A DNA stretch of 64,000 bases. It comes from Acidobacteriota bacterium. GTDB lineage: Bacteria; Acidobacteriota; Thermoanaerobaculia; Multivoradales; JAGPDF01. Location of the stretch: the NCBI GenBank assembly GCA_014584695.1, contig JACTMI010000019.1, positions 1 to 64,000 on the forward strand, read 5' to 3'. The notes below the pieces were generated by a model. The model was not told the DNA's origin. It did not search any database and saw only the letters and a program-made list of their open reading frames with translations. Below, in pieces: positions 1 through 64,000 of the stretch (its first letter is position 1; each line of letters starts with the position of its first letter). The position numbers and the translations under genes are program-made.

Positions 1-1
1 G

Positions 2-310
2 AGGCTGCCGCCGGCGCCGATCATCGACGACATGGTCGAGCGCGAGTTCACCACGCCCGAGCGCGAGGTCCGGACCTTCTCGATCGCCGTCAGCAAGAAG
101 GACACCGAGGGCAACGACGTCACCCGCTGGATCCGCTGCGACGACTGGAACCGCCTCTCCTGCCTGGTCGGCAAGGGCGACCGGGTGAAGGTCAAGGGCC
201 ACTTCCGCGAGCGCAGCTACCAGAAGGATGGCGAGACCAAGACCGTCCGCGACTTCGTCGTCGAGGACCTCAAGATCGAGCGCCACAAGATCCGGCATCA
301 GGCGGAGTAG
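2..310 (+). CDS. ssb: Single-stranded DNA-binding protein (SSB-like), 5' end outside window
   Basis: The frame is open from the left edge, so the true start may lie upstream; an internal ATG exists at 32. The visible 102 residues carry the core of an SSB-type OB fold: the strand VRTFSIAVSKKD, the aromatic segment WIRCDDWNRLS and the loop GHFRERSYQKDGETK. SSB binds single-stranded DNA during replication and repair in the cytoplasm. The C-terminus stops just after the OB fold (RHKIRHQAE) and lacks the flexible glycine-rich linker and acidic tip that recruit partner proteins in canonical SSB, so this may be an accessory or shortened paralogue. A strong GC hairpin follows 17 bases after the stop. 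Confidence 0.7.
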   Translation, partial: RLPPAPIIDDMVEREFTTPEREVRTFSIAVSKKDTEGNDVTRWIRCDDWNRLSCLVGKGDRVKVKGHFRERSYQKDGETKTVRDFVVEDLKIERHKIRHQAE

Positions 311-326
311 GGCGCTGGGCTCAGGA

Positions 327-346
327 GCCGCCCCGGCCGGGGCGGC
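327..346. terminator. GC hairpin after ssb-like gene
   Basis: A perfect 20-base palindrome with arms GCCGCCCCGG and CCGGGGCGGC lies 17 bases past the ssb-like stop. It has no downstream T tract, so it is terminator-like rather than a proven intrinsic terminator. The neighbouring minus-strand remnant ends about 110 bases further on, so the hairpin could serve both strands. Confidence 0.4.
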
Positions 347-454
347 CCCTCTCGAGCTTGATAGGACGTCGGCTCGCGGCCGGCTGCGCTGCCGCGAAGG
401 GTACGGCGAGAAGCTCTCTTGAAGGGACCGACGCTGCCCGCGACGCACGCTCGG

Positions 455-1053
455 TCATCGAAGCTGGTGCGACCTTAGGGCGGAACCGCCCTTCGACCGT
501 CGCCTGGCCAGCGACAACCGTGCGCTCACGAAGGGAGCACGGGGCTGCCGCCCGATTCGGCCAACGGGCCACCACTGCCGGCGGGTGCACCGGGGACGGT
601 GCCTCGGTTGTGAGGGGGCCGATTCCAGCCGACCGTCCCGGATTCGATAGACGCTGTCGAAGCCGGAGATCATCCGTTCGTCGTGGGTCACGATGACGAC
701 CGCGGCGTTTCGTTCGCGGGTGATCCGGCGCAGCAGCTCCATGACCTGCGTGCCTCGCTCGGTGTCGAGCGCCGCGGTCGGCTCGTCGGCGAGCACGAGG
801 CGCGGAGCGTTGGCGAGAGCGCGCGCGATCGCGACGCGCTGCTGCTCGCCGCCGGAGAGGTTTGCCGGCAAGTCGTGCGCGCGATGGCCGACTCCCAGCT
901 CACGACCCCGGGTCCGCGAACCAGCTCCGCCACGTCCTCGATGCGCGCGGTCTCAGTCTCGACCGAAGGCGTCGATCTGGCCCAGACCCACCACGCTTGG
1001 GCCGTGACGGCGACGAGAGCGAGGGCGCCCACGGCCAGCCATGGCATCTTCAT
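455..1053 (-). pseudogene. Collapsed ABC exporter remnant: HlyD-type adaptor start joined to LolD/MacB-type ATPase end
   Basis: From the ATG at 1053 the frame encodes a membrane anchor (MKMPWLAVGALALVAV) and the start of a periplasmic adaptor. From about position 910 downward a different minus-strand frame encodes the C-terminal half of an ABC ATPase: [23 protein letters not shown] (signature LSGGEQQ at about 868-848), Walker B with catalytic Glu in [12 protein letters not shown], and the switch His in VIVTHD. The Walker A half is missing and the two halves are out of frame. The simplest reading is an internal deletion in an adaptor-ATPase operon that removed most of the adaptor and the ATPase N-terminus. 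About 45 non-conserved residues follow the ATPase before the stop at 455. The remnant overlaps the stop of the upstream membrane gene by 4 bases (ATGA), so it was once coupled to it. Confidence 0.7.
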
Positions 1054-1535
1054 GGCCGGCTCGCCGGGGCCGAGGGGTCGGGAGGCGGTGCCCCGCCGCC
1101 GACGGGTCGCTCGCACGGCCGGAGCTCGCGGCGCGCCCAGAGCGCGAGGAGGAGCCAGACGATCGTTCGCAAGGTCATGGCGACAACGGTTCGGAGCTCG
1201 TAGGGACCGCCGGAGAGGACATGAAGACCGAATGCGAGAAAAACGGCGGCGGTGCCGAACAGGATCGCGAAGGACAACCCCACGGACCAGCGAGCGCGGA
1301 TCCAGAGCCCAGTCCCGGCGGCGACGTACGCGAATCCGGCGAGGAAGTTGAACCAGAGGACGAACGGAACGTAGCTTCCGGCGGCGCGGCGCGCCGCCTC
1401 GTCGCCGAAGAGGACCGAGCCCCCCTCGAGGATCGTCATCCCACCGAAGGTCACGGCAACCAGCGGTGGGACCCACCGCCACCAGCGACTCGATCTGCTG
1501 TTCGCGAGAGTTGCGGCTTGGGTTTCACCCTTCAT
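1050..1535 (-). CDS. Small four-helix membrane protein, unknown function
   Basis: This 161-residue protein has a short charged N-terminus and four predicted membrane helices (near residues 18-38, 50-72, 80-102 and 112-135), then a proline-rich cytoplasmic tail. I do not recognise a defined family; the layout resembles small DoxX/DUF4383-like membrane proteins, but no diagnostic motif is visible. A GGAGA-like ribosome site precedes the ATG at 1535. It lies 17 bases after the DUF1207 gene and overlaps the adaptor remnant by four bases, so it is probably the last intact gene of the long minus-strand operon that starts near 9868. Confidence 0.6.
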   Translation of the reverse strand: MKGETQAATLANSRSSRWWRWVPPLVAVTFGGMTILEGGSVLFGDEAARRAAGSYVPFVLWFNFLAGFAYVAAGTGLWIRARWSVGLSFAILFGTAAVFLAFGLHVLSGGPYELRTVVAMTLRTIVWLLLALWARRELRPCERPVGGGAPPPDPSAPASRP

Positions 1536-1552
1536 CGCAGGGTCTCCGCAGG

Positions 1553-2467
1553 TCACAAGCTCAGGTGGAATCCGAGGCCGACGTACGAGACGTCGGCTTC
1601 GTAGAACTGGCCCCAGGGGGCCGGGCCTTCGTAGGCCTCGAGCAGGAGACTCCAGCTCCTGCGAGTCCCGGGCGGAGCGTCGACGGGAGAGAACTCGAGC
1701 CCGGCGCGCACGCTCCAGGCCACCGTCCAGTCGTGCTCCTCGGGTGACTTCAGGTCGATTGCGCCCACCCAACGGCCGCCGCCGATCCGCCCTACCGAAA
1801 CCGTGCGCCGCGCATGACGGTACTCGGCGCCGGCGTGGAGGATGCCCGAAGCCAGCGTCGCGGGCTCGGGATCGATCAGGTAGTCGCCCCCGCCGTACAG
1901 GCGCCACGGTCCGAGGTCGCGGGCGACCAGGGCCTCGACCGCCTCGAAGCTCAGGTTGACCCGTTCCGGGCTCTCGTTCAGCAGGAACTCGTCGCCGAGG
2001 TGAGAGCTCTGGTGGTACAGGTTGAGGCGCCCGGACCAGGCGCCACGGCGCCAGGTCCACGGAAAGCCGATGACGTAGTCCGCGTTGAGGAGGTCCATGG
2101 AGTCGGTCTCGAGGTCGAACTGGGCGAAGACGCCCCCGGAGAGACCGACTTGCCAGCCGTCCCCGGGCCGCTCGGCCTGGCGACGCACGATCCCCCAGCG
2201 CTCGCCGAAGCCCACCGCGCCGACCGTGGTGTCGCGGTCGGTCGACCGCGTCTGAAGTACGGTCGCGAAGGTGCGTGGCTCCTTCGGGTCTCCCAGCAAG
2301 GGATGGAAGAGGTCCCCCTGCGGAAGCCCGATGTAGCGCGAGGGGGACGCCTCGCCGGAGGGGCCCGGCTCTTGGCCGCCTGCTTGGCCACCCCCAACCA
2401 CGAGGAGAACGATCATCAACGGAAGGTGACGCGAAAGACTCTCGGATCTTGGCCCGAAGCTCATCAT
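1553..2467 (-). CDS. DUF1207 family outer-membrane beta-barrel-like protein
   Basis: A 304-residue exported protein. Residues 15-31 form a hydrophobic signal segment ending in GGGQAGGQ. The mature part contains the family-typical opening LPQGDLFHPLLGDPKEPR (residues 44-61) followed by alternating amphipathic strands ending in an aromatic/leucine C-terminus (LGFHLSL), the pattern of an outer-membrane barrel. DUF1207 proteins have no defined biochemical function. The ATG at 2467 overlaps the stop of the upstream HEPN gene (ATGA), indicating translational coupling and an odd pairing of an envelope protein with a predicted RNase-fold protein. Confidence 0.75.
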   Translation of the reverse strand: MMSFGPRSESLSRHLPLMIVLLVVGGGQAGGQEPGPSGEASPSRYIGLPQGDLFHPLLGDPKEPRTFATVLQTRSTDRDTTVGAVGFGERWGIVRRQAERPGDGWQVGLSGGVFAQFDLETDSMDLLNADYVIGFPWTWRRGAWSGRLNLYHQSSHLGDEFLLNESPERVNLSFEAVEALVARDLGPWRLYGGGDYLIDPEPATLASGILHAGAEYRHARRTVSVGRIGGGRWVGAIDLKSPEEHDWTVAWSVRAGLEFSPVDAPPGTRRSWSLLLEAYEGPAPWGQFYEADVSYVGLGFHLSL

Positions 2468-3252
2468 CTCGAGGACTCCTTCGAAAGCCTCGCGAGGGCC
2501 GAAGCGAAGACCTCGGCCGCCGCGGTCGCGACGGTGTTGGTTGCCTGGAGCCGCATGTTGGTCCAGGAGAGAGTGATCGGCCGAAGCCCGTGGCCGTCGG
2601 CGGGCTCGCCCTCGTTGGCGCGGTCGGCGCGATGCGTGATCAGGTTGCGCCGGGCGACCAGTTCCCCGACCAGCGCGCGGAGGGCGGCCGCGGGCGTTCC
2701 CGAGACCTGCTCGACTCGCCCCCAGAAGTCCTTCACGCCGAGCATTCGCGCCACCCGCTCGATCGAGGAGACGTCGTAGAGCACCTGCCGATCGAAGCGC
2801 GCGAGCAGGATCTCGCGCAGGCGGCTGTCCGGATCGGCGGCGGCGTCCAGGCTCACGTACTCCTCGAGCGTCAAGGTGAGAGCGCGGAGCTCGTCGTGTG
2901 CTCCCCGGCGGCGCGCTCGGACCACGGTGAGCGCACCGCCACGCACGACCTCCCACAGGAAGGTCTCGAGGGCCGTGCAGGTCACCACCACCGCCTGCCG
3001 GAGGAGGAAGTCGAGGCCGCCCTCGACCCGCAGGGAACCGGGAATCCGCGCCGTCGAGCGGAAGAGAATGAGGACCTGCTCGTTCGTCGCGAGCTGGGCG
3101 CCTCCCGTGCCTCCGGCGGCCCAGGCGGTTGGGAGCGCCCGGAGCAGGGCCTCGGACGGAGCCGACCAGGCGAGGCCGCCGGCCAGCTGAAACTGCTGCA
3201 GCAGCCGCTCGGCGATGGCGAAGTTCTGCTGGAACACGCTCAGTGGGTGCAC
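2464..3252 (-). CDS. RiboL-PSP-HEPN-like domain protein
   Basis: A 262-residue all-alpha protein beginning at GTG 3252, chosen because GGAGG lies 7 bases upstream. Near residues 208-213 it carries RNLITH, the R-x4-H motif that forms the catalytic centre of HEPN ribonucleases; the surrounding ELVARRNLITHRAD resembles the RiboL-PSP-HEPN family (PF18735), which is linked to RNA repair and defence. The central segment (VTCTALETFLWEVV) is typical of these helical bundles. Active RNase function is inference: some HEPN proteins are non-catalytic. It sits between the TolC gene and DUF1207, overlapping the latter by four bases, an unusual place for a HEPN protein. No adjacent nucleotidyltransferase antitoxin is visible. 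Confidence 0.6.
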   Translation of the reverse strand: MHPLSVFQQNFAIAERLLQQFQLAGGLAWSAPSEALLRALPTAWAAGGTGGAQLATNEQVLILFRSTARIPGSLRVEGGLDFLLRQAVVVTCTALETFLWEVVRGGALTVVRARRRGAHDELRALTLTLEEYVSLDAAADPDSRLREILLARFDRQVLYDVSSIERVARMLGVKDFWGRVEQVSGTPAAALRALVGELVARRNLITHRADRANEGEPADGHGLRPITLSWTNMRLQATNTVATAAAEVFASALARLSKESSR

Positions 3253-3296
3253 GGATCAACCTCCGCGGGCCGAAGCCCTCGCGCGCGGCCGAGCCA

Positions 3297-4688
3297 TTAC
3301 AGGTCGCCCTGGACCCGCAGCACGAGGGCCGTCGCCAGCCGGTAACCGAGCACGGACGCGACCTCGGTCGAGTCCGCCTGAGTCAGCGTGCTCTCGGCGT
3401 CGAGCAGATCGTTGATGGTGCCCGCACCCGCTTCGTAGCGGGCGCGGGTGAAGGCCACGCTCTGCTCGGCCTCGGCTTTGAGCTCGGCGCTCCGGCGTAC
3501 GGCTTCCGCGGCGCTCGCGAGCTCGCTCGCGGCCGCCCACACTTCCTGGCCGACCCGGTTCGCCAGCGCCTCGGCTTCGGCTTCGAGGATCTTGGCCTCG
3601 AGCGACGCACGCTCGACGCGGTGGGTCTTCGCGAAGCCGCTGAAGATGGGGAGCTGCAAGGCGACGCCAATCGACCAGTCTTCGTCCTCCGGCAGAGCCA
3701 CTTCGTCGCGCACCCCGAGCGAGGCCTCGGCGCGGATGCGCGGTCCGTAGGATCCGGCGATCGCTTCCTTCTGGTGCTTCGCGGCGGCGATGCGCTCCCG
3801 CGCAGCGGCGAGCTCGGGGCGTTGCCGTAGCGCTCTCGTGAGGGATTCCTCGGGGTCGTGCGCGCCCGGGTTCGGAACCTCCATCGTCGGGTGCTCCACG
3901 GTCACGGGGAGCGCCGCCGGCAGGCCCATCGCGGTGTTGAAGTCGCCGTACGCGGTCTTCACCTCGCCCTCCGCCCGCACCATCGCCAGCTCCGAGTCGG
4001 CGAGCTCGACGCGCGCCCGGAGCACGTCGGCTTGGGGAACCGCTCCCGCGTCCTTGAGCGTTTCAGCCAGCCGGAGGTGATCGCGGGCGCGGTCGACGCG
4101 GGCGGCCACCGCCGACCGCGCCGCTTCGGCAGACACCACGCGGTAAAACGCTTCGTGCACTCCGAAGACGACGTCCTGTCGCACGCGCTGAGCGTCCTCG
4201 CGCGATGCCGCGAGCCCGGCCTTCGCAGTCGCGGTCTCGGCGCGCCGGACGCCGCTGTCGTAGAGCGAGTAGCCGACCTTGAAGCCCGCGCTCCAGTCGT
4301 CGGTGGCACCGAGGGTCGTTTCGGTGGCCGGCACTCCAGCGGGCAGGAAGACGTGCGTGTCGAAGCGTCGATAGCGGGAGTCGAGGCCGACCTCCGGGTA
4401 ATAGGCGGCGCGTGCGATCCCCACCGTCTCGCCTGCGGCGGCCACGCCCTCGGCGGCGGCGCGCAGGAGCGGGTTCTCGGCCAGGGCGATGCGCACGGCG
4501 GCGTCGAGGTCGAGCGGCTTCCCGGCCGTGGCGGCCGGCCCGGCCGCGCCGACCGGAACGGGTGTTCGCGACAGATCGGCGGCCGGCGGCGAGGCGGGCC
4601 CGCTCGCGGCGGCGGGGATGGTGACGAGAAGGAGGGCCGCGAAAAGGCTACGGCAGAGCAAGGAGTTGCGCGGTGACGGTTCGAACAT
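3297..4688 (-). CDS. TolC-family outer-membrane efflux protein
   Basis: A 463-residue outer-membrane factor. It starts with a signal peptide (hydrophobic core AALLLVTIPAAASG) and contains two OEP repeats rich in long amphipathic helices, including the family opening LDLDAAVRIALAENPLLRAA near residues 65-84 and the repeat II segment AEQSVAFTRARYEAGAGTINDLL near 415. TolC-type channels connect periplasmic adaptors to the outside. ATG 4688 is preferred over an upstream TTG because GAGGAG lies 7 bases ahead of it. It lies 10 bases after the second permease gene and completes a tripartite exporter with the HlyD adaptor and the ABC-2 proteins. Confidence 0.9.
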   Translation of the reverse strand: MFEPSPRNSLLCRSLFAALLLVTIPAAASGPASPPAADLSRTPVPVGAAGPAATAGKPLDLDAAVRIALAENPLLRAAAEGVAAAGETVGIARAAYYPEVGLDSRYRRFDTHVFLPAGVPATETTLGATDDWSAGFKVGYSLYDSGVRRAETATAKAGLAASREDAQRVRQDVVFGVHEAFYRVVSAEAARSAVAARVDRARDHLRLAETLKDAGAVPQADVLRARVELADSELAMVRAEGEVKTAYGDFNTAMGLPAALPVTVEHPTMEVPNPGAHDPEESLTRALRQRPELAAARERIAAAKHQKEAIAGSYGPRIRAEASLGVRDEVALPEDEDWSIGVALQLPIFSGFAKTHRVERASLEAKILEAEAEALANRVGQEVWAAASELASAAEAVRRSAELKAEAEQSVAFTRARYEAGAGTINDLLDAESTLTQADSTEVASVLGYRLATALVLRVQGDL

Positions 4689-4698
4689 CGACTTCTCC

Positions 4699-5829
4699 TC
4701 AGGCAAGGGTCTTGTGGAACTTCCGGGAGGCGAGAGCCAGGCTGGCTGCGCCCAGCAGGGCGAGAGCGGCCATCTGCTCCCACAGGACGGCCGGTCCGAC
4801 GCCCTTGAGGAAGATTCCGCGGATGATCACCAGGAAGTAGCGCAGCGGATTGAGGTAGGTGAGCCACTGCACCGCGGTCGGCATGTTCGCGATCGGGAAC
4901 ATGAAGCCGGAGAGCAGGACGGCCGGAAAGTAGTAGAAGAAGGCGCTCATCATCGCCTGCTGCTGCGTGCGGCTGACGGTGGAGATCAGCAGGCCGACGC
5001 CGATCGTGCTCATCAAGAAGAGCGTGGTCGCCCCGAAGAGCAGCCCGAGCGAGCCGCGGATCGGGACGTCGAACCAGAACACCGAGATCCCCGTGATCAG
5101 CACCACGTCGAGATAGGCGATGAGGGCGAAGGGAACGGTCTTGCCGAGGATGAACTCGGCCTGGGTGATCGGCGTCACCATGATCTGTTCGATGGTGCCG
5201 ATCTCCTTCTCGCGCACCACCGCCATCGAGGAGAGCATCAGCGTGATCAGGGTGACGATCAGCGCGATGACGCCGGGGACGTAGAAGTTGCGGCTGTCGA
5301 GGTTGGCGTTGAACCAGGCGCGGGCCGCGATCGTCGCGCCGGCGGGCACCGTCGCCCGCCCGGCGCTGCGCGCCAGTTGCTCGACGAGCACGTCGTCGTT
5401 GTAGCGGGCGGCGATCGTTCCCGCGTAGTTGAGGACGATGCCGGCGGTGTTCGAGTCCGTGCCGTCCAGGATGATCTGGAGAGTGCCCGTCCTGCCGGAG
5501 CGCAGCGCGGCACCGAAGCCGTGGTTGAACCGGAGGACGACGCGGGCGGAGCCGTCGTCGACGGCGCGCTGCGCCTCGGCGTCGTTCGTGACCCGGGCCA
5601 CGTCCCGGAAGTAGCCGGAGCCGACGAAGCGTGCGATCAGCTCGCGGCTCTCGGCGCTCTGGTCGAGGTCGTAGATGGCGGTGCGCACGTCGCGCACGTC
5701 GGTGGTGACGGCGTAACCGAAGACCAGCGCCTGCACGATCGGCATGAGGACGATGACGCCCTTCATGCGCGGGTCGCGCAGGATCTGGATGAACTCCTTG
5801 ACCAGCATGTGCCAGAGGCGTTCGAGCAT
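4699..5829 (-). CDS. ABC-2 type permease (YbhR/YhhJ-like)
   Basis: A 376-residue ABC-2 permease of the ABC2_membrane_3 type: an N-terminal helix (IVLMPIVQALVFGYAV), a large periplasmic domain (about residues 45-170) and five C-terminal helices including KEIGTIEQIMVTPITQAEFILGK, the coupling segment typical of this family. Together with the adjacent permease it should form the membrane part of a heterodimeric exporter for an unknown substrate (relatives are linked to drug or cation export). It starts six bases after the previous gene and shares the motifs WFN(A)(N/D) and DGTDSN with it, indicating duplication. Confidence 0.9.
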   Translation of the reverse strand: MLERLWHMLVKEFIQILRDPRMKGVIVLMPIVQALVFGYAVTTDVRDVRTAIYDLDQSAESRELIARFVGSGYFRDVARVTNDAEAQRAVDDGSARVVLRFNHGFGAALRSGRTGTLQIILDGTDSNTAGIVLNYAGTIAARYNDDVLVEQLARSAGRATVPAGATIAARAWFNANLDSRNFYVPGVIALIVTLITLMLSSMAVVREKEIGTIEQIMVTPITQAEFILGKTVPFALIAYLDVVLITGISVFWFDVPIRGSLGLLFGATTLFLMSTIGVGLLISTVSRTQQQAMMSAFFYYFPAVLLSGFMFPIANMPTAVQWLTYLNPLRYFLVIIRGIFLKGVGPAVLWEQMAALALLGAASLALASRKFHKTLA

Positions 5830-5834
5830 GGTGT

Positions 5835-6968
5835 CTACTCCAGGTTCTTGCGGAACTTGATCGTCGCGATCGTCAGCATGACGACGCTGAAGGCCGCCAG
5901 GAGCAGCGCCTGCGGGGCGAGGACTTCGAGCCCGACTCCCTTGAGGTAGATGCCCTTGAGCAGCGCCACGAAGTAGCGCGCCGGCACCAGGTGGGTGACG
6001 ACCTGGATCGGCCGCGGCATGTTGCCGATGTCGTACATGAAGCCGGAGAGCAGGAACGCCGGCAGGAAGGTGAGCACCATGGCGAGCTGGCTCGCGAGCA
6101 GCTGGCCCTTGGTCACGATGCTGATGACCAGCCCGAGAGCGAGCGCGCCGGTCAAGAACACCGCGGCCATCCCGAACAGCAGCGGCACGCTGCCGCGCAG
6201 GGGGACGTCGAAGACGAACGCACCCGTGAGCACGGCGAGGACGACGTCGAGCAGGCCGATGCCGAAGTAGGGGAGGAACTTGCCGAGGATGAGCTCGGGG
6301 CCCTTGAGCGGCGTCGAGACGACCTGCTCCATCGTGCCGGTCTCCCACTCCCGGGCGACGGTGAGCGAGGTCAGGAGCGCCGCGATGACCATCATGATCA
6401 CGGCGATGAGGCCGGGGATGATGTAGTTCTTCGACTCCATGTCGGCGTTGAACCAGACACGCGAGCGAACCTCGAGCGGCAGCGGTACGGTCCGGCCGCC
6501 GCCGCGGCGGAGCCGGTCGAGGGCGACCTCCTGGCTCCACCGGCGGACCACGTTCTCGGCGTAGCCGATGGCGGCCGCGGCCGTGTTCGAGTCGCTGCCG
6601 TCGACGAGGATCTGCACCGTCGGCTCGAGCCCGGTGCCCGTCGCGCGGCCCAGATCGGCGGGGATCACCACCGCCATGAGCGCGTCGCCGTGGTCGATCG
6701 CCCGCTCGATCTCATCGTAGCCGCCGACGAAGGCGCGCAGCGAGAAGTAGCGGGAGCCCTGGAAGCCGCTGACGAGCTCGCGGCTCGCCGGCGTCCCGCT
6801 CTGGTCCCAGACCACGAGCGGCACGTCGTCGACGTCGAGCGTGAGGGCGTAGCCGAAGAGGACGAGCAGCAGCATGGGGATCGCGATGCCCATGGCGAGG
6901 CTGCGCGGATCGCGCAGGATGTGGAGGAGCTCCTTCCTGGCCACCGCCCAGAGCCGTGAGAGCTTCAT
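5835..6968 (-). CDS. ABC-2 type permease (YbhS-like)
   Basis: A 377-residue paralogue of the following permease, with the same layout: N-terminal helix (IAIPMLLLVLFGYALTL), periplasmic domain with DGSDSNTAAAAIGY near residues 130-145 and WFNADMESKNYIIPG near 190, then five membrane helices and the coupling segment ETGTMEQVVSTPLKGPELILGK. The ATG overlaps the stop of the upstream ATPase by four bases, so the two are translationally coupled. With its paralogue and two ATPases it makes a YbhFSR-like exporter. Confidence 0.9.
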   Translation of the reverse strand: MKLSRLWAVARKELLHILRDPRSLAMGIAIPMLLLVLFGYALTLDVDDVPLVVWDQSGTPASRELVSGFQGSRYFSLRAFVGGYDEIERAIDHGDALMAVVIPADLGRATGTGLEPTVQILVDGSDSNTAAAAIGYAENVVRRWSQEVALDRLRRGGGRTVPLPLEVRSRVWFNADMESKNYIIPGLIAVIMMVIAALLTSLTVAREWETGTMEQVVSTPLKGPELILGKFLPYFGIGLLDVVLAVLTGAFVFDVPLRGSVPLLFGMAAVFLTGALALGLVISIVTKGQLLASQLAMVLTFLPAFLLSGFMYDIGNMPRPIQVVTHLVPARYFVALLKGIYLKGVGLEVLAPQALLLAAFSVVMLTIATIKFRKNLE

Positions 6969-7939
6969 CCCGCCACCTCCGCGAGAGGCTGCACCCGCCG
7001 GTCGCTGGCTTCGATGAGCGCCACGAAGACGTCCTCGAGCGACGGCGTGATGCGCTCGACCCGCTCGACCGCAAACCCGGCCCCGGAGAGGGCTTTGGCG
7101 ATGTGCTCGGTGGCGTCGGGGCGCTCGTCGAGGACGACGTGCAGCGTGGTGCCGAACATCGCCGCCTCGCGGACGCCAGGAACGCTCTCGAGCGTCGTGA
7201 CGGCGTCCTGGGCGCGGTCGCAGACCACCTCGAGGACGGCGCCCTCGACCGAGGTCGCCTTGAGCTCGCTCGGCGTGCCGAGCGCGACGAGCGCGCCGCG
7301 ATAGACGAGCCCCAGCCGGTCGCAGTACTCCGCCTCCTCCATGTAGTGGGTGGTGACGAAGATCGTCACGCCCTGCTCCGAGAGGCCGTAGATCAGGTCC
7401 CAGAAGGCGCGCCGGCTGAGCGGGTCCACACCGGACGTCGGCTCGTCGAGGAAGACGATCGGCGGCTCGTGCAGGATCGCGCAGCCGAGGGCGAGGCGCT
7501 GCTTCCAGCCGCCCGAGAGGAAAGCCGTGCGCGTCTTGCGGTGCTCCTCGAGACCTGCCATCCGCAGCACCCACTCCTTGCGCTCCCGCTTCTTGTCGGC
7601 CGAGAGCCGGTAGATGCCGCTGTAGAAGTCGATGTTCTCCTCGACGGTGAGGTCCTCGTAGAGCGAGAACCGCTGACTCATGTAGCCGATCCGCGTCTTG
7701 ATCCGCTCGGCCTGGGTCACCACGTCGAAGCCCGCGACCGTGCCCGAACCGGAGGTCGGGGCGAGCAGGCCGGTGAGCATCCGGATGGTGGTCGACTTTC
7801 CGGCGCCGTTGGGGCCGAGGAAGCCGAAGATCTCGCCGCGGGCGACGTCGAGCGAGATGCGGTCGACGGCGACGAAGTCGCCGAAGCGCTTCTCGATCCC
7901 GCGTAGCGTGACGGCGTTGGCTTCAGTCGAGCCCGGCAT
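6965..7939 (-). CDS. ABC transporter ATP-binding protein (second ATPase of YbhF-type pair)
   Basis: A 324-residue ATPase with Walker A GPNGAGKST (about residues 40-48), Q-loop in YMSQRFSLYEDLTVEEN, signature variant FLSGGWKQRLALG, Walker B with catalytic Glu VFLDEPTSGVDP, and the switch His in TTHYMEEAEYCD. A regulatory C-terminal domain of about 80 residues follows, ending EDVFVALIEASDR. In Escherichia coli YbhF two such ATPases are fused in one chain; here they are separate genes overlapping by 17 bases. Energises export through the adjacent permeases. Confidence 0.92.
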   Translation of the reverse strand: MPGSTEANAVTLRGIEKRFGDFVAVDRISLDVARGEIFGFLGPNGAGKSTTIRMLTGLLAPTSGSGTVAGFDVVTQAERIKTRIGYMSQRFSLYEDLTVEENIDFYSGIYRLSADKKRERKEWVLRMAGLEEHRKTRTAFLSGGWKQRLALGCAILHEPPIVFLDEPTSGVDPLSRRAFWDLIYGLSEQGVTIFVTTHYMEEAEYCDRLGLVYRGALVALGTPSELKATSVEGAVLEVVCDRAQDAVTTLESVPGVREAAMFGTTLHVVLDERPDATEHIAKALSGAGFAVERVERITPSLEDVFVALIEASDRRVQPLAEVAG

Positions 7940-8867
7940 GGCGACTCCCTTCGAGGCTGCCCAGAACGGAGACGAAGACGTCCTCGAGCGACGGCTCCGC
8001 CGGTATCAGGCTCGCGAGCCGGATGCCTTCGCCCGCGAGCGTCGTCGCGATCGCCGCCCCGGTTTCTTCGGGCTGCCGCGACACGACGTGCACCCGCTCG
8101 CCGAAGAGGCTCACCGACTCCGCGGCGAGGCTCTTGCGCAACGCCGCCGCCGCGAGGCGCGGGCGGTCGGTGCGGACCTCGAGGAGGGTGCCCTCGATCA
8201 GGCGTTTGAGGCGCTTCGGCGTGTCGGCGGCGAGGAGCCGGCCCTGGTGCAGGAGACCGACCCGCGTCGCCCGCTCGGCTTCGTCGAGATAGGCGGTCGA
8301 GACGACGATGGTCACGCCGTCGGCGAGGAGCTGGTAGAGGATCCGCCAGAAGTCGCGGCGCGAGACCGGGTCGACGCCGTTGGTCGGCTCGTCGAGGAAG
8401 AGGACGCGCGGCGTGTGGATGAGCGCGCAGGCCAGGCCGAGCTTCTGCTTCATGCCGCCCGAGAGGTTCCCGGCGAGCCGCTTCTTGAACGGCTGCATGT
8501 TCGAAAAGGCGAGCAGCCGGTCGATCTTCTCCTCGCGGCCGCGGCGGGGGACGCCGTAGATCTCGGCGTAGAAGTGGAGGTTCTCCTCGACGCGCAAGTC
8601 GGGGTAGAGGCCGAAGCGCTGGCTCATGTAGCCGATCTGTTCCTTGATCGCCTCGGCCTCGCGAACGGTGTCGAGCCCGAGCACGCTCGCGGTGCCCGCG
8701 GTCGGCGTCAGGATGCCGGTCAACATCCGCAGGGTGGTGGTCTTGCCGGCGCCGTCCGGGCCGACGAGCGCGAAGATCTCGCCGGCGGCGATGCCGAACG
8801 TCAGCCGGTCGACGGCGAGGGTGTCGCCGAACCGCTTGGTGAGCCCGTCGAGCGCGACGGCGGTCAC
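7923..8867 (-). CDS. ABC transporter ATP-binding protein (first ATPase of YbhF-type pair)
   Basis: A 314-residue ATPase with Walker A GPDGAGKTT, signature NLSGGMKQKLGLA, Walker B LFLDEPTNGVDP, and the same C-terminal extension as its neighbour (LEDVFVSVLGSLE). The switch-loop histidine is replaced: the segment reads VVSTAYLDEAERA where the partner has TTHYMEEAE. One degenerate and one canonical site is the usual pattern for heterodimeric ABC ATPases, so the pair probably works as a heterodimer. The gene overlaps the HlyD adaptor stop by four bases upstream and the second ATPase downstream. Confidence 0.9.
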   Translation of the reverse strand: MTAVALDGLTKRFGDTLAVDRLTFGIAAGEIFALVGPDGAGKTTTLRMLTGILTPTAGTASVLGLDTVREAEAIKEQIGYMSQRFGLYPDLRVEENLHFYAEIYGVPRRGREEKIDRLLAFSNMQPFKKRLAGNLSGGMKQKLGLACALIHTPRVLFLDEPTNGVDPVSRRDFWRILYQLLADGVTIVVSTAYLDEAERATRVGLLHQGRLLAADTPKRLKRLIEGTLLEVRTDRPRLAAAALRKSLAAESVSLFGERVHVVSRQPEETGAAIATTLAGEGIRLASLIPAEPSLEDVFVSVLGSLEGSRHAGLD

Positions 8868-9868
8868 GGGGCGGGGCTCTCGGCGGCGGCCAGCACGATC
8901 TCGGCATCCGCGGGCATGCCGGGCTTGAGCTCACCCGAGGGGTTGGCGATGTCGACCTTGATCCGGTAGACGAGCTTTACCCTCTCCTTGGCGGTCTCGA
9001 CCGACTTGGGCGTGAACTCGGCCTCGGAGGCGATGAAGGTGACCGTCCCCGGGAAGACGCGGTCCGGCCAGGTATCGGTCGTGACGCGCACCGCCTGTCC
9101 CACCTGGACGCGGCCGAGGTCGGTCTCGTCGACGAAGCCGCGCAGCCAGACGCTCGAGAGGTCGCCGATCGTGAGCACCGGGGTGCCGGCGGCCACCTGC
9201 TCGCCCGCCTCGACGTGCTCGGCGAGCACCAGTCCGGCGAGGGGGGAGTCGAGGGTCGCGTAGGTGAGCCGGGTCTCGGCGAGCGCGAGCGCCTCGGTCG
9301 CCTGGCGGACGCGCTCTCTCGCCTGGTCGATCTGCTCCGGGCGAGCGCCGCTCTCGAGCAGGGCGAGCTGGTGCGCGGCCGAGTCGACCTGGGCCGAGGC
9401 AACGCGATCCGCGGCCTGGGACGCCTCGAGCTCGCGCGTGGAGATCACTTCGCGCTCGAAGAGGCTCTCCTGACGCGCGCGCTCGCTCGCCGCACGAGCG
9501 GCCTCGGCGCGGGTCCGCGCCAGGTTCGCCCGCGCCTGGTCGATCTCCTCGCGGCGGGAGCCGGCCTCGAGCTCGGCGAGAGCCGCGCGGGCGGCTCCGA
9601 GCTCGGCGCGGCGGATCTCGACCTCGCGGGCGAGCTCGGCATCGTCGAGGCGCGCCAGGACCTGGCCGGCCTCGACCGGCTCTCCCTCCGAGACGGGGCG
9701 CACCAGCACCCGCCCCGGGACCTTGAAGGAGGCCGCCACATCCGAGATCTCGATGTTGCCCGAGATCTGCAGGACGTCCGACGCCCGGGCGGGACGGCGG
9801 GCGAAGTAGAGGGCCGTGACGACCCCGAGGGCGACCAGTGCGACGACGATGATCCGTTTCTTGTTCAT
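8864..9868 (-). CDS. HlyD-family periplasmic adaptor (YbhG-like)
   Basis: A 334-residue membrane-fusion protein. After MNKKR comes a single N-terminal anchor (IIVVALVALGVVTALYFA), a split lipoyl domain (GNIEISDVAASFKVPGRV and ETRLTYATLDSPLAGLVL), a long coiled-coil hairpin rich in Arg/Glu/Ala (about residues 95-205), and a beta-barrel with VWLRGFVDETDLGRVQVG. It bridges the inner-membrane ABC exporter and TolC. The ATG at 9868 is chosen over an in-frame upstream ATG at 9952 because AAGGAG stands 7 bases ahead of it. It is the first gene of the efflux operon, behind a TetR-type operator. Confidence 0.92.
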   Translation of the reverse strand: MNKKRIIVVALVALGVVTALYFARRPARASDVLQISGNIEISDVAASFKVPGRVLVRPVSEGEPVEAGQVLARLDDAELAREVEIRRAELGAARAALAELEAGSRREEIDQARANLARTRAEAARAASERARQESLFEREVISTRELEASQAADRVASAQVDSAAHQLALLESGARPEQIDQARERVRQATEALALAETRLTYATLDSPLAGLVLAEHVEAGEQVAAGTPVLTIGDLSSVWLRGFVDETDLGRVQVGQAVRVTTDTWPDRVFPGTVTFIASEAEFTPKSVETAKERVKLVYRIKVDIANPSGELKPGMPADAEIVLAAAESPAP

Positions 9869-9898
9869 GACGGCTCCTTGTCCGACGCTGCCAATGGT

Positions 9899-9916
9899 AG
9901 TAAGTGAACGTTTACT
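9899..9916. promoter_or_regulatory. Putative TetR operator ahead of the efflux operon
   Basis: The imperfect palindrome AGTAAGTGAACGTTTACT lies 31 bases upstream of the adaptor ATG. Its half-site AGTAAGTG recurs in a second imperfect palindrome just upstream of the tetR gene, and A/T-rich runs of this kind are rare in this GC-rich sequence. This fits a TetR/AcrR repressor that controls the exporter and itself. Binding is inferred. Confidence 0.55.
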
Positions 9917-9965
9917 CTCTTCTGCAGCGCGCGAGGGCTCACCGGTGTCCACGGGTCGACCGTGC

Positions 9966-10565
9966 TCAGCGCGCGACGAGAAGTTGGATGAAGCGGGCGG
10001 CGACCGACCCGACCAGGCGCTCCGCGAGCTGCGGGTTCGGCAGCAGCCGCTGGCTCAAGGCCACGGCGGCCGGGAGCCCGAGCAGGAGCACGGCGAGCTC
10101 CGGAGGCTCGAAGCCCTCGGCGGTCCGGACCTGGCGCACCAGGGACTCGAGGATCCCCAGGTAGGAGGAGAGCATCGTCGCGATTCGTTCGCGTAGCGCT
10201 TCGTGCTCGGAAAAAGAAGCCTCGCTGATGAGCAGGATCGGCAGGCTCCGCGATTCGATGACGGTGCGAAGGTGGTGGCGGAGGATCTCCTCGAGCTTCT
10301 GCTCGGGCGCGAGATCGACCCGGGAGGCGATCTTGCGGATGGGCCCCAGGAGCCGTCCTTCCATCCGCTCCACGAGCGCCAGGAGGATGGCCTCCTTGCT
10401 CGGGAAGTGCCGGTAGAGGGCGCCTTCGGTGACGCCGACCCTGTCGGCGATCTGCCGCATCCGCAGGCCGGCGAAGCCGTGGTCCCGGACGAGCTCGAAC
10501 GTGCGGTCGACGATCTCGGCCTTGCGGTCGGGCGAGAGGAGGTCGTGGTTGGTGGCGGTGCTCAT
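9966..10565 (-). CDS. TetR/AcrR-family transcriptional regulator
   Basis: A 199-residue regulator with an N-terminal TetR helix-turn-helix (about residues 18-60: LVRDHGFAGLRMRQIADRVGVTEGALYRHFPSKEAILLALVE) and an all-alpha ligand domain. ATG 10565 is preferred to the in-frame GTG further upstream because it gives the normal short N-terminus before DRKAEIVDRTFELV. The ligand is unknown. The gene lies 97 bases upstream of the HlyD adaptor on the same strand; the paired operator-like sites support local repression of the exporter and autoregulation. Confidence 0.9.
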   Translation of the reverse strand: MSTATNHDLLSPDRKAEIVDRTFELVRDHGFAGLRMRQIADRVGVTEGALYRHFPSKEAILLALVERMEGRLLGPIRKIASRVDLAPEQKLEEILRHHLRTVIESRSLPILLISEASFSEHEALRERIATMLSSYLGILESLVRQVRTAEGFEPPELAVLLLGLPAAVALSQRLLPNPQLAERLVGSVAARFIQLLVAR

Positions 10566-10587
10566 GGCTCGAAGGGTCGACTCACCA

Positions 10588-10609
10588 AGTAAGTGAGTGA
10601 CCACATACT
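10588..10609. promoter_or_regulatory. Putative TetR autoregulatory operator
   Basis: Arms AGTAAGTG and CACATACT (7 of 8 positions complementary) are separated by 6 bases, centred about 33 bases upstream of the tetR ATG. The left arm is identical to the left arm of the site at 9899, suggesting the same protein binds both. Confidence 0.5.
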
Positions 10610-10715
10610 ACGCCCTTACCTTGGGAGTGTCAAGCGGGGGGCCACCATCGGCGGCTCGCCGTCCATTTCCCGCCTATTGGGGTGAGGCCTTCGGGGGCAT
10701 TCCCGCTCATCCTGT

Positions 10716-10746
10716 AGGTTGGCGGCAGCACGACCGCCGCCAACCT
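10716..10746 (+). promoter_or_regulatory. Perfect 11-bp stem-loop in the 5' leader of the DUF6448 gene
   Basis: AGGTTGGCGGC pairs perfectly with GCCGCCAACCT across a 9-base loop. The structure ends 16 bases before the start codon, just ahead of the ribosome site AGGAGA. It could be an operator palindrome or an mRNA stabiliser or attenuator; the sequence does not distinguish these. Confidence 0.5.
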
Positions 10747-10762
10747 CGAGAGGAGACTGCAC

Positions 10763-11395
10763 ATGCCCCGCTCACCTCTGTGCGGCGTCAGCCTCGCCGC
10801 TGCGATCACCGTCCTCGCCGCAGCCACCCTTCCCACAGCTGCTCGAGCTCACTGCGACACGACACGCGGCCCGGTCGTCGCCGATGCGCGTCGGGCGCTC
10901 GAGACGGCGGACGTGACCCCGGTCCTCAAATGGGTAGGGCCTCCGGCGGAAGCCGAAGTCCGCGCCGCCTTCGACCACGCGCTGCGCGTCCGGAAGCTCG
11001 GCCCCGAAGCCCTTCAGCTCGCCGACACCTTCTTCTTCGAGACGCTGGTGCGCGTGCATCGCGCCGGAGAAGGCGCGCCCTTCACCGGACTCAAGGACGA
11101 AGCGCCGGAGGCCGTCATCCTCGCCGTGGACGAGGCGCTCGTGACGGGCAAGGTCGAGGGTGTCGTCGAGGAGCTGACCGCGGCGACTTCCGGTGGGGTG
11201 CGCGAGCGCTTCCGCCACGCGCTCGAGGCGCGCCGGCATGCCGAGGAGAGCGTCGAACGCGGCCGCGAGTACGTCGAGGCCTATGTCGATCTCACGCACT
11301 ACGTGGAGCGACTGCATCAGGCCGCCCTCTCCGCCGCCGGTCACGCGGAACCGTCGGGCACCGCTGCCGTCCACGCCGAGCACGGCCACCGCTGA
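10763..11395 (+). CDS. DUF6448 family secreted protein
   Basis: A 210-residue protein with a clear signal peptide (cleavage likely after PTAARA, residue 29). The mature protein begins HCDTTRGPVVADARRALETADVTPVLKWV, the hallmark of DUF6448 proteins, and has a helical middle (residues 90-170) and a His-rich tail. The family has no assigned function; a location outside the cytoplasm and the N-terminal His-Cys are suggestive of metal or redox chemistry but unproven. AGGAG lies 9 bases before the ATG, and a strong stem-loop precedes it. A nearly identical 106-base piece of this gene lies at 33371. Confidence 0.8.
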   Translation: MPRSPLCGVSLAAAITVLAAATLPTAARAHCDTTRGPVVADARRALETADVTPVLKWVGPPAEAEVRAAFDHALRVRKLGPEALQLADTFFFETLVRVHRAGEGAPFTGLKDEAPEAVILAVDEALVTGKVEGVVEELTAATSGGVRERFRHALEARRHAEESVERGREYVEAYVDLTHYVERLHQAALSAAGHAEPSGTAAVHAEHGHR

Positions 11396-11434
11396 ACGGA
11401 CAGGCCGCCCAGGGAGTCGCCTGCGAGGCTAAGG

Positions 11435-11456
11435 GCTCCCGGCCCGGGCCCGGAGC
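11435..11456. terminator. Hairpin between convergent genes
   Basis: GCTCC and GGAGC flank the self-complementary core GGCCCGGGCC with a single C-C mismatch on each side. It lies 40 bases after the DUF6448 stop and about 105 bases past the stop of the opposing sigma-54 regulator, so it could terminate the plus-strand transcript. There is no T tract. Confidence 0.4.
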
Positions 11457-11562
11457 GAACGGGTGAACAGCGGTTGCCCGGAGCCCGAAGCTCGCGTGAT
11501 GTCGTTACCGTTTCGAGCCCGGCGCGCTGACGACACTCGACCTAGCGAGCGTCGTGCGACGT

Positions 11563-13200
<1,638 letters not shown>

Positions 13201-13473
13201 GGTGCCCTCCTTCGTTTCGAGAGCCCAGTCTGTCAAAACGAGGAAGAGCGGAGGAGGGGCGGCTCGCGCGCGTCGAGGACGGCCTGGGACCGCCGGGCTC
13301 ACCTCTCCCCTGCGGCACGGAGGTCGACCTGCTCGCCGAGGTGGTGCCAGGGCTTCGCAGGCTGCACACGAGGCCTCCGCACTCGCCTATCATGATCCGG
13401 CCGGTTCCGGCGCTCGCCATGGCGGCCGGTCGGCGATCGGAGGTCACCCGAGAATGACGATGGAGACCAGGCC

Positions 13474-14403
13474 ATGAGCTGGATTCCCACCGCCGATCCC
13501 GTGGCTGGTGATCCGCGCTCGTGCGACGCGCTGGAGCTGGTCGTGGTGCCCCGAACGCGCGACATCGGGGCCTTCCGGGTGCGCCGCGCGTTGCCGTTCC
13601 GAGAGCGCCAGATGGTCGGTCCCTTCATCTACTTCGACCAGATGGGGCCGCTCCAGCTCCTCGCGGGCGAGGGAATGGACATCGGCTCTCACCCGCACAT
13701 CGGGCTCGCCACGGTCACCTATCTCTTCGACGGCCGCGTCCTGCATCGGGACAGTGAGCGACACGTTCAGGAGATCACGCCGGGAGCGATGAACCTGATG
13801 ACCGCGGGGAGCGGAATCGCGCACTCCGAGCGCACGCCGGTGGTCGATCGCGCGCGGCCGCACGGGCTGTTCGGGATCCAGAGCTGGATCGCGCTGCCGG
13901 TGGGGCTGGAAGAGGCCCCGCCTTCGTTCCGGCACTTCGAGCCCGACGCTCTTCCCGTGGTTGCCGAGCGCGGTTGGAGCGCCCGCGTGATCGCCGGCTC
14001 GTGCTTCGGGCGAACGTCGCCGGTGCCCACCGCCTTCGACTGGTTCTACGCGGAGCTGATCCTCGAGGCAGGCGCCGTCGCGCCGCTCGACCCCGACCAC
14101 GAGGACCGCGGCGTCTACGTGGTCGAAGGAGAGTTGGAGGTCGGTGGCGAACGCTTCGAGGGGCCGCGCCTCCTCGTTTTTCGCCCGGGAGACCGCATCA
14201 CGCTCCACGCGACCCGCCCGGCCCGCGCGATGCTGCTCGGTGGCGCGACGCTGGAGGGCCCGAGGCACATCTGGTGGAACTTCGTCTCCTCGAGCCTGGA
14301 GCGGATCGAGGAGGCGAAGGAGGACTGGCGCGCCGGCCGGTTTCCGGCGGTCCCGGACGAGGCCGAGAGAGTTCCGCTTCCCGAGCCATCCCCCGCCTCG
14401 TGA
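13474..14403 (+). CDS. Pirin family protein
   Basis: A 309-residue bicupin. The N-terminal cupin holds the pirin signature GSHPHIGLATVTYLFDGRVLHRDS (about residues 72-95) with metal-ligand histidines in HPH, and ITPGAMNLMTAGSGIAHSER; the C-terminal cupin contains GVYVVEGELEVGGERFEG. Bacterial pirins bind iron and some have quercetinase activity or respond to redox stress. Its stop overlaps the next gene (GTGA), so it is coupled to a small acetyltransferase, and it sits near a YceI/DoxX/FMN-reductase set that often accompanies pirin in electrophile-stress regulons. Confidence 0.9.
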   Translation: MSWIPTADPVAGDPRSCDALELVVVPRTRDIGAFRVRRALPFRERQMVGPFIYFDQMGPLQLLAGEGMDIGSHPHIGLATVTYLFDGRVLHRDSERHVQEITPGAMNLMTAGSGIAHSERTPVVDRARPHGLFGIQSWIALPVGLEEAPPSFRHFEPDALPVVAERGWSARVIAGSCFGRTSPVPTAFDWFYAELILEAGAVAPLDPDHEDRGVYVVEGELEVGGERFEGPRLLVFRPGDRITLHATRPARAMLLGGATLEGPRHIWWNFVSSSLERIEEAKEDWRAGRFPAVPDEAERVPLPEPSPAS

Positions 14404-14693
14404 GCGACCCGGGCGCCGAGCTCGCCGTGCTCCACGATCGCTCGGCGCGGCAGTTCCGCGCGGGCACCGGCGAGGCGGCGGCCGTGCTCCAGTACCGCCT
14501 CACTCCCGGCCGCATCACCTTCCTCCACACCCTCGTGCCGGAAGCACTTCGTGGCCGAGGCATCGCGCAGAGGCTCGCGCGAGCCGGCCTGGAGCACGCG
14601 AAGGCCGAGGGGCTGCGGGTGGTGCCGCTCTGCCCGTTCGTGCGGGCGTACGTCGAGCGCCACCCGGAGTATCGGGCGCTGGTCGAGAGCTGA
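14400..14693 (+). CDS. YjdJ-like GNAT-type N-acetyltransferase (small, single domain)
   Basis: A 97-residue protein starting at GTG 14400 inside the pirin stop (GTGA overlap). The core LTPGRITFLHTLVPEALRGRGIAQRLARAGLEHAKAEGLRVVPLCPFVRAYVERHPEYRALV is the minimal acetyltransferase fold of PF14542, with the acetyl-CoA-binding RGRGIAQRL loop (about residues 54-62). The target is unknown. In Escherichia coli the homologue YjdJ is next to the 4Fe-4S protein YjdI; here a YjdI-like gene occurs 13.5 kb away at 27926. Confidence 0.85.
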   Translation: MSDPGAELAVLHDRSARQFRAGTGEAAAVLQYRLTPGRITFLHTLVPEALRGRGIAQRLARAGLEHAKAEGLRVVPLCPFVRAYVERHPEYRALVES

Positions 14694-14772
14694 GGACGGA
14701 GGAGGAAGTCGCGACACGGCGAGCCTCTTGATGGATACTCGAATCCCGTCGAGCGGAAAGGACAGGTGAGAC

Positions 14773-15885
14773 ATGAGAATCCGAGCCCTGGTCGTCGAAG
14801 CGAAGGACGCCCCCTTCGAGCTGCAGGAGATCGAGATCGCGGAGCCCGGGCCCGGAGAGGTGCTCGTGCGCATCGCGGCCTCGGGGGTCTGTCACACCGA
14901 CGCCATCACGCGGGCCGGCGACATGCCGATGCCTTTCCCTTGCGTGCTCGGTCACGAGGGATCCGGCACGGTGGAGGAGGTCGGCCCCGGCGTGACCGCC
15001 GTAGCCCCGGGCGACAAGGTGATCATCGGGTGGCCCTCGTGCGGCGAGTGCCGCAACTGTCTGGACGGGCAGCCCCGCTACTGCCTGCGGACGGGCGAGG
15101 CGCTCGTCTCCGGGCGGCGTTTCAAGGGCCCGCTCGCGGGAAGCTCGGCCTACTCTCGCAACGGCAAGCCGCTGAACGGTCACTTCTTCGGACAGTCGTC
15201 CTTCGCGACGCACTCGGTCGCGTTGGCCGACGCGGTCGTCAAGGTCCCGAACGACGTCCCGCTCGACCTGCTCGGGCCGCTCGCCTGCGGCCTCGCGACC
15301 GGCGCGGGCGCGGTTCTCAACGAAGCGCGGCCGAGGCTCGGAGATTCGATCCTCGTCGTCGGCGTGGGCGCGGTGGGGCTCGCCGCGATCATGGCGGCGC
15401 GCAACTCGGGCGTCACCAGGATCCTCGCGGCCGACGTGCACGACAGCCGCCTCGACCTGGCGAGCGAGTTCGGCGCCACGCACACGATCAACTCGCGCAG
15501 CGGCGACCTGGTCGCCGAGGTGGCGAAGATCACCGGCGGCACGGTCGATTTCGCCTTCGACTGCACGGGAGTGATCCCGGTTATCGAAACGCTCGCTCGG
15601 ACCGTGGGCATGCTCGGCACGCTGGTGCTGATCGGCGGGGCTCCCGCGGGCGCATCCTTCTCGCTCGATCACCTCACGACGCTCTGGGGCAAGCGCGTCG
15701 TCGGCGTGCTGGGAGGCGGCGGGCGATCGGGGCAGCTCATCCCCGGACTCGTCGACCTCCATCGTCAGGGGCGTTTCCCGTTCGATCGGCTCGTCGAGTA
15801 CTACGAGATGGACCAGATCGAGCAGGCGCTCGAGGACTCGAAGAGCGGCAAGGTGATCAAGCCGATCCTGCGCATGCCACGTTGA
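14773..15885 (+). CDS. Zinc-dependent aryl-alcohol-type dehydrogenase (MDR family)
   Basis: A 370-residue medium-chain dehydrogenase. Catalytic-zinc ligands lie in GVCHTD (Cys near 39) and GHEGSG (His-Glu near 60); structural-zinc cysteines form C-x2-C-x2-C-x7-C in SCGECRNCLDGQPRYC (near residues 90-105). The NAD-binding Rossmann motif VVGVGAVGLAA lies near 197. It resembles class-III/benzyl-alcohol dehydrogenases that oxidise primary alcohols to aldehydes with NAD+. A GGA-type ribosome site precedes the ATG. It lies between the GNAT gene and the YceI operon; its substrate cannot be read from the sequence. Confidence 0.9.
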   Translation: MRIRALVVEAKDAPFELQEIEIAEPGPGEVLVRIAASGVCHTDAITRAGDMPMPFPCVLGHEGSGTVEEVGPGVTAVAPGDKVIIGWPSCGECRNCLDGQPRYCLRTGEALVSGRRFKGPLAGSSAYSRNGKPLNGHFFGQSSFATHSVALADAVVKVPNDVPLDLLGPLACGLATGAGAVLNEARPRLGDSILVVGVGAVGLAAIMAARNSGVTRILAADVHDSRLDLASEFGATHTINSRSGDLVAEVAKITGGTVDFAFDCTGVIPVIETLARTVGMLGTLVLIGGAPAGASFSLDHLTTLWGKRVVGVLGGGGRSGQLIPGLVDLHRQGRFPFDRLVEYYEMDQIEQALEDSKSGKVIKPILRMPR

Positions 15886-16083
15886 TCCCGGCGCCCTCCG
15901 GGCTTCCCGTCGGCTCGACGAACAGCCGGGTGACCAGGCGCGCTGTGTAGACGCCGGCAGCGTCCTGCGGCGTCTCCCGTGGGGATGTCCGAGGGTGTGG
16001 CTACTGCGCCCTCCTGTTCCTCCTCGGAGCGCTCCAGGAATCCTCGGCTGCGCCATCCTCGCGGCCGTAGAGTCTCATTTTGA

Positions 16084-16099
16084 GTGATAGGCCTATCAC
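16084..16099. promoter_or_regulatory. Perfect 16-bp palindrome, candidate activator site
   Basis: GTGATAGGCCTATCAC is a perfect palindrome in the 342-base gap before the YceI gene. It is centred about 80 bases upstream of a -24/-12 promoter, the usual distance for an enhancer of a sigma-54 activator. It could equally be a MarR- or LysR-type operator. The rest of the 15886-16227 gap shows no gene. Confidence 0.5.
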
Positions 16100-16160
16100 G
16101 ATGAGTTAGTTCGCGTGCCGCCTGGCGTGTAAGTCGTTGAATTGCTTGACTAATCAACCA

Positions 16161-16176
16161 TGGCACGGTCTCTGCT
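16161..16176 (+). promoter_or_regulatory. Near-consensus sigma-54 (-24/-12) promoter
   Basis: TGGCACGGTCTCTGCT matches the sigma-54 consensus TGGCACG-N4-TTGCW at all but one defined position, with the invariant GG and GC exactly 12 bases apart. It sits 51 bases ahead of the YceI start codon. A sigma-54 activator is encoded 3 kb upstream on the other strand. No convincing sigma-70 promoter is present here: a TTGACT at 16146 has no -10 partner. Confidence 0.65.
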
Positions 16177-16227
16177 CTCTCCTGGAGCGAGCCCGATAAC
16201 GGGCGCACACGACAAGGAGAGACGACC

Positions 16228-16776
16228 ATGACGACCCAGACCTGGCAGATCGACAGCGCCCACTCGGGCATCCACTTCTCCGTGCGGCACCTGGTGATCG
16301 CCAAGGTGCGCGGGCAGTTCGGCCGCTGGACCGGTGCGCTCGCGGTGCCGGACGGCGACTTCTCGCGGGCCACCGTCGACGTCACGATCGACGCGACCTC
16401 GATCGACACCGGCGTCGCCGACCGCGACGCGCACCTCCGCTCCGCCGACTTCTTCGACGTCGAGAAGTTCCCCGAGCTCACCTTCCGCGGCCGGCGGATC
16501 GAGTCGAAGAGTGGCGACCGCTTCGCCCTCGTCGGCGACCTCACGATCCGCGGCACGACCCGCGAGGTGGTGCTCGACGTCGAGAGCGCCGGCCAGACCA
16601 AGGATCCGTGGGGCAACCTCCGCGCCGGCTTCGCCGGTCGCACTTCGATCGACCGCAAGGAGTTCGGTCTGACCTGGAACCAGGCGCTCGAGGCCGGCGG
16701 CGTGATGGTCGGCGACAAGGTCGAGATCGAGATCGAGGTCGAGGCGGTTCGGCAGGACGCGACGGTCGCGGCCTGA
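16228..16776 (+). CDS. YceI family protein (lipocalin-like isoprenoid-binding fold)
   Basis: A 182-residue YceI protein without a signal peptide, so probably cytoplasmic. Family landmarks are WQIDSAHSGIHFSVRHL (residues 6-22), DATSIDTGVADRDAHLRSADFFDVEKFPELTF and FAGRTSIDRKEFGLTWN. YceI proteins bind polyisoprenoids or amphiphiles in a beta-barrel; cytoplasmic members commonly occur in operons with DoxX and redox enzymes. AAGGAG lies 11 bases before the ATG. It is the first gene behind the predicted sigma-54 promoter. Confidence 0.93.
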   Translation: MTTQTWQIDSAHSGIHFSVRHLVIAKVRGQFGRWTGALAVPDGDFSRATVDVTIDATSIDTGVADRDAHLRSADFFDVEKFPELTFRGRRIESKSGDRFALVGDLTIRGTTREVVLDVESAGQTKDPWGNLRAGFAGRTSIDRKEFGLTWNQALEAGGVMVGDKVEIEIEVEAVRQDATVAA

Positions 16777-16838
16777 GCTTCCTGCCCGACCGGGGCCCAT
16801 CCGAGATCCACGAAGCGCAACGAGAGAGGAGCACGGAC

Positions 16839-17306
16839 ATGAACGGCAGACTCGAGAAGTACGGATCGCTCGTCGCCCGCCTCGCGGTCGCCGCGATCTT
16901 CATTCACGGCGGCTGGGGCAAACTCGGCGGTCTCGACGGGACGGCCGCCTACATCGCCTCGAAGGGGCTGCCCGCCCCGGAGCTCGGCGCGCTCTTCGCC
17001 GCGCTGCTCGAGCTCGGCGCCGGCCTCGCGATCGCGCTGGGCCTCGGCACGCGCTGGGCAGCCCTGGCTCTGGCGATCTTCCTGGTGCCCGCCACCGCCT
17101 TCTTCCACAATCCGGTCGGGCTCGACGGCGCGGCGGCGCAGATGCAGTGGATCCACGTCTACAAGAACCTGGCGATTGCCGGCGGCCTGCTCGCCTTCAC
17201 CGCCTTCGGCGCCGGGCCGCTCGCGCTCGAAGCGCGGGCGCGCCGGCCGCGGCAGCCAAGGCAGCTCGGTTTCCGCTCGATCACGCAGACGGGCGCACAG
17301 CCCTGA
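16839..17306 (+). CDS. DoxX family membrane protein
   Basis: A 155-residue protein with four membrane helices; the opening LVARLAVAAIFIHGGWGKLGG and the later FHNP...MQWIHVYKNLAIAGGLLAF are DoxX hallmarks. DoxX proteins are thought to take part in quinone- or thiosulfate-linked redox reactions and in detoxification complexes with superoxide dismutase in mycobacteria; the role here is inferred from context. AGAGAGGAG precedes the ATG. It lies 62 bases after yceI in the presumed operon. Confidence 0.9.
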   Translation: MNGRLEKYGSLVARLAVAAIFIHGGWGKLGGLDGTAAYIASKGLPAPELGALFAALLELGAGLAIALGLGTRWAALALAIFLVPATAFFHNPVGLDGAAAQMQWIHVYKNLAIAGGLLAFTAFGAGPLALEARARRPRQPRQLGFRSITQTGAQP

Positions 17307-17338
17307 ACACCCACCCCGAAATCCAGGAGGAGAAAGCC

Positions 17339-17893
17339 ATGAAGACTCGCACCGCACGGTTCGCCCTCGCCACCCTCACGGCCGTCGTGGCCCTCGCTCA
17401 CCCCGTACCCGCCGTCGCGGGGGATGCCGAGCTGGCTCAGGCGTTCCTCGCCGAGCAGGCCCGCGTGCAGAAGCACCTCGAGACCTTCGACGACCTCGAC
17501 TTCCGCGTCTTTTCCGGGCAGCAGTGGGTCGACTTCCACCTGAGCCACGCCGAGGACATCGTCGTCCACTGGCCGGACGGCCACTCGACCACGGGCCTCG
17601 CAAAGCACATCGAAGACTTGAAGGCGATGTTCGTCTACGCGCCCGACACTCGCATCAAGGAGCACCCGGTCAAGTTCGGACAGGGTGACTGGACGGCCGT
17701 CATCGGCTACATGGAAGGAACCTTCAGCCAGCCGATGCCGATCGGCGACGGCAAGACGGTCCCGCCGACCGGCAAGACGTTCCGGATCCCGATGGCGACG
17801 ATCGGCCACTGGAACGACAAGGGCGTGATGGTCGCCGAGTACCTGTTCTGGGACAACCAGACCTTCATGAAACAGATCGGCCTAGCGCAGTAA
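17339..17893 (+). CDS. Secreted SnoaL-like (NTF2-fold) ester-cyclase-type protein
   Basis: A 184-residue protein with a signal peptide ending near PAVAG (residue 27). The mature part has an NTF2/SnoaL fold signature: RVFSGQQWVDFHLSHAEDIVVHWPDGHSTTGLAKHIEDLKAMF and a conserved late strand GVMVAEYLFWDNQTFMKQIGL. Members of this fold include polyketide cyclases and small hydrolases, and many are uncharacterised. AGGAGGAG lies 7 bases before the ATG. The neighbours (DoxX, VOC dioxygenase, SDR) suggest handling of aromatic or electrophilic compounds. Confidence 0.8.
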   Translation: MKTRTARFALATLTAVVALAHPVPAVAGDAELAQAFLAEQARVQKHLETFDDLDFRVFSGQQWVDFHLSHAEDIVVHWPDGHSTTGLAKHIEDLKAMFVYAPDTRIKEHPVKFGQGDWTAVIGYMEGTFSQPMPIGDGKTVPPTGKTFRIPMATIGHWNDKGVMVAEYLFWDNQTFMKQIGLAQ

Positions 17894-17933
17894 CCGGCGA
17901 CCCGCCACAACCACGTGCGACGAGGAGGCGACC

Positions 17934-18878
17934 ATGAGCGTGACGACCCGCGGCATCTTCGGCACGGAGCCGGCCAGCGAACCGGCGACGCCCGGCAGCT
18001 ACGGCGAGGCCCCGAGCGGCTTTCGCCTGCCGGCGGAGACGTCGGTCGGGCCCGTCACGCTCCAGGTCGCCGACCTCGGGCGCTCGCTCGACTTCTACCG
18101 CTCGACGCTCGGCCTCGCCGAGCTCGGGCGGGACCGCGGTGTCGCCCAGCTCGCCGCGGGCTCTCGGCCGCTGGTCGAGCTGCGCGAGCGGTCCGGCGCC
18201 CGTCCTGCGGGGCGCGGTCGGCTGGGGCTCTTCCACTTCGCGATCCTGCTGCCGGATCGGCCGGCGCTGGGCCGGTTCGTCCGGCATCTCGCCGACCTCG
18301 GCGCCCACGCAGGCGCCGGCGACCACCTGGTGAGCGAGGCGTTCTACCTCGCCGATCCGGATGGCCTCGGCATCGAGGTCTACGCCGACCGGCCGCGCGG
18401 GAGTTGGCGCCGCGTCGGGCGGGAGCTGATGATGGCTACCGATCCGGTCGACGTCGCAGCGGTCGTGGCCGCGGGCGAAGGCGAGGCCTGGGAGGGCATG
18501 CCGGAGGGGACGACGATGGGACACGTCCACCTCCATGTCGGCGATCTGGCGCTCGCGTCGCGCTTCTACTCCGCGGCGCTCGGATTCGACCGCGTGGTCT
18601 GGAGCTACCCGGGTGCCCTCTTCCTCTCGGCCGGGGGGTACCACCATCACCTCGGGACCAACGTCTGGGCCGTTCCGGCGGCCCGGCCGCCCGAGGCCGA
18701 CGAGGCGCAGCTGCTCGAGTGGAGCCTGGCGCTGCCGGATGCGGCCTCGTTGGGAGCGGTGTCGGAGAGCCTGGTGCGGGCCGGATTCGATGCCGAGCCC
18801 GCGGGGGAGTCGATCCGCACGCGCGATCCGTGGAGAACGCCATTGCGGCTCGACGTGGGGTCGAAGGACGCCAAGTGA
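17934..18878 (+). CDS. Two-domain VOC protein, catechol-2,3-dioxygenase (CatE)-like
   Basis: A 314-residue protein with two vicinal-oxygen-chelate modules. Domain 1 (about residues 40-160) contains VTLQVADLGRSLDFYRSTLGL and a Glu ligand in DGLGIEVYADRP; domain 2 (195-310) contains GHVHLHVGDLALASRFYSAALGF and GGYHHHLGTNVW. Metal-ligand positions His (FHFAIL; GHVHLHV) and Glu are present, so it may be an active extradiol dioxygenase or a glyoxalase-type enzyme. GAGGAGG lies 5 bases before the ATG. Confidence 0.85.
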   Translation: MSVTTRGIFGTEPASEPATPGSYGEAPSGFRLPAETSVGPVTLQVADLGRSLDFYRSTLGLAELGRDRGVAQLAAGSRPLVELRERSGARPAGRGRLGLFHFAILLPDRPALGRFVRHLADLGAHAGAGDHLVSEAFYLADPDGLGIEVYADRPRGSWRRVGRELMMATDPVDVAAVVAAGEGEAWEGMPEGTTMGHVHLHVGDLALASRFYSAALGFDRVVWSYPGALFLSAGGYHHHLGTNVWAVPAARPPEADEAQLLEWSLALPDAASLGAVSESLVRAGFDAEPAGESIRTRDPWRTPLRLDVGSKDAK

Positions 18879-18963
18879 GGAACTACCCCTCGGGCCACCC
18901 GATCGGGCCGGTCGCTCGACGGGGGCGACGGCCCGAGACGACGACTCGAAAGGAGAAGCGATC

Positions 18964-19728
18964 ATGACGAAGCTGGAGATGGACTTTCGCGGCAAAGTGG
19001 CCCTGGTCACCGGTGGCAGCACGGGCATCGGCCGGGCGACCGCGCTCGCCTTCGCGCGCCACGGCGCGGCCGTGGCGATCGGCGACCTGAGCGAAGAGGG
19101 GGCGAAGACCGCCGAGATGATCCGCGGCGAAGGGGGGAAGGCCCTCTTCGTGAAGACCAACGTCGCGAATTCGGAGGAGGTGGCGACTCTGGTCGCGACG
19201 ACCGTTCGGGAGCTGGGCGGGCTCCACGTCGCCTTCAACAACGCCGGCATCCTGCCGCCCACGCTGCCGCTCCACGAGCAGGACGACGCGACCTTCGCGC
19301 GTGTGCTCGACGTCGACCTCAAGGGCGTCTTCAACGCCCTGAAGCACGAGATCCGCCACATGCTCGGCGCCGGCGGCGGCGCGATCGTCAACACCGCCTC
19401 GATCGCCGGCGTGATCGCCGACCCGGGGATGGCCCCCTACGTCGCCGCCAAGCACGGCGTCATCGGCCTGACTAAGGCGGCGGCGATCGACTACGCGAAA
19501 CTGGGAATTCGGGTCAACGCGCTGGCGCCCGGACTGGTGCACACGCCGATGACGCAGCGCTGGCTCGACGACCCCGCGATGCGCGACGTCGTCCTCGCCG
19601 GCCCGTTGCTCGGCCGGGCGGCGCAGCCGGAAGAGATGGCCGGCATGGTCCTCTTCCTCTGCTCGCCGCTCGCCTCCTTCGCCACCGGCCAGACCTTTGT
19701 CGTCGACGGCGGCCAGACGGCTCACTGA
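18964..19728 (+). CDS. Short-chain dehydrogenase/reductase
   Basis: A 254-residue classical SDR: cofactor motif TGGSTGIGRA (residues 17-26), NNAG (about 92-95), catalytic Ser in NTASIAG, Tyr-x3-Lys in YVAAKHG, and the C-terminal GQTFVVDGG. An Asp at the end of beta-2 (IGDLSEEG) predicts NAD(H) rather than NADP(H). The substrate is unknown. AAAGGAG lies 7 bases before the ATG. It is part of the plus-strand redox operon. Confidence 0.92.
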   Translation: MTKLEMDFRGKVALVTGGSTGIGRATALAFARHGAAVAIGDLSEEGAKTAEMIRGEGGKALFVKTNVANSEEVATLVATTVRELGGLHVAFNNAGILPPTLPLHEQDDATFARVLDVDLKGVFNALKHEIRHMLGAGGGAIVNTASIAGVIADPGMAPYVAAKHGVIGLTKAAAIDYAKLGIRVNALAPGLVHTPMTQRWLDDPAMRDVVLAGPLLGRAAQPEEMAGMVLFLCSPLASFATGQTFVVDGGQTAH

Positions 19729-19829
19729 AGGATGTCTCGACGTCGATCGGGGAATGGGCAGGACCGTCCGTCGGCTCACCGTGTTGTCGCGGACGAGCCG
19801 GCGGGGCTCCCGTCCCGCAAGGAGAAGCC

Positions 19830-20558
19830 TTGAGAGAGCAACGTATACCCATCGAGATCTGGTCCGACATCGCTTGCCCGTGGTGCGCGATCGGCGAGCG
19901 TCGATTCTTCCGCGCCCTCGACGCGCGGCCGGACCGCGACGACTTCGCGGTCGTCTTCCGTCCGTTCGAGCTCGACGCGAACGCCCCGACGCCGGGCGAG
20001 CCGCTCCGCGAGCGCTTGGCGCGGCGCTACGGCGCCCGCGCCGAGGGCATGATGCGGCGGGCGGGAGCGGTCGCGACCGCCGAGGGCGTCGCCGTCGACT
20101 GGGAGCGCGCGCTGGCGGCACGAACTCGCGACGCGCACCGTTTGCTCGGTGTCGCGGTCAGGGACTACGGCGAGAGCACGCAGCGCGGCCTCGCCGAGCT
20201 GCTCTTCTCAGCTCAGTTCGAGCGCGGCGCCGACGTCTCTTCGACCGACGAGCTGACCCGGCTCGCGGTCGCGGCCGGGATGGACGAATCGCGGGTGCGA
20301 CGCCTGCTCGCCTCGGACGAGGGGGAGGCCGAGATCCAGGCAGACATCGAGCGCGCGGCTCGTCTCGGGATCCATTCGGTGCCCACCTTCGTCTTCGACG
20401 GCCGCTTCACGGTCGCGGGGGCGCAGCCGTCCGAGCTCTTCGCCGAGTTGCTGGAGGAGGTCGCGAGCGAGGTCGACCGTGCGCGGAGCGCGCCGGAAAC
20501 GAACGAGCCGACCGAGTGCGTCGACGGGGCCTGCCTCGTTCCCGGTGCGAGGCCCTGA
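19830..20558 (+). CDS. DsbA-family (FrnE-like) thiol oxidoreductase
   Basis: A 242-residue cytoplasmic thioredoxin-fold protein starting at TTG 19830, with AAGGAG 6 bases upstream. The active-site C-P-W-C lies at residues 17-20 within IEIWSDIACPWCAIGE, and the cis-proline loop is SVPTFVFDGRFTVAGAQPSE near 185-205. FrnE relatives are disulfide isomerases linked to oxidative stress or polyketide biosynthesis. A 40-residue acidic tail ends with an extra pair of cysteines (ECVDGACLV). Confidence 0.88.
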   Translation: MREQRIPIEIWSDIACPWCAIGERRFFRALDARPDRDDFAVVFRPFELDANAPTPGEPLRERLARRYGARAEGMMRRAGAVATAEGVAVDWERALAARTRDAHRLLGVAVRDYGESTQRGLAELLFSAQFERGADVSSTDELTRLAVAAGMDESRVRRLLASDEGEAEIQADIERAARLGIHSVPTFVFDGRFTVAGAQPSELFAELLEEVASEVDRARSAPETNEPTECVDGACLVPGARP

Positions 20559-20674
20559 GCCTGCCGGATCGCGAATCAGCTCGATTCCCGGCCCCCGGTT
20601 GCTACCGGCGACACGTGCACCAGGCCGTGTCGGAGTAAGCTTCTTGGCGACCACAGAGTCGAGGAGAGCGGCGC

Positions 20675-22090
20675 ATGGCGAAAGGCGAGGCGGTCGAGAA
20701 CCTCGTCCTGGGCGGTGGCGAGGCCGGCAAGTACGTCGCCTGGGAGCTGGCGAAGGCCGGCCGCCCGGTGACCGTCGTCGAGCGCGCGCTGATCGGCGGC
20801 TCGTGCCCGAACGTCGCTTGCCTACCGAGCAAGAACCTGATCGCGAGCGCGCGAGTCGCCGCCCTCGCGGGTTGCCTCGAACGCTACGGCATTCGTGCCG
20901 ACCTATCCGAGGTCGACATGGCGACCGTGCGTGCGCGAAAGCGCGCCATGGTCGCCGGAATGATCGACATCCACGAAAAGAGGTTCGCGGCGCCCGGGAT
21001 CGACTTCGTGCTCGGGCGCGGCCGCTTCACGGCGCCGCGCGAGCTCGAGGTCGAGCTGGCCGGAGGAGGCCATCGCCGGTTCACAGCCGAGCGGGTCTTC
21101 CTCAATCTGGGCACCCACGCGGCGATTCCGCCGGTGCCGGGGCTCGCCGTCGCGGCGCCGCTCACCCACGTCGAGGCGCTCGAGCTCGACAGGCTCCCGG
21201 AGCGGCTGGTCGTGCTCGGCGGCGGTCCGGTGGGATGCGAGCTGGCGCAGGTTTTTCGGCGATTCGGTTCGCGAGTGACGATCGTGCAGCGCCATGCCCA
21301 GCTGCTGCCCCGCGAGGATCCCGACCTCGCCGAGGAGGTTCGTTCCCTCTTCGCGGACGAGGGAATCGAGGTCGTTCTCGGGGCGGAGACGTCGGCGGTG
21401 GAGGGGCGTTCGGGCGAAGGTGTCGTCCTGCGCGTCGCGACTCCGGACGGCGAGCGCCGCATCGAAGCGAGCGATCTCCTGGTGGCTGCCGGTCGAGTTC
21501 CCAACACGCGCGACATCGGCCTCGACAGGGCTGGTGTGGACGTCGGCCCGCGCGGGTATGTCGAAGTCGACGAGCTGCTTCGAACTTCGACACCGGGGGT
21601 GTGGGCGATGGGCGAATGTGCCGGCAGTCCGCAGTTCACGCACGTCGCCTTCGACGACTTCCGCGTCGTGCGGTCGCAGCTCGATCACGCGAGCTGGCCC
21701 GCGCGATCGACGCGCGACCGACTGATCCCCCACTGCACTTTCATCGATCCGGAGCTGGGTCGCGTCGGCCTCTCGGAGGCGGAGGCGCGCGACCAGGGCC
21801 GCGAAGTTCGCGTCGTGACCCTGCCGATGACAGCGGTGCTGCGCGCGCGCGCGATCGGCGAGACGCGCGGGTTGTCGAAGGCGATCCTCGACGCCGTGAG
21901 CGACCGGATCCTCGGATTCGCCATGCTCGGTCCCGGCGCGGGTGAGGTGATCGCCGTCGTCCAGACGGCGATGCTCGCCGGACTTCCGTACTCCGCGCTG
22001 CGCGACGCGATCTACACCCATCCGACGATGGCCGAGGGGCTCAACGTGCTCTTCGCGGGCGCTCCGACGCGGAGAGGGGCAGGCTCATGA
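20675..22090 (+). CDS. Mercuric-reductase-like FAD/NAD(P) disulfide oxidoreductase
   Basis: A 471-residue class-I pyridine nucleotide-disulfide oxidoreductase. FAD motif LVLGGGEAGKYVAWEL (residues 10-25), redox pair C-x4-C in GSCPNVACLPSKNL (about 43-56), NAD(P) motif VVLGGGPVGCELAQVF, second FAD motif GVWAMGECAG, and the C-terminal dimerisation segment with catalytic His-Pro (YTHPTMAEGL). It lacks an N-terminal HMA domain and the C-terminal vicinal cysteines that bind Hg(II) in true MerA, so a dihydrolipoyl- or glutathione-reductase-like role on another substrate is likelier. Its stop overlaps the DUF3187 start by four bases. Confidence 0.88.
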   Translation: MAKGEAVENLVLGGGEAGKYVAWELAKAGRPVTVVERALIGGSCPNVACLPSKNLIASARVAALAGCLERYGIRADLSEVDMATVRARKRAMVAGMIDIHEKRFAAPGIDFVLGRGRFTAPRELEVELAGGGHRRFTAERVFLNLGTHAAIPPVPGLAVAAPLTHVEALELDRLPERLVVLGGGPVGCELAQVFRRFGSRVTIVQRHAQLLPREDPDLAEEVRSLFADEGIEVVLGAETSAVEGRSGEGVVLRVATPDGERRIEASDLLVAAGRVPNTRDIGLDRAGVDVGPRGYVEVDELLRTSTPGVWAMGECAGSPQFTHVAFDDFRVVRSQLDHASWPARSTRDRLIPHCTFIDPELGRVGLSEAEARDQGREVRVVTLPMTAVLRARAIGETRGLSKAILDAVSDRILGFAMLGPGAGEVIAVVQTAMLAGLPYSALRDAIYTHPTMAEGLNVLFAGAPTRRGAGS

Positions 22091-23244
22091 GGCGCGTGCC
22101 TCGCGTCGTCGGCGGCTCCCTCCTGGCCTGCGCACTCGCGCACCCTCTCCTCGCGGACGAGCCGGCTCTCTCGGGCTCGCCAGACCCGGCCGGGGAGACA
22201 CCGCCCCGCTTGGTCTCCGGGCCGCCGCCGGCGCCTGAGTGGCGGACCCTGGGCCTGATGCGGATTCGGGACATGACGCCGTTCGGGCTGGGGCGGCTCG
22301 ACATGCTTCCGGCCCACGCCGTCACCGCGACGCCGCGCACCTTCGCCTTCGAGCTGAACGCCTCCTACCAGAACACCTGGGCCCTATCCGACAATGTCCG
22401 CGATTACCTCGAGGAACGCGGCACTCGGCGCGGCCCGCTCGACGAGGCCGCCATCGCGGATCTGCTGGCCCTGCCTGGCGATGCCTACCTCGTCGACGGC
22501 GAGTTCGCCGTCGTCGACCTGACGCTGCACTACCGGGCGACCCGGCACGTCGGCCTGTACGCCACCGTGCCCTGGTTCGACTTCGACGGCGGGTTTCTCG
22601 ACGGCGTGATCGAGTCGTTCCACGAGGAGGCGGGCTTCTCGTCCGCGGGGCGCGAGCACGTGCCGCGAGATCGCTTCTTCGCGCTCGCCGACCTCTCGCG
22701 GACGCGGGTGGTGGTCGACGGGCCGCCGTCCGGTGGACTCGGGGATCCGGTGCTCGGCATTCGCTACTCGCTGGCCTCACAGCCCCGGCGGCTCAACTTG
22801 ATCCTCGAAGGAGCGGTCAAGGTCTCGCTCTTCGACCGCGAACGCTTCATCGCCACGGGACGCGACGACTACGGCTTGCAGGTGTCGCTCCAGAGATTCC
22901 TACGGCGCAACGCCTTCTACTTGACGGCGGCCGGCGTCTACTACAAGGCGCCCTATCCGGGTCTCGCCTCCGACGGATGGATCCCGACGGTGATTGCCGG
23001 GTGGGAGACGAAGCTGACCCGGAACACGAACGTTATTCTCCAGGCCTACGCCAGCCGGAGCAGCGTCCAGCGCTCGGAGCTCGACGAGCTGACCGCCACC
23101 AAGATCCAGGCGACGCTCGGCCTGCAGCGCGCGTATCGCGGGTACATTCTCCGCTTCGGCGTCACGGAGAACTTGGCCAACTACGACAACACGCCCGACA
23201 TCGGCTTCAACCTTTCGCTCGGCCGTGTCCTCTTCGGCAGGTAG
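22087..23244 (+). CDS. DUF3187-like outer-membrane protein
   Basis: A 385-residue exported protein with a signal peptide (GGSLLACALAHPLLADEP) and alternating strands throughout, including FELNASYQNTWALSDN, FAVVDLTLHYRATRHVGLYATVPWF and a C-terminal NLSLGRVLFGR strand, typical of an outer-membrane barrel. It matches my recollection of DUF3187 architecture; no biochemical role is known. It is coupled (ATGA) to the flavoprotein gene upstream, possibly the last gene of the redox operon, and converges on the F420-type reductase gene. Confidence 0.7.
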   Translation: MRRVPRVVGGSLLACALAHPLLADEPALSGSPDPAGETPPRLVSGPPPAPEWRTLGLMRIRDMTPFGLGRLDMLPAHAVTATPRTFAFELNASYQNTWALSDNVRDYLEERGTRRGPLDEAAIADLLALPGDAYLVDGEFAVVDLTLHYRATRHVGLYATVPWFDFDGGFLDGVIESFHEEAGFSSAGREHVPRDRFFALADLSRTRVVVDGPPSGGLGDPVLGIRYSLASQPRRLNLILEGAVKVSLFDRERFIATGRDDYGLQVSLQRFLRRNAFYLTAAGVYYKAPYPGLASDGWIPTVIAGWETKLTRNTNVILQAYASRSSVQRSELDELTATKIQATLGLQRAYRGYILRFGVTENLANYDNTPDIGFNLSLGRVLFGR

Positions 23245-23310
23245 CGGCCTTACCGTTCGCGACGCGCCCTCGGATCCCCATCCCGAAGCTGGCTTCCGAA
23301 CGCCGGCCCG

Positions 23311-23886
23311 TCAGCGGACCAGCCGTAAGCCGATGTCGGTTCCCAACCCCAGGCCGTAGCCTAGCTGGATGTTCTGGATACCCATCGGTTCGAGCAGGCG
23401 AGCGTTGCGAAGGGGCCCGGCGTCGATGGCATCGAAGCCGATCGATCGCGCCAGCTCGAGGACGCGGCGCTTGGCCTCGTCGTCGTCGCCGGCTGCGAGC
23501 ACGGTCAACTGCTGGCCCTTGACGCTGCCGCTGTCCATCGTGCCGGCGAATACGGTGTTGAAGGCCTTGATGACACGCGCGGACGGGATCCGCGCCTGAA
23601 GCTGCTCGGCACCGCTCGTGTCGAACCCGAGCGCGAGCTGGAGATCCTCGGTCAGCGCGTTGGTGACGTCGACGACGTCCTTGCCGTCGAGCGCTCCGGC
23701 GAGCGCCGTGGCGACGTCCAGGAGCACTCCGAACGGGACGGCCAGTATCACGACCTCGGCACCCCGAGCGATCTCTCTCGCACGCTCGGGATCGTTGCCC
23801 ACCGTCGCGACGTCGTGCCCGCCTCGGCCGAGCCCGCGCGTCAGCGCACTTCCGACATTGCCGTTACCGATGACCGCGATCTTCAT
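23311..23886 (-). CDS. NADPH-dependent F420-reductase-like oxidoreductase
   Basis: A 191-residue Rossmann protein of the F420_oxidored family: NADP motif VIGNGNVGSALTRGLGRGGHDV (residues 5-26), EVVILAVPFGVLLDV, and the typical VIKAFNTVFAGTM. Catalyses hydride transfer between NADP(H) and F420 or, in organisms without F420, an unidentified partner. The second ATG (23886) is chosen because the AAGGAG lies 6 bases ahead of it and only touches the first ATG. It is upstream of nothing on its strand except the convergent DUF3187 gene. Confidence 0.85.
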   Translation of the reverse strand: MKIAVIGNGNVGSALTRGLGRGGHDVATVGNDPERAREIARGAEVVILAVPFGVLLDVATALAGALDGKDVVDVTNALTEDLQLALGFDTSGAEQLQARIPSARVIKAFNTVFAGTMDSGSVKGQQLTVLAAGDDDEAKRRVLELARSIGFDAIDAGPLRNARLLEPMGIQNIQLGYGLGLGTDIGLRLVR

Positions 23887-23923
23887 GACCATCTCCTTTC
23901 GATTCGGCGGATTCGCGGATCCG

Positions 23924-26284
23924 TCATGGGCGCACTCGGGCGCGAAGCCGCAGGGCGTTGGTCACCACCGAGGCGGAGCTCAGGCTCATGGCCAGGGCGG
24001 CGAACATCGGGGAGAGGAGCCAGCCGGTCAAGGGGTAGAGCACGCCGGCGGCGAGCGGCACGCCGAGGGCGTTGTAGATGAAGGCGAAGACCAGGTTCTG
24101 CTTCATGTTCGCGACGGTGGCCTCGGAGATGGCGCGAGCGTGGGTGATGCCACGCAGATCGCCCTTGACGAGAGTGACCTGGGCACTGCTCATGGCGACG
24201 TCCGTGCCGGTACCCATGGCGATTCCGACGTCCGCCTTGGCGAGCGCCGGAGCATCGTTGATGCCGTCGCCCGCCATGGCGACCACGCGGCCCTGGCTCT
24301 GTAGGTGATCCACGAGCACGAGCTTGTCGGCCGGCTTGACCTCGCCGTGGACCTCGCTGATCTCCAGTCGCTCGGCCACAGCGCGCGCGGTCGTCAAGCC
24401 GTCGCCCGTGGCCATCACGATGCGAAGCCCGGCGCGCTTCAGAGTCGCCAAGGCCTCTGGCGTGGTGCCTTTGACGGGATCAGAAACAGCGAGGAGGCCC
24501 GCCAGTCCGCCGTCGACCGCGAGATGAATCACGCTTGCCCCAGTGGCACGGAAGGCTTCCGCCTCGGCTCTCAGGCCATCGACATCTACGCCGAGCTGCT
24601 GCATGAGCGTCGAGTTGCCGAGCGCGAGCGAGCGGCCCGCCACCTCGCCGCGAACGCCGATGCCCGAGCCGGAGTCGAACGCGGCCGGCTTGTCGAGCGC
24701 CAAGCCGCGGTCTCGGGCCGCTCGCACGATGGCGTCGGCGAGCGGGTGTTCGCTGCCCTGGTCGAGACTGGCGGCGAGGCGCAGCACCTCCTCGGCCGAC
24801 CCTCCGCGCGCCGCCACCGCGCGCTCGAACGCCGGCTTGCCCTCGGTGAGAGTACCGGTCTTGTCGACGATCAGCGTGTCGACTGTGCGGAGGCGCTCGA
24901 TCGCGGCGGCATCGCGAAAGAGCACCCCCTGCGTCGCGGCCCTGCCGGTGGCCACCATGATGGACATCGGTGTCGCCAACCCCAGGGCGCAGGGGCAGGC
25001 GATGATGAGCACCGCAACGGCGTTCACCAGGCCGAACACCCAGCCGCGATCGGGCACGAGCAGGCCCCAGGCGAAGAACGTCGTGATGGCGACCGCGACC
25101 ACCACCAGCACGAACCAGCCGGCGACCCGATCCGCCAGGCTCTGCATCGGCGCCCGCGATCGTTGGGCGCGAGCCACGAGCTGGACGATCTGGGCCAGCA
25201 TCGTTTGCGCTCCGACCCGCTCGGCGCGCAGCACCATCGCTCCGCCGGTGTTGAGAGAAGCGCCGATGAGCGGGTCGCCCGGCCCCTTGCGGACCGGCAG
25301 TGGCTCGCCGGTGATCATCGACTCGTCGACTGCGCTCGTCCCCTCGAACACGACTCCGTCCACTGGGACCTTCTCGCCGGGCCGCACCCGCAACGAGTCG
25401 CCGACGTGGACGTGAGAGAGAGGGATGTCCTCTTCGCTGCCGTCCTGCCGGATGCGCCGGGCGGTTTTCGGTGCCAAGCCGAGCAAATCTTTGATGGCGG
25501 CGGAGGTGCGCGAACGCGCCTTGAGCTCGAGGAGCTGCCCGAGAAGGGTGAGGGAGACGATGACCACGGCGGCCTCGTAATAAACCGCCACGCGGCCCAT
25601 CGAGACGAAGGAATCCGGGAAGATCCCGGGAGCGACCGTGGCGACGACGCTGTAGAGAAACGCGGCGCCGGTGCCGGTGCCGATCAGTGTCCACATGTTC
25701 GGGCTTCGATTCGCGATCGATTGCGCCCAGCGCGCGAAGAACGGCCAGCCGGCCCACAGGATGACCGGGATCGAGAGGACCAGCTCGATCCAGGTGCGGG
25801 TCGCCGCGGAGAGCCCCGCGAGGTGATGCCCGAACATCGCCAGCAGGGTCACGACGACTGTCAGCGGGAGCGTCCACCAGAAGCGCCGGCGAAAGTCGGC
25901 GAGCTCGGGATTCTCCTCGTCGTCGAGGCCGGGCATCTCGGGCTCGAGCGCCATCCCGCATTTCGGACAGATCCCCGGCCGGTCCCGCCGGATCTCCGGA
26001 TGCATCGGACAGACGTAGACGGTGCCGGGCTCGGCGGTGGGGATCGCCGCCGCCGGGGCAGGCGACACGGGGCCGGTGGTTTCGGGGGCCGCGCTCGCTG
26101 GCGCCACGTATCTCGTCGGGTCTGCCGCGAACTTCGCGCGGCACCGTTCGCTGCAAAAGTAGAAGGTGCGCCCGCCGTGTTCGTGGTGATGGGGTGAGTC
26201 CGCGGTGACCGCCATGCCGCACACAGGGTCGGTCAGCGTGTTGTCGGTGGCGGCGCTCGCACCGCCGTGCTCGTGTGGGTTCAT
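23924..26284 (-). CDS. Copper/silver-translocating P1B-type ATPase with YHS and heavy-metal-binding domains
   Basis: A 786-residue P-type ATPase. The N-terminus has a YHS domain (TDPVCGMAV...[12 protein letters not shown], residues 17-55) and a YCPMHP-type metal-binding domain ([26 protein letters not shown], about 98-125) instead of CxxC HMA repeats. The core has eight helices with the CPC metal site ([11 protein letters not shown]), TGE actuator loop (MITGEPLPV), phosphorylation motif DKTGTLTEG, the HP motif ([10 protein letters not shown]) and [10 protein letters not shown]. This layout is typical of Cu+/Ag+ exporters (CopA/SilP type). A 29-base gap separates it from the preceding dehydrogenase gene. 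Confidence 0.93.
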
Positions 26285-26313
26285 CGGTCGTGCTCCGGCG
26301 CCGGAGCGGGCGG

Positions 26314-27378
26314 TTAGTGCATCGAAACCAAAATCTTGACTTCCTCGTCCTTGTGGGTGATCAGGCGTTCGTAGCCCCGCTGCACGATGTCGTCGACGAG
26401 GATCTTGCTGGTGACGAACGGAGCCAGGTTGACTTTGCCGCTGCGCACCAGCTCGATCGCCTCGGAATGGTCGTTGGCATAGCCGATCGAAGAGCCGAGC
26501 ACGAGGTCCTGCATCGTCAGCTGCGACGCGATGTCGAGCTGGACCGGCTTGGTGTGGATGGCGACGATCTCGAGCCGGCCGCCCGGTCCGAGCACGCCGA
26601 GGAGCTGCCCGACGACCGCCGCCACTCCCGCGGCGTCGAACGCGACGTCCGCGCCCTTGCCGCGCGTGCGCTCCGCGACCACGGCCGCCAGATCCCCATG
26701 GGCGGGATCGACCACGACGTCCGCGACACCCGACGACAGCGCCTTCTCGCGGCGGGCGGTCGACATCTCGCTGACGATCGTCGTGAGCCCCTTCGCCTTG
26801 AGCACCGCGGCCAAGAGCAGGCCGATCGGTCCGGCGCCGCCGACCACCGCGGTCTGGCCCGCCACGACACCGGCGTGCTTGGCGGAGTGCAGGACGACCG
26901 CAAGCGGCTCGATCATCGCCGCCAGATCGAGCGGCATCTCGCCGACCGGGTGGACCCAGCGGCGCTCGACGACGATGTGCTCGGAGAGGCCGCCGCCGCG
27001 GCCCGAGATGCCGATGAAGCCCATCTTTTCGCACAGGTTGTATTTGTCGGCCAGGCACGCCGGACAGGTCCCGTCGACCATGAGCGGCTCGACGACGACC
27101 GAGTCGCCGATCGCGAGCCCATGAACGCCCTCGCCGATCGCCTCGACGACGCCCGAGAACTCGTGACCGAGAACCACCGGTAGGGTCTCGCCGGAAATCG
27201 GATGCGGCTTCTCGGCCGTCGGCGCGGGGGGAATCGGACCCTCGTGGTAGAGGTGCAGGTCGCTACCGCAGATGCCGTTGAATGCCGGCGCGATCTTGAC
27301 CGTGCCAGGGCGGACGCGGGGCTCCTCGATCTCCTCGACGCGGACATCTTCCTTGCCGTAGAACATCGCCGCTTTCAT
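26314..27378 (-). CDS. Zinc-dependent 2,3-butanediol/threonine-dehydrogenase-like enzyme
   Basis: A 354-residue medium-chain dehydrogenase resembling (R,R)-butanediol dehydrogenase: catalytic-zinc ligands in [10 protein letters not shown] and GHEFSG, a partly degenerate structural-zinc loop ([19 protein letters not shown], three cysteines visible), and the NAD motif [13 protein letters not shown]. It likely oxidises a secondary alcohol or vicinal diol with NAD+. AAAGGAG lies 8 bases before the ATG. Followed on the same strand by the copper ATPase, with no evident functional link. Confidence 0.88.
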
Positions 27379-27558
27379 GGCGCGCTCCTTTCCGTCGGTT
27401 CCCTCGGAACATACGCCCCGCTCGACCGAGAGTCCAGCACGAGCCCAAGAGTTGGAGCTCCGGATCTGGGACGGAGGGCGGGTCCGGACTAAGGCGTATC
27501 ATGGGCCGGTCCGCGCAGGTGGGGAGTCGGATCCGCGACTCTGGGAAGGAGGTCTGCG

Positions 27559-27886
27559 ATGACCAGAGCTCGCGAAGCTCGACTGGGTGTACCTGAGCGG
27601 CGGCCATGGAAACGTGGGTTCGAAAGACGACATCAGCTTTTACCGTACGTTCCTCGCCGATCTCAAGCAGGCGGTCGGGAAGGCCCTGGGCGAAGTTCCG
27701 TGGGGCACCGGTGTCGACGCCTCGAAGGTCAACGCGCACACGCCGTTTCTGCCCGCCTGGCTCGAAGCCGTGGGCAAGAATGCCGTCGCCACCCTGCGCC
27801 CCAAGTACGGCAAGTACTACGGATTCGAATCCGCGATGCCGCGCAACGCCGAGATGGTTGCGATGTCGATGTTCAGCTATCGCTGA
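27559..27886 (+). pseudogene. Small conserved-looking protein with a disrupted 5' end
   Basis: GGAGG followed by ATG at 27559 marks a good start, but that frame does not lead into the coding frame. Removing one base after the ATG would give M-PELAKLDWVYLSGGHGNVG, which continues cleanly to the stop at 27886 (AMPRNAEMVAMSMFSYR). As it stands, translation in that frame could only begin at GTG 27587. I do not recognise the family; the segments GTGVDASKVNAHTPFLPAWLEAVG and RPKYGKYYGFE look strongly constrained. Either a real one-base insertion or an assembly error. Confidence 0.55.
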
Positions 27887-27925
27887 GCCGGTCGGGACGG
27901 CGGGGTTCCGCGAGAGGAGCCAACG

Positions 27926-28152
27926 ATGACGCGGACGGTCGCCAGCGCAATTCGAACGGCGAAGTCACGGTGGTCTGGAAGAGCGCCCTCTGCGTCCACT
28001 CGGGCGTCTGCGTCCGCGGCCTGCCCGAGGTCTTCGACACCCGCCGCCAGCCGTGGATCGCGATCGACGCGGCGAGCTCGGCGGCGATCGTCGAGCAGGT
28101 CGGTCGTTGCCCCTCGGGAGCGCTCTCGATCGATCGGACGGCGGAGAAGTAG
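27926..28152 (+). pseudogene. YjdI-like (4Fe-4S)-binding protein with a disrupted 5' end
   Basis: A GGAG ribosome site precedes ATG 27926, but the recognisable protein lies in another frame: SNGEVTVVWKSALCVHSGVCVRGLPEVF followed by RQPWIAIDAA and VEQVGRCPSGALSI. This is the mono-cluster Fer4_19 family (YjdI), with the cysteines of CVHSGVC and RCPSGA as cluster ligands. A frameshift of one base between the ATG and SNGE separates the start from the body. The gene immediately upstream shows the same kind of defect. The protein would be about 75 residues if intact. Confidence 0.6.
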
Positions 28153-28231
28153 CGGCAGGCTCCGCGACCCGCCCGCGACGACTTCGGCGGATCGGCACAG
28201 ACCCGCGGGAGCTGCGATTCGGACGAGGTGT

Positions 28232-28804
28232 CTACGAGGGGCGCGGAAGGACGGTGTAAACGCGCTCGATGAACCCCTGGAATTCCGCCATGTAGTTGCG
28301 CAGAAACTCCTCGGTCTCCCGATTGGTCACCACGCCCTCCTCGGTGATCAGGCCGCGCTCGAACTGGATGTACGCCTCGATCGAGTTCATGAGAGGCGAG
28401 TTGCAGAACGCGAGGATGCTGCGCAGGTGCTGCTGTCCGACTGCGGTGCCGATCTTGCCGGGCGAGGTGCCGATCACGGCCGAGGGCTTGCGCGTGAACG
28501 AGTTCTTTCCCCAGGGCCGGCTCGCCCAGTCGATCGCGTTCTTGAGCCCGCCCGGGATCGACCGGTTGTACTCCGGCGTGACGAAGAGCACCGCGTCGAC
28601 GGCGGCGATGGAGCGCTTGAACTCCACCGCGACCGGCGGATAGTTCGCGTCGTAGTCGTAGCTGTAGAGCGGCAGGTCCCTGAACGGGACCTCCGTCATC
28701 TCGAGCTCCGACGGCGCGAGGCGGACGAGCGCCTTTGCGAGGAGGCGATTGATGGAAGCCGCTGCCAGGCTGCCGACGAAGTATCCGACCTTGTAACGGT
28801 TCAT
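28232..28804 (-). CDS. NADPH-dependent FMN reductase (quinone/azo-reductase type)
   Basis: A 190-residue flavodoxin-like protein: FMN phosphate loop GSLAAASINRLLAKAL (residues 11-26), FVTPEYNRSIPGGLKNAIDWASRP (about 77-100), the PF03358 signature, and GTSPGKIGTAVGQQHLRSIL. These enzymes reduce quinones or FMN with NAD(P)H and are typical of redox-stress regulons that also contain pirin, YceI and DoxX, all present in this window. AGGAGG lies 4 bases before the ATG. It is divergent from the cardiolipin synthase gene. Confidence 0.92.
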   Translation of the reverse strand: MNRYKVGYFVGSLAAASINRLLAKALVRLAPSELEMTEVPFRDLPLYSYDYDANYPPVAVEFKRSIAAVDAVLFVTPEYNRSIPGGLKNAIDWASRPWGKNSFTRKPSAVIGTSPGKIGTAVGQQHLRSILAFCNSPLMNSIEAYIQFERGLITEEGVVTNRETEEFLRNYMAEFQGFIERVYTVLPRPS

Positions 28805-28861
28805 GAGACCTCCTCTAGTCCAGCCTCGCCACTCTGACCCATTTCGATACGCTTGACCATC

Positions 28862-30358
28862 ATGTCCGCGAGAAATGCGGGGCCCGCGGCTCCGCTGGCA
28901 CCGGCGGCCGCGGCCCCTTCCGGAACCCGAAGGCGTCCTCGCGGGAAGCTCGTGCTGGCTTTTCTCGTCGCGCACGCGATTGGCTTCGTCTCCTCGCTCC
29001 ACGCGCTCATGAGCGTGCGAACTGCCCAAGGCACCATCGCCTGGGTGGTGTCGCTCAACGCCATGCCACTCGTCGCCGTGCCCGCTTACTGGGTATTCGG
29101 CCGCTCCAGGTTCGAGGGCTTCGTGCTGCAGCGCCGGTCGCTCGATTCGCTCGGCGAGCCGCACGAGAGCGCCGTCGCACGGCGGCTGGCGCCGATGGTG
29201 CCCGACTTCGCGCGCGCGCCCGGTGCATCGCTTGCCGGCCAGCGGCTCGCGAAGCTGCCCTACCTGGGCGGCAATGAAGTCGAGCTACTCGTCGACGGTG
29301 AGGCGACCTTCCGGAGCATCTTGGCCGGGATCGGGCGGGCGCGGCGTTACGTGCTTGTCCAGTTCTACATCGTGCGCGACGATCGCATCGGGCGGGAACT
29401 GCGAGACCTGCTCGTGGAGAAGGCGCGCGCGGGCGTCACCGTCCGCTTCCTGTACGACGAACTGGGGAGCGGTGATCTGCCGCGCGGTTACCGCCAACAG
29501 CTCGCCGCCGCCAGCGCGCGGATGGTGCCGTTCGGCGCCACTCGCGGTCCGGGGAATCGGTTCCAGCTCAACTTCCGCAACCACCGAAAGATCGTCGTCG
29601 TCGACGGGGAGGAGGGCTGGGTCGGTGGTCTCAACGTGGGCGACGAGTATCTCGGGCGCGACCCGGCGATCGGAGCCTGGCGCGACACCCACTTGCGGAT
29701 CGCCGGACCGGCGGTCCTGGGCCTCCAGCTCTCGTTCGTCGAGGACTGGAACTGGGCGACGGGGGAGCTGCTGTTCGACGAGCTGGCTTGGCCGGTCGAC
29801 GCTCGCGGCGAGCGGGCGGTGCTGGTGGTGCCGAGCGGCCCGGCGGATCGCCTCGAGACCGGAAGCCTCCTGTACCAACAGGCCATCCAGAGCGCGCAGC
29901 GACGGATCTGGATCGCGACCCCCTACTTCGTTCCCGATGGAGCGGTGCTCGGCGCCCTGCATCTCGCGGCGCTTCGCGGCGTAGACGTTCGCCTGATGAT
30001 CCCCGCGCGCTCGGACAACCGGCTCGTGGACGCCGCGAGCGAGAGTTTTCTCGAGCCGCTCCTGGGCTCGGGCATTCACGTCTACCGCTACGAAGGCGGT
30101 TTTCTGCATTCCAAGCACTTCGTCATCGACGACCGCGTCGGAGGGGTAGGAACGGCGAACGTGGACAACCGTTCGTTCCGGCTCAACTTCGAGGTCACGG
30201 CGGTCGTCGCCGACTCGCGGTTCGCCGGCGAGGTGGCGGCGATGTTCGAGAGCGATCTCGCCCGTTCGAGTCCGGTGTCCGCAGAGGAGCTGTCCGGACG
30301 CTCCTTCTGGCGCCGGGCGTTCTCGCGCGGCGCACATCTCTTCTCTCCGGTCCTCTAG
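28862..30358 (+). CDS. cls: Cardiolipin synthase (phospholipase D family)
   Basis: A 498-residue protein with an N-terminal membrane region (two helices in residues 25-80) and two HKD motifs: NHRKIVVVDGEEGWVGGLNVGDEY (about 235-258) and HSKHFVIDDRVGGVGTANVDNRSFRLNFE (about 410-440). It condenses phosphatidylglycerol or related lipids to cardiolipin at the inner membrane. ATG 28862 is taken as start; a TTG nine bases earlier is possible. No clear ribosome site is visible. It converges on the isochorismatase-like gene with only 16 bases between the stops. Confidence 0.9.
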   Translation: MSARNAGPAAPLAPAAAAPSGTRRRPRGKLVLAFLVAHAIGFVSSLHALMSVRTAQGTIAWVVSLNAMPLVAVPAYWVFGRSRFEGFVLQRRSLDSLGEPHESAVARRLAPMVPDFARAPGASLAGQRLAKLPYLGGNEVELLVDGEATFRSILAGIGRARRYVLVQFYIVRDDRIGRELRDLLVEKARAGVTVRFLYDELGSGDLPRGYRQQLAAASARMVPFGATRGPGNRFQLNFRNHRKIVVVDGEEGWVGGLNVGDEYLGRDPAIGAWRDTHLRIAGPAVLGLQLSFVEDWNWATGELLFDELAWPVDARGERAVLVVPSGPADRLETGSLLYQQAIQSAQRRIWIATPYFVPDGAVLGALHLAALRGVDVRLMIPARSDNRLVDAASESFLEPLLGSGIHVYRYEGGFLHSKHFVIDDRVGGVGTANVDNRSFRLNFEVTAVVADSRFAGEVAAMFESDLARSSPVSAEELSGRSFWRRAFSRGAHLFSPVL

Positions 30359-30374
30359 CGCCCGCGCCGGTATC

Positions 30375-31136
30375 TCACTTCACGATGCCGAACGGATCGG
30401 GCACCGCATGCTGGTTCGCGTTGTTCCAGAAGTTCTGGGTCACGAAGGAGTACTCGGGCAGATTCTGATGGAACGGCTCCAGCATCGCGTTCGCGGTCGG
30501 AAGCTTCCAGTCGGCCTGCAGCTCGCAGGCTAGCGCGAAGGTGGTCACGAGCTCCGCGCCAGCGCGACTCATGCGTGCCATGGCGGCTTCCGCCTCGTAG
30601 CGGTTCCAGGCCCCGCACGCGTCCACGACGGGGAACACGCGGTACCCGTCCTGGAGCATCGAGAGCGTGGGCAGAGCGCAGCAGGTGCCGATCGTCACGC
30701 CTGCGAGGATGACGTGCCGGCGTCCGGTCTTCTGAACCAGAGCTTCGAATGCGCCCCGAAACGTCGGGTCCTCGTAGCAGTTGATGATCCCCGTGCGGCG
30801 GTAGATCGGCAGATCGGGGAAGAGCTCCTTGATCTCGGGCAGGGTGTCGCCGTTCTGCCACTGGGCGTTCGACGACGTGACGAGAACGGGAAGGTTCATC
30901 GCCTTGGCGACACGCGCCAGACCGACCACGTTGCTCTTGTACTCCGCGAGCGACGAGAAATCCCGGGCGCCGGCCATCAGGCCGATCTGGTGATCGACGA
31001 GCAGGACGATGGCGTTGTCGGCGGTCGGCTTGTCGTAGACGAAACGTCCTTCGCGCCTCGCCTCATCGACGGAGCTCCTCGGGGCGAGCGCCCGATCGGC
31101 GATCGGACTGACGATGTCCGAGGGTCGCGTGCTCAT
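30375..31136 (-). CDS. Isochorismatase-family cysteine hydrolase (YcaC-like)
   Basis: A 253-residue cysteine hydrolase. The catalytic Asp lies in LLVDHQIGLM (about residues 45-54) and the nucleophile Cys in LAGVTIGTCCALPTLSML (about 152-169); the intervening segment PVLVTSSNAQWQNGDTLPEI resembles YcaC-type hydrolases of unknown substrate. GAGGAGG precedes the ATG. No signal peptide. The N-terminal 40 residues are poorly conserved. Divergently transcribed from the antiporter gene. Confidence 0.85.
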   Translation of the reverse strand: MSTRPSDIVSPIADRALAPRSSVDEARREGRFVYDKPTADNAIVLLVDHQIGLMAGARDFSSLAEYKSNVVGLARVAKAMNLPVLVTSSNAQWQNGDTLPEIKELFPDLPIYRRTGIINCYEDPTFRGAFEALVQKTGRRHVILAGVTIGTCCALPTLSMLQDGYRVFPVVDACGAWNRYEAEAAMARMSRAGAELVTTFALACELQADWKLPTANAMLEPFHQNLPEYSFVTQNFWNNANQHAVPDPFGIVK

Positions 31137-31348
31137 GGCATCCTCCTCCTCTCGTTCGTCTGGCCCGCTCCGCGAGCGGGCCTGTTCGACGTCGATGCTA
31201 CCGCCGGTGGCGGTGGAAGGCACCTCGCGGCGGGCGGAGGATCCGGGCGGCGAGGGACCTCGCGCGGACGTTACAGGCGCGATCACGGACGAGCGCCCGC
31301 GTGCTGCCGCTTCGGAGCCGCCCGATCACCACGGTATCTTCGTCGCGG

Positions 31349-33364
31349 ATGGATCTCTACGTCGTCATCCCCCTGCTGCTCATCGGGGTCGTGCTGGCCG
31401 CGGTCTGGCTCGAGCGCTGGAGCGTGCCGGTCATCCTGATCGCGCTCGGGCTGGGGATCCTCTTCGGCAGCGACGTGCTGAACCTCTGGCACTTCGACGA
31501 CGTGGAGCTCACCAACCAGGTGGCGAACCTCGCGCTGGTCTTCATTCTCTTCCAGGGCGGCTTCGCGACCAAACGGGAGGACCTGCGCGCGGTCGCTCTG
31601 CCGGCTCTGGGGCTCGCGACCTGGGGCGTTCTGCTGACGGCGGCCCTGACCTTCGTCGGCCTGCGCTTCGCGCTCGGCTGGCCCGTGCAGATCTCCCTTC
31701 TGCTGTCGGTGATCATCTCGTCGACCGACGCCGCCGCCACCTTCTCGATCCTGCGCCGTCAAGCGCTGCCCGGAAAGCTGGCCTCGACGATCGAGATCGA
31801 GAGCGCGGCCAACGACCCGATGGCGATCCTCACCACCCTGGTCGTGGTGGAGTTCCTCACCACCGGCGCCAGCCAGGGGTGGCTGACAGTCCTGATCTTC
31901 CTGTGGAAGTTCGCGGTCGGCCCACTGCTCGGCTGGCTGATCGCGGAGGGCGCGATCCGGATTTTCGACCGCCTGAATCCTCAGGACCGCGGCTACTACT
32001 ACGTCCTGCTGCTCGGCGTGGTGCTGCTCAGCTACGGACTGACCGAGCTGGTTCGGGCGAGCGGGATGCTGGCCGCCTTTACCGCCGGGCTGGTGATGGG
32101 CAACCGCAAGTTCGTCTACCGGCAGGGGGTGGCGAACTTCGGCGCGGCGCTGGCGATGATCGCCAACATCGGCGTCTTCGTGCTGATGGGGGTGCTGGTT
32201 TTTCCGAGCCAGTGGGCGGACGTCTGGATGGATGGGGTCCTGTTGTTCGTGGTCCTCACCTTCGTCGCCCGGCCGCTGGCGGTCTGGCTCGGCACGGTCG
32301 GCATGGGGATCCCGCGGCGCGACCGCCACTTCATGAGCTGGGCGGGGCTGCGCGGCGCGGTGCCGATCGTGCTCGCCACCTACCCGATGGCCGCCGGCCT
32401 CGAGGTCGGGGAGCGGGTCTTCAACCTCGTCTTCTTCGCGGTCCTGCTGTCGGTTTCGATCCAGGGGTCGACGCTCGGCTCGTTCGCGCGCCAGCTCGGC
32501 CTCTCCGAACCGAAGCGACCGATGCCGCGCTACGGTGTCGAGCTGGTCACCATGGCACGGAGCGAGCTCGGCCTGATCGTCGTCGACCTGCCGGGCCCGC
32601 AGGGGCGCCCCGGGGCGCGGGTGCGCGATCTCGTCCTGCCGTCCGAGGCGCTGGTCACCCTGATCGCCCGCGGAGACGAGGTCGTTCCACCGACCGGCAA
32701 CACGCGGCTGCGCGGCTGGGATCAGGTCACTGTGCTCGCACTGCCGGAGAACGAGGAGCGGGTCCGCAAGGCTCTGCTGGCGAGCTTCGAGAGCGAGACC
32801 CCGGCGGAGGCCGCCGAGCCGGCGCCCGCCGCGCTTTCGGCCGACGAGCAGGCGACTCTCGATGCCCTGCGCGGACATGCGGTGCTGCTCGGCCACGGCC
32901 GGGTCGGCGCGATCCTCGCCGGCATGTTGCGACACGCGGACAAGCCGTTCGTCGTCATCGAGCAGGACGGCCTGATCGTCGAGCGATTGCGGCGGCAGGG
33001 GGCGCTGGCGCTGGCCGGTTCGGCCGATTCCTCCGCGGCGCTCGATCGCGCCGGGATCGCTCATGCGCGAATGTTGCTCGTCACCACCGCCAGTGTGATT
33101 TCCACGCAAACGGCGATCGAGTATGCGCAGTCCGTCAACCCGGAGATCGACGTGATCTCCCGGGTGCACTTCGCTGAGCAGCGGGATCGCCTCGAGCGAC
33201 TGCCGCGCACGCGGACCGTGCACGGCGAGGAGGAGCTCGCCTTCGCGATGGCCCGCTTCGCGCTGGGCGACTTCGGCCTGACCGAAAGCGAAGCCGAGGA
33301 GTGGGTCGACGACGCTCGCATGAGCCACTACGGCGGCGCAACGGCGCCAGAGCCGGTGCGTTAG
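31349..33364 (+). CDS. CPA1-type K+(Na+)/H+ antiporter with TrkA-C and TrkA-N domains
   Basis: A 671-residue protein. About 12 membrane helices (residues 1-395) carry the CPA1 core, including STDAAATFSIL (about 125-135) and the essential ND pair in ESAANDPMAIL. A TrkA-C domain (about 405-475, ELGLIVVDLPG...VTLIARGDEVVPPTGNTRL) and a TrkA-N Rossmann domain (about 505-620, VLLGHGRVGAILAGML) follow, suggesting nucleotide or redox gating as in NhaP2/KefC-type antiporters. ATG 31349 is chosen because it starts directly before the first helix. A DUF6448 fragment lies just after the stop. Confidence 0.9.
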   Translation: MDLYVVIPLLLIGVVLAAVWLERWSVPVILIALGLGILFGSDVLNLWHFDDVELTNQVANLALVFILFQGGFATKREDLRAVALPALGLATWGVLLTAALTFVGLRFALGWPVQISLLLSVIISSTDAAATFSILRRQALPGKLASTIEIESAANDPMAILTTLVVVEFLTTGASQGWLTVLIFLWKFAVGPLLGWLIAEGAIRIFDRLNPQDRGYYYVLLLGVVLLSYGLTELVRASGMLAAFTAGLVMGNRKFVYRQGVANFGAALAMIANIGVFVLMGVLVFPSQWADVWMDGVLLFVVLTFVARPLAVWLGTVGMGIPRRDRHFMSWAGLRGAVPIVLATYPMAAGLEVGERVFNLVFFAVLLSVSIQGSTLGSFARQLGLSEPKRPMPRYGVELVTMARSELGLIVVDLPGPQGRPGARVRDLVLPSEALVTLIARGDEVVPPTGNTRLRGWDQVTVLALPENEERVRKALLASFESETPAEAAEPAPAALSADEQATLDALRGHAVLLGHGRVGAILAGMLRHADKPFVVIEQDGLIVERLRRQGALALAGSADSSAALDRAGIAHARMLLVTTASVISTQTAIEYAQSVNPEIDVISRVHFAEQRDRLERLPRTRTVHGEEELAFAMARFALGDFGLTESEAEEWVDDARMSHYGGATAPEPVR

Positions 33365-33370
33365 CCACCC

Positions 33371-33476
33371 ACCGGACTCAAGGACGAAGCGCCGGAGGCC
33401 GTGATCCTCGCCGTGGACGAGGCGCTCGTGACCGGCAGGGTCGAGGGCGTCGTCGAGGAGCTGACAGCGGCGGCGC
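33371..33476 (+). pseudogene. DUF6448 gene fragment
   Basis: About 106 bases match 11094-11196 inside the intact DUF6448 gene at roughly 94 % identity and encode TGLKDEAPEAVILAVDEALVTGRVEGVVEELTA, with only conservative changes. Neither the signal peptide nor the C-terminus is present. The fragment lies in the short gap between the convergent antiporter and TDT genes, and its translation runs off into the TDT antisense. It is debris of a duplicated or transferred copy. Confidence 0.8.
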
Positions 33477-33491
33477 GACGTCGACAGCCTT

Positions 33492-34550
33492 TCAGGCAAA
33501 TCGCCGTTTCAGAAGCAGGCTTCGAAGGAGGCCGAGCAGCGTGGCGCTCCAGGCTACGAACGAGAGCGGAAGGAAGGCGTGTGAAATCGCCGCGAGCGGC
33601 GCCAGCGGAAGCGCCTCGGCGAGCCGAGAGGTCGCCGCCGCGTACATGCCGAGCGGGAAGACCATCCCCCAGTACTGCGGGTCGTAGTCGAGCGGGTGGC
33701 GGCGCACGATGTGGCGCCAGACGCCGAGCACGACGAGCAGCGGAATCCACCAGGTCCCGGCGGCCCAGAAGAAGAGCGTGAACCCCTTGAGGAAGGGGGC
33801 GAGCTCGACGAGCAGCGGCGAGCGCTCGCGGGCGAGCAAGAGCGAGGAACCGGCGAGCGTGGTGATGGCGACCGCCCCCATGCTGATCCAGTAGGGCGGC
33901 GTCAGCGTCGCCGTGGCCAGCGGCAGGAAAGTGAAGCGGTAGAAGATCAGCGTGATGATCGCGAGATAGAGCATGCAGCCGATCAGGAAGAAGACGAGCG
34001 CGCCGAAGGCGACCGCTTCCACGGGCCAGCCGAACGGATCGCCGAGGGCGAGCGCGAGCACGGCCACCGACTGCGTTGCGACCGTCGCGATCAGCCAGGC
34101 GCCGTTGATCCCCTGCTCGAGGGTCGGTTTCGTCTCGCGGACGATGACCGCGGCGAAGAATGCGTACATCACCAAGCCCCAGAGCGCGAGCCCGGCGCCG
34201 AACAGCGCCTCGGCCGCGCCGCGCCAGCCGGCGACCAACAGGCACTGGCTGCCGAGCACGCAGGTGCCGGCGACGGTGGTGAAGTAGCCCGAGCCGCGGG
34301 CGTGGTCGGCGAAGTCGGCGGCCAGCCGGCGCGGGAAGAGGACGAGCCGCGCGGCGGTCAGCGCGAGCAGCGTCGAGTAGGCCGGCAGGTTGACCCAGAA
34401 GAGGGCGCGGGCGAGCCGGGGCCAGCCGAGCAGGTGACCGGCGATCGAGACGATGCCGGTCGCCATGACCAGCGCGAAGTAACCCGGGAAAAGGTCGGCG
34501 ACGGCCTTCGCCAGTCGGCCGGCCGGCGGTCTTTCGGCGGAGGCGGTCAT
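33492..34550 (-). CDS. TDT-family (tellurite-resistance/dicarboxylate) transporter
   Basis: A 352-residue membrane protein with about ten helices of the SLAC1/TDT family, opening with FPGYFALVMATGIVSIAGHLLGW (about residues 20-43) and closing with WGMVFPLGMYAAATSRLAEAL. Members export sulfite, malate or small anions. It is the last gene of the molybdenum-enzyme operon, 23 bases after the DUF6755 gene, so anion exchange linked to that enzyme is plausible. Confidence 0.88.
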   Translation of the reverse strand: MTASAERPPAGRLAKAVADLFPGYFALVMATGIVSIAGHLLGWPRLARALFWVNLPAYSTLLALTAARLVLFPRRLAADFADHARGSGYFTTVAGTCVLGSQCLLVAGWRGAAEALFGAGLALWGLVMYAFFAAVIVRETKPTLEQGINGAWLIATVATQSVAVLALALGDPFGWPVEAVAFGALVFFLIGCMLYLAIITLIFYRFTFLPLATATLTPPYWISMGAVAITTLAGSSLLLARERSPLLVELAPFLKGFTLFFWAAGTWWIPLLVVLGVWRHIVRRHPLDYDPQYWGMVFPLGMYAAATSRLAEALPLAPLAAISHAFLPLSFVAWSATLLGLLRSLLLKRRFA

Positions 34551-34573
34551 CGTCGGTCGGCGCACCGGCCGCC

Positions 34574-34801
34574 TCAGCGCTCGAGCCGGTAGACGTAGCG
34601 CAGCAGGCCGAGGTTGAGCAGGAAGCAGATCAGGCTCGCCGCCGCCGCCGGCAGCGCGACGCCGTGATCGCCGCCCAGGAAGGCGTTCATCGTCGCGGTG
34701 AGCAGCCAGAGCTGGAGGACGACGATCAGCACCACGATCGAGACGATGCCGGCGAGGATGCGCAGGCGCTGGTCGCGCGAGAAGCGGCGGGGGCCGTTCA
34801 C
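34574..34801 (-). CDS. DUF6755 small membrane protein
   Basis: A 75-residue protein starting at GTG 34801, overlapping the Rieske stop (GTGA). RRFSRDQRLRILAGIVSIVVLIVVLQLWLLTATMNAFLGGD followed by a second helix (AAAASLICFLLNLGLLRYVY) gives a two-helix hairpin. This matches DUF6755 as I recall it. It has no cofactor motif and probably anchors or assembles the Rieske/ferredoxin part of the complex. Confidence 0.75.
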   Translation of the reverse strand: MNGPRRFSRDQRLRILAGIVSIVVLIVVLQLWLLTATMNAFLGGDHGVALPAAAASLICFLLNLGLLRYVYRLER

Positions 34802-35343
34802 GAGGTCCGCTCCGTGACGCCGACCGCCCAGACCACGCCGTCGCGCAACTCGAGCTCGACTCTCGGCAGCGGCCGGCGCGGCGGGCCGGAGAGCGGCCGG
34901 CCGGTCGCGAGGTCGAAGTTCCCTTCGTGGCAGGGGCAGTGGAAGCGGCCGCGATCGACCTGAGGCAGCACCGGGCAGGAGAGGTGGGTGCAGCGCTGGT
35001 CGAAGGCGACCACCTCGCTGGCCCCCAGCCGGACGAGCAGCTTCGGCTCCCCGGGGCCCGGATAGTCGAACTGGCGGAAACCGCCGATCGGCACCTCGTC
35101 GAGCCGGGCGATCGCCGTGGCGGGCAAGCCCGAGCGCCGTCCGAACAGGCTCTTGGCGAGGATCCACGCCTGGCCGGCGACGAACGCGAAGCTGGTGAGC
35201 ACGAGGAACTTGGTGAACTCCCGGCGCGCGACGTACTGGTCCTGCGGCACGTCGATCGGGAAGTCGCGCCGCCACTTCGGCTGCTCGGCCGCCGGCCGGC
35301 CATCGGGCGGGATCGTCAGCTCGTCCGGGTCGCGCACGGTCAC
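34798..35343 (-). CDS. Membrane-anchored Rieske [2Fe-2S] protein
   Basis: A 181-residue protein starting at GTG 35343 (AGGAGA 8 bases upstream). [22 protein letters not shown] (about residues 40-61) is a twin-arginine-like, uncleaved anchor. The Rieske ligands are C-T-H-L-S-C in [12 protein letters not shown] (about 118-129) and C-P-C-H in [15 protein letters not shown] (about 134-148). It likely passes electrons between a membrane b-type subunit and the molybdenum enzyme. It overlaps both neighbours by four bases. Confidence 0.9.
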
Positions 35344-35981
35344 GATTCGCTCTCCTGGTAGAGGTTCGCCAGCAGGGGGTCGAGCGCCTCGACGGCGGCC
35401 GCCGACTCGAGCGGTGCGGTGACCGCGAGCAGCGGCTCCGCGAAGCTCTTCGGCACCAGCATCCGCACCCGCGTCGTGATCACCTGGGCGCCGAAGCGGA
35501 AGCCGTCGACCGGGCGCGAAGCCGGGCGCAGCGCCTCGATCTCCTCGCGGGTGCCGAAGAAGAGCGCCTGGCTCGGGCAAACCGACGCGCACATCGGCTT
35601 CAATCCCCGCGACGTCCGGTCGTAGCACATGTCGCACTTCATCATCAGGTTGGCTTCGTCGTGCATCTTCGGCACGCCGAACGGGCAGGCGAGCACGCAG
35701 TTGTTGCAGGCGATGCAGCGCGCCTTGCGCGCGGTCTGCACGACGCCGTCCTCGGTGCGCTTGATGGCGTCGGCCGGGCAGACCTCGGCGCAGGTCGGCT
35801 GGTCGCAGTGCATGCAGACCACCGGCACCGTCTGGGTCGAGCGGGCGCGATCGACGAAGTCGAGCTGGATCATCGACACCCCCTTGTGGGTGTCGCACTC
35901 CGAGCAGGCCTGGACACAGGCGTTGCAGCCGATGCAGCGCGCCGGGTCGAGGTAGAAGTGGCGGTCGGCGGGGACGGGCAT
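35340..35981 (-). CDS. 4Fe-4S dicluster ferredoxin subunit (NrfC/DmsB-like)
   Basis: A 213-residue iron-sulfur protein with four cysteine groups: [15 protein letters not shown] (about 17-31), [14 protein letters not shown] (about 56-69), [16 protein letters not shown] (about 89-104) and [21 protein letters not shown] (about 116-136), the ligand set for up to four clusters as in electron-transfer subunits of molybdopterin oxidoreductases. A 60-residue C-terminal extension is less conserved. AGGAG lies 5 bases before the ATG, 11 bases after the catalytic subunit. Confidence 0.92.
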
Positions 35982-35992
35982 CGGGCTCCTCG

Positions 35993-38299
35993 TCAGCCGC
36001 CCGCCATCGGGAGCGACGGGCGTCGGGAGGGGGTCGAGACCTCGGCGGCCGCGCACGATTCCTCCGCGGTCGCCGGCCGCAGCCGGACCGCGCAGGCCTT
36101 GAACTCGGGGATCTTCGAGATCGGGTCCTGAGCCGCGATCGTCAACCGGTTGACGCTGCGCTGCCCGGGCCAGTGGTACGGGACGAAGATCGTGTCGGGG
36201 CGGATGGTCGCTACGACCCTGGCGCGCAGCGTCAGCCGGCCGCGGCGCGTCTCGGCGGTCGCCCAGGTGCCGTCGCCGATGCCCAGGTGCTCGGCGAGAT
36301 TCGGATGGAGCTCGATGAACGGCTCGGGGTCCATGTCGAGCAGCGGACCGATCCGGCGCGTTTGGGTGCCGGAGAGGAACTGCCCGATCAGGCGGCCGGA
36401 GGTCAGGATCAGCGGGTACTCCGCGTCGGGGACCTCGGTCGGCGGGGCGTAGGCGGCGACGTTGAAACGCGCTTTGCCGTCCGGGAAGTAGTAGGGCCCG
36501 GCCCCCTTCGCCACCACGTTCCACGAGCCGGGCTCGAACAGGCGCGGCGTGCCGGGGTGGTCGTCCGACGCGCAGGGCCAGAACACCCCCTGCTGGCGTT
36601 CGACCTTCTCCCAGCTGATCCCGGAGTAGTCGGCCACACCCCCCTTCGAGGCGACGCGCAGCTCCTCGAAGATCTCGCGCGGGCCGGCGAAGGTGAAGCC
36701 GCGCTCGCGGCCGAGGGCGCGCGCGAGGTCCTGGACGATGCGCCAGTCCTGGCGCGCCTCGCCGGGGCATTCGATCGCCTGGTTGATCTTGATCACCCGC
36801 CCCTCGGCGGTGGTGACCGTCCCTTCGTCCTCCTCGTGGAGCGAGCCGGGCAGCACGAGGTCGGCGTGGCGCGCGGTCTCGTTGAGGAAGAAGTCGATGG
36901 CGACGTAGAAGTCGAGTCGGCCGAGCATGGCGCGCACGAAATCGCTGTCGGGCAGCGAGACGAGCGGGTTGAAGCAGATCGACAGCAGCCCCTTGATCTC
37001 GCCGCGCTCGATGCGGCGGAAGATCTCGTAGGCGTCGACCCCCGGCTGCGGCAGATCTTCCGGGGCCATCCCCCAGACCCCGGCGACGTAGGCGCGCGCC
37101 TCCGGGTCGGCGAGCTTCCTGCCGCCCGGGAGCTGGTCGCACTTCTGGCCGTGCTCGCGACCGCCCTGGCCGTTGCCCTGGCCGGTGATCGTGGCGTAGC
37201 CGCAGAATTCGCGCCCGATGCGGCCCGAAGCAAGCACCAGGTTGATCGCGCCGAGCACGTTCGCCACGCCGTGGCTCGAGTGCTCGATGCCGCGGGCGTG
37301 CATCAGGAAGCTGGTCTTCGCCGTCCCCCACCACTCCGCGGCCTGGCGGATCGCCGGCTCGGCGATGCCGGTGGTGCGCGCGGTGCGCGCCGGCGTCCAC
37401 TCGGCGACGTGGCGGGCCACGTCGTCGAAGCCGACGGTCGAGCGCTCGACGAACTCTCGGTCGATCCAGCCGTGCTCGATCATCAGGTGGAGGACGCCGT
37501 TGAACAGCGCGACGTCGGTGCCCGGCCGGATCGGCAGGAACAGGTCGCAGGTGCGGGCGATCGGTGTCAGGCGCGGGTCGACCACGATCACCTTGGCGCC
37601 ATGCTCGCGCGCCTGCCAGACGTAGTCGGTGGTGATCGGCGCGCACTCGGCGACGTTGGCGCCGGAGATCCAGATCAGCTCGGCGCCGAGGATGTCGCTC
37701 CAGGGGTTGGCGGCGCGGTCGATGCCGAACGCCTTGGTGTTGCCGGCGCCGGCCGAGACCATGCAGAGCCGCCCGTTGTAGTCGATGTTCGAGGTCGCCA
37801 GCGCCATGTGGGCGAACTTGCCCATCAGGTAGGCCTTCTCGGTGGTCAGGCTCGCGCCCGAGAGCACCGCCATGGCATCGCGGCCGTGCGCCTCCTGGAT
37901 CCGTCGGATCTCGGCGGCGGCGCGCTCGATCGCGCGGTCGTAGGCGATCGGCCGGAAACCTCCGGGCGCCGCTTCGTCGCGCTCGAGCGCGGAGAGCAGC
38001 CGGTCGGGGTGCGCCCCCTGCAGGTAGCGCTTGATCCCTTTCGGGCAGAGCATGCCGCGGTTGAACGGGAAGTCGTAGCGCGGCTCGAAGCCGACCACCT
38101 GCTCGTCCTTGACCTTCAGGCGGATGCCGCACTGCTGGCCGCAGAAGCAGCAGTGGGTGTCGACGATGCGGTCGGGCTCGACGCCGGTGTCGAGGCGCAC
38201 GCCCGCCGACCAGGCGGGGTGCGGACCGAACGGGTCGTCCGGGAGCGGATCGAGCGGCGTGCGGCGCTCGCGTCGCGAGGCCGGAATCGGGTCAGCCAT
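35993..38299 (-). CDS. NasA/NapA-like molybdopterin oxidoreductase, catalytic subunit
   Basis: A 768-residue Mo-bisPGD enzyme. The N-terminal [4Fe-4S] site is C50-x2-C53-x3-C57-x27-C85. The molybdenum ligand is predicted to be C179 in [17 protein letters not shown], a context closer to assimilatory/periplasmic nitrate reductases than to formate dehydrogenases, which have Cys/Sec followed by His. A molydopterin-binding domain forms the C-terminus ([46 protein letters not shown]). There is no Tat signal, so it is probably cytoplasmic. Nitrate is the likeliest substrate, but this is inferred from one motif. The operon with a ferredoxin, Rieske protein and b-type membrane subunit points to quinol-linked electron supply. 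Confidence 0.85.
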
Positions 38300-39476
38300 G
38301 GAAGTTCTCCGCGTCGGCGCGGCCGAGCGGCCCCTCGCCGAGCCCCGGGTTGACGTGCGCCGGCGCCGCGCCCGGCGCCACCAGCGTGCCGCCGCGCACG
38401 CCGCTCCAGGCGGCGCCCTGCGCCGCGGCGAGGAGCGCGCGCCGGCAGGGCGGACAGACGCGCTGGTAGTGGTCGGGGCGGCCCGCCTTCCCCGGATCGA
38501 TCCGGTAGTCGAAGCCGAGCCGGCGCTCGACTTCGATCAGGTCCTCGGAGTGCATCTTCGAGGTGAAGCCGTGGCCGCAGCGGGCGCAGCGCTCGGGCTC
38601 GGCCTCGCGTCCGGCCTCCTTGTAGAAGCGCACCGCGATCTGCGCCGGTCGCTGGAAGACGTGGAAGAATTTGCCGAAGGGGAGCCAAAGGAAGGTGAAG
38701 ATCACCGTCACGGCGTGGAGGATCGCCAGGAAGTCGTAGGCGTAGCCGTGCATCCAGGTGTAGCTCGCGGTCAGCATCAGGCCGGTCAGGCTGACCGCGA
38801 ACAGCAGGATCAGGGGGAGGAAGTCCTCGACGAAGCTCTGGAGCGCGGCCGCTCCCTCCTCGCGCATGCGCCGGCGCATCGCCAGCATGACGCCGGCGAT
38901 CACCAGGAACGACGCCCAGACCAGGCCGTGGAAGAGGAAGAAGGCGAGCACCGAATCGCTCGGAAACGCGAACGCCGGGAAGCCGAAGACGATCACCCGG
39001 TAGAGCCCCGGATCGCCCGGCTCGGACTCGAAGGCGAGCCAGCCGAAGACCAGCGGGAAGGTGATCGCGACCGCGAGCAGGCACCCCCAGAGGATCAGGA
39101 CGTGGGTCAGGCCGCGCAGCCGGTCGCGCGCGAAGATGAAGCGGTTGAGCGCGAGGTCCGAGACCGCGTGGCGCGCGAGGCCGGCCAGCCGGCCGAGGCG
39201 GCCGCCGCGCCCGCCGCGCCGGAGGAAGACCTGCCAGCCGCGCCGCCAGTAGAAGTCGGTGGGCGGTCGTTTCAGCCACATCGCGTAGCGGTAGGTGAGC
39301 CCGAAGGTCGCGAACAGCACCGAGAAGGTGTAGGCCACCAACGCCGCGTCGAAGTGCGCAAGCTTGCGCGACCCGGCGACGATCAGCGCGCCGAGCGCCG
39401 CGGTCGCGACGACACCCCACGCGATCGGTCCGGCGGACCTCGGGGCGGAGCGTGGTGTCGTGGTCACGGGGTCCAT
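38292..39476 (-). CDS. NarI/HmeC-like b-type membrane subunit with C-terminal zinc-ribbon cysteines
   Basis: A 394-residue protein with about seven helices and several membrane-embedded histidines (for example [55 protein letters not shown]), consistent with heme-b binding as in NarI-type quinol oxidising subunits. The tail has two C-x2-C pairs ([18 protein letters not shown]), suggesting a small zinc or iron site. It starts the minus-strand operon and overlaps the molybdenum subunit by 8 bases. AGGAGG lies 4 bases before the ATG. Automated pipelines may call such proteins MFS transporters; the histidine pattern argues against that. Confidence 0.65.
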
Positions 39477-39531
39477 CCCACCTCCTCCTGCGATCGATGG
39501 CGATGGTACAGCAGCTCGTCGATTCCGGCGG

Positions 39532-40949
39532 TCACGCCGGTCGGTCCGATCGATCGGCGCGCAGCAGCGAGAGCAGCGAAGCGGCCCAGGTGACGCCGCC
39601 CGCCAACGCCAGGATGCCGCCGATCGCCATCAGGACGACGCCCGTGCGCTGACCCGGGCCCGAGAGCACCTGATCGACGCCGTAGGTCTTCCGCCCCAGG
39701 CCGAAGGCGCCGGCCACCATCAGGCCGGTCGCGAAGAAGAGCTGCCCCGCGCCGTAGAGGACCGCCACCCGGCCGAGCGCGCGGTCGCGGAAGGCGGCGC
39801 GCGCGGTGGCCGGTCGGCCCGATCGGCTCCGGTCGAACGGGGCAGCAGCAGCAGCGTGAGCGCCATGTAGGCGAGAGTGGCCGAGCCGATGGTCGCGTGG
39901 TAGTGCCCGGGAATGCGCAGGTCGGAGCCGCGGATCAGGGCGCCGTAGACCAGTCCGGCCAACATCAGCAGCGAGCTCGCGGCGAGCGGCCGGAGCGCGC
40001 GGGCGGCGGCGGGAGACGACGGGTCGCGGCGCGCGCGCAGGTGCGGCACGATCACGAACCCGAGGAAGACCACCAGACCCGGGAAGAGCCCCCAGCGCAT
40101 CAGCTGCGCGTAACCCGCGTGGTAGCGCCAGCCCGCCGGGTGCGCGGCGAGGAGCGGGAGCACCGACAGCGCCGCGACGCCGAGCAGCCCGAGCGCGACG
40201 CGCGCGGCCGCTCCGGCGGCGACCGGCCGCCCCGTGCCGGCGGCGGCGAGCAGCGCCCAGGCGACGAGAACGAAGGCGGAGGTCGCAATCTGGAGGACGT
40301 GGCCGCTCCCCCAGAGCAGCTGCTCGTAGGCGGCGGTCACGTCGCCGGCGACGCTCAGCCGGGCGTACGCGACGGCGAGGACGGCGAGCGCGAGCAGGGT
40401 CGACGCCGCGCCGAGCCGCAGGAAGCCGCGCTGCGCGCGCAGCGTCGCCGCGACCGGGCCGGCGTCGTCGCCGCCGGGTGCTCGCGAGCTGTCGCCGAAC
40501 GGCAGCAGTGCCCGGTCGAGATAGCTCGCGACGACGCCGGCGGCGAACAGCAGGAGCCCGGCGACGAAGAGCGGCTGGTCGACGAGCGGGACGTAGTTGA
40601 CGGTGTGCGGCCGCCCCCACCCCGGGATCAGCCCGCTGCCGAGCGCGACGGCGCCGGCGGCGGCGAGCCAGGGCGCGACCGCCGCGCGCCTGCCGGCGCG
40701 CCGTCCGCCGGCCGCGGCGAGGTGGAAGAGCGCGACCGGCAGCGCCGCGAACCAGACGACGACGCCGAGGTCGACGTGGACGACGAGCACGCGCCGGGCG
40801 AGCTCGGTGTCGGTCAGGTGCCGGGCGAGCGCGGGCACGCGCGCGGCGACCACGCCGAACGCGAGCAGCCCGCTCACCGCGAGCGCCGACGCCGCCAGCA
40901 GCATCCAGCGGCGGGCGAGCGCCGGCCGTTCTCGAGTCAGGAGTTCCAT
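39532..40949 (-). pseudogene. Frameshifted heme-copper oxidase subunit I-like gene of NO-related clusters
   Basis: From ATG 40949 a multi-helix protein runs through the heme-copper-like segments VVHVDLGVVVWFAA, LWGSGHVLQIATSAFV, HPAGWRYHAGYAQLMRW and PGHYHATIGSATLAYMAL, whose histidines fall where subunit-I ligands are expected. Near 39840 the frame breaks at a GGGG run; the protein continues in another frame as RDRALGRVAVLYGAGQLFFATGLMVAGAFG to the stop at 39532. One indel would restore a protein of about 470 residues. Its neighbour Ric and the divergent NnrS suggest a role in NO handling. Whether the break is real or a sequencing error cannot be decided here. Confidence 0.6.
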
Positions 40950-41015
40950 GGCGGCAGGGGCCTGCGGGCAGCCGGTCTACGCTCCGGCCGCGCGCAGCTG
41001 CCCGGGACCCGACGG

Positions 41016-41690
41016 TCAGGCCGCCGCGGCGCGGGGGAACAGGACGTTGTTCTCGAGGTGGATGTGCTCGTGCAGATCGGTCTCGAGTGCCGCCAGGCCG
41101 TGCCAAAGGGCGTTCCAGGTGTTGCAGGCGCCGTCGGGGACGCGGAAGTCGTCGGTCAACTCGCGAATCCGGTGGAGCTCCTGACCGACACGGGTGTGGT
41201 CGTCGACGAACGACCCGACCTGCGAAGGCTGGCCCGCGGCGTCGAGGAGGAGGGAGGGGAAGAGGGTTTCCTCTTCCTCGTGCAGATGCTGGTCGAGCTC
41301 GCTCTTCAGCTGGAGGAAACTCTCGAGCAGGGCGCCGAGGCGCTCCGGGTCCTTGTCGCCGTGGACGCGGAAGACTCTACGCGCCATCGCCTCGAGCCGC
41401 GGCAGCTCCTCTCGCAACGGGTCGTGGTAGCGCTCGACGATGTGGACCACCAGGTCGCCGAGCGGCGCTTCCTGCCAATTCCGAGTGGCGAGATCGGCGC
41501 CGGGCGAGGTGATCTCGCGCTCGATTTCCTGGAGGACGCCCGCAGGATCGATCTCTCGCTTCGCGCAGGCATCGGCGAGCGCCACGCCACCGCCGCAACA
41601 GAAGTCGATGCCGTGGCGGGCGAAAACGCGGGTGGCGAGCGGGTGGCGGGCGGCGATCTCGCCGACGCGGGATTCGGGGCTCAGGCTCAT
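41016..41690 (-). CDS. ric: Iron-sulfur cluster repair di-iron protein Ric (YtfE/ScdA)
   Basis: A 224-residue protein: an N-terminal DUF542 domain with HGIDFCCGGG (about residues 26-35) and a hemerythrin-like di-iron domain with ligand residues in HIVERYHDPLREELPRL (about 81-97), HLHEEEETLFP, DDHTRVGQELHRI and HEHIHLENNVLFPRA. Ric restores Fe-S clusters damaged by NO or oxidants. GAGGAGA lies before the ATG. Divergent from nnrS; a TTGACA-N17-GAGAAT promoter reading toward ric overlaps the shared 42-bp regulatory block. Confidence 0.95.
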   Translation of the reverse strand: MSLSPESRVGEIAARHPLATRVFARHGIDFCCGGGVALADACAKREIDPAGVLQEIEREITSPGADLATRNWQEAPLGDLVVHIVERYHDPLREELPRLEAMARRVFRVHGDKDPERLGALLESFLQLKSELDQHLHEEEETLFPSLLLDAAGQPSQVGSFVDDHTRVGQELHRIRELTDDFRVPDGACNTWNALWHGLAALETDLHEHIHLENNVLFPRAAAA

Positions 41691-41755
41691 GACGCGGCTC
41701 TCCTCGGGTGGGGGATGGATGCGGGAAGGCGGTTGCTCACGTCGCCATTCTCGGA

Positions 41756-41797
41756 TTGACGCGAGTCATTGTCAAGTATAAAGTCACAACAATCATG
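41756..41797. promoter_or_regulatory. Divergent promoter/operator block, copy A (ric / nnrS)
   Basis: TTGAC (41756) and GTCAA (41771) form an inverted pair 10 bases apart; TATAAA follows at 41777 and the nnrS ATG begins at 41795, 24 bases after GTCAA begins. On the other strand TTGACA-N17-GAGAAT points at ric. The block matches 33 of 42 positions of the one at 47695-47736, including the start codon. No Shine-Dalgarno sequence precedes the nnrS ATG, implying a near-leaderless message. Confidence 0.7.
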
Positions 41798-43171
41798 ATA
41801 AAGGCGCCGGCCCTCGCGAGCCCGTTCGGAACCGCCGGTCCTGGACCGCTCTATCCACGCTTCTTCCTCGCCGGCATCGCCGTCACGCTGACCGCGGGGG
41901 CGACCTGGGGGGCGTGGCTGCTCCTGCGCATCGCCCGCGCGCGCGACTTCGCCGCGCCGTCGATCTTCGAAGTCAACGCGCACGGGCAGGCGCAGATCTA
42001 CGGCTGGATGGGGCTCTTCATCCTGGGCTTCGCGCTCCAGATGTTCCCGGCCTTCTGGGGAGCGCGGCTCGTCGCGCCGCGACTGGCGCGCGCGCTGCTG
42101 CCGCTGATGGCGGCGGCGATCGCCGTGCGCGCCGTCGCCGAGGCCCGCCCGGCGGGGCGCTTCGCCGACCTCGCGGTCGTGGCGGGGGGCGTCCAGCTCG
42201 CCGTGGTCGCGACCTTCGTGGCGCTGCTCGCGGCGACCTCCCGCCGTGGCCTGGCGCGAAGGCACGTCGCCGATCGCTACCTCGGCGCCGGCCTCGTCTG
42301 GTTCCTGCTCGGCACCGCGCTCGACCTGCGCCACCTCGCGCGCACGGTCGGCGCCGCCGACCGCGACGCGCTGCTCGCCGAGATCGCGACCTGGCAGCTG
42401 CCGCTGCGCGACCTGCAGATCCACGGCCTGGCGCTGTCGATGATCCTCGGCGTCTCGCTGCGCGTGCTGCCCGGCCTGTTCGGCACGCCGATCGCCGACG
42501 AGCGGCGGGCGCGCCGCCTGTTCTGGCCGCTCCAGCTCGCGATCCTCGCCGAGGCGGCGCTCTTCCCGCTCGCCATGGCGACAAAGCGACCGCTGCTGTT
42601 CGTCGGCTTCTGGATCGCGACGGTCGTCTTCGCGATCGCGGCGGCGCTCGCCGCCGCCAACCTGCGGGTCTTCGCGCGGCCGCGCGTCGCGCTGCCGCGG
42701 GTGTCGCCGCTCGCCTTCGCGCGCGCGGCGCACGTCTGGCTCGTCGTCTCGCTCGCGATGCTGGTGGCGGGTCCGTTCTGGTCGCGCCTGCTCGAGGTGC
42801 CGTTCTCGCACGCCTGGCACGGCGCGACGCGGCACGCGATCACGGTCGGCTTCGTCAGCCTGATGATGATCGGCGTCGCCTCGCGCATCGCGCCGCGCCC
42901 GGCGGGGAGCGGTGCGACCGGGGCCGCGCTGCCGCTCGCGCCGTTCGTGCTGCTCAATCTCGGCTGCACGCTGCGCGTCAGCCAGCAGGTGCTGACCGAC
43001 CTGACCCCCGTCGCCTTCCTGCCGGCCGGGGTCTCGGGGCTGCTCGAAGTCTCCGGGCTCGCGTGGTGGGCGACCTGGATCGTCCCGCGTCTCGTCCGCG
43101 CCAGCCGGCCGCTCGAAGTGGCCCGCGCGGCGCTCGCCGGCGAACCGATGCCGCCGCCGACCGGACGCTGA
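41795..43171 (+). CDS. nnrS: NnrS family membrane protein
   Basis: A 458-residue protein with about 12 helices and the NnrS signatures FEVNAHGQAQIYGWMGLFILGFALQMFP (about residues 48-75), LQIHGLALSMILGVSLRVLPGLFG and HAITVGFVSLMMIGVASRIAP. NnrS is a heme- and copper-containing membrane protein that protects cells during nitrosative stress and denitrification. ATG 41795 is fixed by alignment with the copy-B block and by the family N-terminus. Its neighbours Ric, CopD and the NO-reductase-like operon support that role. Confidence 0.92.
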   Translation: MIKAPALASPFGTAGPGPLYPRFFLAGIAVTLTAGATWGAWLLLRIARARDFAAPSIFEVNAHGQAQIYGWMGLFILGFALQMFPAFWGARLVAPRLARALLPLMAAAIAVRAVAEARPAGRFADLAVVAGGVQLAVVATFVALLAATSRRGLARRHVADRYLGAGLVWFLLGTALDLRHLARTVGAADRDALLAEIATWQLPLRDLQIHGLALSMILGVSLRVLPGLFGTPIADERRARRLFWPLQLAILAEAALFPLAMATKRPLLFVGFWIATVVFAIAAALAAANLRVFARPRVALPRVSPLAFARAAHVWLVVSLAMLVAGPFWSRLLEVPFSHAWHGATRHAITVGFVSLMMIGVASRIAPRPAGSGATGAALPLAPFVLLNLGCTLRVSQQVLTDLTPVAFLPAGVSGLLEVSGLAWWATWIVPRLVRASRPLEVARAALAGEPMPPPTGR

Positions 43172-43202
43172 GCGGAGCCGGGCGCCACGGAGGGAACCGA
43201 CG

Positions 43203-43646
43203 ATGTACGGTGCGATGCTCTTGCTGCACATCTTGGCCGCGACGATCTGGACCGGCGGCCACCTGGTCCTGACGATCGCGATCCTGCCGCGCGTTCTGCG
43301 GGAGCGCTCGCCGGCCAAGCTTCTGGAGTTCGAGTCGGCTTACGAGCGGATCGGCATCCCGTCGCTGGTCGTCCAGGTCGCGACCGGCCTCTGGCTGGCG
43401 CACCGGATGGTGCCGGAGCTCTCGCGCTGGCTCGCCTTCGGCGATCCGGTCGCGACCCTGGTCGGAGTCAAGCTCCTGCTGCTCGCCACCACCGTCGCCT
43501 TCGCCCTCGACGCCCGCCTGCGCCTGATCCCCCGCCTGTCGAAACAGAACCTCGGCGCCCTCGCCTGGCACATCGTCCCGGTGACGATCGTCTCGGTCCT
43601 CTTCGTCGTCGTCGGAGTCTCGTTCCGGACCGGCTGGTTCTACTGA
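43203..43646 (+). CDS. CopD-family membrane protein
   Basis: A 147-residue protein with four helices; the opening LLLHILAATIWTGGHLVLTIAILPRVL and FESAYERIGIPSLVVQVATGLWLA match the copper-resistance D domain. Two histidines in the first helix (LHILAATIWTGGH) are candidate metal or heme ligands. Likely moves copper or heme across the inner membrane. It lies 31 bases after nnrS, so is probably co-transcribed. Confidence 0.85.
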   Translation: MYGAMLLLHILAATIWTGGHLVLTIAILPRVLRERSPAKLLEFESAYERIGIPSLVVQVATGLWLAHRMVPELSRWLAFGDPVATLVGVKLLLLATTVAFALDARLRLIPRLSKQNLGALAWHIVPVTIVSVLFVVVGVSFRTGWFY

Positions 43647-43736
43647 CCGCCGGATGCCGCCGGCGGGCTCTCCGATCGACCGCCGCCCGAACCCACCGCG
43701 GCGACGGTGCTGAGACACAAGGAGCCGAGTCCGGAC

Positions 43737-43967
43737 CTACCTCCGCCAGTAGCCGTTGGCCGCGGCGACGGTCTGGAAGTTGATCGCGACGACCTGGGAG
43801 GCGGCGGTCAGCGCTTCGGCCGAGTTCGCGTAGTTCGGTCGCAGTTGTTTGAGGACCTCGACGTCGGGTTGCGTGTACTTGACGCCCCGCCGGCTGAGCG
43901 TGATGGCGAGCTCGAAGCCTTCCTGCGGCGTCGCGGTGATCAGCGAGGGGAGCCAGGTCTCGGTCAC
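43737..43967 (-). CDS. Hexameric tyrosine-coordinated heme protein (HTHP)
   Basis: A 76-residue protein starting at GTG 43967 (AGGAGG 7 bases upstream, GTGA overlap with the previous stop). It matches HTHP throughout: TWLPSLITATPQEGFELAITLSRRGVK, and QLRPNYANSAEALTAASQVVAINFQTVAAANGYW, with the axial tyrosine at Y46. HTHP forms hexamers that bind six tyrosine-ligated hemes and show peroxidase/catalase activity. It is the last of six overlapping genes, coupled to a predicted NO reductase, a link I have not seen described. Confidence 0.9.
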   Translation of the reverse strand: MTETWLPSLITATPQEGFELAITLSRRGVKYTQPDVEVLKQLRPNYANSAEALTAASQVVAINFQTVAAANGYWRR

Positions 43968-44599
43968 GATGGAGCCTCCTGTTCGAGTGGAGATGGGTTC
44001 GTCGTGCGGGGGTCGGGCCCGGAGGACGCGACCTCGACGCGATGCCGCCTCTGGTTTCGCGCCGTCGCGCGCAGTGAAGTCACGCCGGCGAGCACGACGA
44101 GCAGGACGACGAGAGGCGAGAGCCGGAGGAGCCACGCGCCAGTCATCCGTTGCTGCGCGAGATCGAAGGTGCCGCAGAGCAGCGCCGAGTAACTCGAGTA
44201 GATGATCCCGAGGGCGATCGTCATCGCCGCGGCGTAGATGCCGAGGACGCCCCGGACGACGAACGGCATGTTTCGCCAGCTCGCCGCGACTGCGGCGCCG
44301 GCGCCGAACATCGAGACGTGCATCAACTGGTCGGCGACTTCGCTCGCGCGAATCGCGTCGACTGAGCGCGGGAGCATCCAGAAGGCGAGCGCTCCGAGAG
44401 CGCAGGCGAGACCGGTCAAACCGTACTGGTTTCCCCGCGTCCAGGTTCCGCCTGAGCGGCCTGTGGCGAGAGTGCCGAGAGCCGCCCACGCCGGGAGGGC
44501 GAGCAGGACGAGCCGCGGCATGGTCGCGTCGAGCCATTCGTCTGCCGCGGAGTTGGACAGCGCGAGCGCGGCGGCGGCGATCCAGAGCGCACGCCTCAA
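43964..44599 (-). CDS. Membrane protein of the norSY-senC-orf1 cluster (orf1-like)
   Basis: A 211-residue protein starting at TTG 44599, overlapping the SCO1 stop (TTGA). It has about six helices with FWMLPRSVDAIRASEVADQLMHVSMFGAGAAVAASW in the middle, faintly like CtaG-type assembly factors. In nitrifiers and some heterotrophs an unassigned membrane gene (orf1) follows norS-norY-senC, and this gene holds that position. Its function is unknown; assembly of the copper centre is a reasonable guess. The hydrophilic tail (about 180-211) ends at the HTHP start. Confidence 0.6.
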   Translation of the reverse strand: MRRALWIAAAALALSNSAADEWLDATMPRLVLLALPAWAALGTLATGRSGGTWTRGNQYGLTGLACALGALAFWMLPRSVDAIRASEVADQLMHVSMFGAGAAVAASWRNMPFVVRGVLGIYAAAMTIALGIIYSSYSALLCGTFDLAQQRMTGAWLLRLSPLVVLLVVLAGVTSLRATARNQRRHRVEVASSGPDPRTTNPSPLEQEAPS

Positions 44600-45225
44600 C
44601 CGACGACCTCACGCACGGCGGACGCGAGCCGGTCGAGATCCTCGTTCGCCGGCAGAATGCGCACGACACGGCCCTCGGGGTCGATGACGAAGATGTCGAC
44701 GCCGTGGTTGATCAGGCCGTCGGGGCGCCGATAGAGCCAGATTCCGAGCTGTCGCAAGGGCTCGTCGCCGGCACCGTCGGCGGGCGTCACGAAGGCCCAG
44801 TTCGGAGGCGAACCGTAGGCCTCCCAGACCGCGCGGAGCCGATCGGGAGGATCCCGGTCCACGCTGACGCTCACCGCCCGAAGGCGGCTCGGCGGGACGT
44901 CGGAGAGCGTCGCGGCCAACCGCTGGAGGCGTGACATCGCGAGCGGGCAGATGTCGGGGCATCGCAGGTACATGGCCTGGACGAGCCGATAGCCGCCGTC
45001 GCGGGCGCCGAGATCGATCGTCTGGCCTCTCTGGTCGATGACCTCGAAGCGGGGCGCCGGGCGGGGCAGAGGACCGGCCGTCGCCACGGCAGCCGAGAAC
45101 GCGGTGAACGCCGTGAAGCCGTGCGTCCACCACGCGCCGACGACGATCCACGCGCCGGCCACCATCGCCGCGGGCAACCAGGCCAGCAGGCGGCGCAGCC
45201 TGGCAGGGCGCGGCTCGCGCGTCAT
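44596..45225 (-). CDS. senC: SCO1/SenC copper chaperone
   Basis: A 209-residue thioredoxin-fold protein with an N-terminal anchor (residues 14-36), the copper site C-x3-C in LRCPDICPLAM (about 96-106), and the distal His in GLINHGVDIFVIDPEGRVV (about 175-193). SCO proteins deliver copper to CuA centres. It overlaps the subunit I gene upstream and the orf1-like gene downstream by four bases each, consistent with assembly of the adjacent terminal enzyme. Confidence 0.92.
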   Translation of the reverse strand: MTREPRPARLRRLLAWLPAAMVAGAWIVVGAWWTHGFTAFTAFSAAVATAGPLPRPAPRFEVIDQRGQTIDLGARDGGYRLVQAMYLRCPDICPLAMSRLQRLAATLSDVPPSRLRAVSVSVDRDPPDRLRAVWEAYGSPPNWAFVTPADGAGDEPLRQLGIWLYRRPDGLINHGVDIFVIDPEGRVVRILPANEDLDRLASAVREVVG

Positions 45226-46682
45226 GCGGCCGTGCCCGACCTGCGCCGCCGCCCGGCGACCAGGGAGACGCAGAAGACCAGTGCGCCCAGCAGGAAGACC
45301 GAGCCGCCGAGGGCGCCCCAGCGCGCGAGCTCGGCCGCCCGGTCGGCGAGGTCGGGATAGGGGATCGTCGCGTAGCTGGCGAAGCGGCGCGGCACGGAAT
45401 CGAGCCCGCCGAGAAAGAACATCAGGACGAAGGTGTAGCCGCCGGCGAGCATCGCCGCGAGGCCGGTCCCGGCCAGCCGCTCGGCGCGCGAGCGCAGGAA
45501 GAGATGCATGAAGCCGAGCAGGATCAAGACGTAGCCGACCAGGAAGTAGGTGTGGAAGTGCGCAGGCACCCAGAGCGTGTTGTGGAAGACGAGATTGACC
45601 GCGATCGTCGAGTCGACCACCGCCGTGATGCCGCCGAGGACCCAGCCGAGGATGCCGAGCGTGAACGCCGCCGGCGCGAAGCTCCAGCGCAGCCCGGAGC
45701 GGTGAATCTGCGCGCCCAGGCCGAAGACCGTCACCGCCGTCGCGGGCACCGCCGAGCCGTACGAGGCGATCTGACCGAAGACCTGAAGGGCGACCGGCTG
45801 GACGAAGTCCATGTAGAGATGGTGGAAGTAGGCGAAGAGGATGAAGAAGAGCGTGGCGTTCCAGGCCACCGCGACGGTGCGGGTGACCTTCCAGGCGCGG
45901 CCCGTGAAGCGGGGCATCAGCTCGTAGATCGCGCAGATGCCGCAGTACATGGCGACGTTCACGATGGTGTGACCGAACATGAACATGCCGTTCTTGAGCA
46001 GCAGGGCGTCGAACTCGGTCGCCGGCGCGAGCCACTTGAACAGGTAGGTCATCAGCGTTGCGGCCCCGACGATCGTTCCCAGCACCCCGGCGACGGCGCA
46101 GATCGACGCGACCAGGACGCCCGCGGGCGCCGGCTCGCCCGCGCCCGCCCGGAAGCGATCCCAGGCGAACATCCGGCCGATGCCGTGCTCGGCCGCGAGC
46201 GCGCGCAGGATGTCGAGCTGCGCGACGAGCCAGGCGAGGCCCATCGCCATGAGCGCGACGATCGTGGTGCCCGTCGCCCAGCCGGGCCACGTCGCCTTGA
46301 GGAAGGGGAGCGGGTAGAGGGCATACCAGCCGGCCGCGAACTTGCCGATCAGGGTGGCGACCAGCAGCGCGACGGCGCCGGCCACGAACAGGACGTAGGC
46401 GACCCACATCGCGGCGCGGCTCGGCCGGGCGTGGCGCGCGGCGACGAACCAGACCATCGCGATGCCGGCCGAGAAGAGCGTGCCGGCCATGCCGAGGCCG
46501 TGCATCGTCATCAGCGCATAAAAGTCCGGAGTCGAGAGCGGGACGACCGCGCCCTGGGCGAGGCGCATGGTGATGCCGAGCGTGACCAGGAGGAGAAAGA
46601 TCGCCAGCGTGGTGACGAGCCAGGTGGCGATCAGGCGGCGGTCGCGATCAGGGGTACTTCCCGTTGCGGTTCCGGTACTCAT
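45222..46682 (-). CDS. norS: Heme-copper oxidase superfamily subunit I, predicted sNOR-type nitric oxide reductase
   Basis: A 486-residue subunit I with 12 or so helices. Ligand histidines are visible: H61 (heme, TM2), H238 (CuB, GHTIVN), H287/H288 (CuB, FHHLYMD) and H375/H377 (AHFHTYFLVGY, hemes). The oxygen-reductase HPEVY segment after the CuB His is replaced by H238-TIV-N242, placing Asn where cNOR has its catalytic Glu; from memory this is a feature of the sNOR family. The gene order subunit II, subunit I, SenC, membrane ORF equals the norSY-senC-orf1 cluster. NO rather than O2 as substrate is therefore my favoured inference. Confidence 0.75.
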   Translation of the reverse strand: MSTGTATGSTPDRDRRLIATWLVTTLAIFLLLVTLGITMRLAQGAVVPLSTPDFYALMTMHGLGMAGTLFSAGIAMVWFVAARHARPSRAAMWVAYVLFVAGAVALLVATLIGKFAAGWYALYPLPFLKATWPGWATGTTIVALMAMGLAWLVAQLDILRALAAEHGIGRMFAWDRFRAGAGEPAPAGVLVASICAVAGVLGTIVGAATLMTYLFKWLAPATEFDALLLKNGMFMFGHTIVNVAMYCGICAIYELMPRFTGRAWKVTRTVAVAWNATLFFILFAYFHHLYMDFVQPVALQVFGQIASYGSAVPATAVTVFGLGAQIHRSGLRWSFAPAAFTLGILGWVLGGITAVVDSTIAVNLVFHNTLWVPAHFHTYFLVGYVLILLGFMHLFLRSRAERLAGTGLAAMLAGGYTFVLMFFLGGLDSVPRRFASYATIPYPDLADRAAELARWGALGGSVFLLGALVFCVSLVAGRRRRSGTAA

Positions 46683-47212
46683 TGGACCAGGATCTCCGCC
46701 ATCATCACCGTGTGCCCGACGCCGCAGTACTCGAGGCAGAGGACGTGGTAGGTCCCGGGTTTGTCGAAGCGGACCCGGAGGTGGTTGACGTACCCGGGCA
46801 TCGCCTGCGTCTGGGCGATCAGCCGGCCCTGGAGGTCGTAGATGCCGAAACCGTGATTGACGTCCTTCGACGTAACGGCGAACTCGACGAGCTCGTGCAC
46901 CGGCACCTCGAGGGGAAGGCTCGCGCTCGCCCCATCGACCTGGAAGTCCCACGCCCACATCCAGCCGACAGCGTCGATCTTGCGGGCCGGCGTCTCGTCG
47001 GCGATGCTCGCATAGGGAGTCCGTGAAAGCGTGAGGAAGAGCAGGATCGCGAGCCCGGCGATCAGTGCCGTGGCGTAGTGGCGGCGCACCCGGTAGACGA
47101 CCGTGTAGCCGCTGGCGTCGCGAGTCGTCGCACGCCGCGCGACGAGGAGCGCGACGGCGATCACGATCAGGGCCAGGACGAGCGAGACCAGGGCGGCGAG
47201 GGACTGGATCAT
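46679..47212 (-). CDS. norY: Subunit II with CuA site (NorY-like)
   Basis: A 177-residue protein with two N-terminal helices (residues 5-27 and 45-66) and a periplasmic cupredoxin domain. The CuA ligands are H120 (DVNHGFG), C159, C163, H167 and M170 in CLEYCGVGHTVMM. It receives electrons from a cytochrome c or cupredoxin for the adjacent subunit I; the cupredoxin encoded at 56930 is a possible donor. Overlaps both neighbours by four bases. Confidence 0.9.
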   Translation of the reverse strand: MIQSLAALVSLVLALIVIAVALLVARRATTRDASGYTVVYRVRRHYATALIAGLAILLFLTLSRTPYASIADETPARKIDAVGWMWAWDFQVDGASASLPLEVPVHELVEFAVTSKDVNHGFGIYDLQGRLIAQTQAMPGYVNHLRVRFDKPGTYHVLCLEYCGVGHTVMMAEILVQ

Positions 47213-47697
47213 GGGGCGCTCCTCTCGCCCGATCTGCGGGCCGAGCCGGCACGGGGCGTCTGGGCCGAGCCCGAGCGCGACTCGGCCCGCCGGGCGTCTA
47301 CGGTGCGCTCGGGTCCTCGGCGGAGCTGGCGGAGGAGAAAGTCCCGCAGCACGACGGCGTTGTTGTGCTCGGTATCGCGCGCGGCGTAGAGCAGCGTGAT
47401 CGGCGCCTCGCGGAGAGCGGCCAGCAGGGGACTCCAGGATTCCGGACGGGAGCGCAGCTCGAGGCGGTAGCGCCGCTGGAACTCCGGCCATCGGTCGACG
47501 CGGTGAGCGAACCACTTGCGCAGCTGCGGGCTCGGCGCGACTTCGGATAGCCACGTGGCGGCTGCGACCTCGGACCTGCGCAGCCCCCTTGGCCAGAGCC
47601 CGTCGACGAGGAAGGCGCGAGAGGCCGTCCGCGGCGTCCGGCCGTAGACGCGTTCGAGAGCGATCGCAGGTTTCGGAGGCGGGCGATCTTTTGACAT
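47209..47697 (-). CDS. DUF488 family protein
   Basis: A 162-residue protein with the DUF488 signatures RVYGRTPRTASRAFLVDGLWPRGLRR (about residues 15-40), WLSEVAPSPQLRKWFAHR and ITLLYAARDTEHNNAVVLRDFL. The family has no firm function but often occurs near heme and NO-related genes. ATG 47697 (MSKDRPPP) is chosen over ATG 47706 because it aligns exactly with the nnrS start inside the shared 42-bp block. It is the first gene of the six-gene overlapping operon, and its message would be near-leaderless. Confidence 0.88.
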   Translation of the reverse strand: MSKDRPPPKPAIALERVYGRTPRTASRAFLVDGLWPRGLRRSEVAAATWLSEVAPSPQLRKWFAHRVDRWPEFQRRYRLELRSRPESWSPLLAALREAPITLLYAARDTEHNNAVVLRDFLLRQLRRGPERTVDARRAESRSGSAQTPRAGSARRSGERSAP

Positions 47698-47736
47698 GAT
47701 TGTCATGACTCTAAACTTGACAACTACGGCCGTCAA
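47695..47736. promoter_or_regulatory. Divergent promoter/operator block, copy B (nor-like operon / E1 gene)
   Basis: Read on the minus strand: TTGAC (47736), 10 bases, GTCAAG (47721), TTTAGA, then the DUF488 ATG beginning at 47697, again 24 bases after GTCAA begins. On the plus strand TTGACA-N17-TAGGCT points toward the E1 gene. It shares 33 of 42 positions with copy A. The remainder of the 47698-47986 gap shows no other gene. Confidence 0.7.
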
Positions 47737-47986
47737 GCCTAGGCTCGTCCTCGAGGTCGAGGAGTCGCATGACGCCCCAGAGCCAGAGCTCGCCCGGAAC
47801 CCCTCTCCGCCGCCGATCGACGGTGGCGCTCTTCGCGTGCGGCGATGCGCCGGCGGCGGCGCCTCGAGCGCTTTTCGCCGAGGCCGTCCCAGCCGACCGG
47901 AGGCAGCTGGATCGCTGGGAGAACGAGGGAGGCGCTCTGGGATCCGCTGGGGTCAGGCCGTCGGCCGTCCTGGGAGGCGAAGCCGG

Positions 47987-50110
47987 GTGACGGTCGTCTC
48001 CTTTTCCCGCGAATCTGCACGGTCCGGGGCGGCTGCGCTTTCGGACGAGCGAAGGATCCCGGCGGCGGACTCTCCCGCCCCCGACCCGTCGGAGTTGCGG
48101 CGGGCGTACTCGCTCATGCACCTGGCGAGGATCCTTGACGACAAGGCTCCCAACTACCTCAAGCAGGGGCTCGGCTGGTCGTACCACGCGCCCTGTGCCG
48201 GACACGACGGCATCCAGATCGCCTTGGGGCTCACCTTCCGGCCGGGCCACGACTACCTCTTTCCCTACTACCGGGATCTCGCGACCTGTCTCGCGGCCGG
48301 CATCTCGGCCGAAGAGATCCTGCTCAACGGGCTCTCGAAGCGCGACGACGTCGCCTCGGGCGGCCGGCACATGTCCAACCACTTCGCCAAGCCCGCGATC
48401 GGCATCCAGAACGTCTCCTCGTCCGTCGCTAACCACGCGCAGCACGCGGCGGGTCTCGGGCGCGCCATCAAGTCCTACGGCTCGGACGCGATCGTCTTCT
48501 GCTCGGTGGGCGAATCGTCGACCTCGGAAGGCTACTTCTACGAGGCGGTCAACGGCGCCTCGCGGGAGCAGCTCCCGGTGGTCTTCGTCGTCCAGGACAA
48601 CGGCTACGGCATCTCCGTGCCGAAGAGCGACCAGACCGCCAACCGCCACGCCTCGGACAACTTCGCCGGCTTCCGCAACCTGCGGATCTTCCACTGCGAC
48701 GGAACGGATCTCGTCGACTCGCTGCGCGCCCTGCGCGCCGCCGTCCGCTACGTCGCCTCCGGCGCCGGGTGCGCCCTGGTCCACGCCGAGTGCGTGCGGA
48801 TCCACTCGCACTCGAACTCCGACCGGCACGAGCTCTACCGCTCGCCCGAGGAGCTCGCGGCGGCCCGCGCGCGGGATCCTCTGCCGCGGCTCCGCGCCCG
48901 CGTGCTCGCGGAGGGAGCGGCCAACGAGGAGGAGATCGGAGCGATCGAGCACGAGAACCTGCGGACCTACGAGGAGATCGCCGAGCGGGTCCGTCGCGCG
49001 CCGGATCCGGATCCGGGGACGATCCACGACTTCGTCGCGCCGGAGCCCTGGCAACCGGAAGGAGATGGTCTCGCCGAGCTCGCGGCGACGCCGGCGTTCC
49101 TCGCCGACGCGGCGCTCGAAGAGCGCTCGCTGCTCGAGGCGCTCAACCTCACGCTCAAGGAGCTCTTCCGCGAGAACCCCGACACCTACCTCTGGGGCCA
49201 GGACGTGGCGAACCGGGACAAGGGAGGCATCTTCAACGTCACCAAGGGGCTGCAGCAGGAGTTCGGGGCGCGCCGGGTGTTCAACGGCCCGATCGCCGAG
49301 GACTACATCCTCGGCACCGCCGACGGCTTCTCGCGATTCGCCGACCGGATCCGCATCGTGGTCGAAGGCGCCGAGTTCGCCGACTACTTCTGGCCGGCGG
49401 CCGAGCAGATGGTCGAGATGTCGCACGAGTACTGGCGCACCCACGGACAGTTCGTGCCCAACGTCACCATCCGGCTCGCGTCGGGCGGCTACATCGGCGG
49501 CGGCCTCTACCACTCGCAGAACATCGAGGGCTGGCTCGCCACTCTGCCCGGCGTCCGGATCGTGGTTCCCGCCTTCGCCGACGACGCCGCCGGCCTGCTG
49601 CGGACGGCCGTCCGCTCGCGCGGGATCACGGTCTACCTGGAGCCCAAGTTCCTCTACAACGCGCGCTCGGCGCGAGCGTACGTGCCACCCGGCTTCGCCG
49701 TGCCGTTCGGCCGGGCGCGTCGCCGCCGGGCGGGAGACGAGTTGACGATCGTCGCCTGGGGCACCGCCGTGCATCTGGCGCTCGACGCGGCCGCGAAGAT
49801 GGAGGGAGAGGGTCGCAGCGTCGAGATCCTCGACCTGCGCTCGCTCGTGCCGCTCGATTGGGACGCCCTCGCGGCGTCGGTGCGCAAGACCTCACGGGTG
49901 CTCGTCGTCCACGAAGACAAGGTCCACGGGGGGTTCGGCGGCGAGATCGCGGCGCGGATCGGCTCGGAGCTGTTCGCTCACCTCGATGCTCCGGTCGATC
50001 GCGTCGGCTCGACCTTCACTCCCGTGGGATTCCACCGCGCCCTCGAGCGTGCGATCCTTCCGGACGCGAATCGGGTCCTCGACGCGGCGCGGAAGGTGCT
50101 CGCGTATTGA
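47987..50110 (+). CDS. Fused alpha-beta E1 component of a branched-chain-type 2-oxoacid dehydrogenase
   Basis: A 707-residue TPP enzyme. Residues about 45-345 are the E1-alpha domain, with the TPP motif GESSTSEGYFYEAVNGASREQLPVVFVVQDNGYGIS; residues about 375-700 are E1-beta (RVFNGPIAEDYILGTADGFSRFADR, GEIAARI at the transketolase C-terminal domain). It decarboxylates a 2-oxoacid such as 2-oxoisovalerate and acylates lipoyl-E2; no E2 or E3 gene is in the window. GTG 47987 is taken with GGGAGG 12 bases upstream; the start is less certain than the rest. It lies divergent from the nor-like operon behind the shared regulatory block. Confidence 0.88.
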   Translation: MTVVSFSRESARSGAAALSDERRIPAADSPAPDPSELRRAYSLMHLARILDDKAPNYLKQGLGWSYHAPCAGHDGIQIALGLTFRPGHDYLFPYYRDLATCLAAGISAEEILLNGLSKRDDVASGGRHMSNHFAKPAIGIQNVSSSVANHAQHAAGLGRAIKSYGSDAIVFCSVGESSTSEGYFYEAVNGASREQLPVVFVVQDNGYGISVPKSDQTANRHASDNFAGFRNLRIFHCDGTDLVDSLRALRAAVRYVASGAGCALVHAECVRIHSHSNSDRHELYRSPEELAAARARDPLPRLRARVLAEGAANEEEIGAIEHENLRTYEEIAERVRRAPDPDPGTIHDFVAPEPWQPEGDGLAELAATPAFLADAALEERSLLEALNLTLKELFRENPDTYLWGQDVANRDKGGIFNVTKGLQQEFGARRVFNGPIAEDYILGTADGFSRFADRIRIVVEGAEFADYFWPAAEQMVEMSHEYWRTHGQFVPNVTIRLASGGYIGGGLYHSQNIEGWLATLPGVRIVVPAFADDAAGLLRTAVRSRGITVYLEPKFLYNARSARAYVPPGFAVPFGRARRRRAGDELTIVAWGTAVHLALDAAAKMEGEGRSVEILDLRSLVPLDWDALAASVRKTSRVLVVHEDKVHGGFGGEIAARIGSELFAHLDAPVDRVGSTFTPVGFHRALERAILPDANRVLDAARKVLAY

Positions 50111-50208
50111 AGGCATCCCCGAGAATGGAATCGGCGGATGCTCGCCCGACGAGACAGGGTCACACCGCTGCGTCCCGGTGGATCGCGCCGAAAGGCTGGA
50201 AGGAGACC

Positions 50209-50910
50209 ATGAGAACACCACTTCCGATCGTCGGCCCCGGGATCGGCGAGAGTCAGCGTCGGCTCCTCGAGCTGATGAAGCGCGCCGGCGAGTGTACGCT
50301 CGCCGAGCTCGAAGCCGGTTTCGAGCTGAGTCGGGAGACGCTCCGAATCCACCTGAAATCGCTCGCCGCGCAGGGCCTGGTCGAACGCTCGGGCGTCCAG
50401 CGCGCCGGGCCAGGCCGACCTCACGTGCTCTACCGGTTGACTCCGAACGGCGAGGCGCTCTTTCCCCGCCGCGAGGGAGCGCTGCTGCGCGAGCTCGCGA
50501 CGTTCCTCCTCGAAAAGGGACGGCGCGAGCTGCTCGAAGAGTTCTTCGCGGATCGGCTCGGGCGCAAGCGTCTCGAGCTCGAGACACGGGTCGCCGGACT
50601 CGAGGGCCGCGAGCGACTGGAGCGAGTCGCCGAGATCCTCTCCGAGGATGGGTTCCTGGCCGAGGTCGCGGACACGACCGAGGGACCGCGGCTCCGCCTC
50701 TCCCACTGTCCGATTCAGGATCTTGTCGCGGTTTCCGACCTGCCCTGCCGGTACGAGCTGGCGCTGATCGAGGGTCTGCTGGGGGGCCGTCCCGACCGAG
50801 AGGAGTTCATGCCGGCAGGGAGCCACGCGTGCGTCTACTCGATCTCGAGTGCCCGGACGAAGCGTCGGGGTGCGAGCCCGTCGATCCCTTCGGGGAAGCG
50901 ATCGGCTTGA
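50209..50910 (+). CDS. SufR-like Fe-S-type transcriptional regulator
   Basis: A 233-residue regulator. Residues 12-85 form a winged helix (ESQRRLLELMKRAGECTLAELEAGFELSRETLRIHLKSL) with a GAGPGRPHVLY-type wing. The C-terminus has C167-x12-C180-x27-C208 (SHCPIQDLVAVSDLPC...SHAC), the cysteine spacing described for SufR-type [4Fe-4S] repressors. It probably senses cluster status or NO. AAGGAG lies 3-4 bases before the ATG. It lies 98 bases after the E1 gene on the same strand, beside the NO-related operon. Confidence 0.8.
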   Translation: MRTPLPIVGPGIGESQRRLLELMKRAGECTLAELEAGFELSRETLRIHLKSLAAQGLVERSGVQRAGPGRPHVLYRLTPNGEALFPRREGALLRELATFLLEKGRRELLEEFFADRLGRKRLELETRVAGLEGRERLERVAEILSEDGFLAEVADTTEGPRLRLSHCPIQDLVAVSDLPCRYELALIEGLLGGRPDREEFMPAGSHACVYSISSARTKRRGASPSIPSGKRSA

Positions 50911-51017
50911 TTCGCGGCGACCGCGTGGCGGGTCCCCCTTCGACTCCGCCCAACCGTGCGCCGCGGATCGACGCGGCGGAGTGAGGGCGGGGCGATCACC
51001 TCGGGAGTGAGCGCACC

Positions 51018-51524
51018 ATGCGCACTCTGTACCTGGTCTCCGTGGCCCTCCACCTGGTGGCGGCGGCGACCTGGATCGGATCGCTGACCTTCTTCGGCGC
51101 GGTGCTGGTTCCGGCGCTGCGCGCCCCGGACCTCGAACCGATCCGGACGCGGGTGCTCACCGTCGTCGGCCTTCGCTACCGCCTCGTCGGCTGGCTTTCC
51201 CTCGCGGTGCTCGTCGTCACGGGAGTCTCCAATCTCTGGCTGCGGGGGGTCTCCTGGCGCGCGCTGTCGGATTCCGCCTTCTGGGCGAGCCCGTGGGCCC
51301 GGGTGCTCGCCTGGAAGCTGGCGCTGGTGACGCTTCTCGTCGCCGTGAACTTCGTGCACGACGTCGTGCTCGGTCCGCGGGCGGCGCGCCTTCTCGAGCT
51401 CGACCCCGAGGGCGAAGAGGCGGCGCACGCGCGCCGCTCGGCTTCCTGGCTGGGACGGCTCGAGCTGGCGATTTCGGTGGCCGTGCTGGGTTTCGCGGTC
51501 CTTCTGGTACGTGGCCTGCCGTGA
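51018..51524 (+). CDS. CopD-like/DUF4149-type membrane protein
   Basis: A 168-residue protein with four helices: LYLVSVALHLVAAATWIGSLTFFGAVLVPAL (first), GWLSLAVLVVTGVSNLW, WARVLAWKLALVTLLVAVNFVHDVVLG and LELAISVAVLGFAVLLV. The helix-1 His/Trp pattern (LHLVAAATWIG) resembles CopD. It may transport copper or bind heme. It is 10 bases upstream of the NADH dehydrogenase gene and probably co-transcribed with it. Confidence 0.75.
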   Translation: MRTLYLVSVALHLVAAATWIGSLTFFGAVLVPALRAPDLEPIRTRVLTVVGLRYRLVGWLSLAVLVVTGVSNLWLRGVSWRALSDSAFWASPWARVLAWKLALVTLLVAVNFVHDVVLGPRAARLLELDPEGEEAAHARRSASWLGRLELAISVAVLGFAVLLVRGLP

Positions 51525-51534
51525 GGGTCGCTCG

Positions 51535-52866
51535 ATGAAGCGCGTCCGGAGCGACACGGGAGGAGACCCGATCGCCCGGGAATCGGCGGGCCCCGGAGGA
51601 GGTCGCTCCCGGCCACGGGTCGTGGTCGTTGGCGGGGGATTCGGCGGTCTGGCCGCGACGCGTGCCCTGCGTCACGCCCCGCTCGACGTGCTTCTCGTCG
51701 ACCGCACGAATCATCATCTCTTCCAACCGCTCCTGTACCAGGTGGCGACCGCGGCGCTCTCCGCGGCGGAGATCGCGTCGCCCCTGCGGCAGGTCCTTCA
51801 GCGCCAGGCGAACGCAACGGTGGTCATGGCGGAGGCCGTCGGGCTCGAGGTGGAGGAGCGCCGCCTCCTGCTTCGGATTGATGGCGAGGAGCCGGCCGCG
51901 ATCGACTACGACCATCTCGTGCTCGCGACGGGAGTGCGTCACAGCTACTTCGGCCACCCCGAGCACGAGCGATTCGCCCCCGGTCTCAAGACACTGGAGG
52001 ATGCGACGTCAGTCAGGAGCCGAATCCTCGCCGCGCTGGAGCGCTCGGAGGCCAGGGCCATCCTGCCGCCGGACCGTGGCCCTTCTGCGCTCGTTCTGGT
52101 AGGAGCCGGACCTACGGGTGTGGAGATGGCCGGAGCGCTCGCGGAGCTCACCCGCGGGACTCTCGCCGGAGAGTTTCGCCGGGTCGACCCCGGGTCGGTC
52201 GGGATCCTCCTCCTGGAGGCGGGTCCACGGATCCTACCGACTTTTCACGAGGACCTCGCGTCTCGCGCGAGGAGCCGTCTCGAAAGGATGGGCGTCGAGA
52301 TTCGACTCGGCGCGGCGGTCGAAGCGGTGGACTCTCGGGGCGTGCGGGTCGGCGGCGAGTGGATCGAAGCCGCTGCGGTGATCTGGACTGCGGGCGTGGC
52401 GGCCCCTTCGATCGCGGCCTGGGTCGGCGCCGAGACGGACCGGGCGGGCAGGATCCGCGTCGAACAAGACCTCTCCGTGCCGGGTCGGCCCGAGATCTTC
52501 GTGATCGGCGACCTGGCCGCACATTCCCAGGACGGTCGCGCCCTGCCCGGCGTGGCTCAAGTCGTTTTGCAGGGAGGCCGCTATGTCGCGAGGGTGATCG
52601 AGAGCCGCGAGCGCGCACGTCGGTTCCCGGGCCCCTTTCGCTATCGGGACCTGGGCAACCTCGCGGTCGTGGGGCGCAACTTCGCCCTCTTCGAACGGGG
52701 ACGCTTGCGATTGGCGGGCTGGCTGCCCTGGGTGCTCTGGGCGACCCTCCACCTCGCGCAGCTCGCGCTGTTCAACAACCGCCTCCTCGTCTTCGCTCAG
52801 TGGGTCTGGTCCTACTTCACCTGGCAGCGCGGATCGCGACTGATTCACTGGCGCAGTGGCAGCTGA
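51535..52866 (+). CDS. ndh: Type II NADH:quinone oxidoreductase (NDH-2)
   Basis: A 443-residue flavoprotein. The FAD motif VVVVGGGFGGLAATRAL lies near residues 28-44, followed by the NDH-2 hallmark LVDRTNHHLFQPLLYQVATAALS; the NAD motif is LVLVGAGPTGVEMAGAL and the second FAD motif EIFVIGDLAA. The C-terminal hydrophobic helix (WLPWVLWATLHLAQLALFNNRLLVFAQWVW) anchors it to the inner membrane. It transfers electrons from NADH to quinone without proton pumping. ATG 51535 is chosen over GTG 51511, which lies inside the upstream gene. Confidence 0.95.
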   Translation: MKRVRSDTGGDPIARESAGPGGGRSRPRVVVVGGGFGGLAATRALRHAPLDVLLVDRTNHHLFQPLLYQVATAALSAAEIASPLRQVLQRQANATVVMAEAVGLEVEERRLLLRIDGEEPAAIDYDHLVLATGVRHSYFGHPEHERFAPGLKTLEDATSVRSRILAALERSEARAILPPDRGPSALVLVGAGPTGVEMAGALAELTRGTLAGEFRRVDPGSVGILLLEAGPRILPTFHEDLASRARSRLERMGVEIRLGAAVEAVDSRGVRVGGEWIEAAAVIWTAGVAAPSIAAWVGAETDRAGRIRVEQDLSVPGRPEIFVIGDLAAHSQDGRALPGVAQVVLQGGRYVARVIESRERARRFPGPFRYRDLGNLAVVGRNFALFERGRLRLAGWLPWVLWATLHLAQLALFNNRLLVFAQWVWSYFTWQRGSRLIHWRSGS

Positions 52867-52960
52867 CCTCGAACCGCGGACCTTGTTTCGGTGGGCTAAC
52901 TGGGCTCCCGGCGCTCGGGGCCCCGGGCCGTACCGGCAGCGAGCTCGCGGAGAGCGCGGA

Positions 52961-53932
52961 TCAACCAGAGAGGCCGCAGGCCCGGCGGCACTCGGCCATC
53001 AGGGGAGCCGCTGCGGTCGCCGCGCGCTCGCTGCCCGCGTTGAGGACAGACTCAACGAATCCGACATCGCGCAGCAGCTCCTCGCGACGCTGCCGGGCCG
53101 GCCGGAACGTGTCCAGGACGAGCCCGAGCAGCCGCGTCTTGAGCGCGCCATAGCCCTGGCCACCGGTGGTGAAGAGCCGGCGGGATTCCGCCCACTCCTC
53201 CGGTGGGGTCAGCAGCTTCAGAAGCGCATAGAGCGGACCTCGGGCCGGCTTGGGGTCCTCGAGCGGTGTCGAGTCCGTGACGATCGACATCACGGAGCGG
53301 CGCAGGTCGGCCTCGGGCGCGAACAGCTCGATGACGTTGCCGTGGGACTTCGACATCTTGCGCCCGTCGATTCCCGGCACCAGGGCCGCGTCGGGCAGGA
53401 TCATCGGCTCGGGCAGGCGCAGCAGCGGTTCGTCGTGTACCTGGTTGAAGGCCGTCGCGAGGTCGCGGGTCATCTCGAGGTGCTGCGCCTGATCCCGCCC
53501 CACGGGAACCCGCTCGGCGCCGACGATTAGGATGTCGGCGGCCATGAGCACGGGATAGGCGAACAGGCCGTGGGTCGGCTCCAGGCCCCGCGCGATCTTG
53601 TCCTTGTAGGAGTGGCCGCGGCGCAGCAGCCCCATGGGCGTCACGGTCGACAGCATCCAGGCGAGCTCCGTGACCTGCGGCAGGCTCGACTGCCGGTAGA
53701 TGGCCACGCGGTCCGGGTCGAGGCCGAGTGCGAGGTAGTCGGTGGCAATCTCGAGGGCGAGCGAGCGCAGTGTCGCCCCGTCGCGGGTCGTGGTCAGCGC
53801 GTGGAGGTCCGCGACGAAGAAGAAGCAGTCGTGGGCGGGCGCACTCTGCAGGTCGAGAAACTGGCGGATGGCGCCCAGGTAGTTGCCCAGGTGAAGCCTC
53901 CCCGTGGGCTGGACGCCGGAGACGATGCGCAT
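52961..53932 (-). CDS. trpS: Tryptophanyl-tRNA synthetase
   Basis: A 323-residue class I synthetase charging tRNA-Trp. It contains the HIGH-like motif TGRLHLGNYLGA (residues 9-20), the KMSKS loop GRKMSKSHGN (about 190-199) and the Trp-binding segment YPVLMAADILI. GGAGGAG lies 4 bases before ATG 53932; an upstream in-frame ATG would add a low-complexity tail. It is the last gene of the ferredoxin/PAS/reductase string on this strand, 92 bases after the reductase. Confidence 0.95.
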   Translation of the reverse strand: MRIVSGVQPTGRLHLGNYLGAIRQFLDLQSAPAHDCFFFVADLHALTTTRDGATLRSLALEIATDYLALGLDPDRVAIYRQSSLPQVTELAWMLSTVTPMGLLRRGHSYKDKIARGLEPTHGLFAYPVLMAADILIVGAERVPVGRDQAQHLEMTRDLATAFNQVHDEPLLRLPEPMILPDAALVPGIDGRKMSKSHGNVIELFAPEADLRRSVMSIVTDSTPLEDPKPARGPLYALLKLLTPPEEWAESRRLFTTGGQGYGALKTRLLGLVLDTFRPARQRREELLRDVGFVESVLNAGSERAATAAAPLMAECRRACGLSG

Positions 53933-54024
53933 CGGGCTCCTCCGGCCAGGAGCATGACGCCCGCAGCCGCCGCCCGCGGCGAGCGTGGCCGCGGGTGGGC
54001 TCGGCCTCGCCGGCGCCGGAGATG

Positions 54025-55203
54025 TCAAGCCGGCAGGCGGCCGAGGAGATCGGCCGGGCGGAAGGGACCGGGCTCCGCGATCAGGGCGCGCGCCGCGTCG
54101 ACCTGTCCCCAGGTATTCCAGAGCAGGATGCCCCGGACTCGTCCCGCCGTCAGGTAGTAGACGACGCCTTCGCGGAGCGGCACTTTCCAGTCGGCGACGA
54201 CCTCGCCGCGCGGATCGAGCGCCCCGACCGCCTCGTAGCCGAGATCGAACAGGTCCGAGTAGAAGAACGGCAGATGCGTGTACGGCGAGTCGTCGCCCGC
54301 CATGGCCCGCCCGGCCGCCCGCCCCATGGACACCGCGTTGTCTTCGTGCTCGACGCGGATGCGGCCGCCGAGCGCCGGCACCGGGAATCGCGCGACGTCG
54401 CCCGCCGCGAAGACCGCGGGGTCGCTCGTCCTCAGCCGCTCGTCGACCACGATGCCGTCGTCGACCTCGAGCCCGGCGGCGGCCGCGAGCTCGGTCTCGG
54501 GGACGATGCCGAGGCCCGCGACCACCGCATCCACCTCCCGAGGGGGTTCACCGTCCGCGTGGACCTCGTAATCCAGGCCCCTCACGACCAGGTTCGTCAC
54601 CTTCCGTCGGGCGAGCACTTCGACGCCCTTCTCCTCGAAGTAGCCGGCCAGGAAGCGGGCGAGGTCGGCGGGGAAGACTCGCGAGCCGATGCCCTCCTCG
54701 GGAAAGAGCATCGTCACCGAGCGGTTCTGCGACGCCAGGGCGGCGGCGATCTCGGAGCCGATGAAGCCACCCCCGATGACGGCGAACCGCGCGCCCCGGT
54801 CGGCGAGGGTGCGGAGGCGCCGGTAATCTTCGAGCGTGCGGAAGTAGAGGACGTCGTCGCCGCCGAACGGCAGCCGGCGGGGACGTCCGCCCGTCGCGAG
54901 CAGGAGTTTCTCGAAGCCGTAGCGGTGGCCATGATCGTCGAGCACGGTCCGCGCGGCGAGGTCGATTGCCGTGACCCGGCGGCCGAGATGGAGCAGGGCG
55001 CCGGCTTGCCCGGTGCCGCGCCAGATCCCTTCGAGCGGCTCGCCCTTCCAGAGCCCTTTCGAGAGCGGGGGCCGCGCGTACGGGGCGTCCGTCTCGGCGC
55101 CGATCAGGCCGATCGGCCGCGTGTCGTCGAGCTCGCGGATGCCGCGCACGGCGGCGTCGGCCGTCATGCCGCCGCCGACGATCAGATACGGGTAGGAAGT
55201 CAT
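54025..55203 (-). CDS. FAD-dependent ferredoxin/rubredoxin reductase-type oxidoreductase
   Basis: A 392-residue NAD(P)H reductase of the BphA4/rubredoxin-reductase type: FAD motif YLIVGGGMTADAAVRGI (residues 6-22), YARPPLSKGLWKG, NAD motif FAVIGGGFIGSEIAAAL (about 138-154), second FAD motif VFAAGDVARFP, and a reductase C-terminal domain with FFYSDLFDLGYEAVG. It probably reduces a ferredoxin such as the one encoded at 55749, two genes upstream. It follows the PAS gene by 46 bases. Confidence 0.9.
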   Translation of the reverse strand: MTSYPYLIVGGGMTADAAVRGIRELDDTRPIGLIGAETDAPYARPPLSKGLWKGEPLEGIWRGTGQAGALLHLGRRVTAIDLAARTVLDDHGHRYGFEKLLLATGGRPRRLPFGGDDVLYFRTLEDYRRLRTLADRGARFAVIGGGFIGSEIAAALASQNRSVTMLFPEEGIGSRVFPADLARFLAGYFEEKGVEVLARRKVTNLVVRGLDYEVHADGEPPREVDAVVAGLGIVPETELAAAAGLEVDDGIVVDERLRTSDPAVFAAGDVARFPVPALGGRIRVEHEDNAVSMGRAAGRAMAGDDSPYTHLPFFYSDLFDLGYEAVGALDPRGEVVADWKVPLREGVVYYLTAGRVRGILLWNTWGQVDAARALIAEPGPFRPADLLGRLPA

Positions 55204-55249
55204 GTCCAGTTCTCCGATCCCGAGGTTGCCCGAGGAGTCACGGGAAGCC

Positions 55250-55777
55250 TCATGCCGCCGGGCTCGGTGGAGCGCCGGCCGATTCCGGCTCCTGCAGGCG
55301 GAGGCGAAGCGCCTTCTCGCGAGCGAACCGCTCGGACACGTCGCGGACGATCGCGACGACCCAGTCGACCGGGCGGCTCGCTTCGGGCAGCAGCTGGATC
55401 GAGAACTCGATCGACAGCTGCCGTCCGTCCTTGTGGAGCGCCGGGACCGCGAGCAGTTGGCCGTCGCCGTAGCGGGTGCGGCCGGATCGCATCGCGGTCT
55501 CCCAACCGGCCCAGTGCCGACTTCGCAGCCGCTTCGGGATCACGAGGTCGAGCGAGGCGCCGAGCGCCTCTTCCGCAAGGTGACCGAAGATTCGCTCCGC
55601 TCCGGCGTTCCAGAAGCGGATCGCGCCGTTTCGATCGCAGATCAAGACCGCCTCGGCTGCCCCGGCGAGGATGCGGTCCGGGAGGTCCTCCGGAAGCGCC
55701 GCCTTCGAGACCGGGTGCTCCCTCCGGTTCGCTCTTCCGATGGCCGTGTCAGGGCGAAGTGAGCGAGAAGTGCTCAT
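55250..55777 (-). CDS. Stand-alone PAS-domain protein
   Basis: A 175-residue protein with one PAS domain (about residues 28-155): ILAGAAEAVLICDRNGAIRFWNAGAERIFGHLAEEALG, then the typical HKDGRQLSIEFSIQLL and VVAIVRDVSERFAREK. No kinase, cyclase or DNA-binding domain follows, so it is a single sensor module. PAS domains of this form often bind heme or flavin. It overlaps the ferredoxin gene by 29 bases and precedes a ferredoxin reductase, so sensing of redox state or O2/NO is a reasonable inference. Confidence 0.85.
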   Translation of the reverse strand: MSTSRSLRPDTAIGRANRREHPVSKAALPEDLPDRILAGAAEAVLICDRNGAIRFWNAGAERIFGHLAEEALGASLDLVIPKRLRSRHWAGWETAMRSGRTRYGDGQLLAVPALHKDGRQLSIEFSIQLLPEASRPVDWVVAIVRDVSERFAREKALRLRLQEPESAGAPPSPAA

Positions 55778-56003
55778 AGTTCCTCGCGATGAAGCTCCGC
55801 CACTTCTCCGGGACCTCCTCCTGCGGATAGATCGCCTGGACCGGGCAGGCGTCGATGCACAACCCGCAGTCGATGCACTCCTCCGGATGGATGAAGAGCA
55901 TCTCCCAGTCCTCGTTCTTGCCGTAGATGCAGTCGACCGGACAGACGTCGACGCAGGCCGTGTCCTTCACGCCGATGCAGGGCTCGGTGATGATGTGGGG
56001 CAC
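55749..56003 (-). CDS. fdxA: Seven-iron-type (3Fe-4S/4Fe-4S) ferredoxin
   Basis: An 84-residue ferredoxin. Cluster ligands are in CIGVKDTACVDVCPVDCI (Cys at 9, 17, 21 and 25) and CIDCGLCIDACPVQAI (about 42-57). The first group has the Asp/Val spacing of FdxA-type 7Fe ferredoxins. It carries electrons in the cytoplasm, probably from the adjacent reductase. On its strand a TTGACA-N17-TACCGT promoter lies about 75 bases upstream within the third regulatory block. Confidence 0.93.
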   Translation of the reverse strand: MPHIITEPCIGVKDTACVDVCPVDCIYGKNEDWEMLFIHPEECIDCGLCIDACPVQAIYPQEEVPEKWRSFIARNYEHFSLTSP

Positions 56004-56080
56004 CCAGGGCCTCCGATCTCTCGGTCCGGGGCTCGAAAGCCCGCGGACTCATCGAAACGGTACGTCGGGCGGGTGTGATT

Positions 56081-56107
56081 GTCAAGGTTACAGTACCAAT
56101 AAACATG
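56081..56107. promoter_or_regulatory. Divergent promoter/operator block, copy D (upstream of ferredoxin)
   Basis: GTCAAG at 56081, then GTTACA, then an ATG beginning exactly 24 bases after GTCAA begins, as in copies A and B (20 of 27 positions shared with A, 19 of 27 with B). The distal TTGAC half is not conserved. On the minus strand TTGACA-N17-TACCGT points at the ferredoxin gene. The plus-strand ATG (56105) opens METLQGLCQTRLGAI, then enters the antisense of the cyclo-ligase gene, so its own gene appears lost. The rest of 56004-56149 holds nothing else. Confidence 0.6.
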
Positions 56108-56149
56108 GAAACTCTTCAGGGGCTCTGCCAGACACGGCTTGGAGCGATC

Positions 56150-56821
56150 TCACGGCCGGGGCAGTGGCGAGGGGAGGGGTCCGGTCCCGGCTCGGACGAC
56201 CTCGCGTTCGGTGACGAGGACCGACATCGGCAGGTCGTGCGGCTCGACGGGCAACGCGTCGAAGAGCAACGCGGACGGCGTCAGGCCCACGGCGAGGACG
56301 CGGTGGCGCGCGAGGAACCGATCGAAGTACCCGCTCCCGTGGCCGAGCCGGTATCCACGCCGGTCGAACGCGAGCCCGAGGACGAGGGCGACGTCGACGT
56401 TTCTGTCGATCTCCGCATCGGCGAGCTCCGGTGTGCCGCGCGGTGGCTGCCTCAGTCCGAACGACAAGGTCCGCAGAGGGCAGGGATAGGGGTGGACGTG
56501 AAGCTGGCGATCCTTGGGATCGGCGCGCGGCACGAAGACCCTCCGCCCGCTCCCGAGGATGCGGTCGGTCAGTGACCAGGTATCGATCTCGGAACCGAAA
56601 GAGAGGCAGACGAGGACCCCTCTGGCGCCCGCGACCTCGGGGAGTCGCAGGACCGCATCGCCGATGCGTGCGGATGCCGACGACGCCAGGGACTCGGCGT
56701 GAACGGTCTCCAGGCGAGCCCGTACGGAGGTGCGCAGCCGCTCCTTGATGATCGGAACCGGCTCGCCGAATCCGTTTCTCGATTCGAGGGTTCCGAGCCG
56801 AGCGTCGCCTGGCGTCGTCAT
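56150..56821 (-). CDS. 5-formyltetrahydrofolate cyclo-ligase
   Basis: A 223-residue enzyme converting 5-formyl-THF to 5,10-methenyl-THF with ATP. Family marks are the basic N-terminus IKERLRTSVRARLE (about residues 25-38), VFVPRADPKDRQLHVHPY, and the ATP/folate loop GLAFDRRGYRLGHGSGYFDRFLA (about 165-188). ATG 56821 gives the most usual N-terminus; an ATG 27 bases upstream is also in frame. It lies between the cupredoxin and the ferredoxin operon. Confidence 0.92.
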   Translation of the reverse strand: MTTPGDARLGTLESRNGFGEPVPIIKERLRTSVRARLETVHAESLASSASARIGDAVLRLPEVAGARGVLVCLSFGSEIDTWSLTDRILGSGRRVFVPRADPKDRQLHVHPYPCPLRTLSFGLRQPPRGTPELADAEIDRNVDVALVLGLAFDRRGYRLGHGSGYFDRFLARHRVLAVGLTPSALLFDALPVEPHDLPMSVLVTEREVVRAGTGPLPSPLPRP

Positions 56822-56929
56822 GTCCCTGCCGCCCCCCATTGAGATCATCGCACCTGCCGCCCCGCGGACGTGGTGCCCGGCGATTCGACCGGCGCACGTT
56901 CCCGAGCGGCGGGGCCGCGCCCACGGCGC

Positions 56930-57292
56930 TCACTGGACACGAAGCGTCGCTTTCATGGTGGGGTGAAGGGTGCAGAAGTACCGGAGCTCGCCGGAGGCCT
57001 CGACCGTGAGCGACCAGGAACCGTTGGCCGGGATCGTCCCGGAGTCGAAGCTCCCCTCGGTGTCGGTGGCGGTGTGGGGGTAGAAGTCGCGATTGACCCA
57101 GACGACGGTGTCTCCGCGATCGACGGTGAGATCGTCCGGGCGGAAGGCGTTGCCCTCGATGGTGATCGTGTGACGTCGGGGCTCGGCGTGCTCCGCGGCC
57201 GCGGCGGCGAGGCCCACTCCGACGAGGAGCAGGCCCGCCGCCGCGAAGACGAGCGCGAGACGCCTGGCAGCGAGCGCGCTCATCCGCGTCAC
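56930..57292 (-). CDS. Cupredoxin-domain periplasmic protein (plastocyanin-like)
   Basis: A 120-residue protein starting at GTG 57292, overlapping the DUF4142 stop (GTGA). A signal segment (LALVFAAAGLLLVGVGLAAAAA) is followed by a blue-copper domain: IEGNAFRPDDLTVDRGDTVVWVNRDFYPHTAT (His ligand about 73) and YFCTLHPTMKATLRV with Cys, His and Met ligands (about 106, 109 and 112). It carries electrons in the periplasm and could feed the CuA subunit II of the nor-like enzyme. Confidence 0.9.
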   Translation of the reverse strand: MTRMSALAARRLALVFAAAGLLLVGVGLAAAAAEHAEPRRHTITIEGNAFRPDDLTVDRGDTVVWVNRDFYPHTATDTEGSFDSGTIPANGSWSLTVEASGELRYFCTLHPTMKATLRVQ

Positions 57293-57810
57293 CTCTTGGT
57301 CAGCGACCCGAGGAGCTGACGCGCGTGCGCGAGGTGGGCGTCGAAGGCCGGCCGGACCTTGACCAGGAGAGCCTTCAGCTCGCCGTTGGTCGCGCCCGGG
57401 ATCAGCGTGCCGTCGATCGCCGCGATCACCTGCTCGTGGTAGGCGACCTCGTGCTCGACGTAGGCCGTGTCGAACGCGGCGCCCTCGAGCTTCCGGAGTC
57501 GAGCGAGGTTCTCGTCGCCGGCCTGCTTCAGGCTGGCGCTGGTCGGGTTCTCCTGCGGTGTCACTCCGAGGCGCGTGACCAGCGCGGTCGCGGCCTCGTT
57601 GACTCCCGTGTGGTCGGTGATCATCAGCCGCGCGAACTCGACCACCGCCGGAGTCCGCGAGCGCTCGACGGCGAGCTTGCCGGCGTCGACGTCGACCTGA
57701 TTGGCGGTGACGACGATCGCCGCGATCTGGGCGTCGTCGACCTGGGCGAAGGCCGGAGCCCCGGCGAGGAGCAGGGCGGTTGCGGCGGCGGTGAGGAGCG
57801 GGATCTTCAT
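57289..57810 (-). CDS. DUF4142 secreted protein
   Basis: A 173-residue exported protein with signal peptide (LLTAAATALLLAGAPAFA) and the ferritin-like four-helix DUF4142 domain: IAAIVVTANQVDVDAGKLAVERSRTPAVVEFARLMITDH near the start, and AYHEQVIAAIDGTLIP later. His/Glu residues on helices could bind metal, but function is unknown. CAGGAGG lies 5 bases before the ATG. It is coupled to the cupredoxin gene, suggesting joint periplasmic metal or redox duty. Confidence 0.88.
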   Translation of the reverse strand: MKIPLLTAAATALLLAGAPAFAQVDDAQIAAIVVTANQVDVDAGKLAVERSRTPAVVEFARLMITDHTGVNEAATALVTRLGVTPQENPTSASLKQAGDENLARLRKLEGAAFDTAYVEHEVAYHEQVIAAIDGTLIPGATNGELKALLVKVRPAFDAHLAHARQLLGSLTKR

Positions 57811-57860
57811 GGGTCCTCCTGAGGGTGGGTTCGGCGCCCGGAAGCGTGCGTCGGTGAGCT

Positions 57861-57887
57861 TCTAAAACTCACAACAGTCATTTTAGA
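57861..57887. promoter_or_regulatory. TCTAAAA/TTTTAGA inverted repeat with half-site copy
   Basis: Perfect 7-base arms TCTAAAA and TTTTAGA are 13 bases apart; the enclosed CTCACAACAGTCA resembles the right half of blocks A and B (AAA-S-TCACAACA-R-TCAT). ATTTTAGAGA recurs exactly at 58071-58080, close to the SufR-like start. A/T-rich repeats stand out in this sequence. It lies between DUF4142/cupredoxin (minus) and the SufR-like gene (plus) in a 307-base gap with no other gene, and probably regulates one or both. Confidence 0.55.
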
Positions 57888-58117
57888 GAAGCCGCTCCAG
57901 GTCGTCAAGTGGGCTTCGGACGCTCGGTGCACGTCGTGCGGGCCATGCAGCGCAGATAGGGGGTCCAGCGATCCCAGTGAGCACCGCGAACCCTCGCCGG
58001 TGCTCCCCCGGGCGGACCTCCGGCGCTGCCCTGCGGGCTCTGGAATTGCCTTGTAGGGTCGAGAGGGGCTATTTTAGAGAGGCCCGCCTCGGCCCTGCGA
58101 GCCGCGGCCAAGAGACC

Positions 58118-58912
58118 GTGTCCGACCGTCCGAAGTCCCCGCCCGACGTCACGCCCGACGAGCTCGAGGAGCAGCTCGGCGGATTGGCGCTCCTCGGCGA
58201 CCCGGTGCGGCGGGCGATCTACCGCCACGTCATGTCGTCCGGTCGGGAAGTCAGCCGCGAGGAGGCGGCGCGAGCCGCGGGCGTGTCGCGGAGCGTCGCG
58301 AGCTTTCATCTCGATCGCCTGGCGGAGGAGGGACTCCTCGAGGTCGGCTTCCGTCGGCTCTCCGCGCGGAGCGGTCCGGGAGCGGGCCGGCCGTCCAAGC
58401 TCTACCGTCGGTCGGGTCGGCAGCTCGAAGTCTCGCTGCCGCCGCGCCGCTACGAGCTCGCGGCGCACCTGCTGGCCGAAGCCGTGGACCACAGCCTCGC
58501 CTCGCAGGCGCGCGACGCGCTGGCCGAGAGCGCCCGGGCGAGAGGCCGTCGCCTCGGTGCCGAAGCGCGGGCGCGCGCCGGCGCGCGTGCCGGCCGGCGC
58601 CGCCTCCTGGCCGAGCTCGCGGCGGTCCTGGTGGCGCAGGGCTACGAGCCGGAGCTCGTGGGCACGGAGCTACGGCTGCGCAACTGCCCGTTCCATGCGC
58701 TCGTCGGCGAGCACACGCAGCTCGTCTGCGGCATGAACCTCGACCTGCTCGAAGGCGTGGTCGACGGTCTGGCGGTCCGCGGGGCGAAGCCGGTGCTCGC
58801 CCCCCGCCCCGGCCTCTGCTGCGTGTGCGTACTGCTCGATCGCGATGGCCGACCTGGGCCGCCGAAGGCTCCCGGTATCGGAGAGGCTGCTCCGCCCGCG
58901 CGCTCCGCGTGA
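58118..58912 (+). CDS. SufR-like cysteine-containing transcriptional regulator
   Basis: A 264-residue regulator starting at GTG 58118. The N-terminal winged helix (about 18-100) includes LLGDPVRRAIYRHVMSSGREVSREEAARAAGVSRSVASFHLDRLAEEGLLEVGF and a GAGRPSKLY wing. The C-terminus has C190-x13-C204-x29-C234, followed by C235 and C237 (NCPF...QLVC...GLCCVC), a slightly looser version of the SufR spacing. It may bind a Fe-S cluster and respond to NO or oxidants. Its promoter region shares repeat elements with the cupredoxin operon. Confidence 0.78.
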   Translation: MSDRPKSPPDVTPDELEEQLGGLALLGDPVRRAIYRHVMSSGREVSREEAARAAGVSRSVASFHLDRLAEEGLLEVGFRRLSARSGPGAGRPSKLYRRSGRQLEVSLPPRRYELAAHLLAEAVDHSLASQARDALAESARARGRRLGAEARARAGARAGRRRLLAELAAVLVAQGYEPELVGTELRLRNCPFHALVGEHTQLVCGMNLDLLEGVVDGLAVRGAKPVLAPRPGLCCVCVLLDRDGRPGPPKAPGIGEAAPPARSA

Positions 58913-58928
58913 AACGGACAGCGCGGGC
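58894..58928. terminator. Strong hairpin between convergent genes
   Basis: GCCCGCGC and GCGCGGGC form a perfect 8-bp stem spanning the stop codon of the SufR-like gene and reaching within 10 bases of the rnk stop on the other strand. It lacks a T tract; a bidirectional terminator-like role fits the convergent arrangement. Confidence 0.45.
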
Positions 58929-58937
58929 GACGTCGCC

Positions 58938-59348
58938 TCAGCGCGAGAAGTCTCCCGCCGCCTCGGGCTGGTAGAGCACGGCCTCGACCCGCAGGCGCCG
59001 CAGGCCTCCCGGCACGGTCCATTCGATCTCGTCGCCGACGCGGTAGCCGAGCATCGCGGCACCGATCGGCGCGAACACCGAGATTCTCCCGTCGGCGAAG
59101 TCCGCGTCCTGGGGGTAGACCAGCGTGTATTCGAGCGTCGCGCCCCGATCGAGATCGAGGAGCCGAGCCTTCGAGTTCATCGTGATGACGTCCGGCGGGA
59201 TCTCGGCCGCTGGCACCACGCTCGCGCGTTGGATCTCGACGACGAGATCGCGCACGTCGTCGCGGTCCCAGGCGGCGGTCGGTCGCTCGAGGAGCGCCAC
59301 CAGACGCTTGCGGTCCTCGGCGGTCAGGAAGATGTTGCGCTCGCTCAA
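58938..59348 (-). CDS. rnk: Rnk-type regulator (GreA/GreB C-terminal domain)
   Basis: A 136-residue protein, the same length as Escherichia coli Rnk. A short coiled N-terminus (ERNIFLTAEDRKRLVALLE) precedes the GreA/B-type FKBP-like domain: DVITMNSKARLLDLDRGATLEYTLVYPQDADF and ISVFAPIGAAMLGYRVGDEIEWTVPGGLRRLRVEAVLYQPEAAGDF. Rnk binds RNA polymerase and regulates nucleoside diphosphate kinase levels. TTG 59348 is chosen because GGAGG lies upstream and it gives the family length. Confidence 0.9.
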   Translation of the reverse strand: MSERNIFLTAEDRKRLVALLERPTAAWDRDDVRDLVVEIQRASVVPAAEIPPDVITMNSKARLLDLDRGATLEYTLVYPQDADFADGRISVFAPIGAAMLGYRVGDEIEWTVPGGLRRLRVEAVLYQPEAAGDFSR

Positions 59349-59493
59349 CTCGAACCCCTCCTCGGCGGGCCGTCGCCGACTCCGTTGATCTTACTCCCGC
59401 GGAGAGGGCGAAGGACGCCCACCGCCTGGTGGGTGCCACGTTGCGGCAGGCGACCGGCGCGCTCGCTCGGATTCCGGTCCTCGGCGTGGCCAC

Positions 59494-59534
59494 TTGACGA
59501 GTCGGAGAGTGCGCCTTATATTTAGGACCCCTAA
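59494..59534 (+). promoter_or_regulatory. Sigma-70 promoter overlapped by an operator, for the MarR gene
   Basis: TTGACG (59494) and TATATT (59517) are 17 bases apart. TTAGG-ACC-CCTAA (59522-59534), a perfect 5-bp inverted repeat, overlaps the -10 and the likely transcription start. The MarR ATG begins 15 bases after the -10, so the leader is only a few bases long. Autorepression is the natural reading. Confidence 0.65.
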
Positions 59535-59537
59535 CGA

Positions 59538-60251
59538 ATGACTCCGAGAACGAGACCCGCGATGAAAGCCCCTTTCGACAACGAATCCACGGCGCACCGT
59601 CTCGTCACCGCGCTCGCCAAGGTCGGTCTGGCGCTGCGGACGAGGGCCTGGCAGGCGGCCGGAGAGCGGGGCCTGACGCCGACCCAGACCCAGCTCCTCA
59701 CCCTGCTCGACGGTGGGTCGGCGCCCGGCGCCCGGCTCGCGCAGCTCGCGGCGGGCCTGGGCGTGACGCCGGCCACGGCGAGCGAGGCCGTCGCCGCGCT
59801 GGTGCGCAAGGGGCTCGTGAAGAGCGAACGCGCGGCGGACGACGCGCGCGCCCGGGACATCCGCCTCACGCGTGCGGGGCGTCAGATGGCCCGGCGGGCC
59901 GCGGGTTGGACCGACTTCCTGCGGGCGGCCGCGGACACCCTGGAGCCCGGTGAGCAGGCGGTCTTCCTGCGGGGCCTGGTGAAGATGATCCGCGAGCTCC
60001 AGGAGCGCGGGGAGATTCCGGTCTCCCGCATGTGCGTCACCTGCCTCTACTTCCGTCCCAACGAGCATCCCGGCGAGGATCTGCCGCATCACTGCGCCTT
60101 CGTCGATGCGCCGTTCGGCGACCGGAGCCTCCGTCTCGATTGCGGCGACCACGTCGTCGTCGCCCCGGATCAATCGGGGGAGCTCTGGAAGAGGTTCGTC
60201 GACCGGGGCTCCGACACCGGCTCCGGGCCCTCCCCGTCACCGACACAGTAG
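59538..60251 (+). CDS. MarR-family regulator with cysteine-rich C-terminal extension
   Basis: A 237-residue protein. Residues 20-150 form a MarR winged helix (GLTPTQTQLLTLLDGGSAPGARLAQLAAGLGVTPATASEAVAALVRKGLVKSERAADDARARDIRLT). An extra domain follows with SRMCVTCLYFRPN, LPHHCAFVDAPFGDR and LRLDCGDHVVV: four cysteines (C-x2-C, C, C; about residues 167-205), well placed to hold a metal or Fe-S cluster. ATG 59538 is near-leaderless; ATG 59562 is an alternative. It lies 143 bases upstream of the protoglobin gene on the same strand, so it probably controls that NO/O2-binding protein. Confidence 0.85.
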   Translation: MTPRTRPAMKAPFDNESTAHRLVTALAKVGLALRTRAWQAAGERGLTPTQTQLLTLLDGGSAPGARLAQLAAGLGVTPATASEAVAALVRKGLVKSERAADDARARDIRLTRAGRQMARRAAGWTDFLRAAADTLEPGEQAVFLRGLVKMIRELQERGEIPVSRMCVTCLYFRPNEHPGEDLPHHCAFVDAPFGDRSLRLDCGDHVVVAPDQSGELWKRFVDRGSDTGSGPSPSPTQ

Positions 60252-60394
60252 GCCGGAATCCAGCGTCCCGAGGAGTCACCATGGCCCGTCGTCCCCTTCT
60301 CGTCGCAGCCCGGCTCGTCGCCCTCCTGGCGGCGGGTCACCTTTCCATCGTCAGCGCCCTGCTCGCCGAGCCGCGGCGCCAAGGAGAGCCCCCG

Positions 60395-61003
60395 ATGTCG
60401 TCCACCGCCCACGCCGCACCCTCCATCCCCGGTTACACCCTCGGCAACCCGGCCGTGCCGCGCTCGCCGCTCTCGATGGAGGAGCTCGCTCTGCTCCAGA
60501 AGACGGTCCTCTTCACCGACGAGGACGTGAAGTACCTGCGGCTCTCCGGCGAAGTTCTCGCCGGCCAGGAGGAGGCGGTGCTCGACGTCTGGTACGGGTT
60601 CGTGGCCTCGCACCCGCACCTGGTCTACTACTTCGGCCGCAAGGCCGACGGCCAGCCGGACGGCGACTACCTGGCCGCCGTTCGCAAGCGGTTCGCGCGC
60701 TGGATCCAGGACACGGCCGCGGCCAACTACGACCAGGCGTGGCTCGACTACCAGTACGAGATCGGCCGGCGCCACCACCGGACCGCGAAAAACCGCACCG
60801 ACGGCGCCCCGAGCGTCGACAACATCAGCTATCGGTACCTGCCGGCGTTCATCTACCCGATCACCGCGACGCTGAAGCCGTTTCTCGCCAAGAAAGGGCA
60901 CGGCGAGGAGGAGGTGGAGAAGATGCACCAGGCGTGGCTGAAATCCGTGATCCTCCAGGTCACGCTCTGGAGCCAGCCGTACATTCTCGACGGCGACTTC
61001 TGA
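60395..61003 (+). CDS. Protoglobin (globin-fold O2/NO sensor or dioxygenase)
   Basis: A 202-residue protoglobin. IPGYTLGNPAVPRSPLSMEELALLQKTVLFTDEDVKYLRLSGEVL, VLDVWYGFVASHPHLVYYF, and the proximal-His region YQYEIGRRHHRTAKNRTDG, then YLPAFIYPITATLKPFLAKKGH. Protoglobins bind O2, CO and NO. The ATG at 60395 has AAGGAG 8 bases upstream and gives the family length. A farther ATG (60281) with its own ribosome site would add 38 residues including a hydrophobic stretch; I consider that less likely. It follows the cysteine-rich MarR gene. Confidence 0.88.
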   Translation: MSSTAHAAPSIPGYTLGNPAVPRSPLSMEELALLQKTVLFTDEDVKYLRLSGEVLAGQEEAVLDVWYGFVASHPHLVYYFGRKADGQPDGDYLAAVRKRFARWIQDTAAANYDQAWLDYQYEIGRRHHRTAKNRTDGAPSVDNISYRYLPAFIYPITATLKPFLAKKGHGEEEVEKMHQAWLKSVILQVTLWSQPYILDGDF

Positions 61004-61016
61004 GCTCGGTTCGGAA

Positions 61017-62549
61017 TCACGGCGGAGCGTCCGGCCGCGGTCGGACCGGACCTTCGCCGTCTCCGGGTCGGCCCGAGCCTCGGGCCAATGGGTCGAGGCC
61101 GCGGGAGGGCAGCGAGCCGGGATCGACCGGTCCCGGGCTCGCCACCGCTCCCGGAAGCCGGATACCGACCTCGAGGCCCCGACCCTGCGGACCGTTGCCG
61201 AGCGTGATCGAGCCGCCGTGAACCTCGACGATGCGAGCGACGATCGACAGGCCGAGCCCGCTGCCGCCCCCGCGTCCGGGCAGGCGATGGAAACGGTCGA
61301 AGACGCGCTCGCGCTCCGCCTCGGGGATCCCCGGCCCGTCGTCGACGACGCGAAGCGCGACCCGATCGCCCTCCCGCCCGAGCTCGATTCGCACTTCGCC
61401 GCCCTGTCTTCCGTGCCGGACAGCGTTCTCGAGCAGGTTGGCGACCAGCGTCGCCAACAGTGGACGGTTGCCCGAGACCAGGATCGTCCCCGAGCCCTCC
61501 CGAACGAATCGCATTCCGCGCGCCGTGGCCTCCTGGGCGAGCGCTGCCAGCTGCTCGTCGATCACCAGCTCCAGGTGGACCTCCTCGAAACCCTGAGCGG
61601 CGTCTGGCTCGAGGCGCGCGAGCGTCAGGAGCTGACGCACCAGGTGCGTCAGTCGGTCGGTGCCGCGAACGACCTGACCGAGGGCGTGCGCGCGCTCCTC
61701 CGGCGTCCGGGCCCCCAGCGCCACCTGGGCCTGCGTCTTCAACGCTGCGAGCGGGGTCCGCAGCTCGTGGGCGGCGTCGGCGGTGAAGCCCCGCTCGAGC
61801 TCCAGCCGCCGCCGCAGCCGCTCGAGAAGCCCGTCCAAGGCGCCAGCGAGCGGCGCGAGCTCGCTCGGTCTCGGCTCCGCGGCGAGGGGCGCGACGTCGT
61901 CCACGCGGCGCTTCGAGAGCTCGGTCGCAAGGTGATGCAAGGGACGGATTCCCGCCGTCGTAGCCAGCCACAGGAGCAGCCCGAGCACGGGGAGCGCGAT
62001 CCCCATCGGCACGAGCATGTTGCGCGCTACGGTCGCCGCCAGGCTGGCGCGCAGGTCGGCGCGCTGGCAGATCTGAGCTTCGATTCCTTCGTCCGGATCG
62101 GCCAGGACCAGGACCCGCCAGCGGGTGCCGTCGAGCTCCCGATCGAAGAAGCCTCGCGCGCCGAGGGGCACGATCGGGTCGCGTGGCAGGTCGCGCGTCG
62201 ACTGGTAGAGGAGCCGGCCGTCGACGGACCAGATCTGGAAGTGCAGGCTCTGCTCGTAGCGGTGATCGCTCCCGGGGCTCTCCTCGATCGGATGCTCCCG
62301 GGTGTGCCCGAGCTCATCTCCGAGCTCCCCCTCGAGCTCGACCCCATGGTCCTCCCCGAGTTCGTCCGCGGCTCGCTCCAGCACGATACGACCCGCTTGC
62401 GCCAGCTGCGCGTCGAACAGCTCGGCCAGCTCGCGGCGCGCATCGACGTAGCTCCACGTGATCGCGACCAGCCAGCAGAGTACCGTGGCGCCCAGGAGCA
62501 GCAGGAGCAGCCGGGCGCGGATCGAGACGACTCGCGGAGCTCGGCTCAT
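61017..62549 (-). CDS. Two-component sensor histidine kinase (QseC/TctE-like)
   Basis: A 510-residue kinase: helix 1 (residues 13-30), periplasmic sensor (about 31-180, acidic), helix 2 (about 185-207), HAMP, HisKA with phosphorylated His in FTADAAHELRTPLAALKTQA, and an ATPase domain with N box (LVANLLENAVRHG), DDGPGI and GGGSGLGLSI. A 35-residue proline/glycine tail ends it. The ATG overlaps the response-regulator stop by four bases. The signal is unknown; the divergent cytochrome b561 gene suggests envelope redox or metal sensing. Confidence 0.93.
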   Translation of the reverse strand: MSRAPRVVSIRARLLLLLLGATVLCWLVAITWSYVDARRELAELFDAQLAQAGRIVLERAADELGEDHGVELEGELGDELGHTREHPIEESPGSDHRYEQSLHFQIWSVDGRLLYQSTRDLPRDPIVPLGARGFFDRELDGTRWRVLVLADPDEGIEAQICQRADLRASLAATVARNMLVPMGIALPVLGLLLWLATTAGIRPLHHLATELSKRRVDDVAPLAAEPRPSELAPLAGALDGLLERLRRRLELERGFTADAAHELRTPLAALKTQAQVALGARTPEERAHALGQVVRGTDRLTHLVRQLLTLARLEPDAAQGFEEVHLELVIDEQLAALAQEATARGMRFVREGSGTILVSGNRPLLATLVANLLENAVRHGRQGGEVRIELGREGDRVALRVVDDGPGIPEAERERVFDRFHRLPGRGGGSGLGLSIVARIVEVHGGSITLGNGPQGRGLEVGIRLPGAVASPGPVDPGSLPSRGLDPLARGSGRPGDGEGPVRPRPDAPP

Positions 62550-63217
62550 GGCGCCTTCGTGCGCCGCCCCATCGAATAGCCGACACCGCGCACGGTGCGG
62601 ATCCGATCCGCGCCGAGCTTGCGGCGGAGGTTGTGGACATGGACCTCGACGGCGTTGCTCGCGACCTCGTCCCCCCAGCCGTAGAGATGATCTTCCAGGC
62701 GCCCGCGCGAGAGGACCTCGCCGGAGTGCGCCATCAGCTCGTGGAGCACCGCGAACTCACGCGGTGAGACCTCCACCTCCCGGCCGCCGAGCTTTACCGT
62801 GTGGGCCGCGGGGTCGAGGGCCAGGTCGCCGTCGAGTAACTCCGGCTCGCCCCTTCCGGATCCCCGGCGCACCAAGGCTCGCAAGCGCGCGAGGAGCTCG
62901 CCGAGATCGAACGGCTTGACGAGGTAGTCGTCGGCGCCGTGATCCAGCCCGGCGATGCGATCGGTGACCGTGTCGCGGGCGGTGAGGATCAGCACCGGAG
63001 TCGAGTCGCCCACGGCCCGCCGGCGCTTCAGGAGTTCGAGGCCGCCGATGCCCGGCAGGCCGAGATCGAGCACGACGACATCGTAGGCGGCCAGCCCGAG
63101 CGCGGCCTCGGCCTCGCGACCGTCCTGCAACCAATCGACTGCGAAGCCGGCCTGCGCGATCCCGGCGCGCACGCCGTCCCCCAGCAGCTCGTCGTCCTCG
63201 ATCAGCAGCACACGCAA
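62546..63217 (-). CDS. OmpR/PhoB-family response regulator
   Basis: A 223-residue regulator starting at TTG 63217 (GGAGGA 8 bases upstream). The receiver domain has EDD near residue 7, phosphorylated Asp in VVVLDLGLPG (about 51) and Lys in LVKPFD; the OmpR-type winged helix ends with ASNAVEVHVHNLRRKLGADRIRTVRGVGYSM. An in-frame ATG upstream would add about 50 unconserved residues. It is the partner of the downstream kinase. Confidence 0.93.
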   Translation of the reverse strand: MRVLLIEDDELLGDGVRAGIAQAGFAVDWLQDGREAEAALGLAAYDVVVLDLGLPGIGGLELLKRRRAVGDSTPVLILTARDTVTDRIAGLDHGADDYLVKPFDLGELLARLRALVRRGSGRGEPELLDGDLALDPAAHTVKLGGREVEVSPREFAVLHELMAHSGEVLSRGRLEDHLYGWGDEVASNAVEVHVHNLRRKLGADRIRTVRGVGYSMGRRTKAP

Positions 63218-63335
63218 CGGTCGGATTCCTCCCACGGCCTCGCCGCTTTCGAGGATACTCCCGGCGGCGCGAGTTAAGCCTGCCTTAAGGAGCGGGCCGC
63301 TACGCTGACGGCGAGGGTTGGAAAGGAGTAAGGCG

Positions 63336-64000
63336 ATGAAGAAGATCCTGGTGTGGGACCTGCCGGTGCGCGTCATGCACTGGCTGCTGGCGGTGCTGGT
63401 GCTCGGCGCGTTCGCGCTCGCCAGTCTCGCTTCCGACGAATCGGTGGTCTTCGCCCTTCACGCCATCGCCGGACTGATCGCGCTCTTCGTCATCGCGCTG
63501 CGCTCGGTCTGGGGTCTCGTGGGGACCCGGTGGGCGCGCTTTCGCGCCTGGCCGCTCCGACCGTCAGCCTTGATCCGCTACCTGCGCGGGGTCTTCTCCG
63601 ACCGCCCGAGCGAGGCCGGCGTCGGCCACAACTCGGCCACGAGCTGGTTCGCGCTGGCCGTCTTCGTGGGGATCGCCGGCCTGGGTGTCACCGGATTCCT
63701 GGCCGCGCGCGGCAACGAGGCTGCGGAGGAGGTTCACGAGCTGCTCGCCTGGTCGGTGATCGGCCTGGTCGCGCTGCACGTCGCGGGCGTCTTGCTCCAC
63801 GTCGCGCGCCGGCGGGAGAACTTGGTCGCGACGATGCTCACGGGGCGCAGGGCGGGTGCCGAAGTCGACGGGATTCCCTCGGCGCGGGCCGGCGTCGCCA
63901 GCGCCTTCCTGGTCCTCGCGGTCGCCTTCGGTGCGCTCTTGCTCTCCGGCCTCGACGTGAGGCAACGCCGATTGGCGCTGCCCCTCATCGGCACGCCCCT
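63336..64000 (+). CDS. Cytochrome b561-type membrane protein, 3' end outside window
   Basis: From ATG 63336 (AAGGAG 9 bases upstream) 221 residues are visible before the right edge. VWDLPVRVMHWLLAVLVLGAFAL (residues 5-27), VFALHAIAGLIALFVIALRSVWGLVGTRWARF, and two later helices with VHELLAWSVIGLVALHVAGVLLHVARR carry the helix-embedded histidines of diheme cytochromes b561 (Ni/Fe-hydrogenase-type). It passes electrons across the inner membrane. Divergent from the two-component system. Confidence 0.88.
   Translation, partial: MKKILVWDLPVRVMHWLLAVLVLGAFALASLASDESVVFALHAIAGLIALFVIALRSVWGLVGTRWARFRAWPLRPSALIRYLRGVFSDRPSEAGVGHNSATSWFALAVFVGIAGLGVTGFLAARGNEAAEEVHELLAWSVIGLVALHVAGVLLHVARRRENLVATMLTGRRAGAEVDGIPSARAGVASAFLVLAVAFGALLLSGLDVRQRRLALPLIGTP

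Follow-up and report, generated by a model that had tools for sequence, protein, structure and literature searches.

A predicted operator shared by divergent promoters of nitric oxide-related genes, and a SufR-like candidate regulator, in an Acidobacteriota bacterium

Genes and repeated blocks in the window

The window, the whole 64,000-nucleotide stretch of DNA that was analysed, carries a set of genes with a common bearing on nitric oxide (NO) and iron-sulfur (Fe-S) chemistry, listed below with start codons as predicted from sequence.

41016-41690, minus strand: ric, ScdA/YtfE di-iron Fe-S repair protein (TIGR03652, 235 bits, over cutoff; PF04405 and PF01814)
41795-43171, plus strand: nnrS (PF05940, 42.5 bits, over cutoff; ATG 41795-41797)
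43203-43646, plus strand: CopD-like membrane protein, downstream of nnrS (PF05425)
44596-45225, minus strand: SCO1/SenC-like copper chaperone (PF02630)
45222-46682, minus strand: heme-copper oxidase subunit I homologue, predicted NO reductase (PF00115; COX1 alignment)
46679-47212, minus strand: cytochrome oxidase subunit II-like protein whose sequence shows a CuA-type motif (PF00116; CoxB below cutoff)
47209-47697, minus strand: DUF488 protein of the inactive N3i subclade, first gene of its operon (PF22752, PF04343; start ATG 47697-47695)
48119-50110, plus strand: alpha-beta fusion E1-type 2-oxoacid dehydrogenase, gene start uncertain (PF00676, PF02779, PF02780)
50209-50910, plus strand (protein 50209-50907): SufR1, winged-HTH protein with C167-x12-C180-x27-C208, proposed as regulator from co-occurrence and alignments
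55749-56003, minus strand: FdxA-type ferredoxin (NF045480, 97.5 bits, below the cutoff of 125)

NnrS belongs to NO regulons elsewhere (PMC1274295), and the place of nnrS is occupied by a homologue of the CopD-like protein in two relatives (G004 and G006). The pair of COX2- and COX1-like genes (45222-47212, minus strand) was not recognised as an NO reductase by NCBIfam models. In the alignment to COX1 the H-x-x-V-Y motif of the subunit I homologue reads H-T-I-V-N, and this replacement of the active-site tyrosine by asparagine, together with the adjoining CuA-type subunit, suggests a candidate NO reductase. The searchable literature offered nothing useful on DUF488 and NO. Further along, at 58061-61003, lie a second SufR/ArsR-like regulator, a cysteine-rich MarR and a protoglobin; both of these regulators were nearly restricted to the organism's own genus among the genomes tested.

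A 42-bp block stands at two of the divergent gene pairs. A first-pass annotation of this DNA, made from the sequence alone, had proposed that the block is a shared divergent promoter and operator for genes with one NO/Fe-S theme, and that its copies A (41756-41797, plus strand) and B (47695-47736, minus strand) match at 33 positions without gaps. The count was borne out, and the theme is supported by ric, nnrS, the predicted NO reductase and fdxA. The 60 bases on each side of the two copies are identical at only 16/60 and 19/60 positions, which is background, so that a larger duplication is ruled out as the source of the likeness. When A was dinucleotide-shuffled six times, no match in the window reached 24/42, while the conserved core TTGTCAAGTNTANAGTCANNACAATCATG has two exact matches in the window and none, at up to three mismatches, in 100 shuffles. 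A third copy, D (56066-56107), lies upstream of fdxA and matches A at 29 of 42 positions.

Promoters and operator within the block

Numbering the columns of the block from the first T of TTGAC, two interleaved promoters and an inverted repeat can be laid out as follows.

41756-41761, plus strand: site A, -35 of the forward (nnrS) promoter, TTGACG (left half of the dyad proposed by the first-pass annotation)
41779-41784, plus strand: site A, forward -10 TAAAGT, N17 from the -35
41747-41775, minus strand: site A, reverse promoter (ric), TTGACA 41770-41775, N17, GAGAAT 41747-41752
41769-41792, plus strand: site A, operator dyad TTGTCAAG-TATAAAGT-CACAACAA between ric and nnrS, 13/16 to the consensus arms
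47708-47736, minus strand: site B, forward promoter (DUF488 operon), TTGACG 47731-47736, N17, TAGAGT 47708-47713
47717-47745, plus strand: site B, reverse promoter (E1-sufR1), TTGACA 47717-47722, N17, TAGGCT 47740-47745
47700-47723, minus strand: site B, operator dyad TTGTCAAG-TTTAGAGT-CATGACAA between the DUF488-cox/nor operon and E1-sufR1, 15/16
56057-56085, minus strand: site D, reverse promoter (fdxA), TTGACA 56080-56085, N17, TACCGT 56057-56062
56079-56102, plus strand: site D, operator TTGTCAAG-GTTACAGT-ACCAATAA, left arm perfect and right arm weak, 11/16

Across the sites the forward -35 is TTGAC[GTC] (columns 1-6), followed after N17 by a forward -10 of the form TA[AGT]NNT (columns 24-29). 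The forward -10 had earlier been read as TATAAA or TTTAGA; those hexamers sit at N15, and TAAAGT and TAGAGT, which occupy columns 24-29 at N17 and whose place is kept in all forward promoters, are the better reading. The start codons of nnrS (41795-41797) and DUF488 (47695-47697) lie only about 10 bases past the forward -10, so that, with transcription starts placed from the promoter hexamers, both mRNAs would be nearly leaderless. On the other strand the reverse -35 TTGACA falls in columns 15-20, and after N17 its -10, mostly TANNNT or CAGAAT/GAGAAT, lies beyond the block; the opposite-strand promoters claimed for A and B, with GAGAAT and TAGGCT, were found as described. At sites H and I (G110 and G116), where no reverse gene is known, the reverse -35 place reads CTGACA, and site J lacks a good -10 at N17 in the same comparison.

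The inverted repeat consists of TTGTCAAG (columns 14-21), N8, and CWTGACAA (columns 30-37), and 11 to 16 of its 16 arm positions are kept across 12 sites. No promoter hexamer covers its right arm, which is nevertheless conserved in inverted-repeat form. These alignments support a predicted operator of 24 bp, TTRTCAAG-N8-CTTGAYAA, at columns 14-37. Since the dyad overlies the forward -10 and includes the reverse -35 TTGACA, a protein bound to it should repress both promoters. The idea of a shared divergent promoter and operator is thus upheld by the promoter geometry of both strands and by the dyad, and so is that of a regulator overlapping both promoters, with the difference that the dyad concerned is this one and not TTGAC-N10-GTCAA.

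Distribution of the block and of SufR1

A 46-position profile (R1) was built from the 12 sites, the training sites having first been found near sufR1 or ric. Scanning the genome and its relatives with a matrix, as the first-pass annotation had suggested, returned three sites in the organism's own genome (A, B and D), all within 14.4 kb and with no fourth at E<=1, as well as sites in six further genomes of the Thermoanaerobaculia. With three sites only, the predicted regulon is compact, and would comprise ric, nnrS-copD, DUF488-coxB-norA-sco, E1-sufR1 and fdxA.

The first-pass annotation had staked its proposal on conservation of the block at orthologous loci, and upstream of nnrS and ric orthologues in relatives the block is indeed conserved. 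In a genome of another genus of the same family (G007) the nnrS/ric intergenic block matches at 30/30 informative positions, with arms of 16/16, and further copies stand upstream of the cox/nor operon and of E1. Copies were also found upstream of DUF488/E1 and of fdxA in G001, between copD and sufR1-ric in G006, which has another at a second sufR1-ric operon, at the equivalent copD/sufR1-ric place in G004, and, in a different family of the class, upstream of nnrS in G110 and G116. The compared genomes are incomplete MAGs or assemblies, and the independent sites are few. Adjoining operator copies in G004 and G006 are short fragments resembling the SufR1 N-terminus (L101:9083-9220 and L047:1609-1770); these are probably remnants of regulator genes, decayed or truncated, next to operators that have survived.

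Strong profile hits (E<1e-4) occurred in 7/149 genomes of the class (G000, G001, G004, G006, G007, G110 and G116) and a strong SufR1 orthologue in 10/149, and all seven site-bearing genomes are among these ten (hypergeometric P about 4e-10, uncorrected for phylogeny and from few genomes). Three genomes of the same family that are without SufR1 (G002, G003 and G005) have no site even at E<=1. Gene order follows the same association: in five relatives (G004, G006 with two copies, G016, G032 and G034) sufR1 immediately precedes ric, in G110 and G116 it adjoins nnrS, and in the window as well as in G001 and G007 it follows E1. The three remaining genomes with SufR1 (G016, G032 and G034) have degraded dyads of 12, 11 and 10 of 16, the last of which is not above shuffles; each keeps TTGACA-N17-TANNNT.

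Both of the window's SufR-like proteins and the cysteine-rich MarR had been put forward as regulators, and of the three SufR1 alone follows the block. Among the block-bearing genomes G004, G006, G007, G110 and G116, none has a match to the second SufR-like protein (58151-58909), and the MarR (59538-60248) is missing in four of the five and has a weak partial match in G110; both were rejected as regulators on the strength of these absences. SufR1, the only tested candidate whose distribution follows the block, is accordingly the best candidate regulator on comparative grounds.

Evidence from outside the class points in the same direction. With the arms fixed from the Acidobacteriota sites, the regions upstream of SufR1 homologues from Gemmatimonadota and an unassigned MAG gave operator scores of 15 (L125), 14 (L129), 13 (L128 and L130) and 12 (L127) out of 16, equalled by 0-1 of 300 shuffles, and N8 was the best arm spacing among 2-16 (mean 12.45, against 10.3 or less for the others). 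The same scoring found no operator upstream of a Thermoleophilia homologue (L126). In L125, from Gemmatimonadota, the operator precedes a DUF488-sufR1 operon, which links DUF488 to the regulon independently; here, as in G016, G032 and G034, TTGACA-N17-TANNNT begins inside the right arm. Genes for Mrp/ApbC-type Fe-S carriers lie directly downstream of two of the Gemmatimonadota homologues (L129:6618-7172 and L130:6567-7664), and DUF2249 proteins occur near the homologues of L125 and L126.

Candidate regulators and a proposed switch

Other explanations of the block were weighed. In the first, an Rrf2-family regulator of the NsrR, IscR or RisR type would bind the block as its operator and would also regulate sufR1. 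NsrR, an Fe-S protein (PMC12343034) and a repressor responding to nitrogen oxides, classically controls ytfE/ric (ytfE/dnrN) and nnrS (PMC1274295), and Rrf2 proteins were present in 13/13 genomes tested. Their presence, however, does not track the sites, as G002, G003 and G005 have Rrf2 proteins without a site, and by inspection the sites are unlike the NsrR consensus gATGyAT-N5-ATrCATc, as the first-pass annotation had held; we consider an Rrf2 operator improbable.

A second explanation makes TTGAC-N10-GTCAA the operator, with the identity of the regulator left aside. The pattern is exact at A and at B, as had been claimed, and both halves are found in most other sites with a forward gene. 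Nevertheless, the outer TTGAC occurs in 9/9 sites with a forward gene and in 0/3 without (D, D1 and J), and because it tracks the forward gene in this way it is best read as the forward -35, part of a promoter rather than an operator half. Nor is the pattern the dyad that sufR1 homologues of different phyla have in common in their upstream regions, TTRTCAAG-N8-CTTGAYAA. As a genome-wide search pattern it is unspecific, with 58 places at one mismatch against 20 for a reversed control, and in the window two mismatches gave 13 matches against 9 expected, which alone is weak evidence. That this dyad is the operator is therefore very unlikely. Just as little weight can be given to the view that the sites share only -35 and -10 elements on both strands and have no dedicated regulator; although most conserved columns coincide with the promoter hexamers, the right arm is conserved beyond them, the profile has just three hits genome-wide, and the hits strongly co-occur with SufR1. 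Least probable of all is a CRP/FNR-family site (HcpR/DNR-like, TTGAC-N4-GTCAA), for although site A holds TTGAC-gcga-GTCAT, delta-proteobacterial HcpR uses TTGACnnnnGTCAA (PMC1274295) and ATGAC-N4-GTCAT precedes ric in more distant relatives, the N4 arrangement is confined to A, with B, C, H and others lacking the right half, and D and J are without the outer TTGAC, which is a -35 element.

The earlier remark that the spacing is unlike FNR/DNR boxes holds likewise, TTGA[CT]-N4-[AG]TCAA being absent and A alone coming close with one mismatch; HcpR/DNR-type and NsrR-type boxes both misfit the site set. The ATGAC-N4-GTCAT boxes (FNR/HcpR/DNR-type) upstream of ric belong to more distant relatives within the class (L040-L046), and suggest that the type of regulator has been exchanged within it.

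We return to SufR1 as the preferred regulator. Pfam matches place its HTH at the N-terminus, and C167, C180 and C208 are invariant in both SufR1 alignments (A1 and A3). The AlphaFold model is of moderate confidence (pLDDT 71, pTM 0.47), and as Foldseek returned only generic winged-HTH matches of ArsR/MarR/PadR type, the model supports a DNA-binding domain only. In Mycobacterium tuberculosis SufR (Rv1460) the cysteines C203, C216 and C244 are required (PMC6034842), and the protein represses as a [4Fe-4S] form that is released by NO damage (PMC9045647). SufR1 has the cysteine spacing of Rv1460 (x12, x27) and, like Rv1460 and Streptomyces avermitilis SufR, a winged-HTH N-terminus; it is predicted to share their cluster-dependent repression, and its operator, as in S. 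avermitilis, overlaps promoter elements. By this analogy it probably works like SufR. Known SufR proteins, however, regulate the suf operon, whereas the predicted targets here are ric, nnrS, the NO reductase operon and fdxA. The published SufR box of cyanobacteria and S. avermitilis, CAAC-N6-GTTG, differs from TTRTCAAG-N8-CTTGAYAA, and cyanobacterial SufR (TIGR02702) has its cysteines as C-x12-C-x13-C-x14-C. SufR1 matches TIGR02702 over its full length but weakly (58.8 bits, orthologues 46-73, cutoff 178.8), and with this score and an operator unlike CAAC-N6-GTTG it is not filed in the SufR equivalog, its winged HTH and C-x12-C-x27-C notwithstanding.

The same logic has been worked out on nitrogen-oxide genes for ArnR of Corynebacterium glutamicum, a winged-HTH protein with three cysteines and a [4Fe-4S] cluster, whose repression of hmp and narKGHJI is relieved by NO (PMC12343034). 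Set against SufR1 by description, ArnR differs in its cysteines (179, 193 and 223, spacings x13 and x29) and its targets. NsrR, of the Rrf2 family, is unrelated in protein family and in operator (PMC1274295). This type of regulator has been described before. We found no description of these targets or this DNA site in the searchable literature, and none joining SufR, Acidobacteria and a regulon.

We infer that SufR1 binds the operator, that it represses rather than activates, that it carries a cluster and that NO is its signal. The block would then consist of overlapping back-to-back sigma-70-type promoters and one 24-bp operator, to which a SufR1 homodimer would bind. Holo-SufR1, with an Fe-S cluster on Cys167, Cys180 and Cys208, would block RNA polymerase in both directions, and NO, or cluster loss by other means, would release it, inducing ric, whose product repairs clusters, nnrS, the DUF488-CuA-NO-reductase-like-SCO operon, fdxA and, as autoregulation, E1-sufR1. 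We regard it as likely that Fe-S-loaded SufR1 represses these genes and that NO lifts the repression. With less assurance, we lean towards a wider reading in which SufR1 and its homologues form a separate SufR-like clade of Acidobacteriota and Gemmatimonadota with an operator of its own, a dedicated NO/Fe-S-damage repressor that controls ric, nnrS, ferredoxin and a CuA-type NO reductase in place of NsrR, one operator closing two interleaved divergent promoters. If so, the SufR family would gain new targets, a new DNA site and new phyla, DUF488 and the heme-copper NO-reductase-like genes, both poorly understood, would be linked to an NO regulon, and uncultured Acidobacteriota would gain a predicted NO switch.
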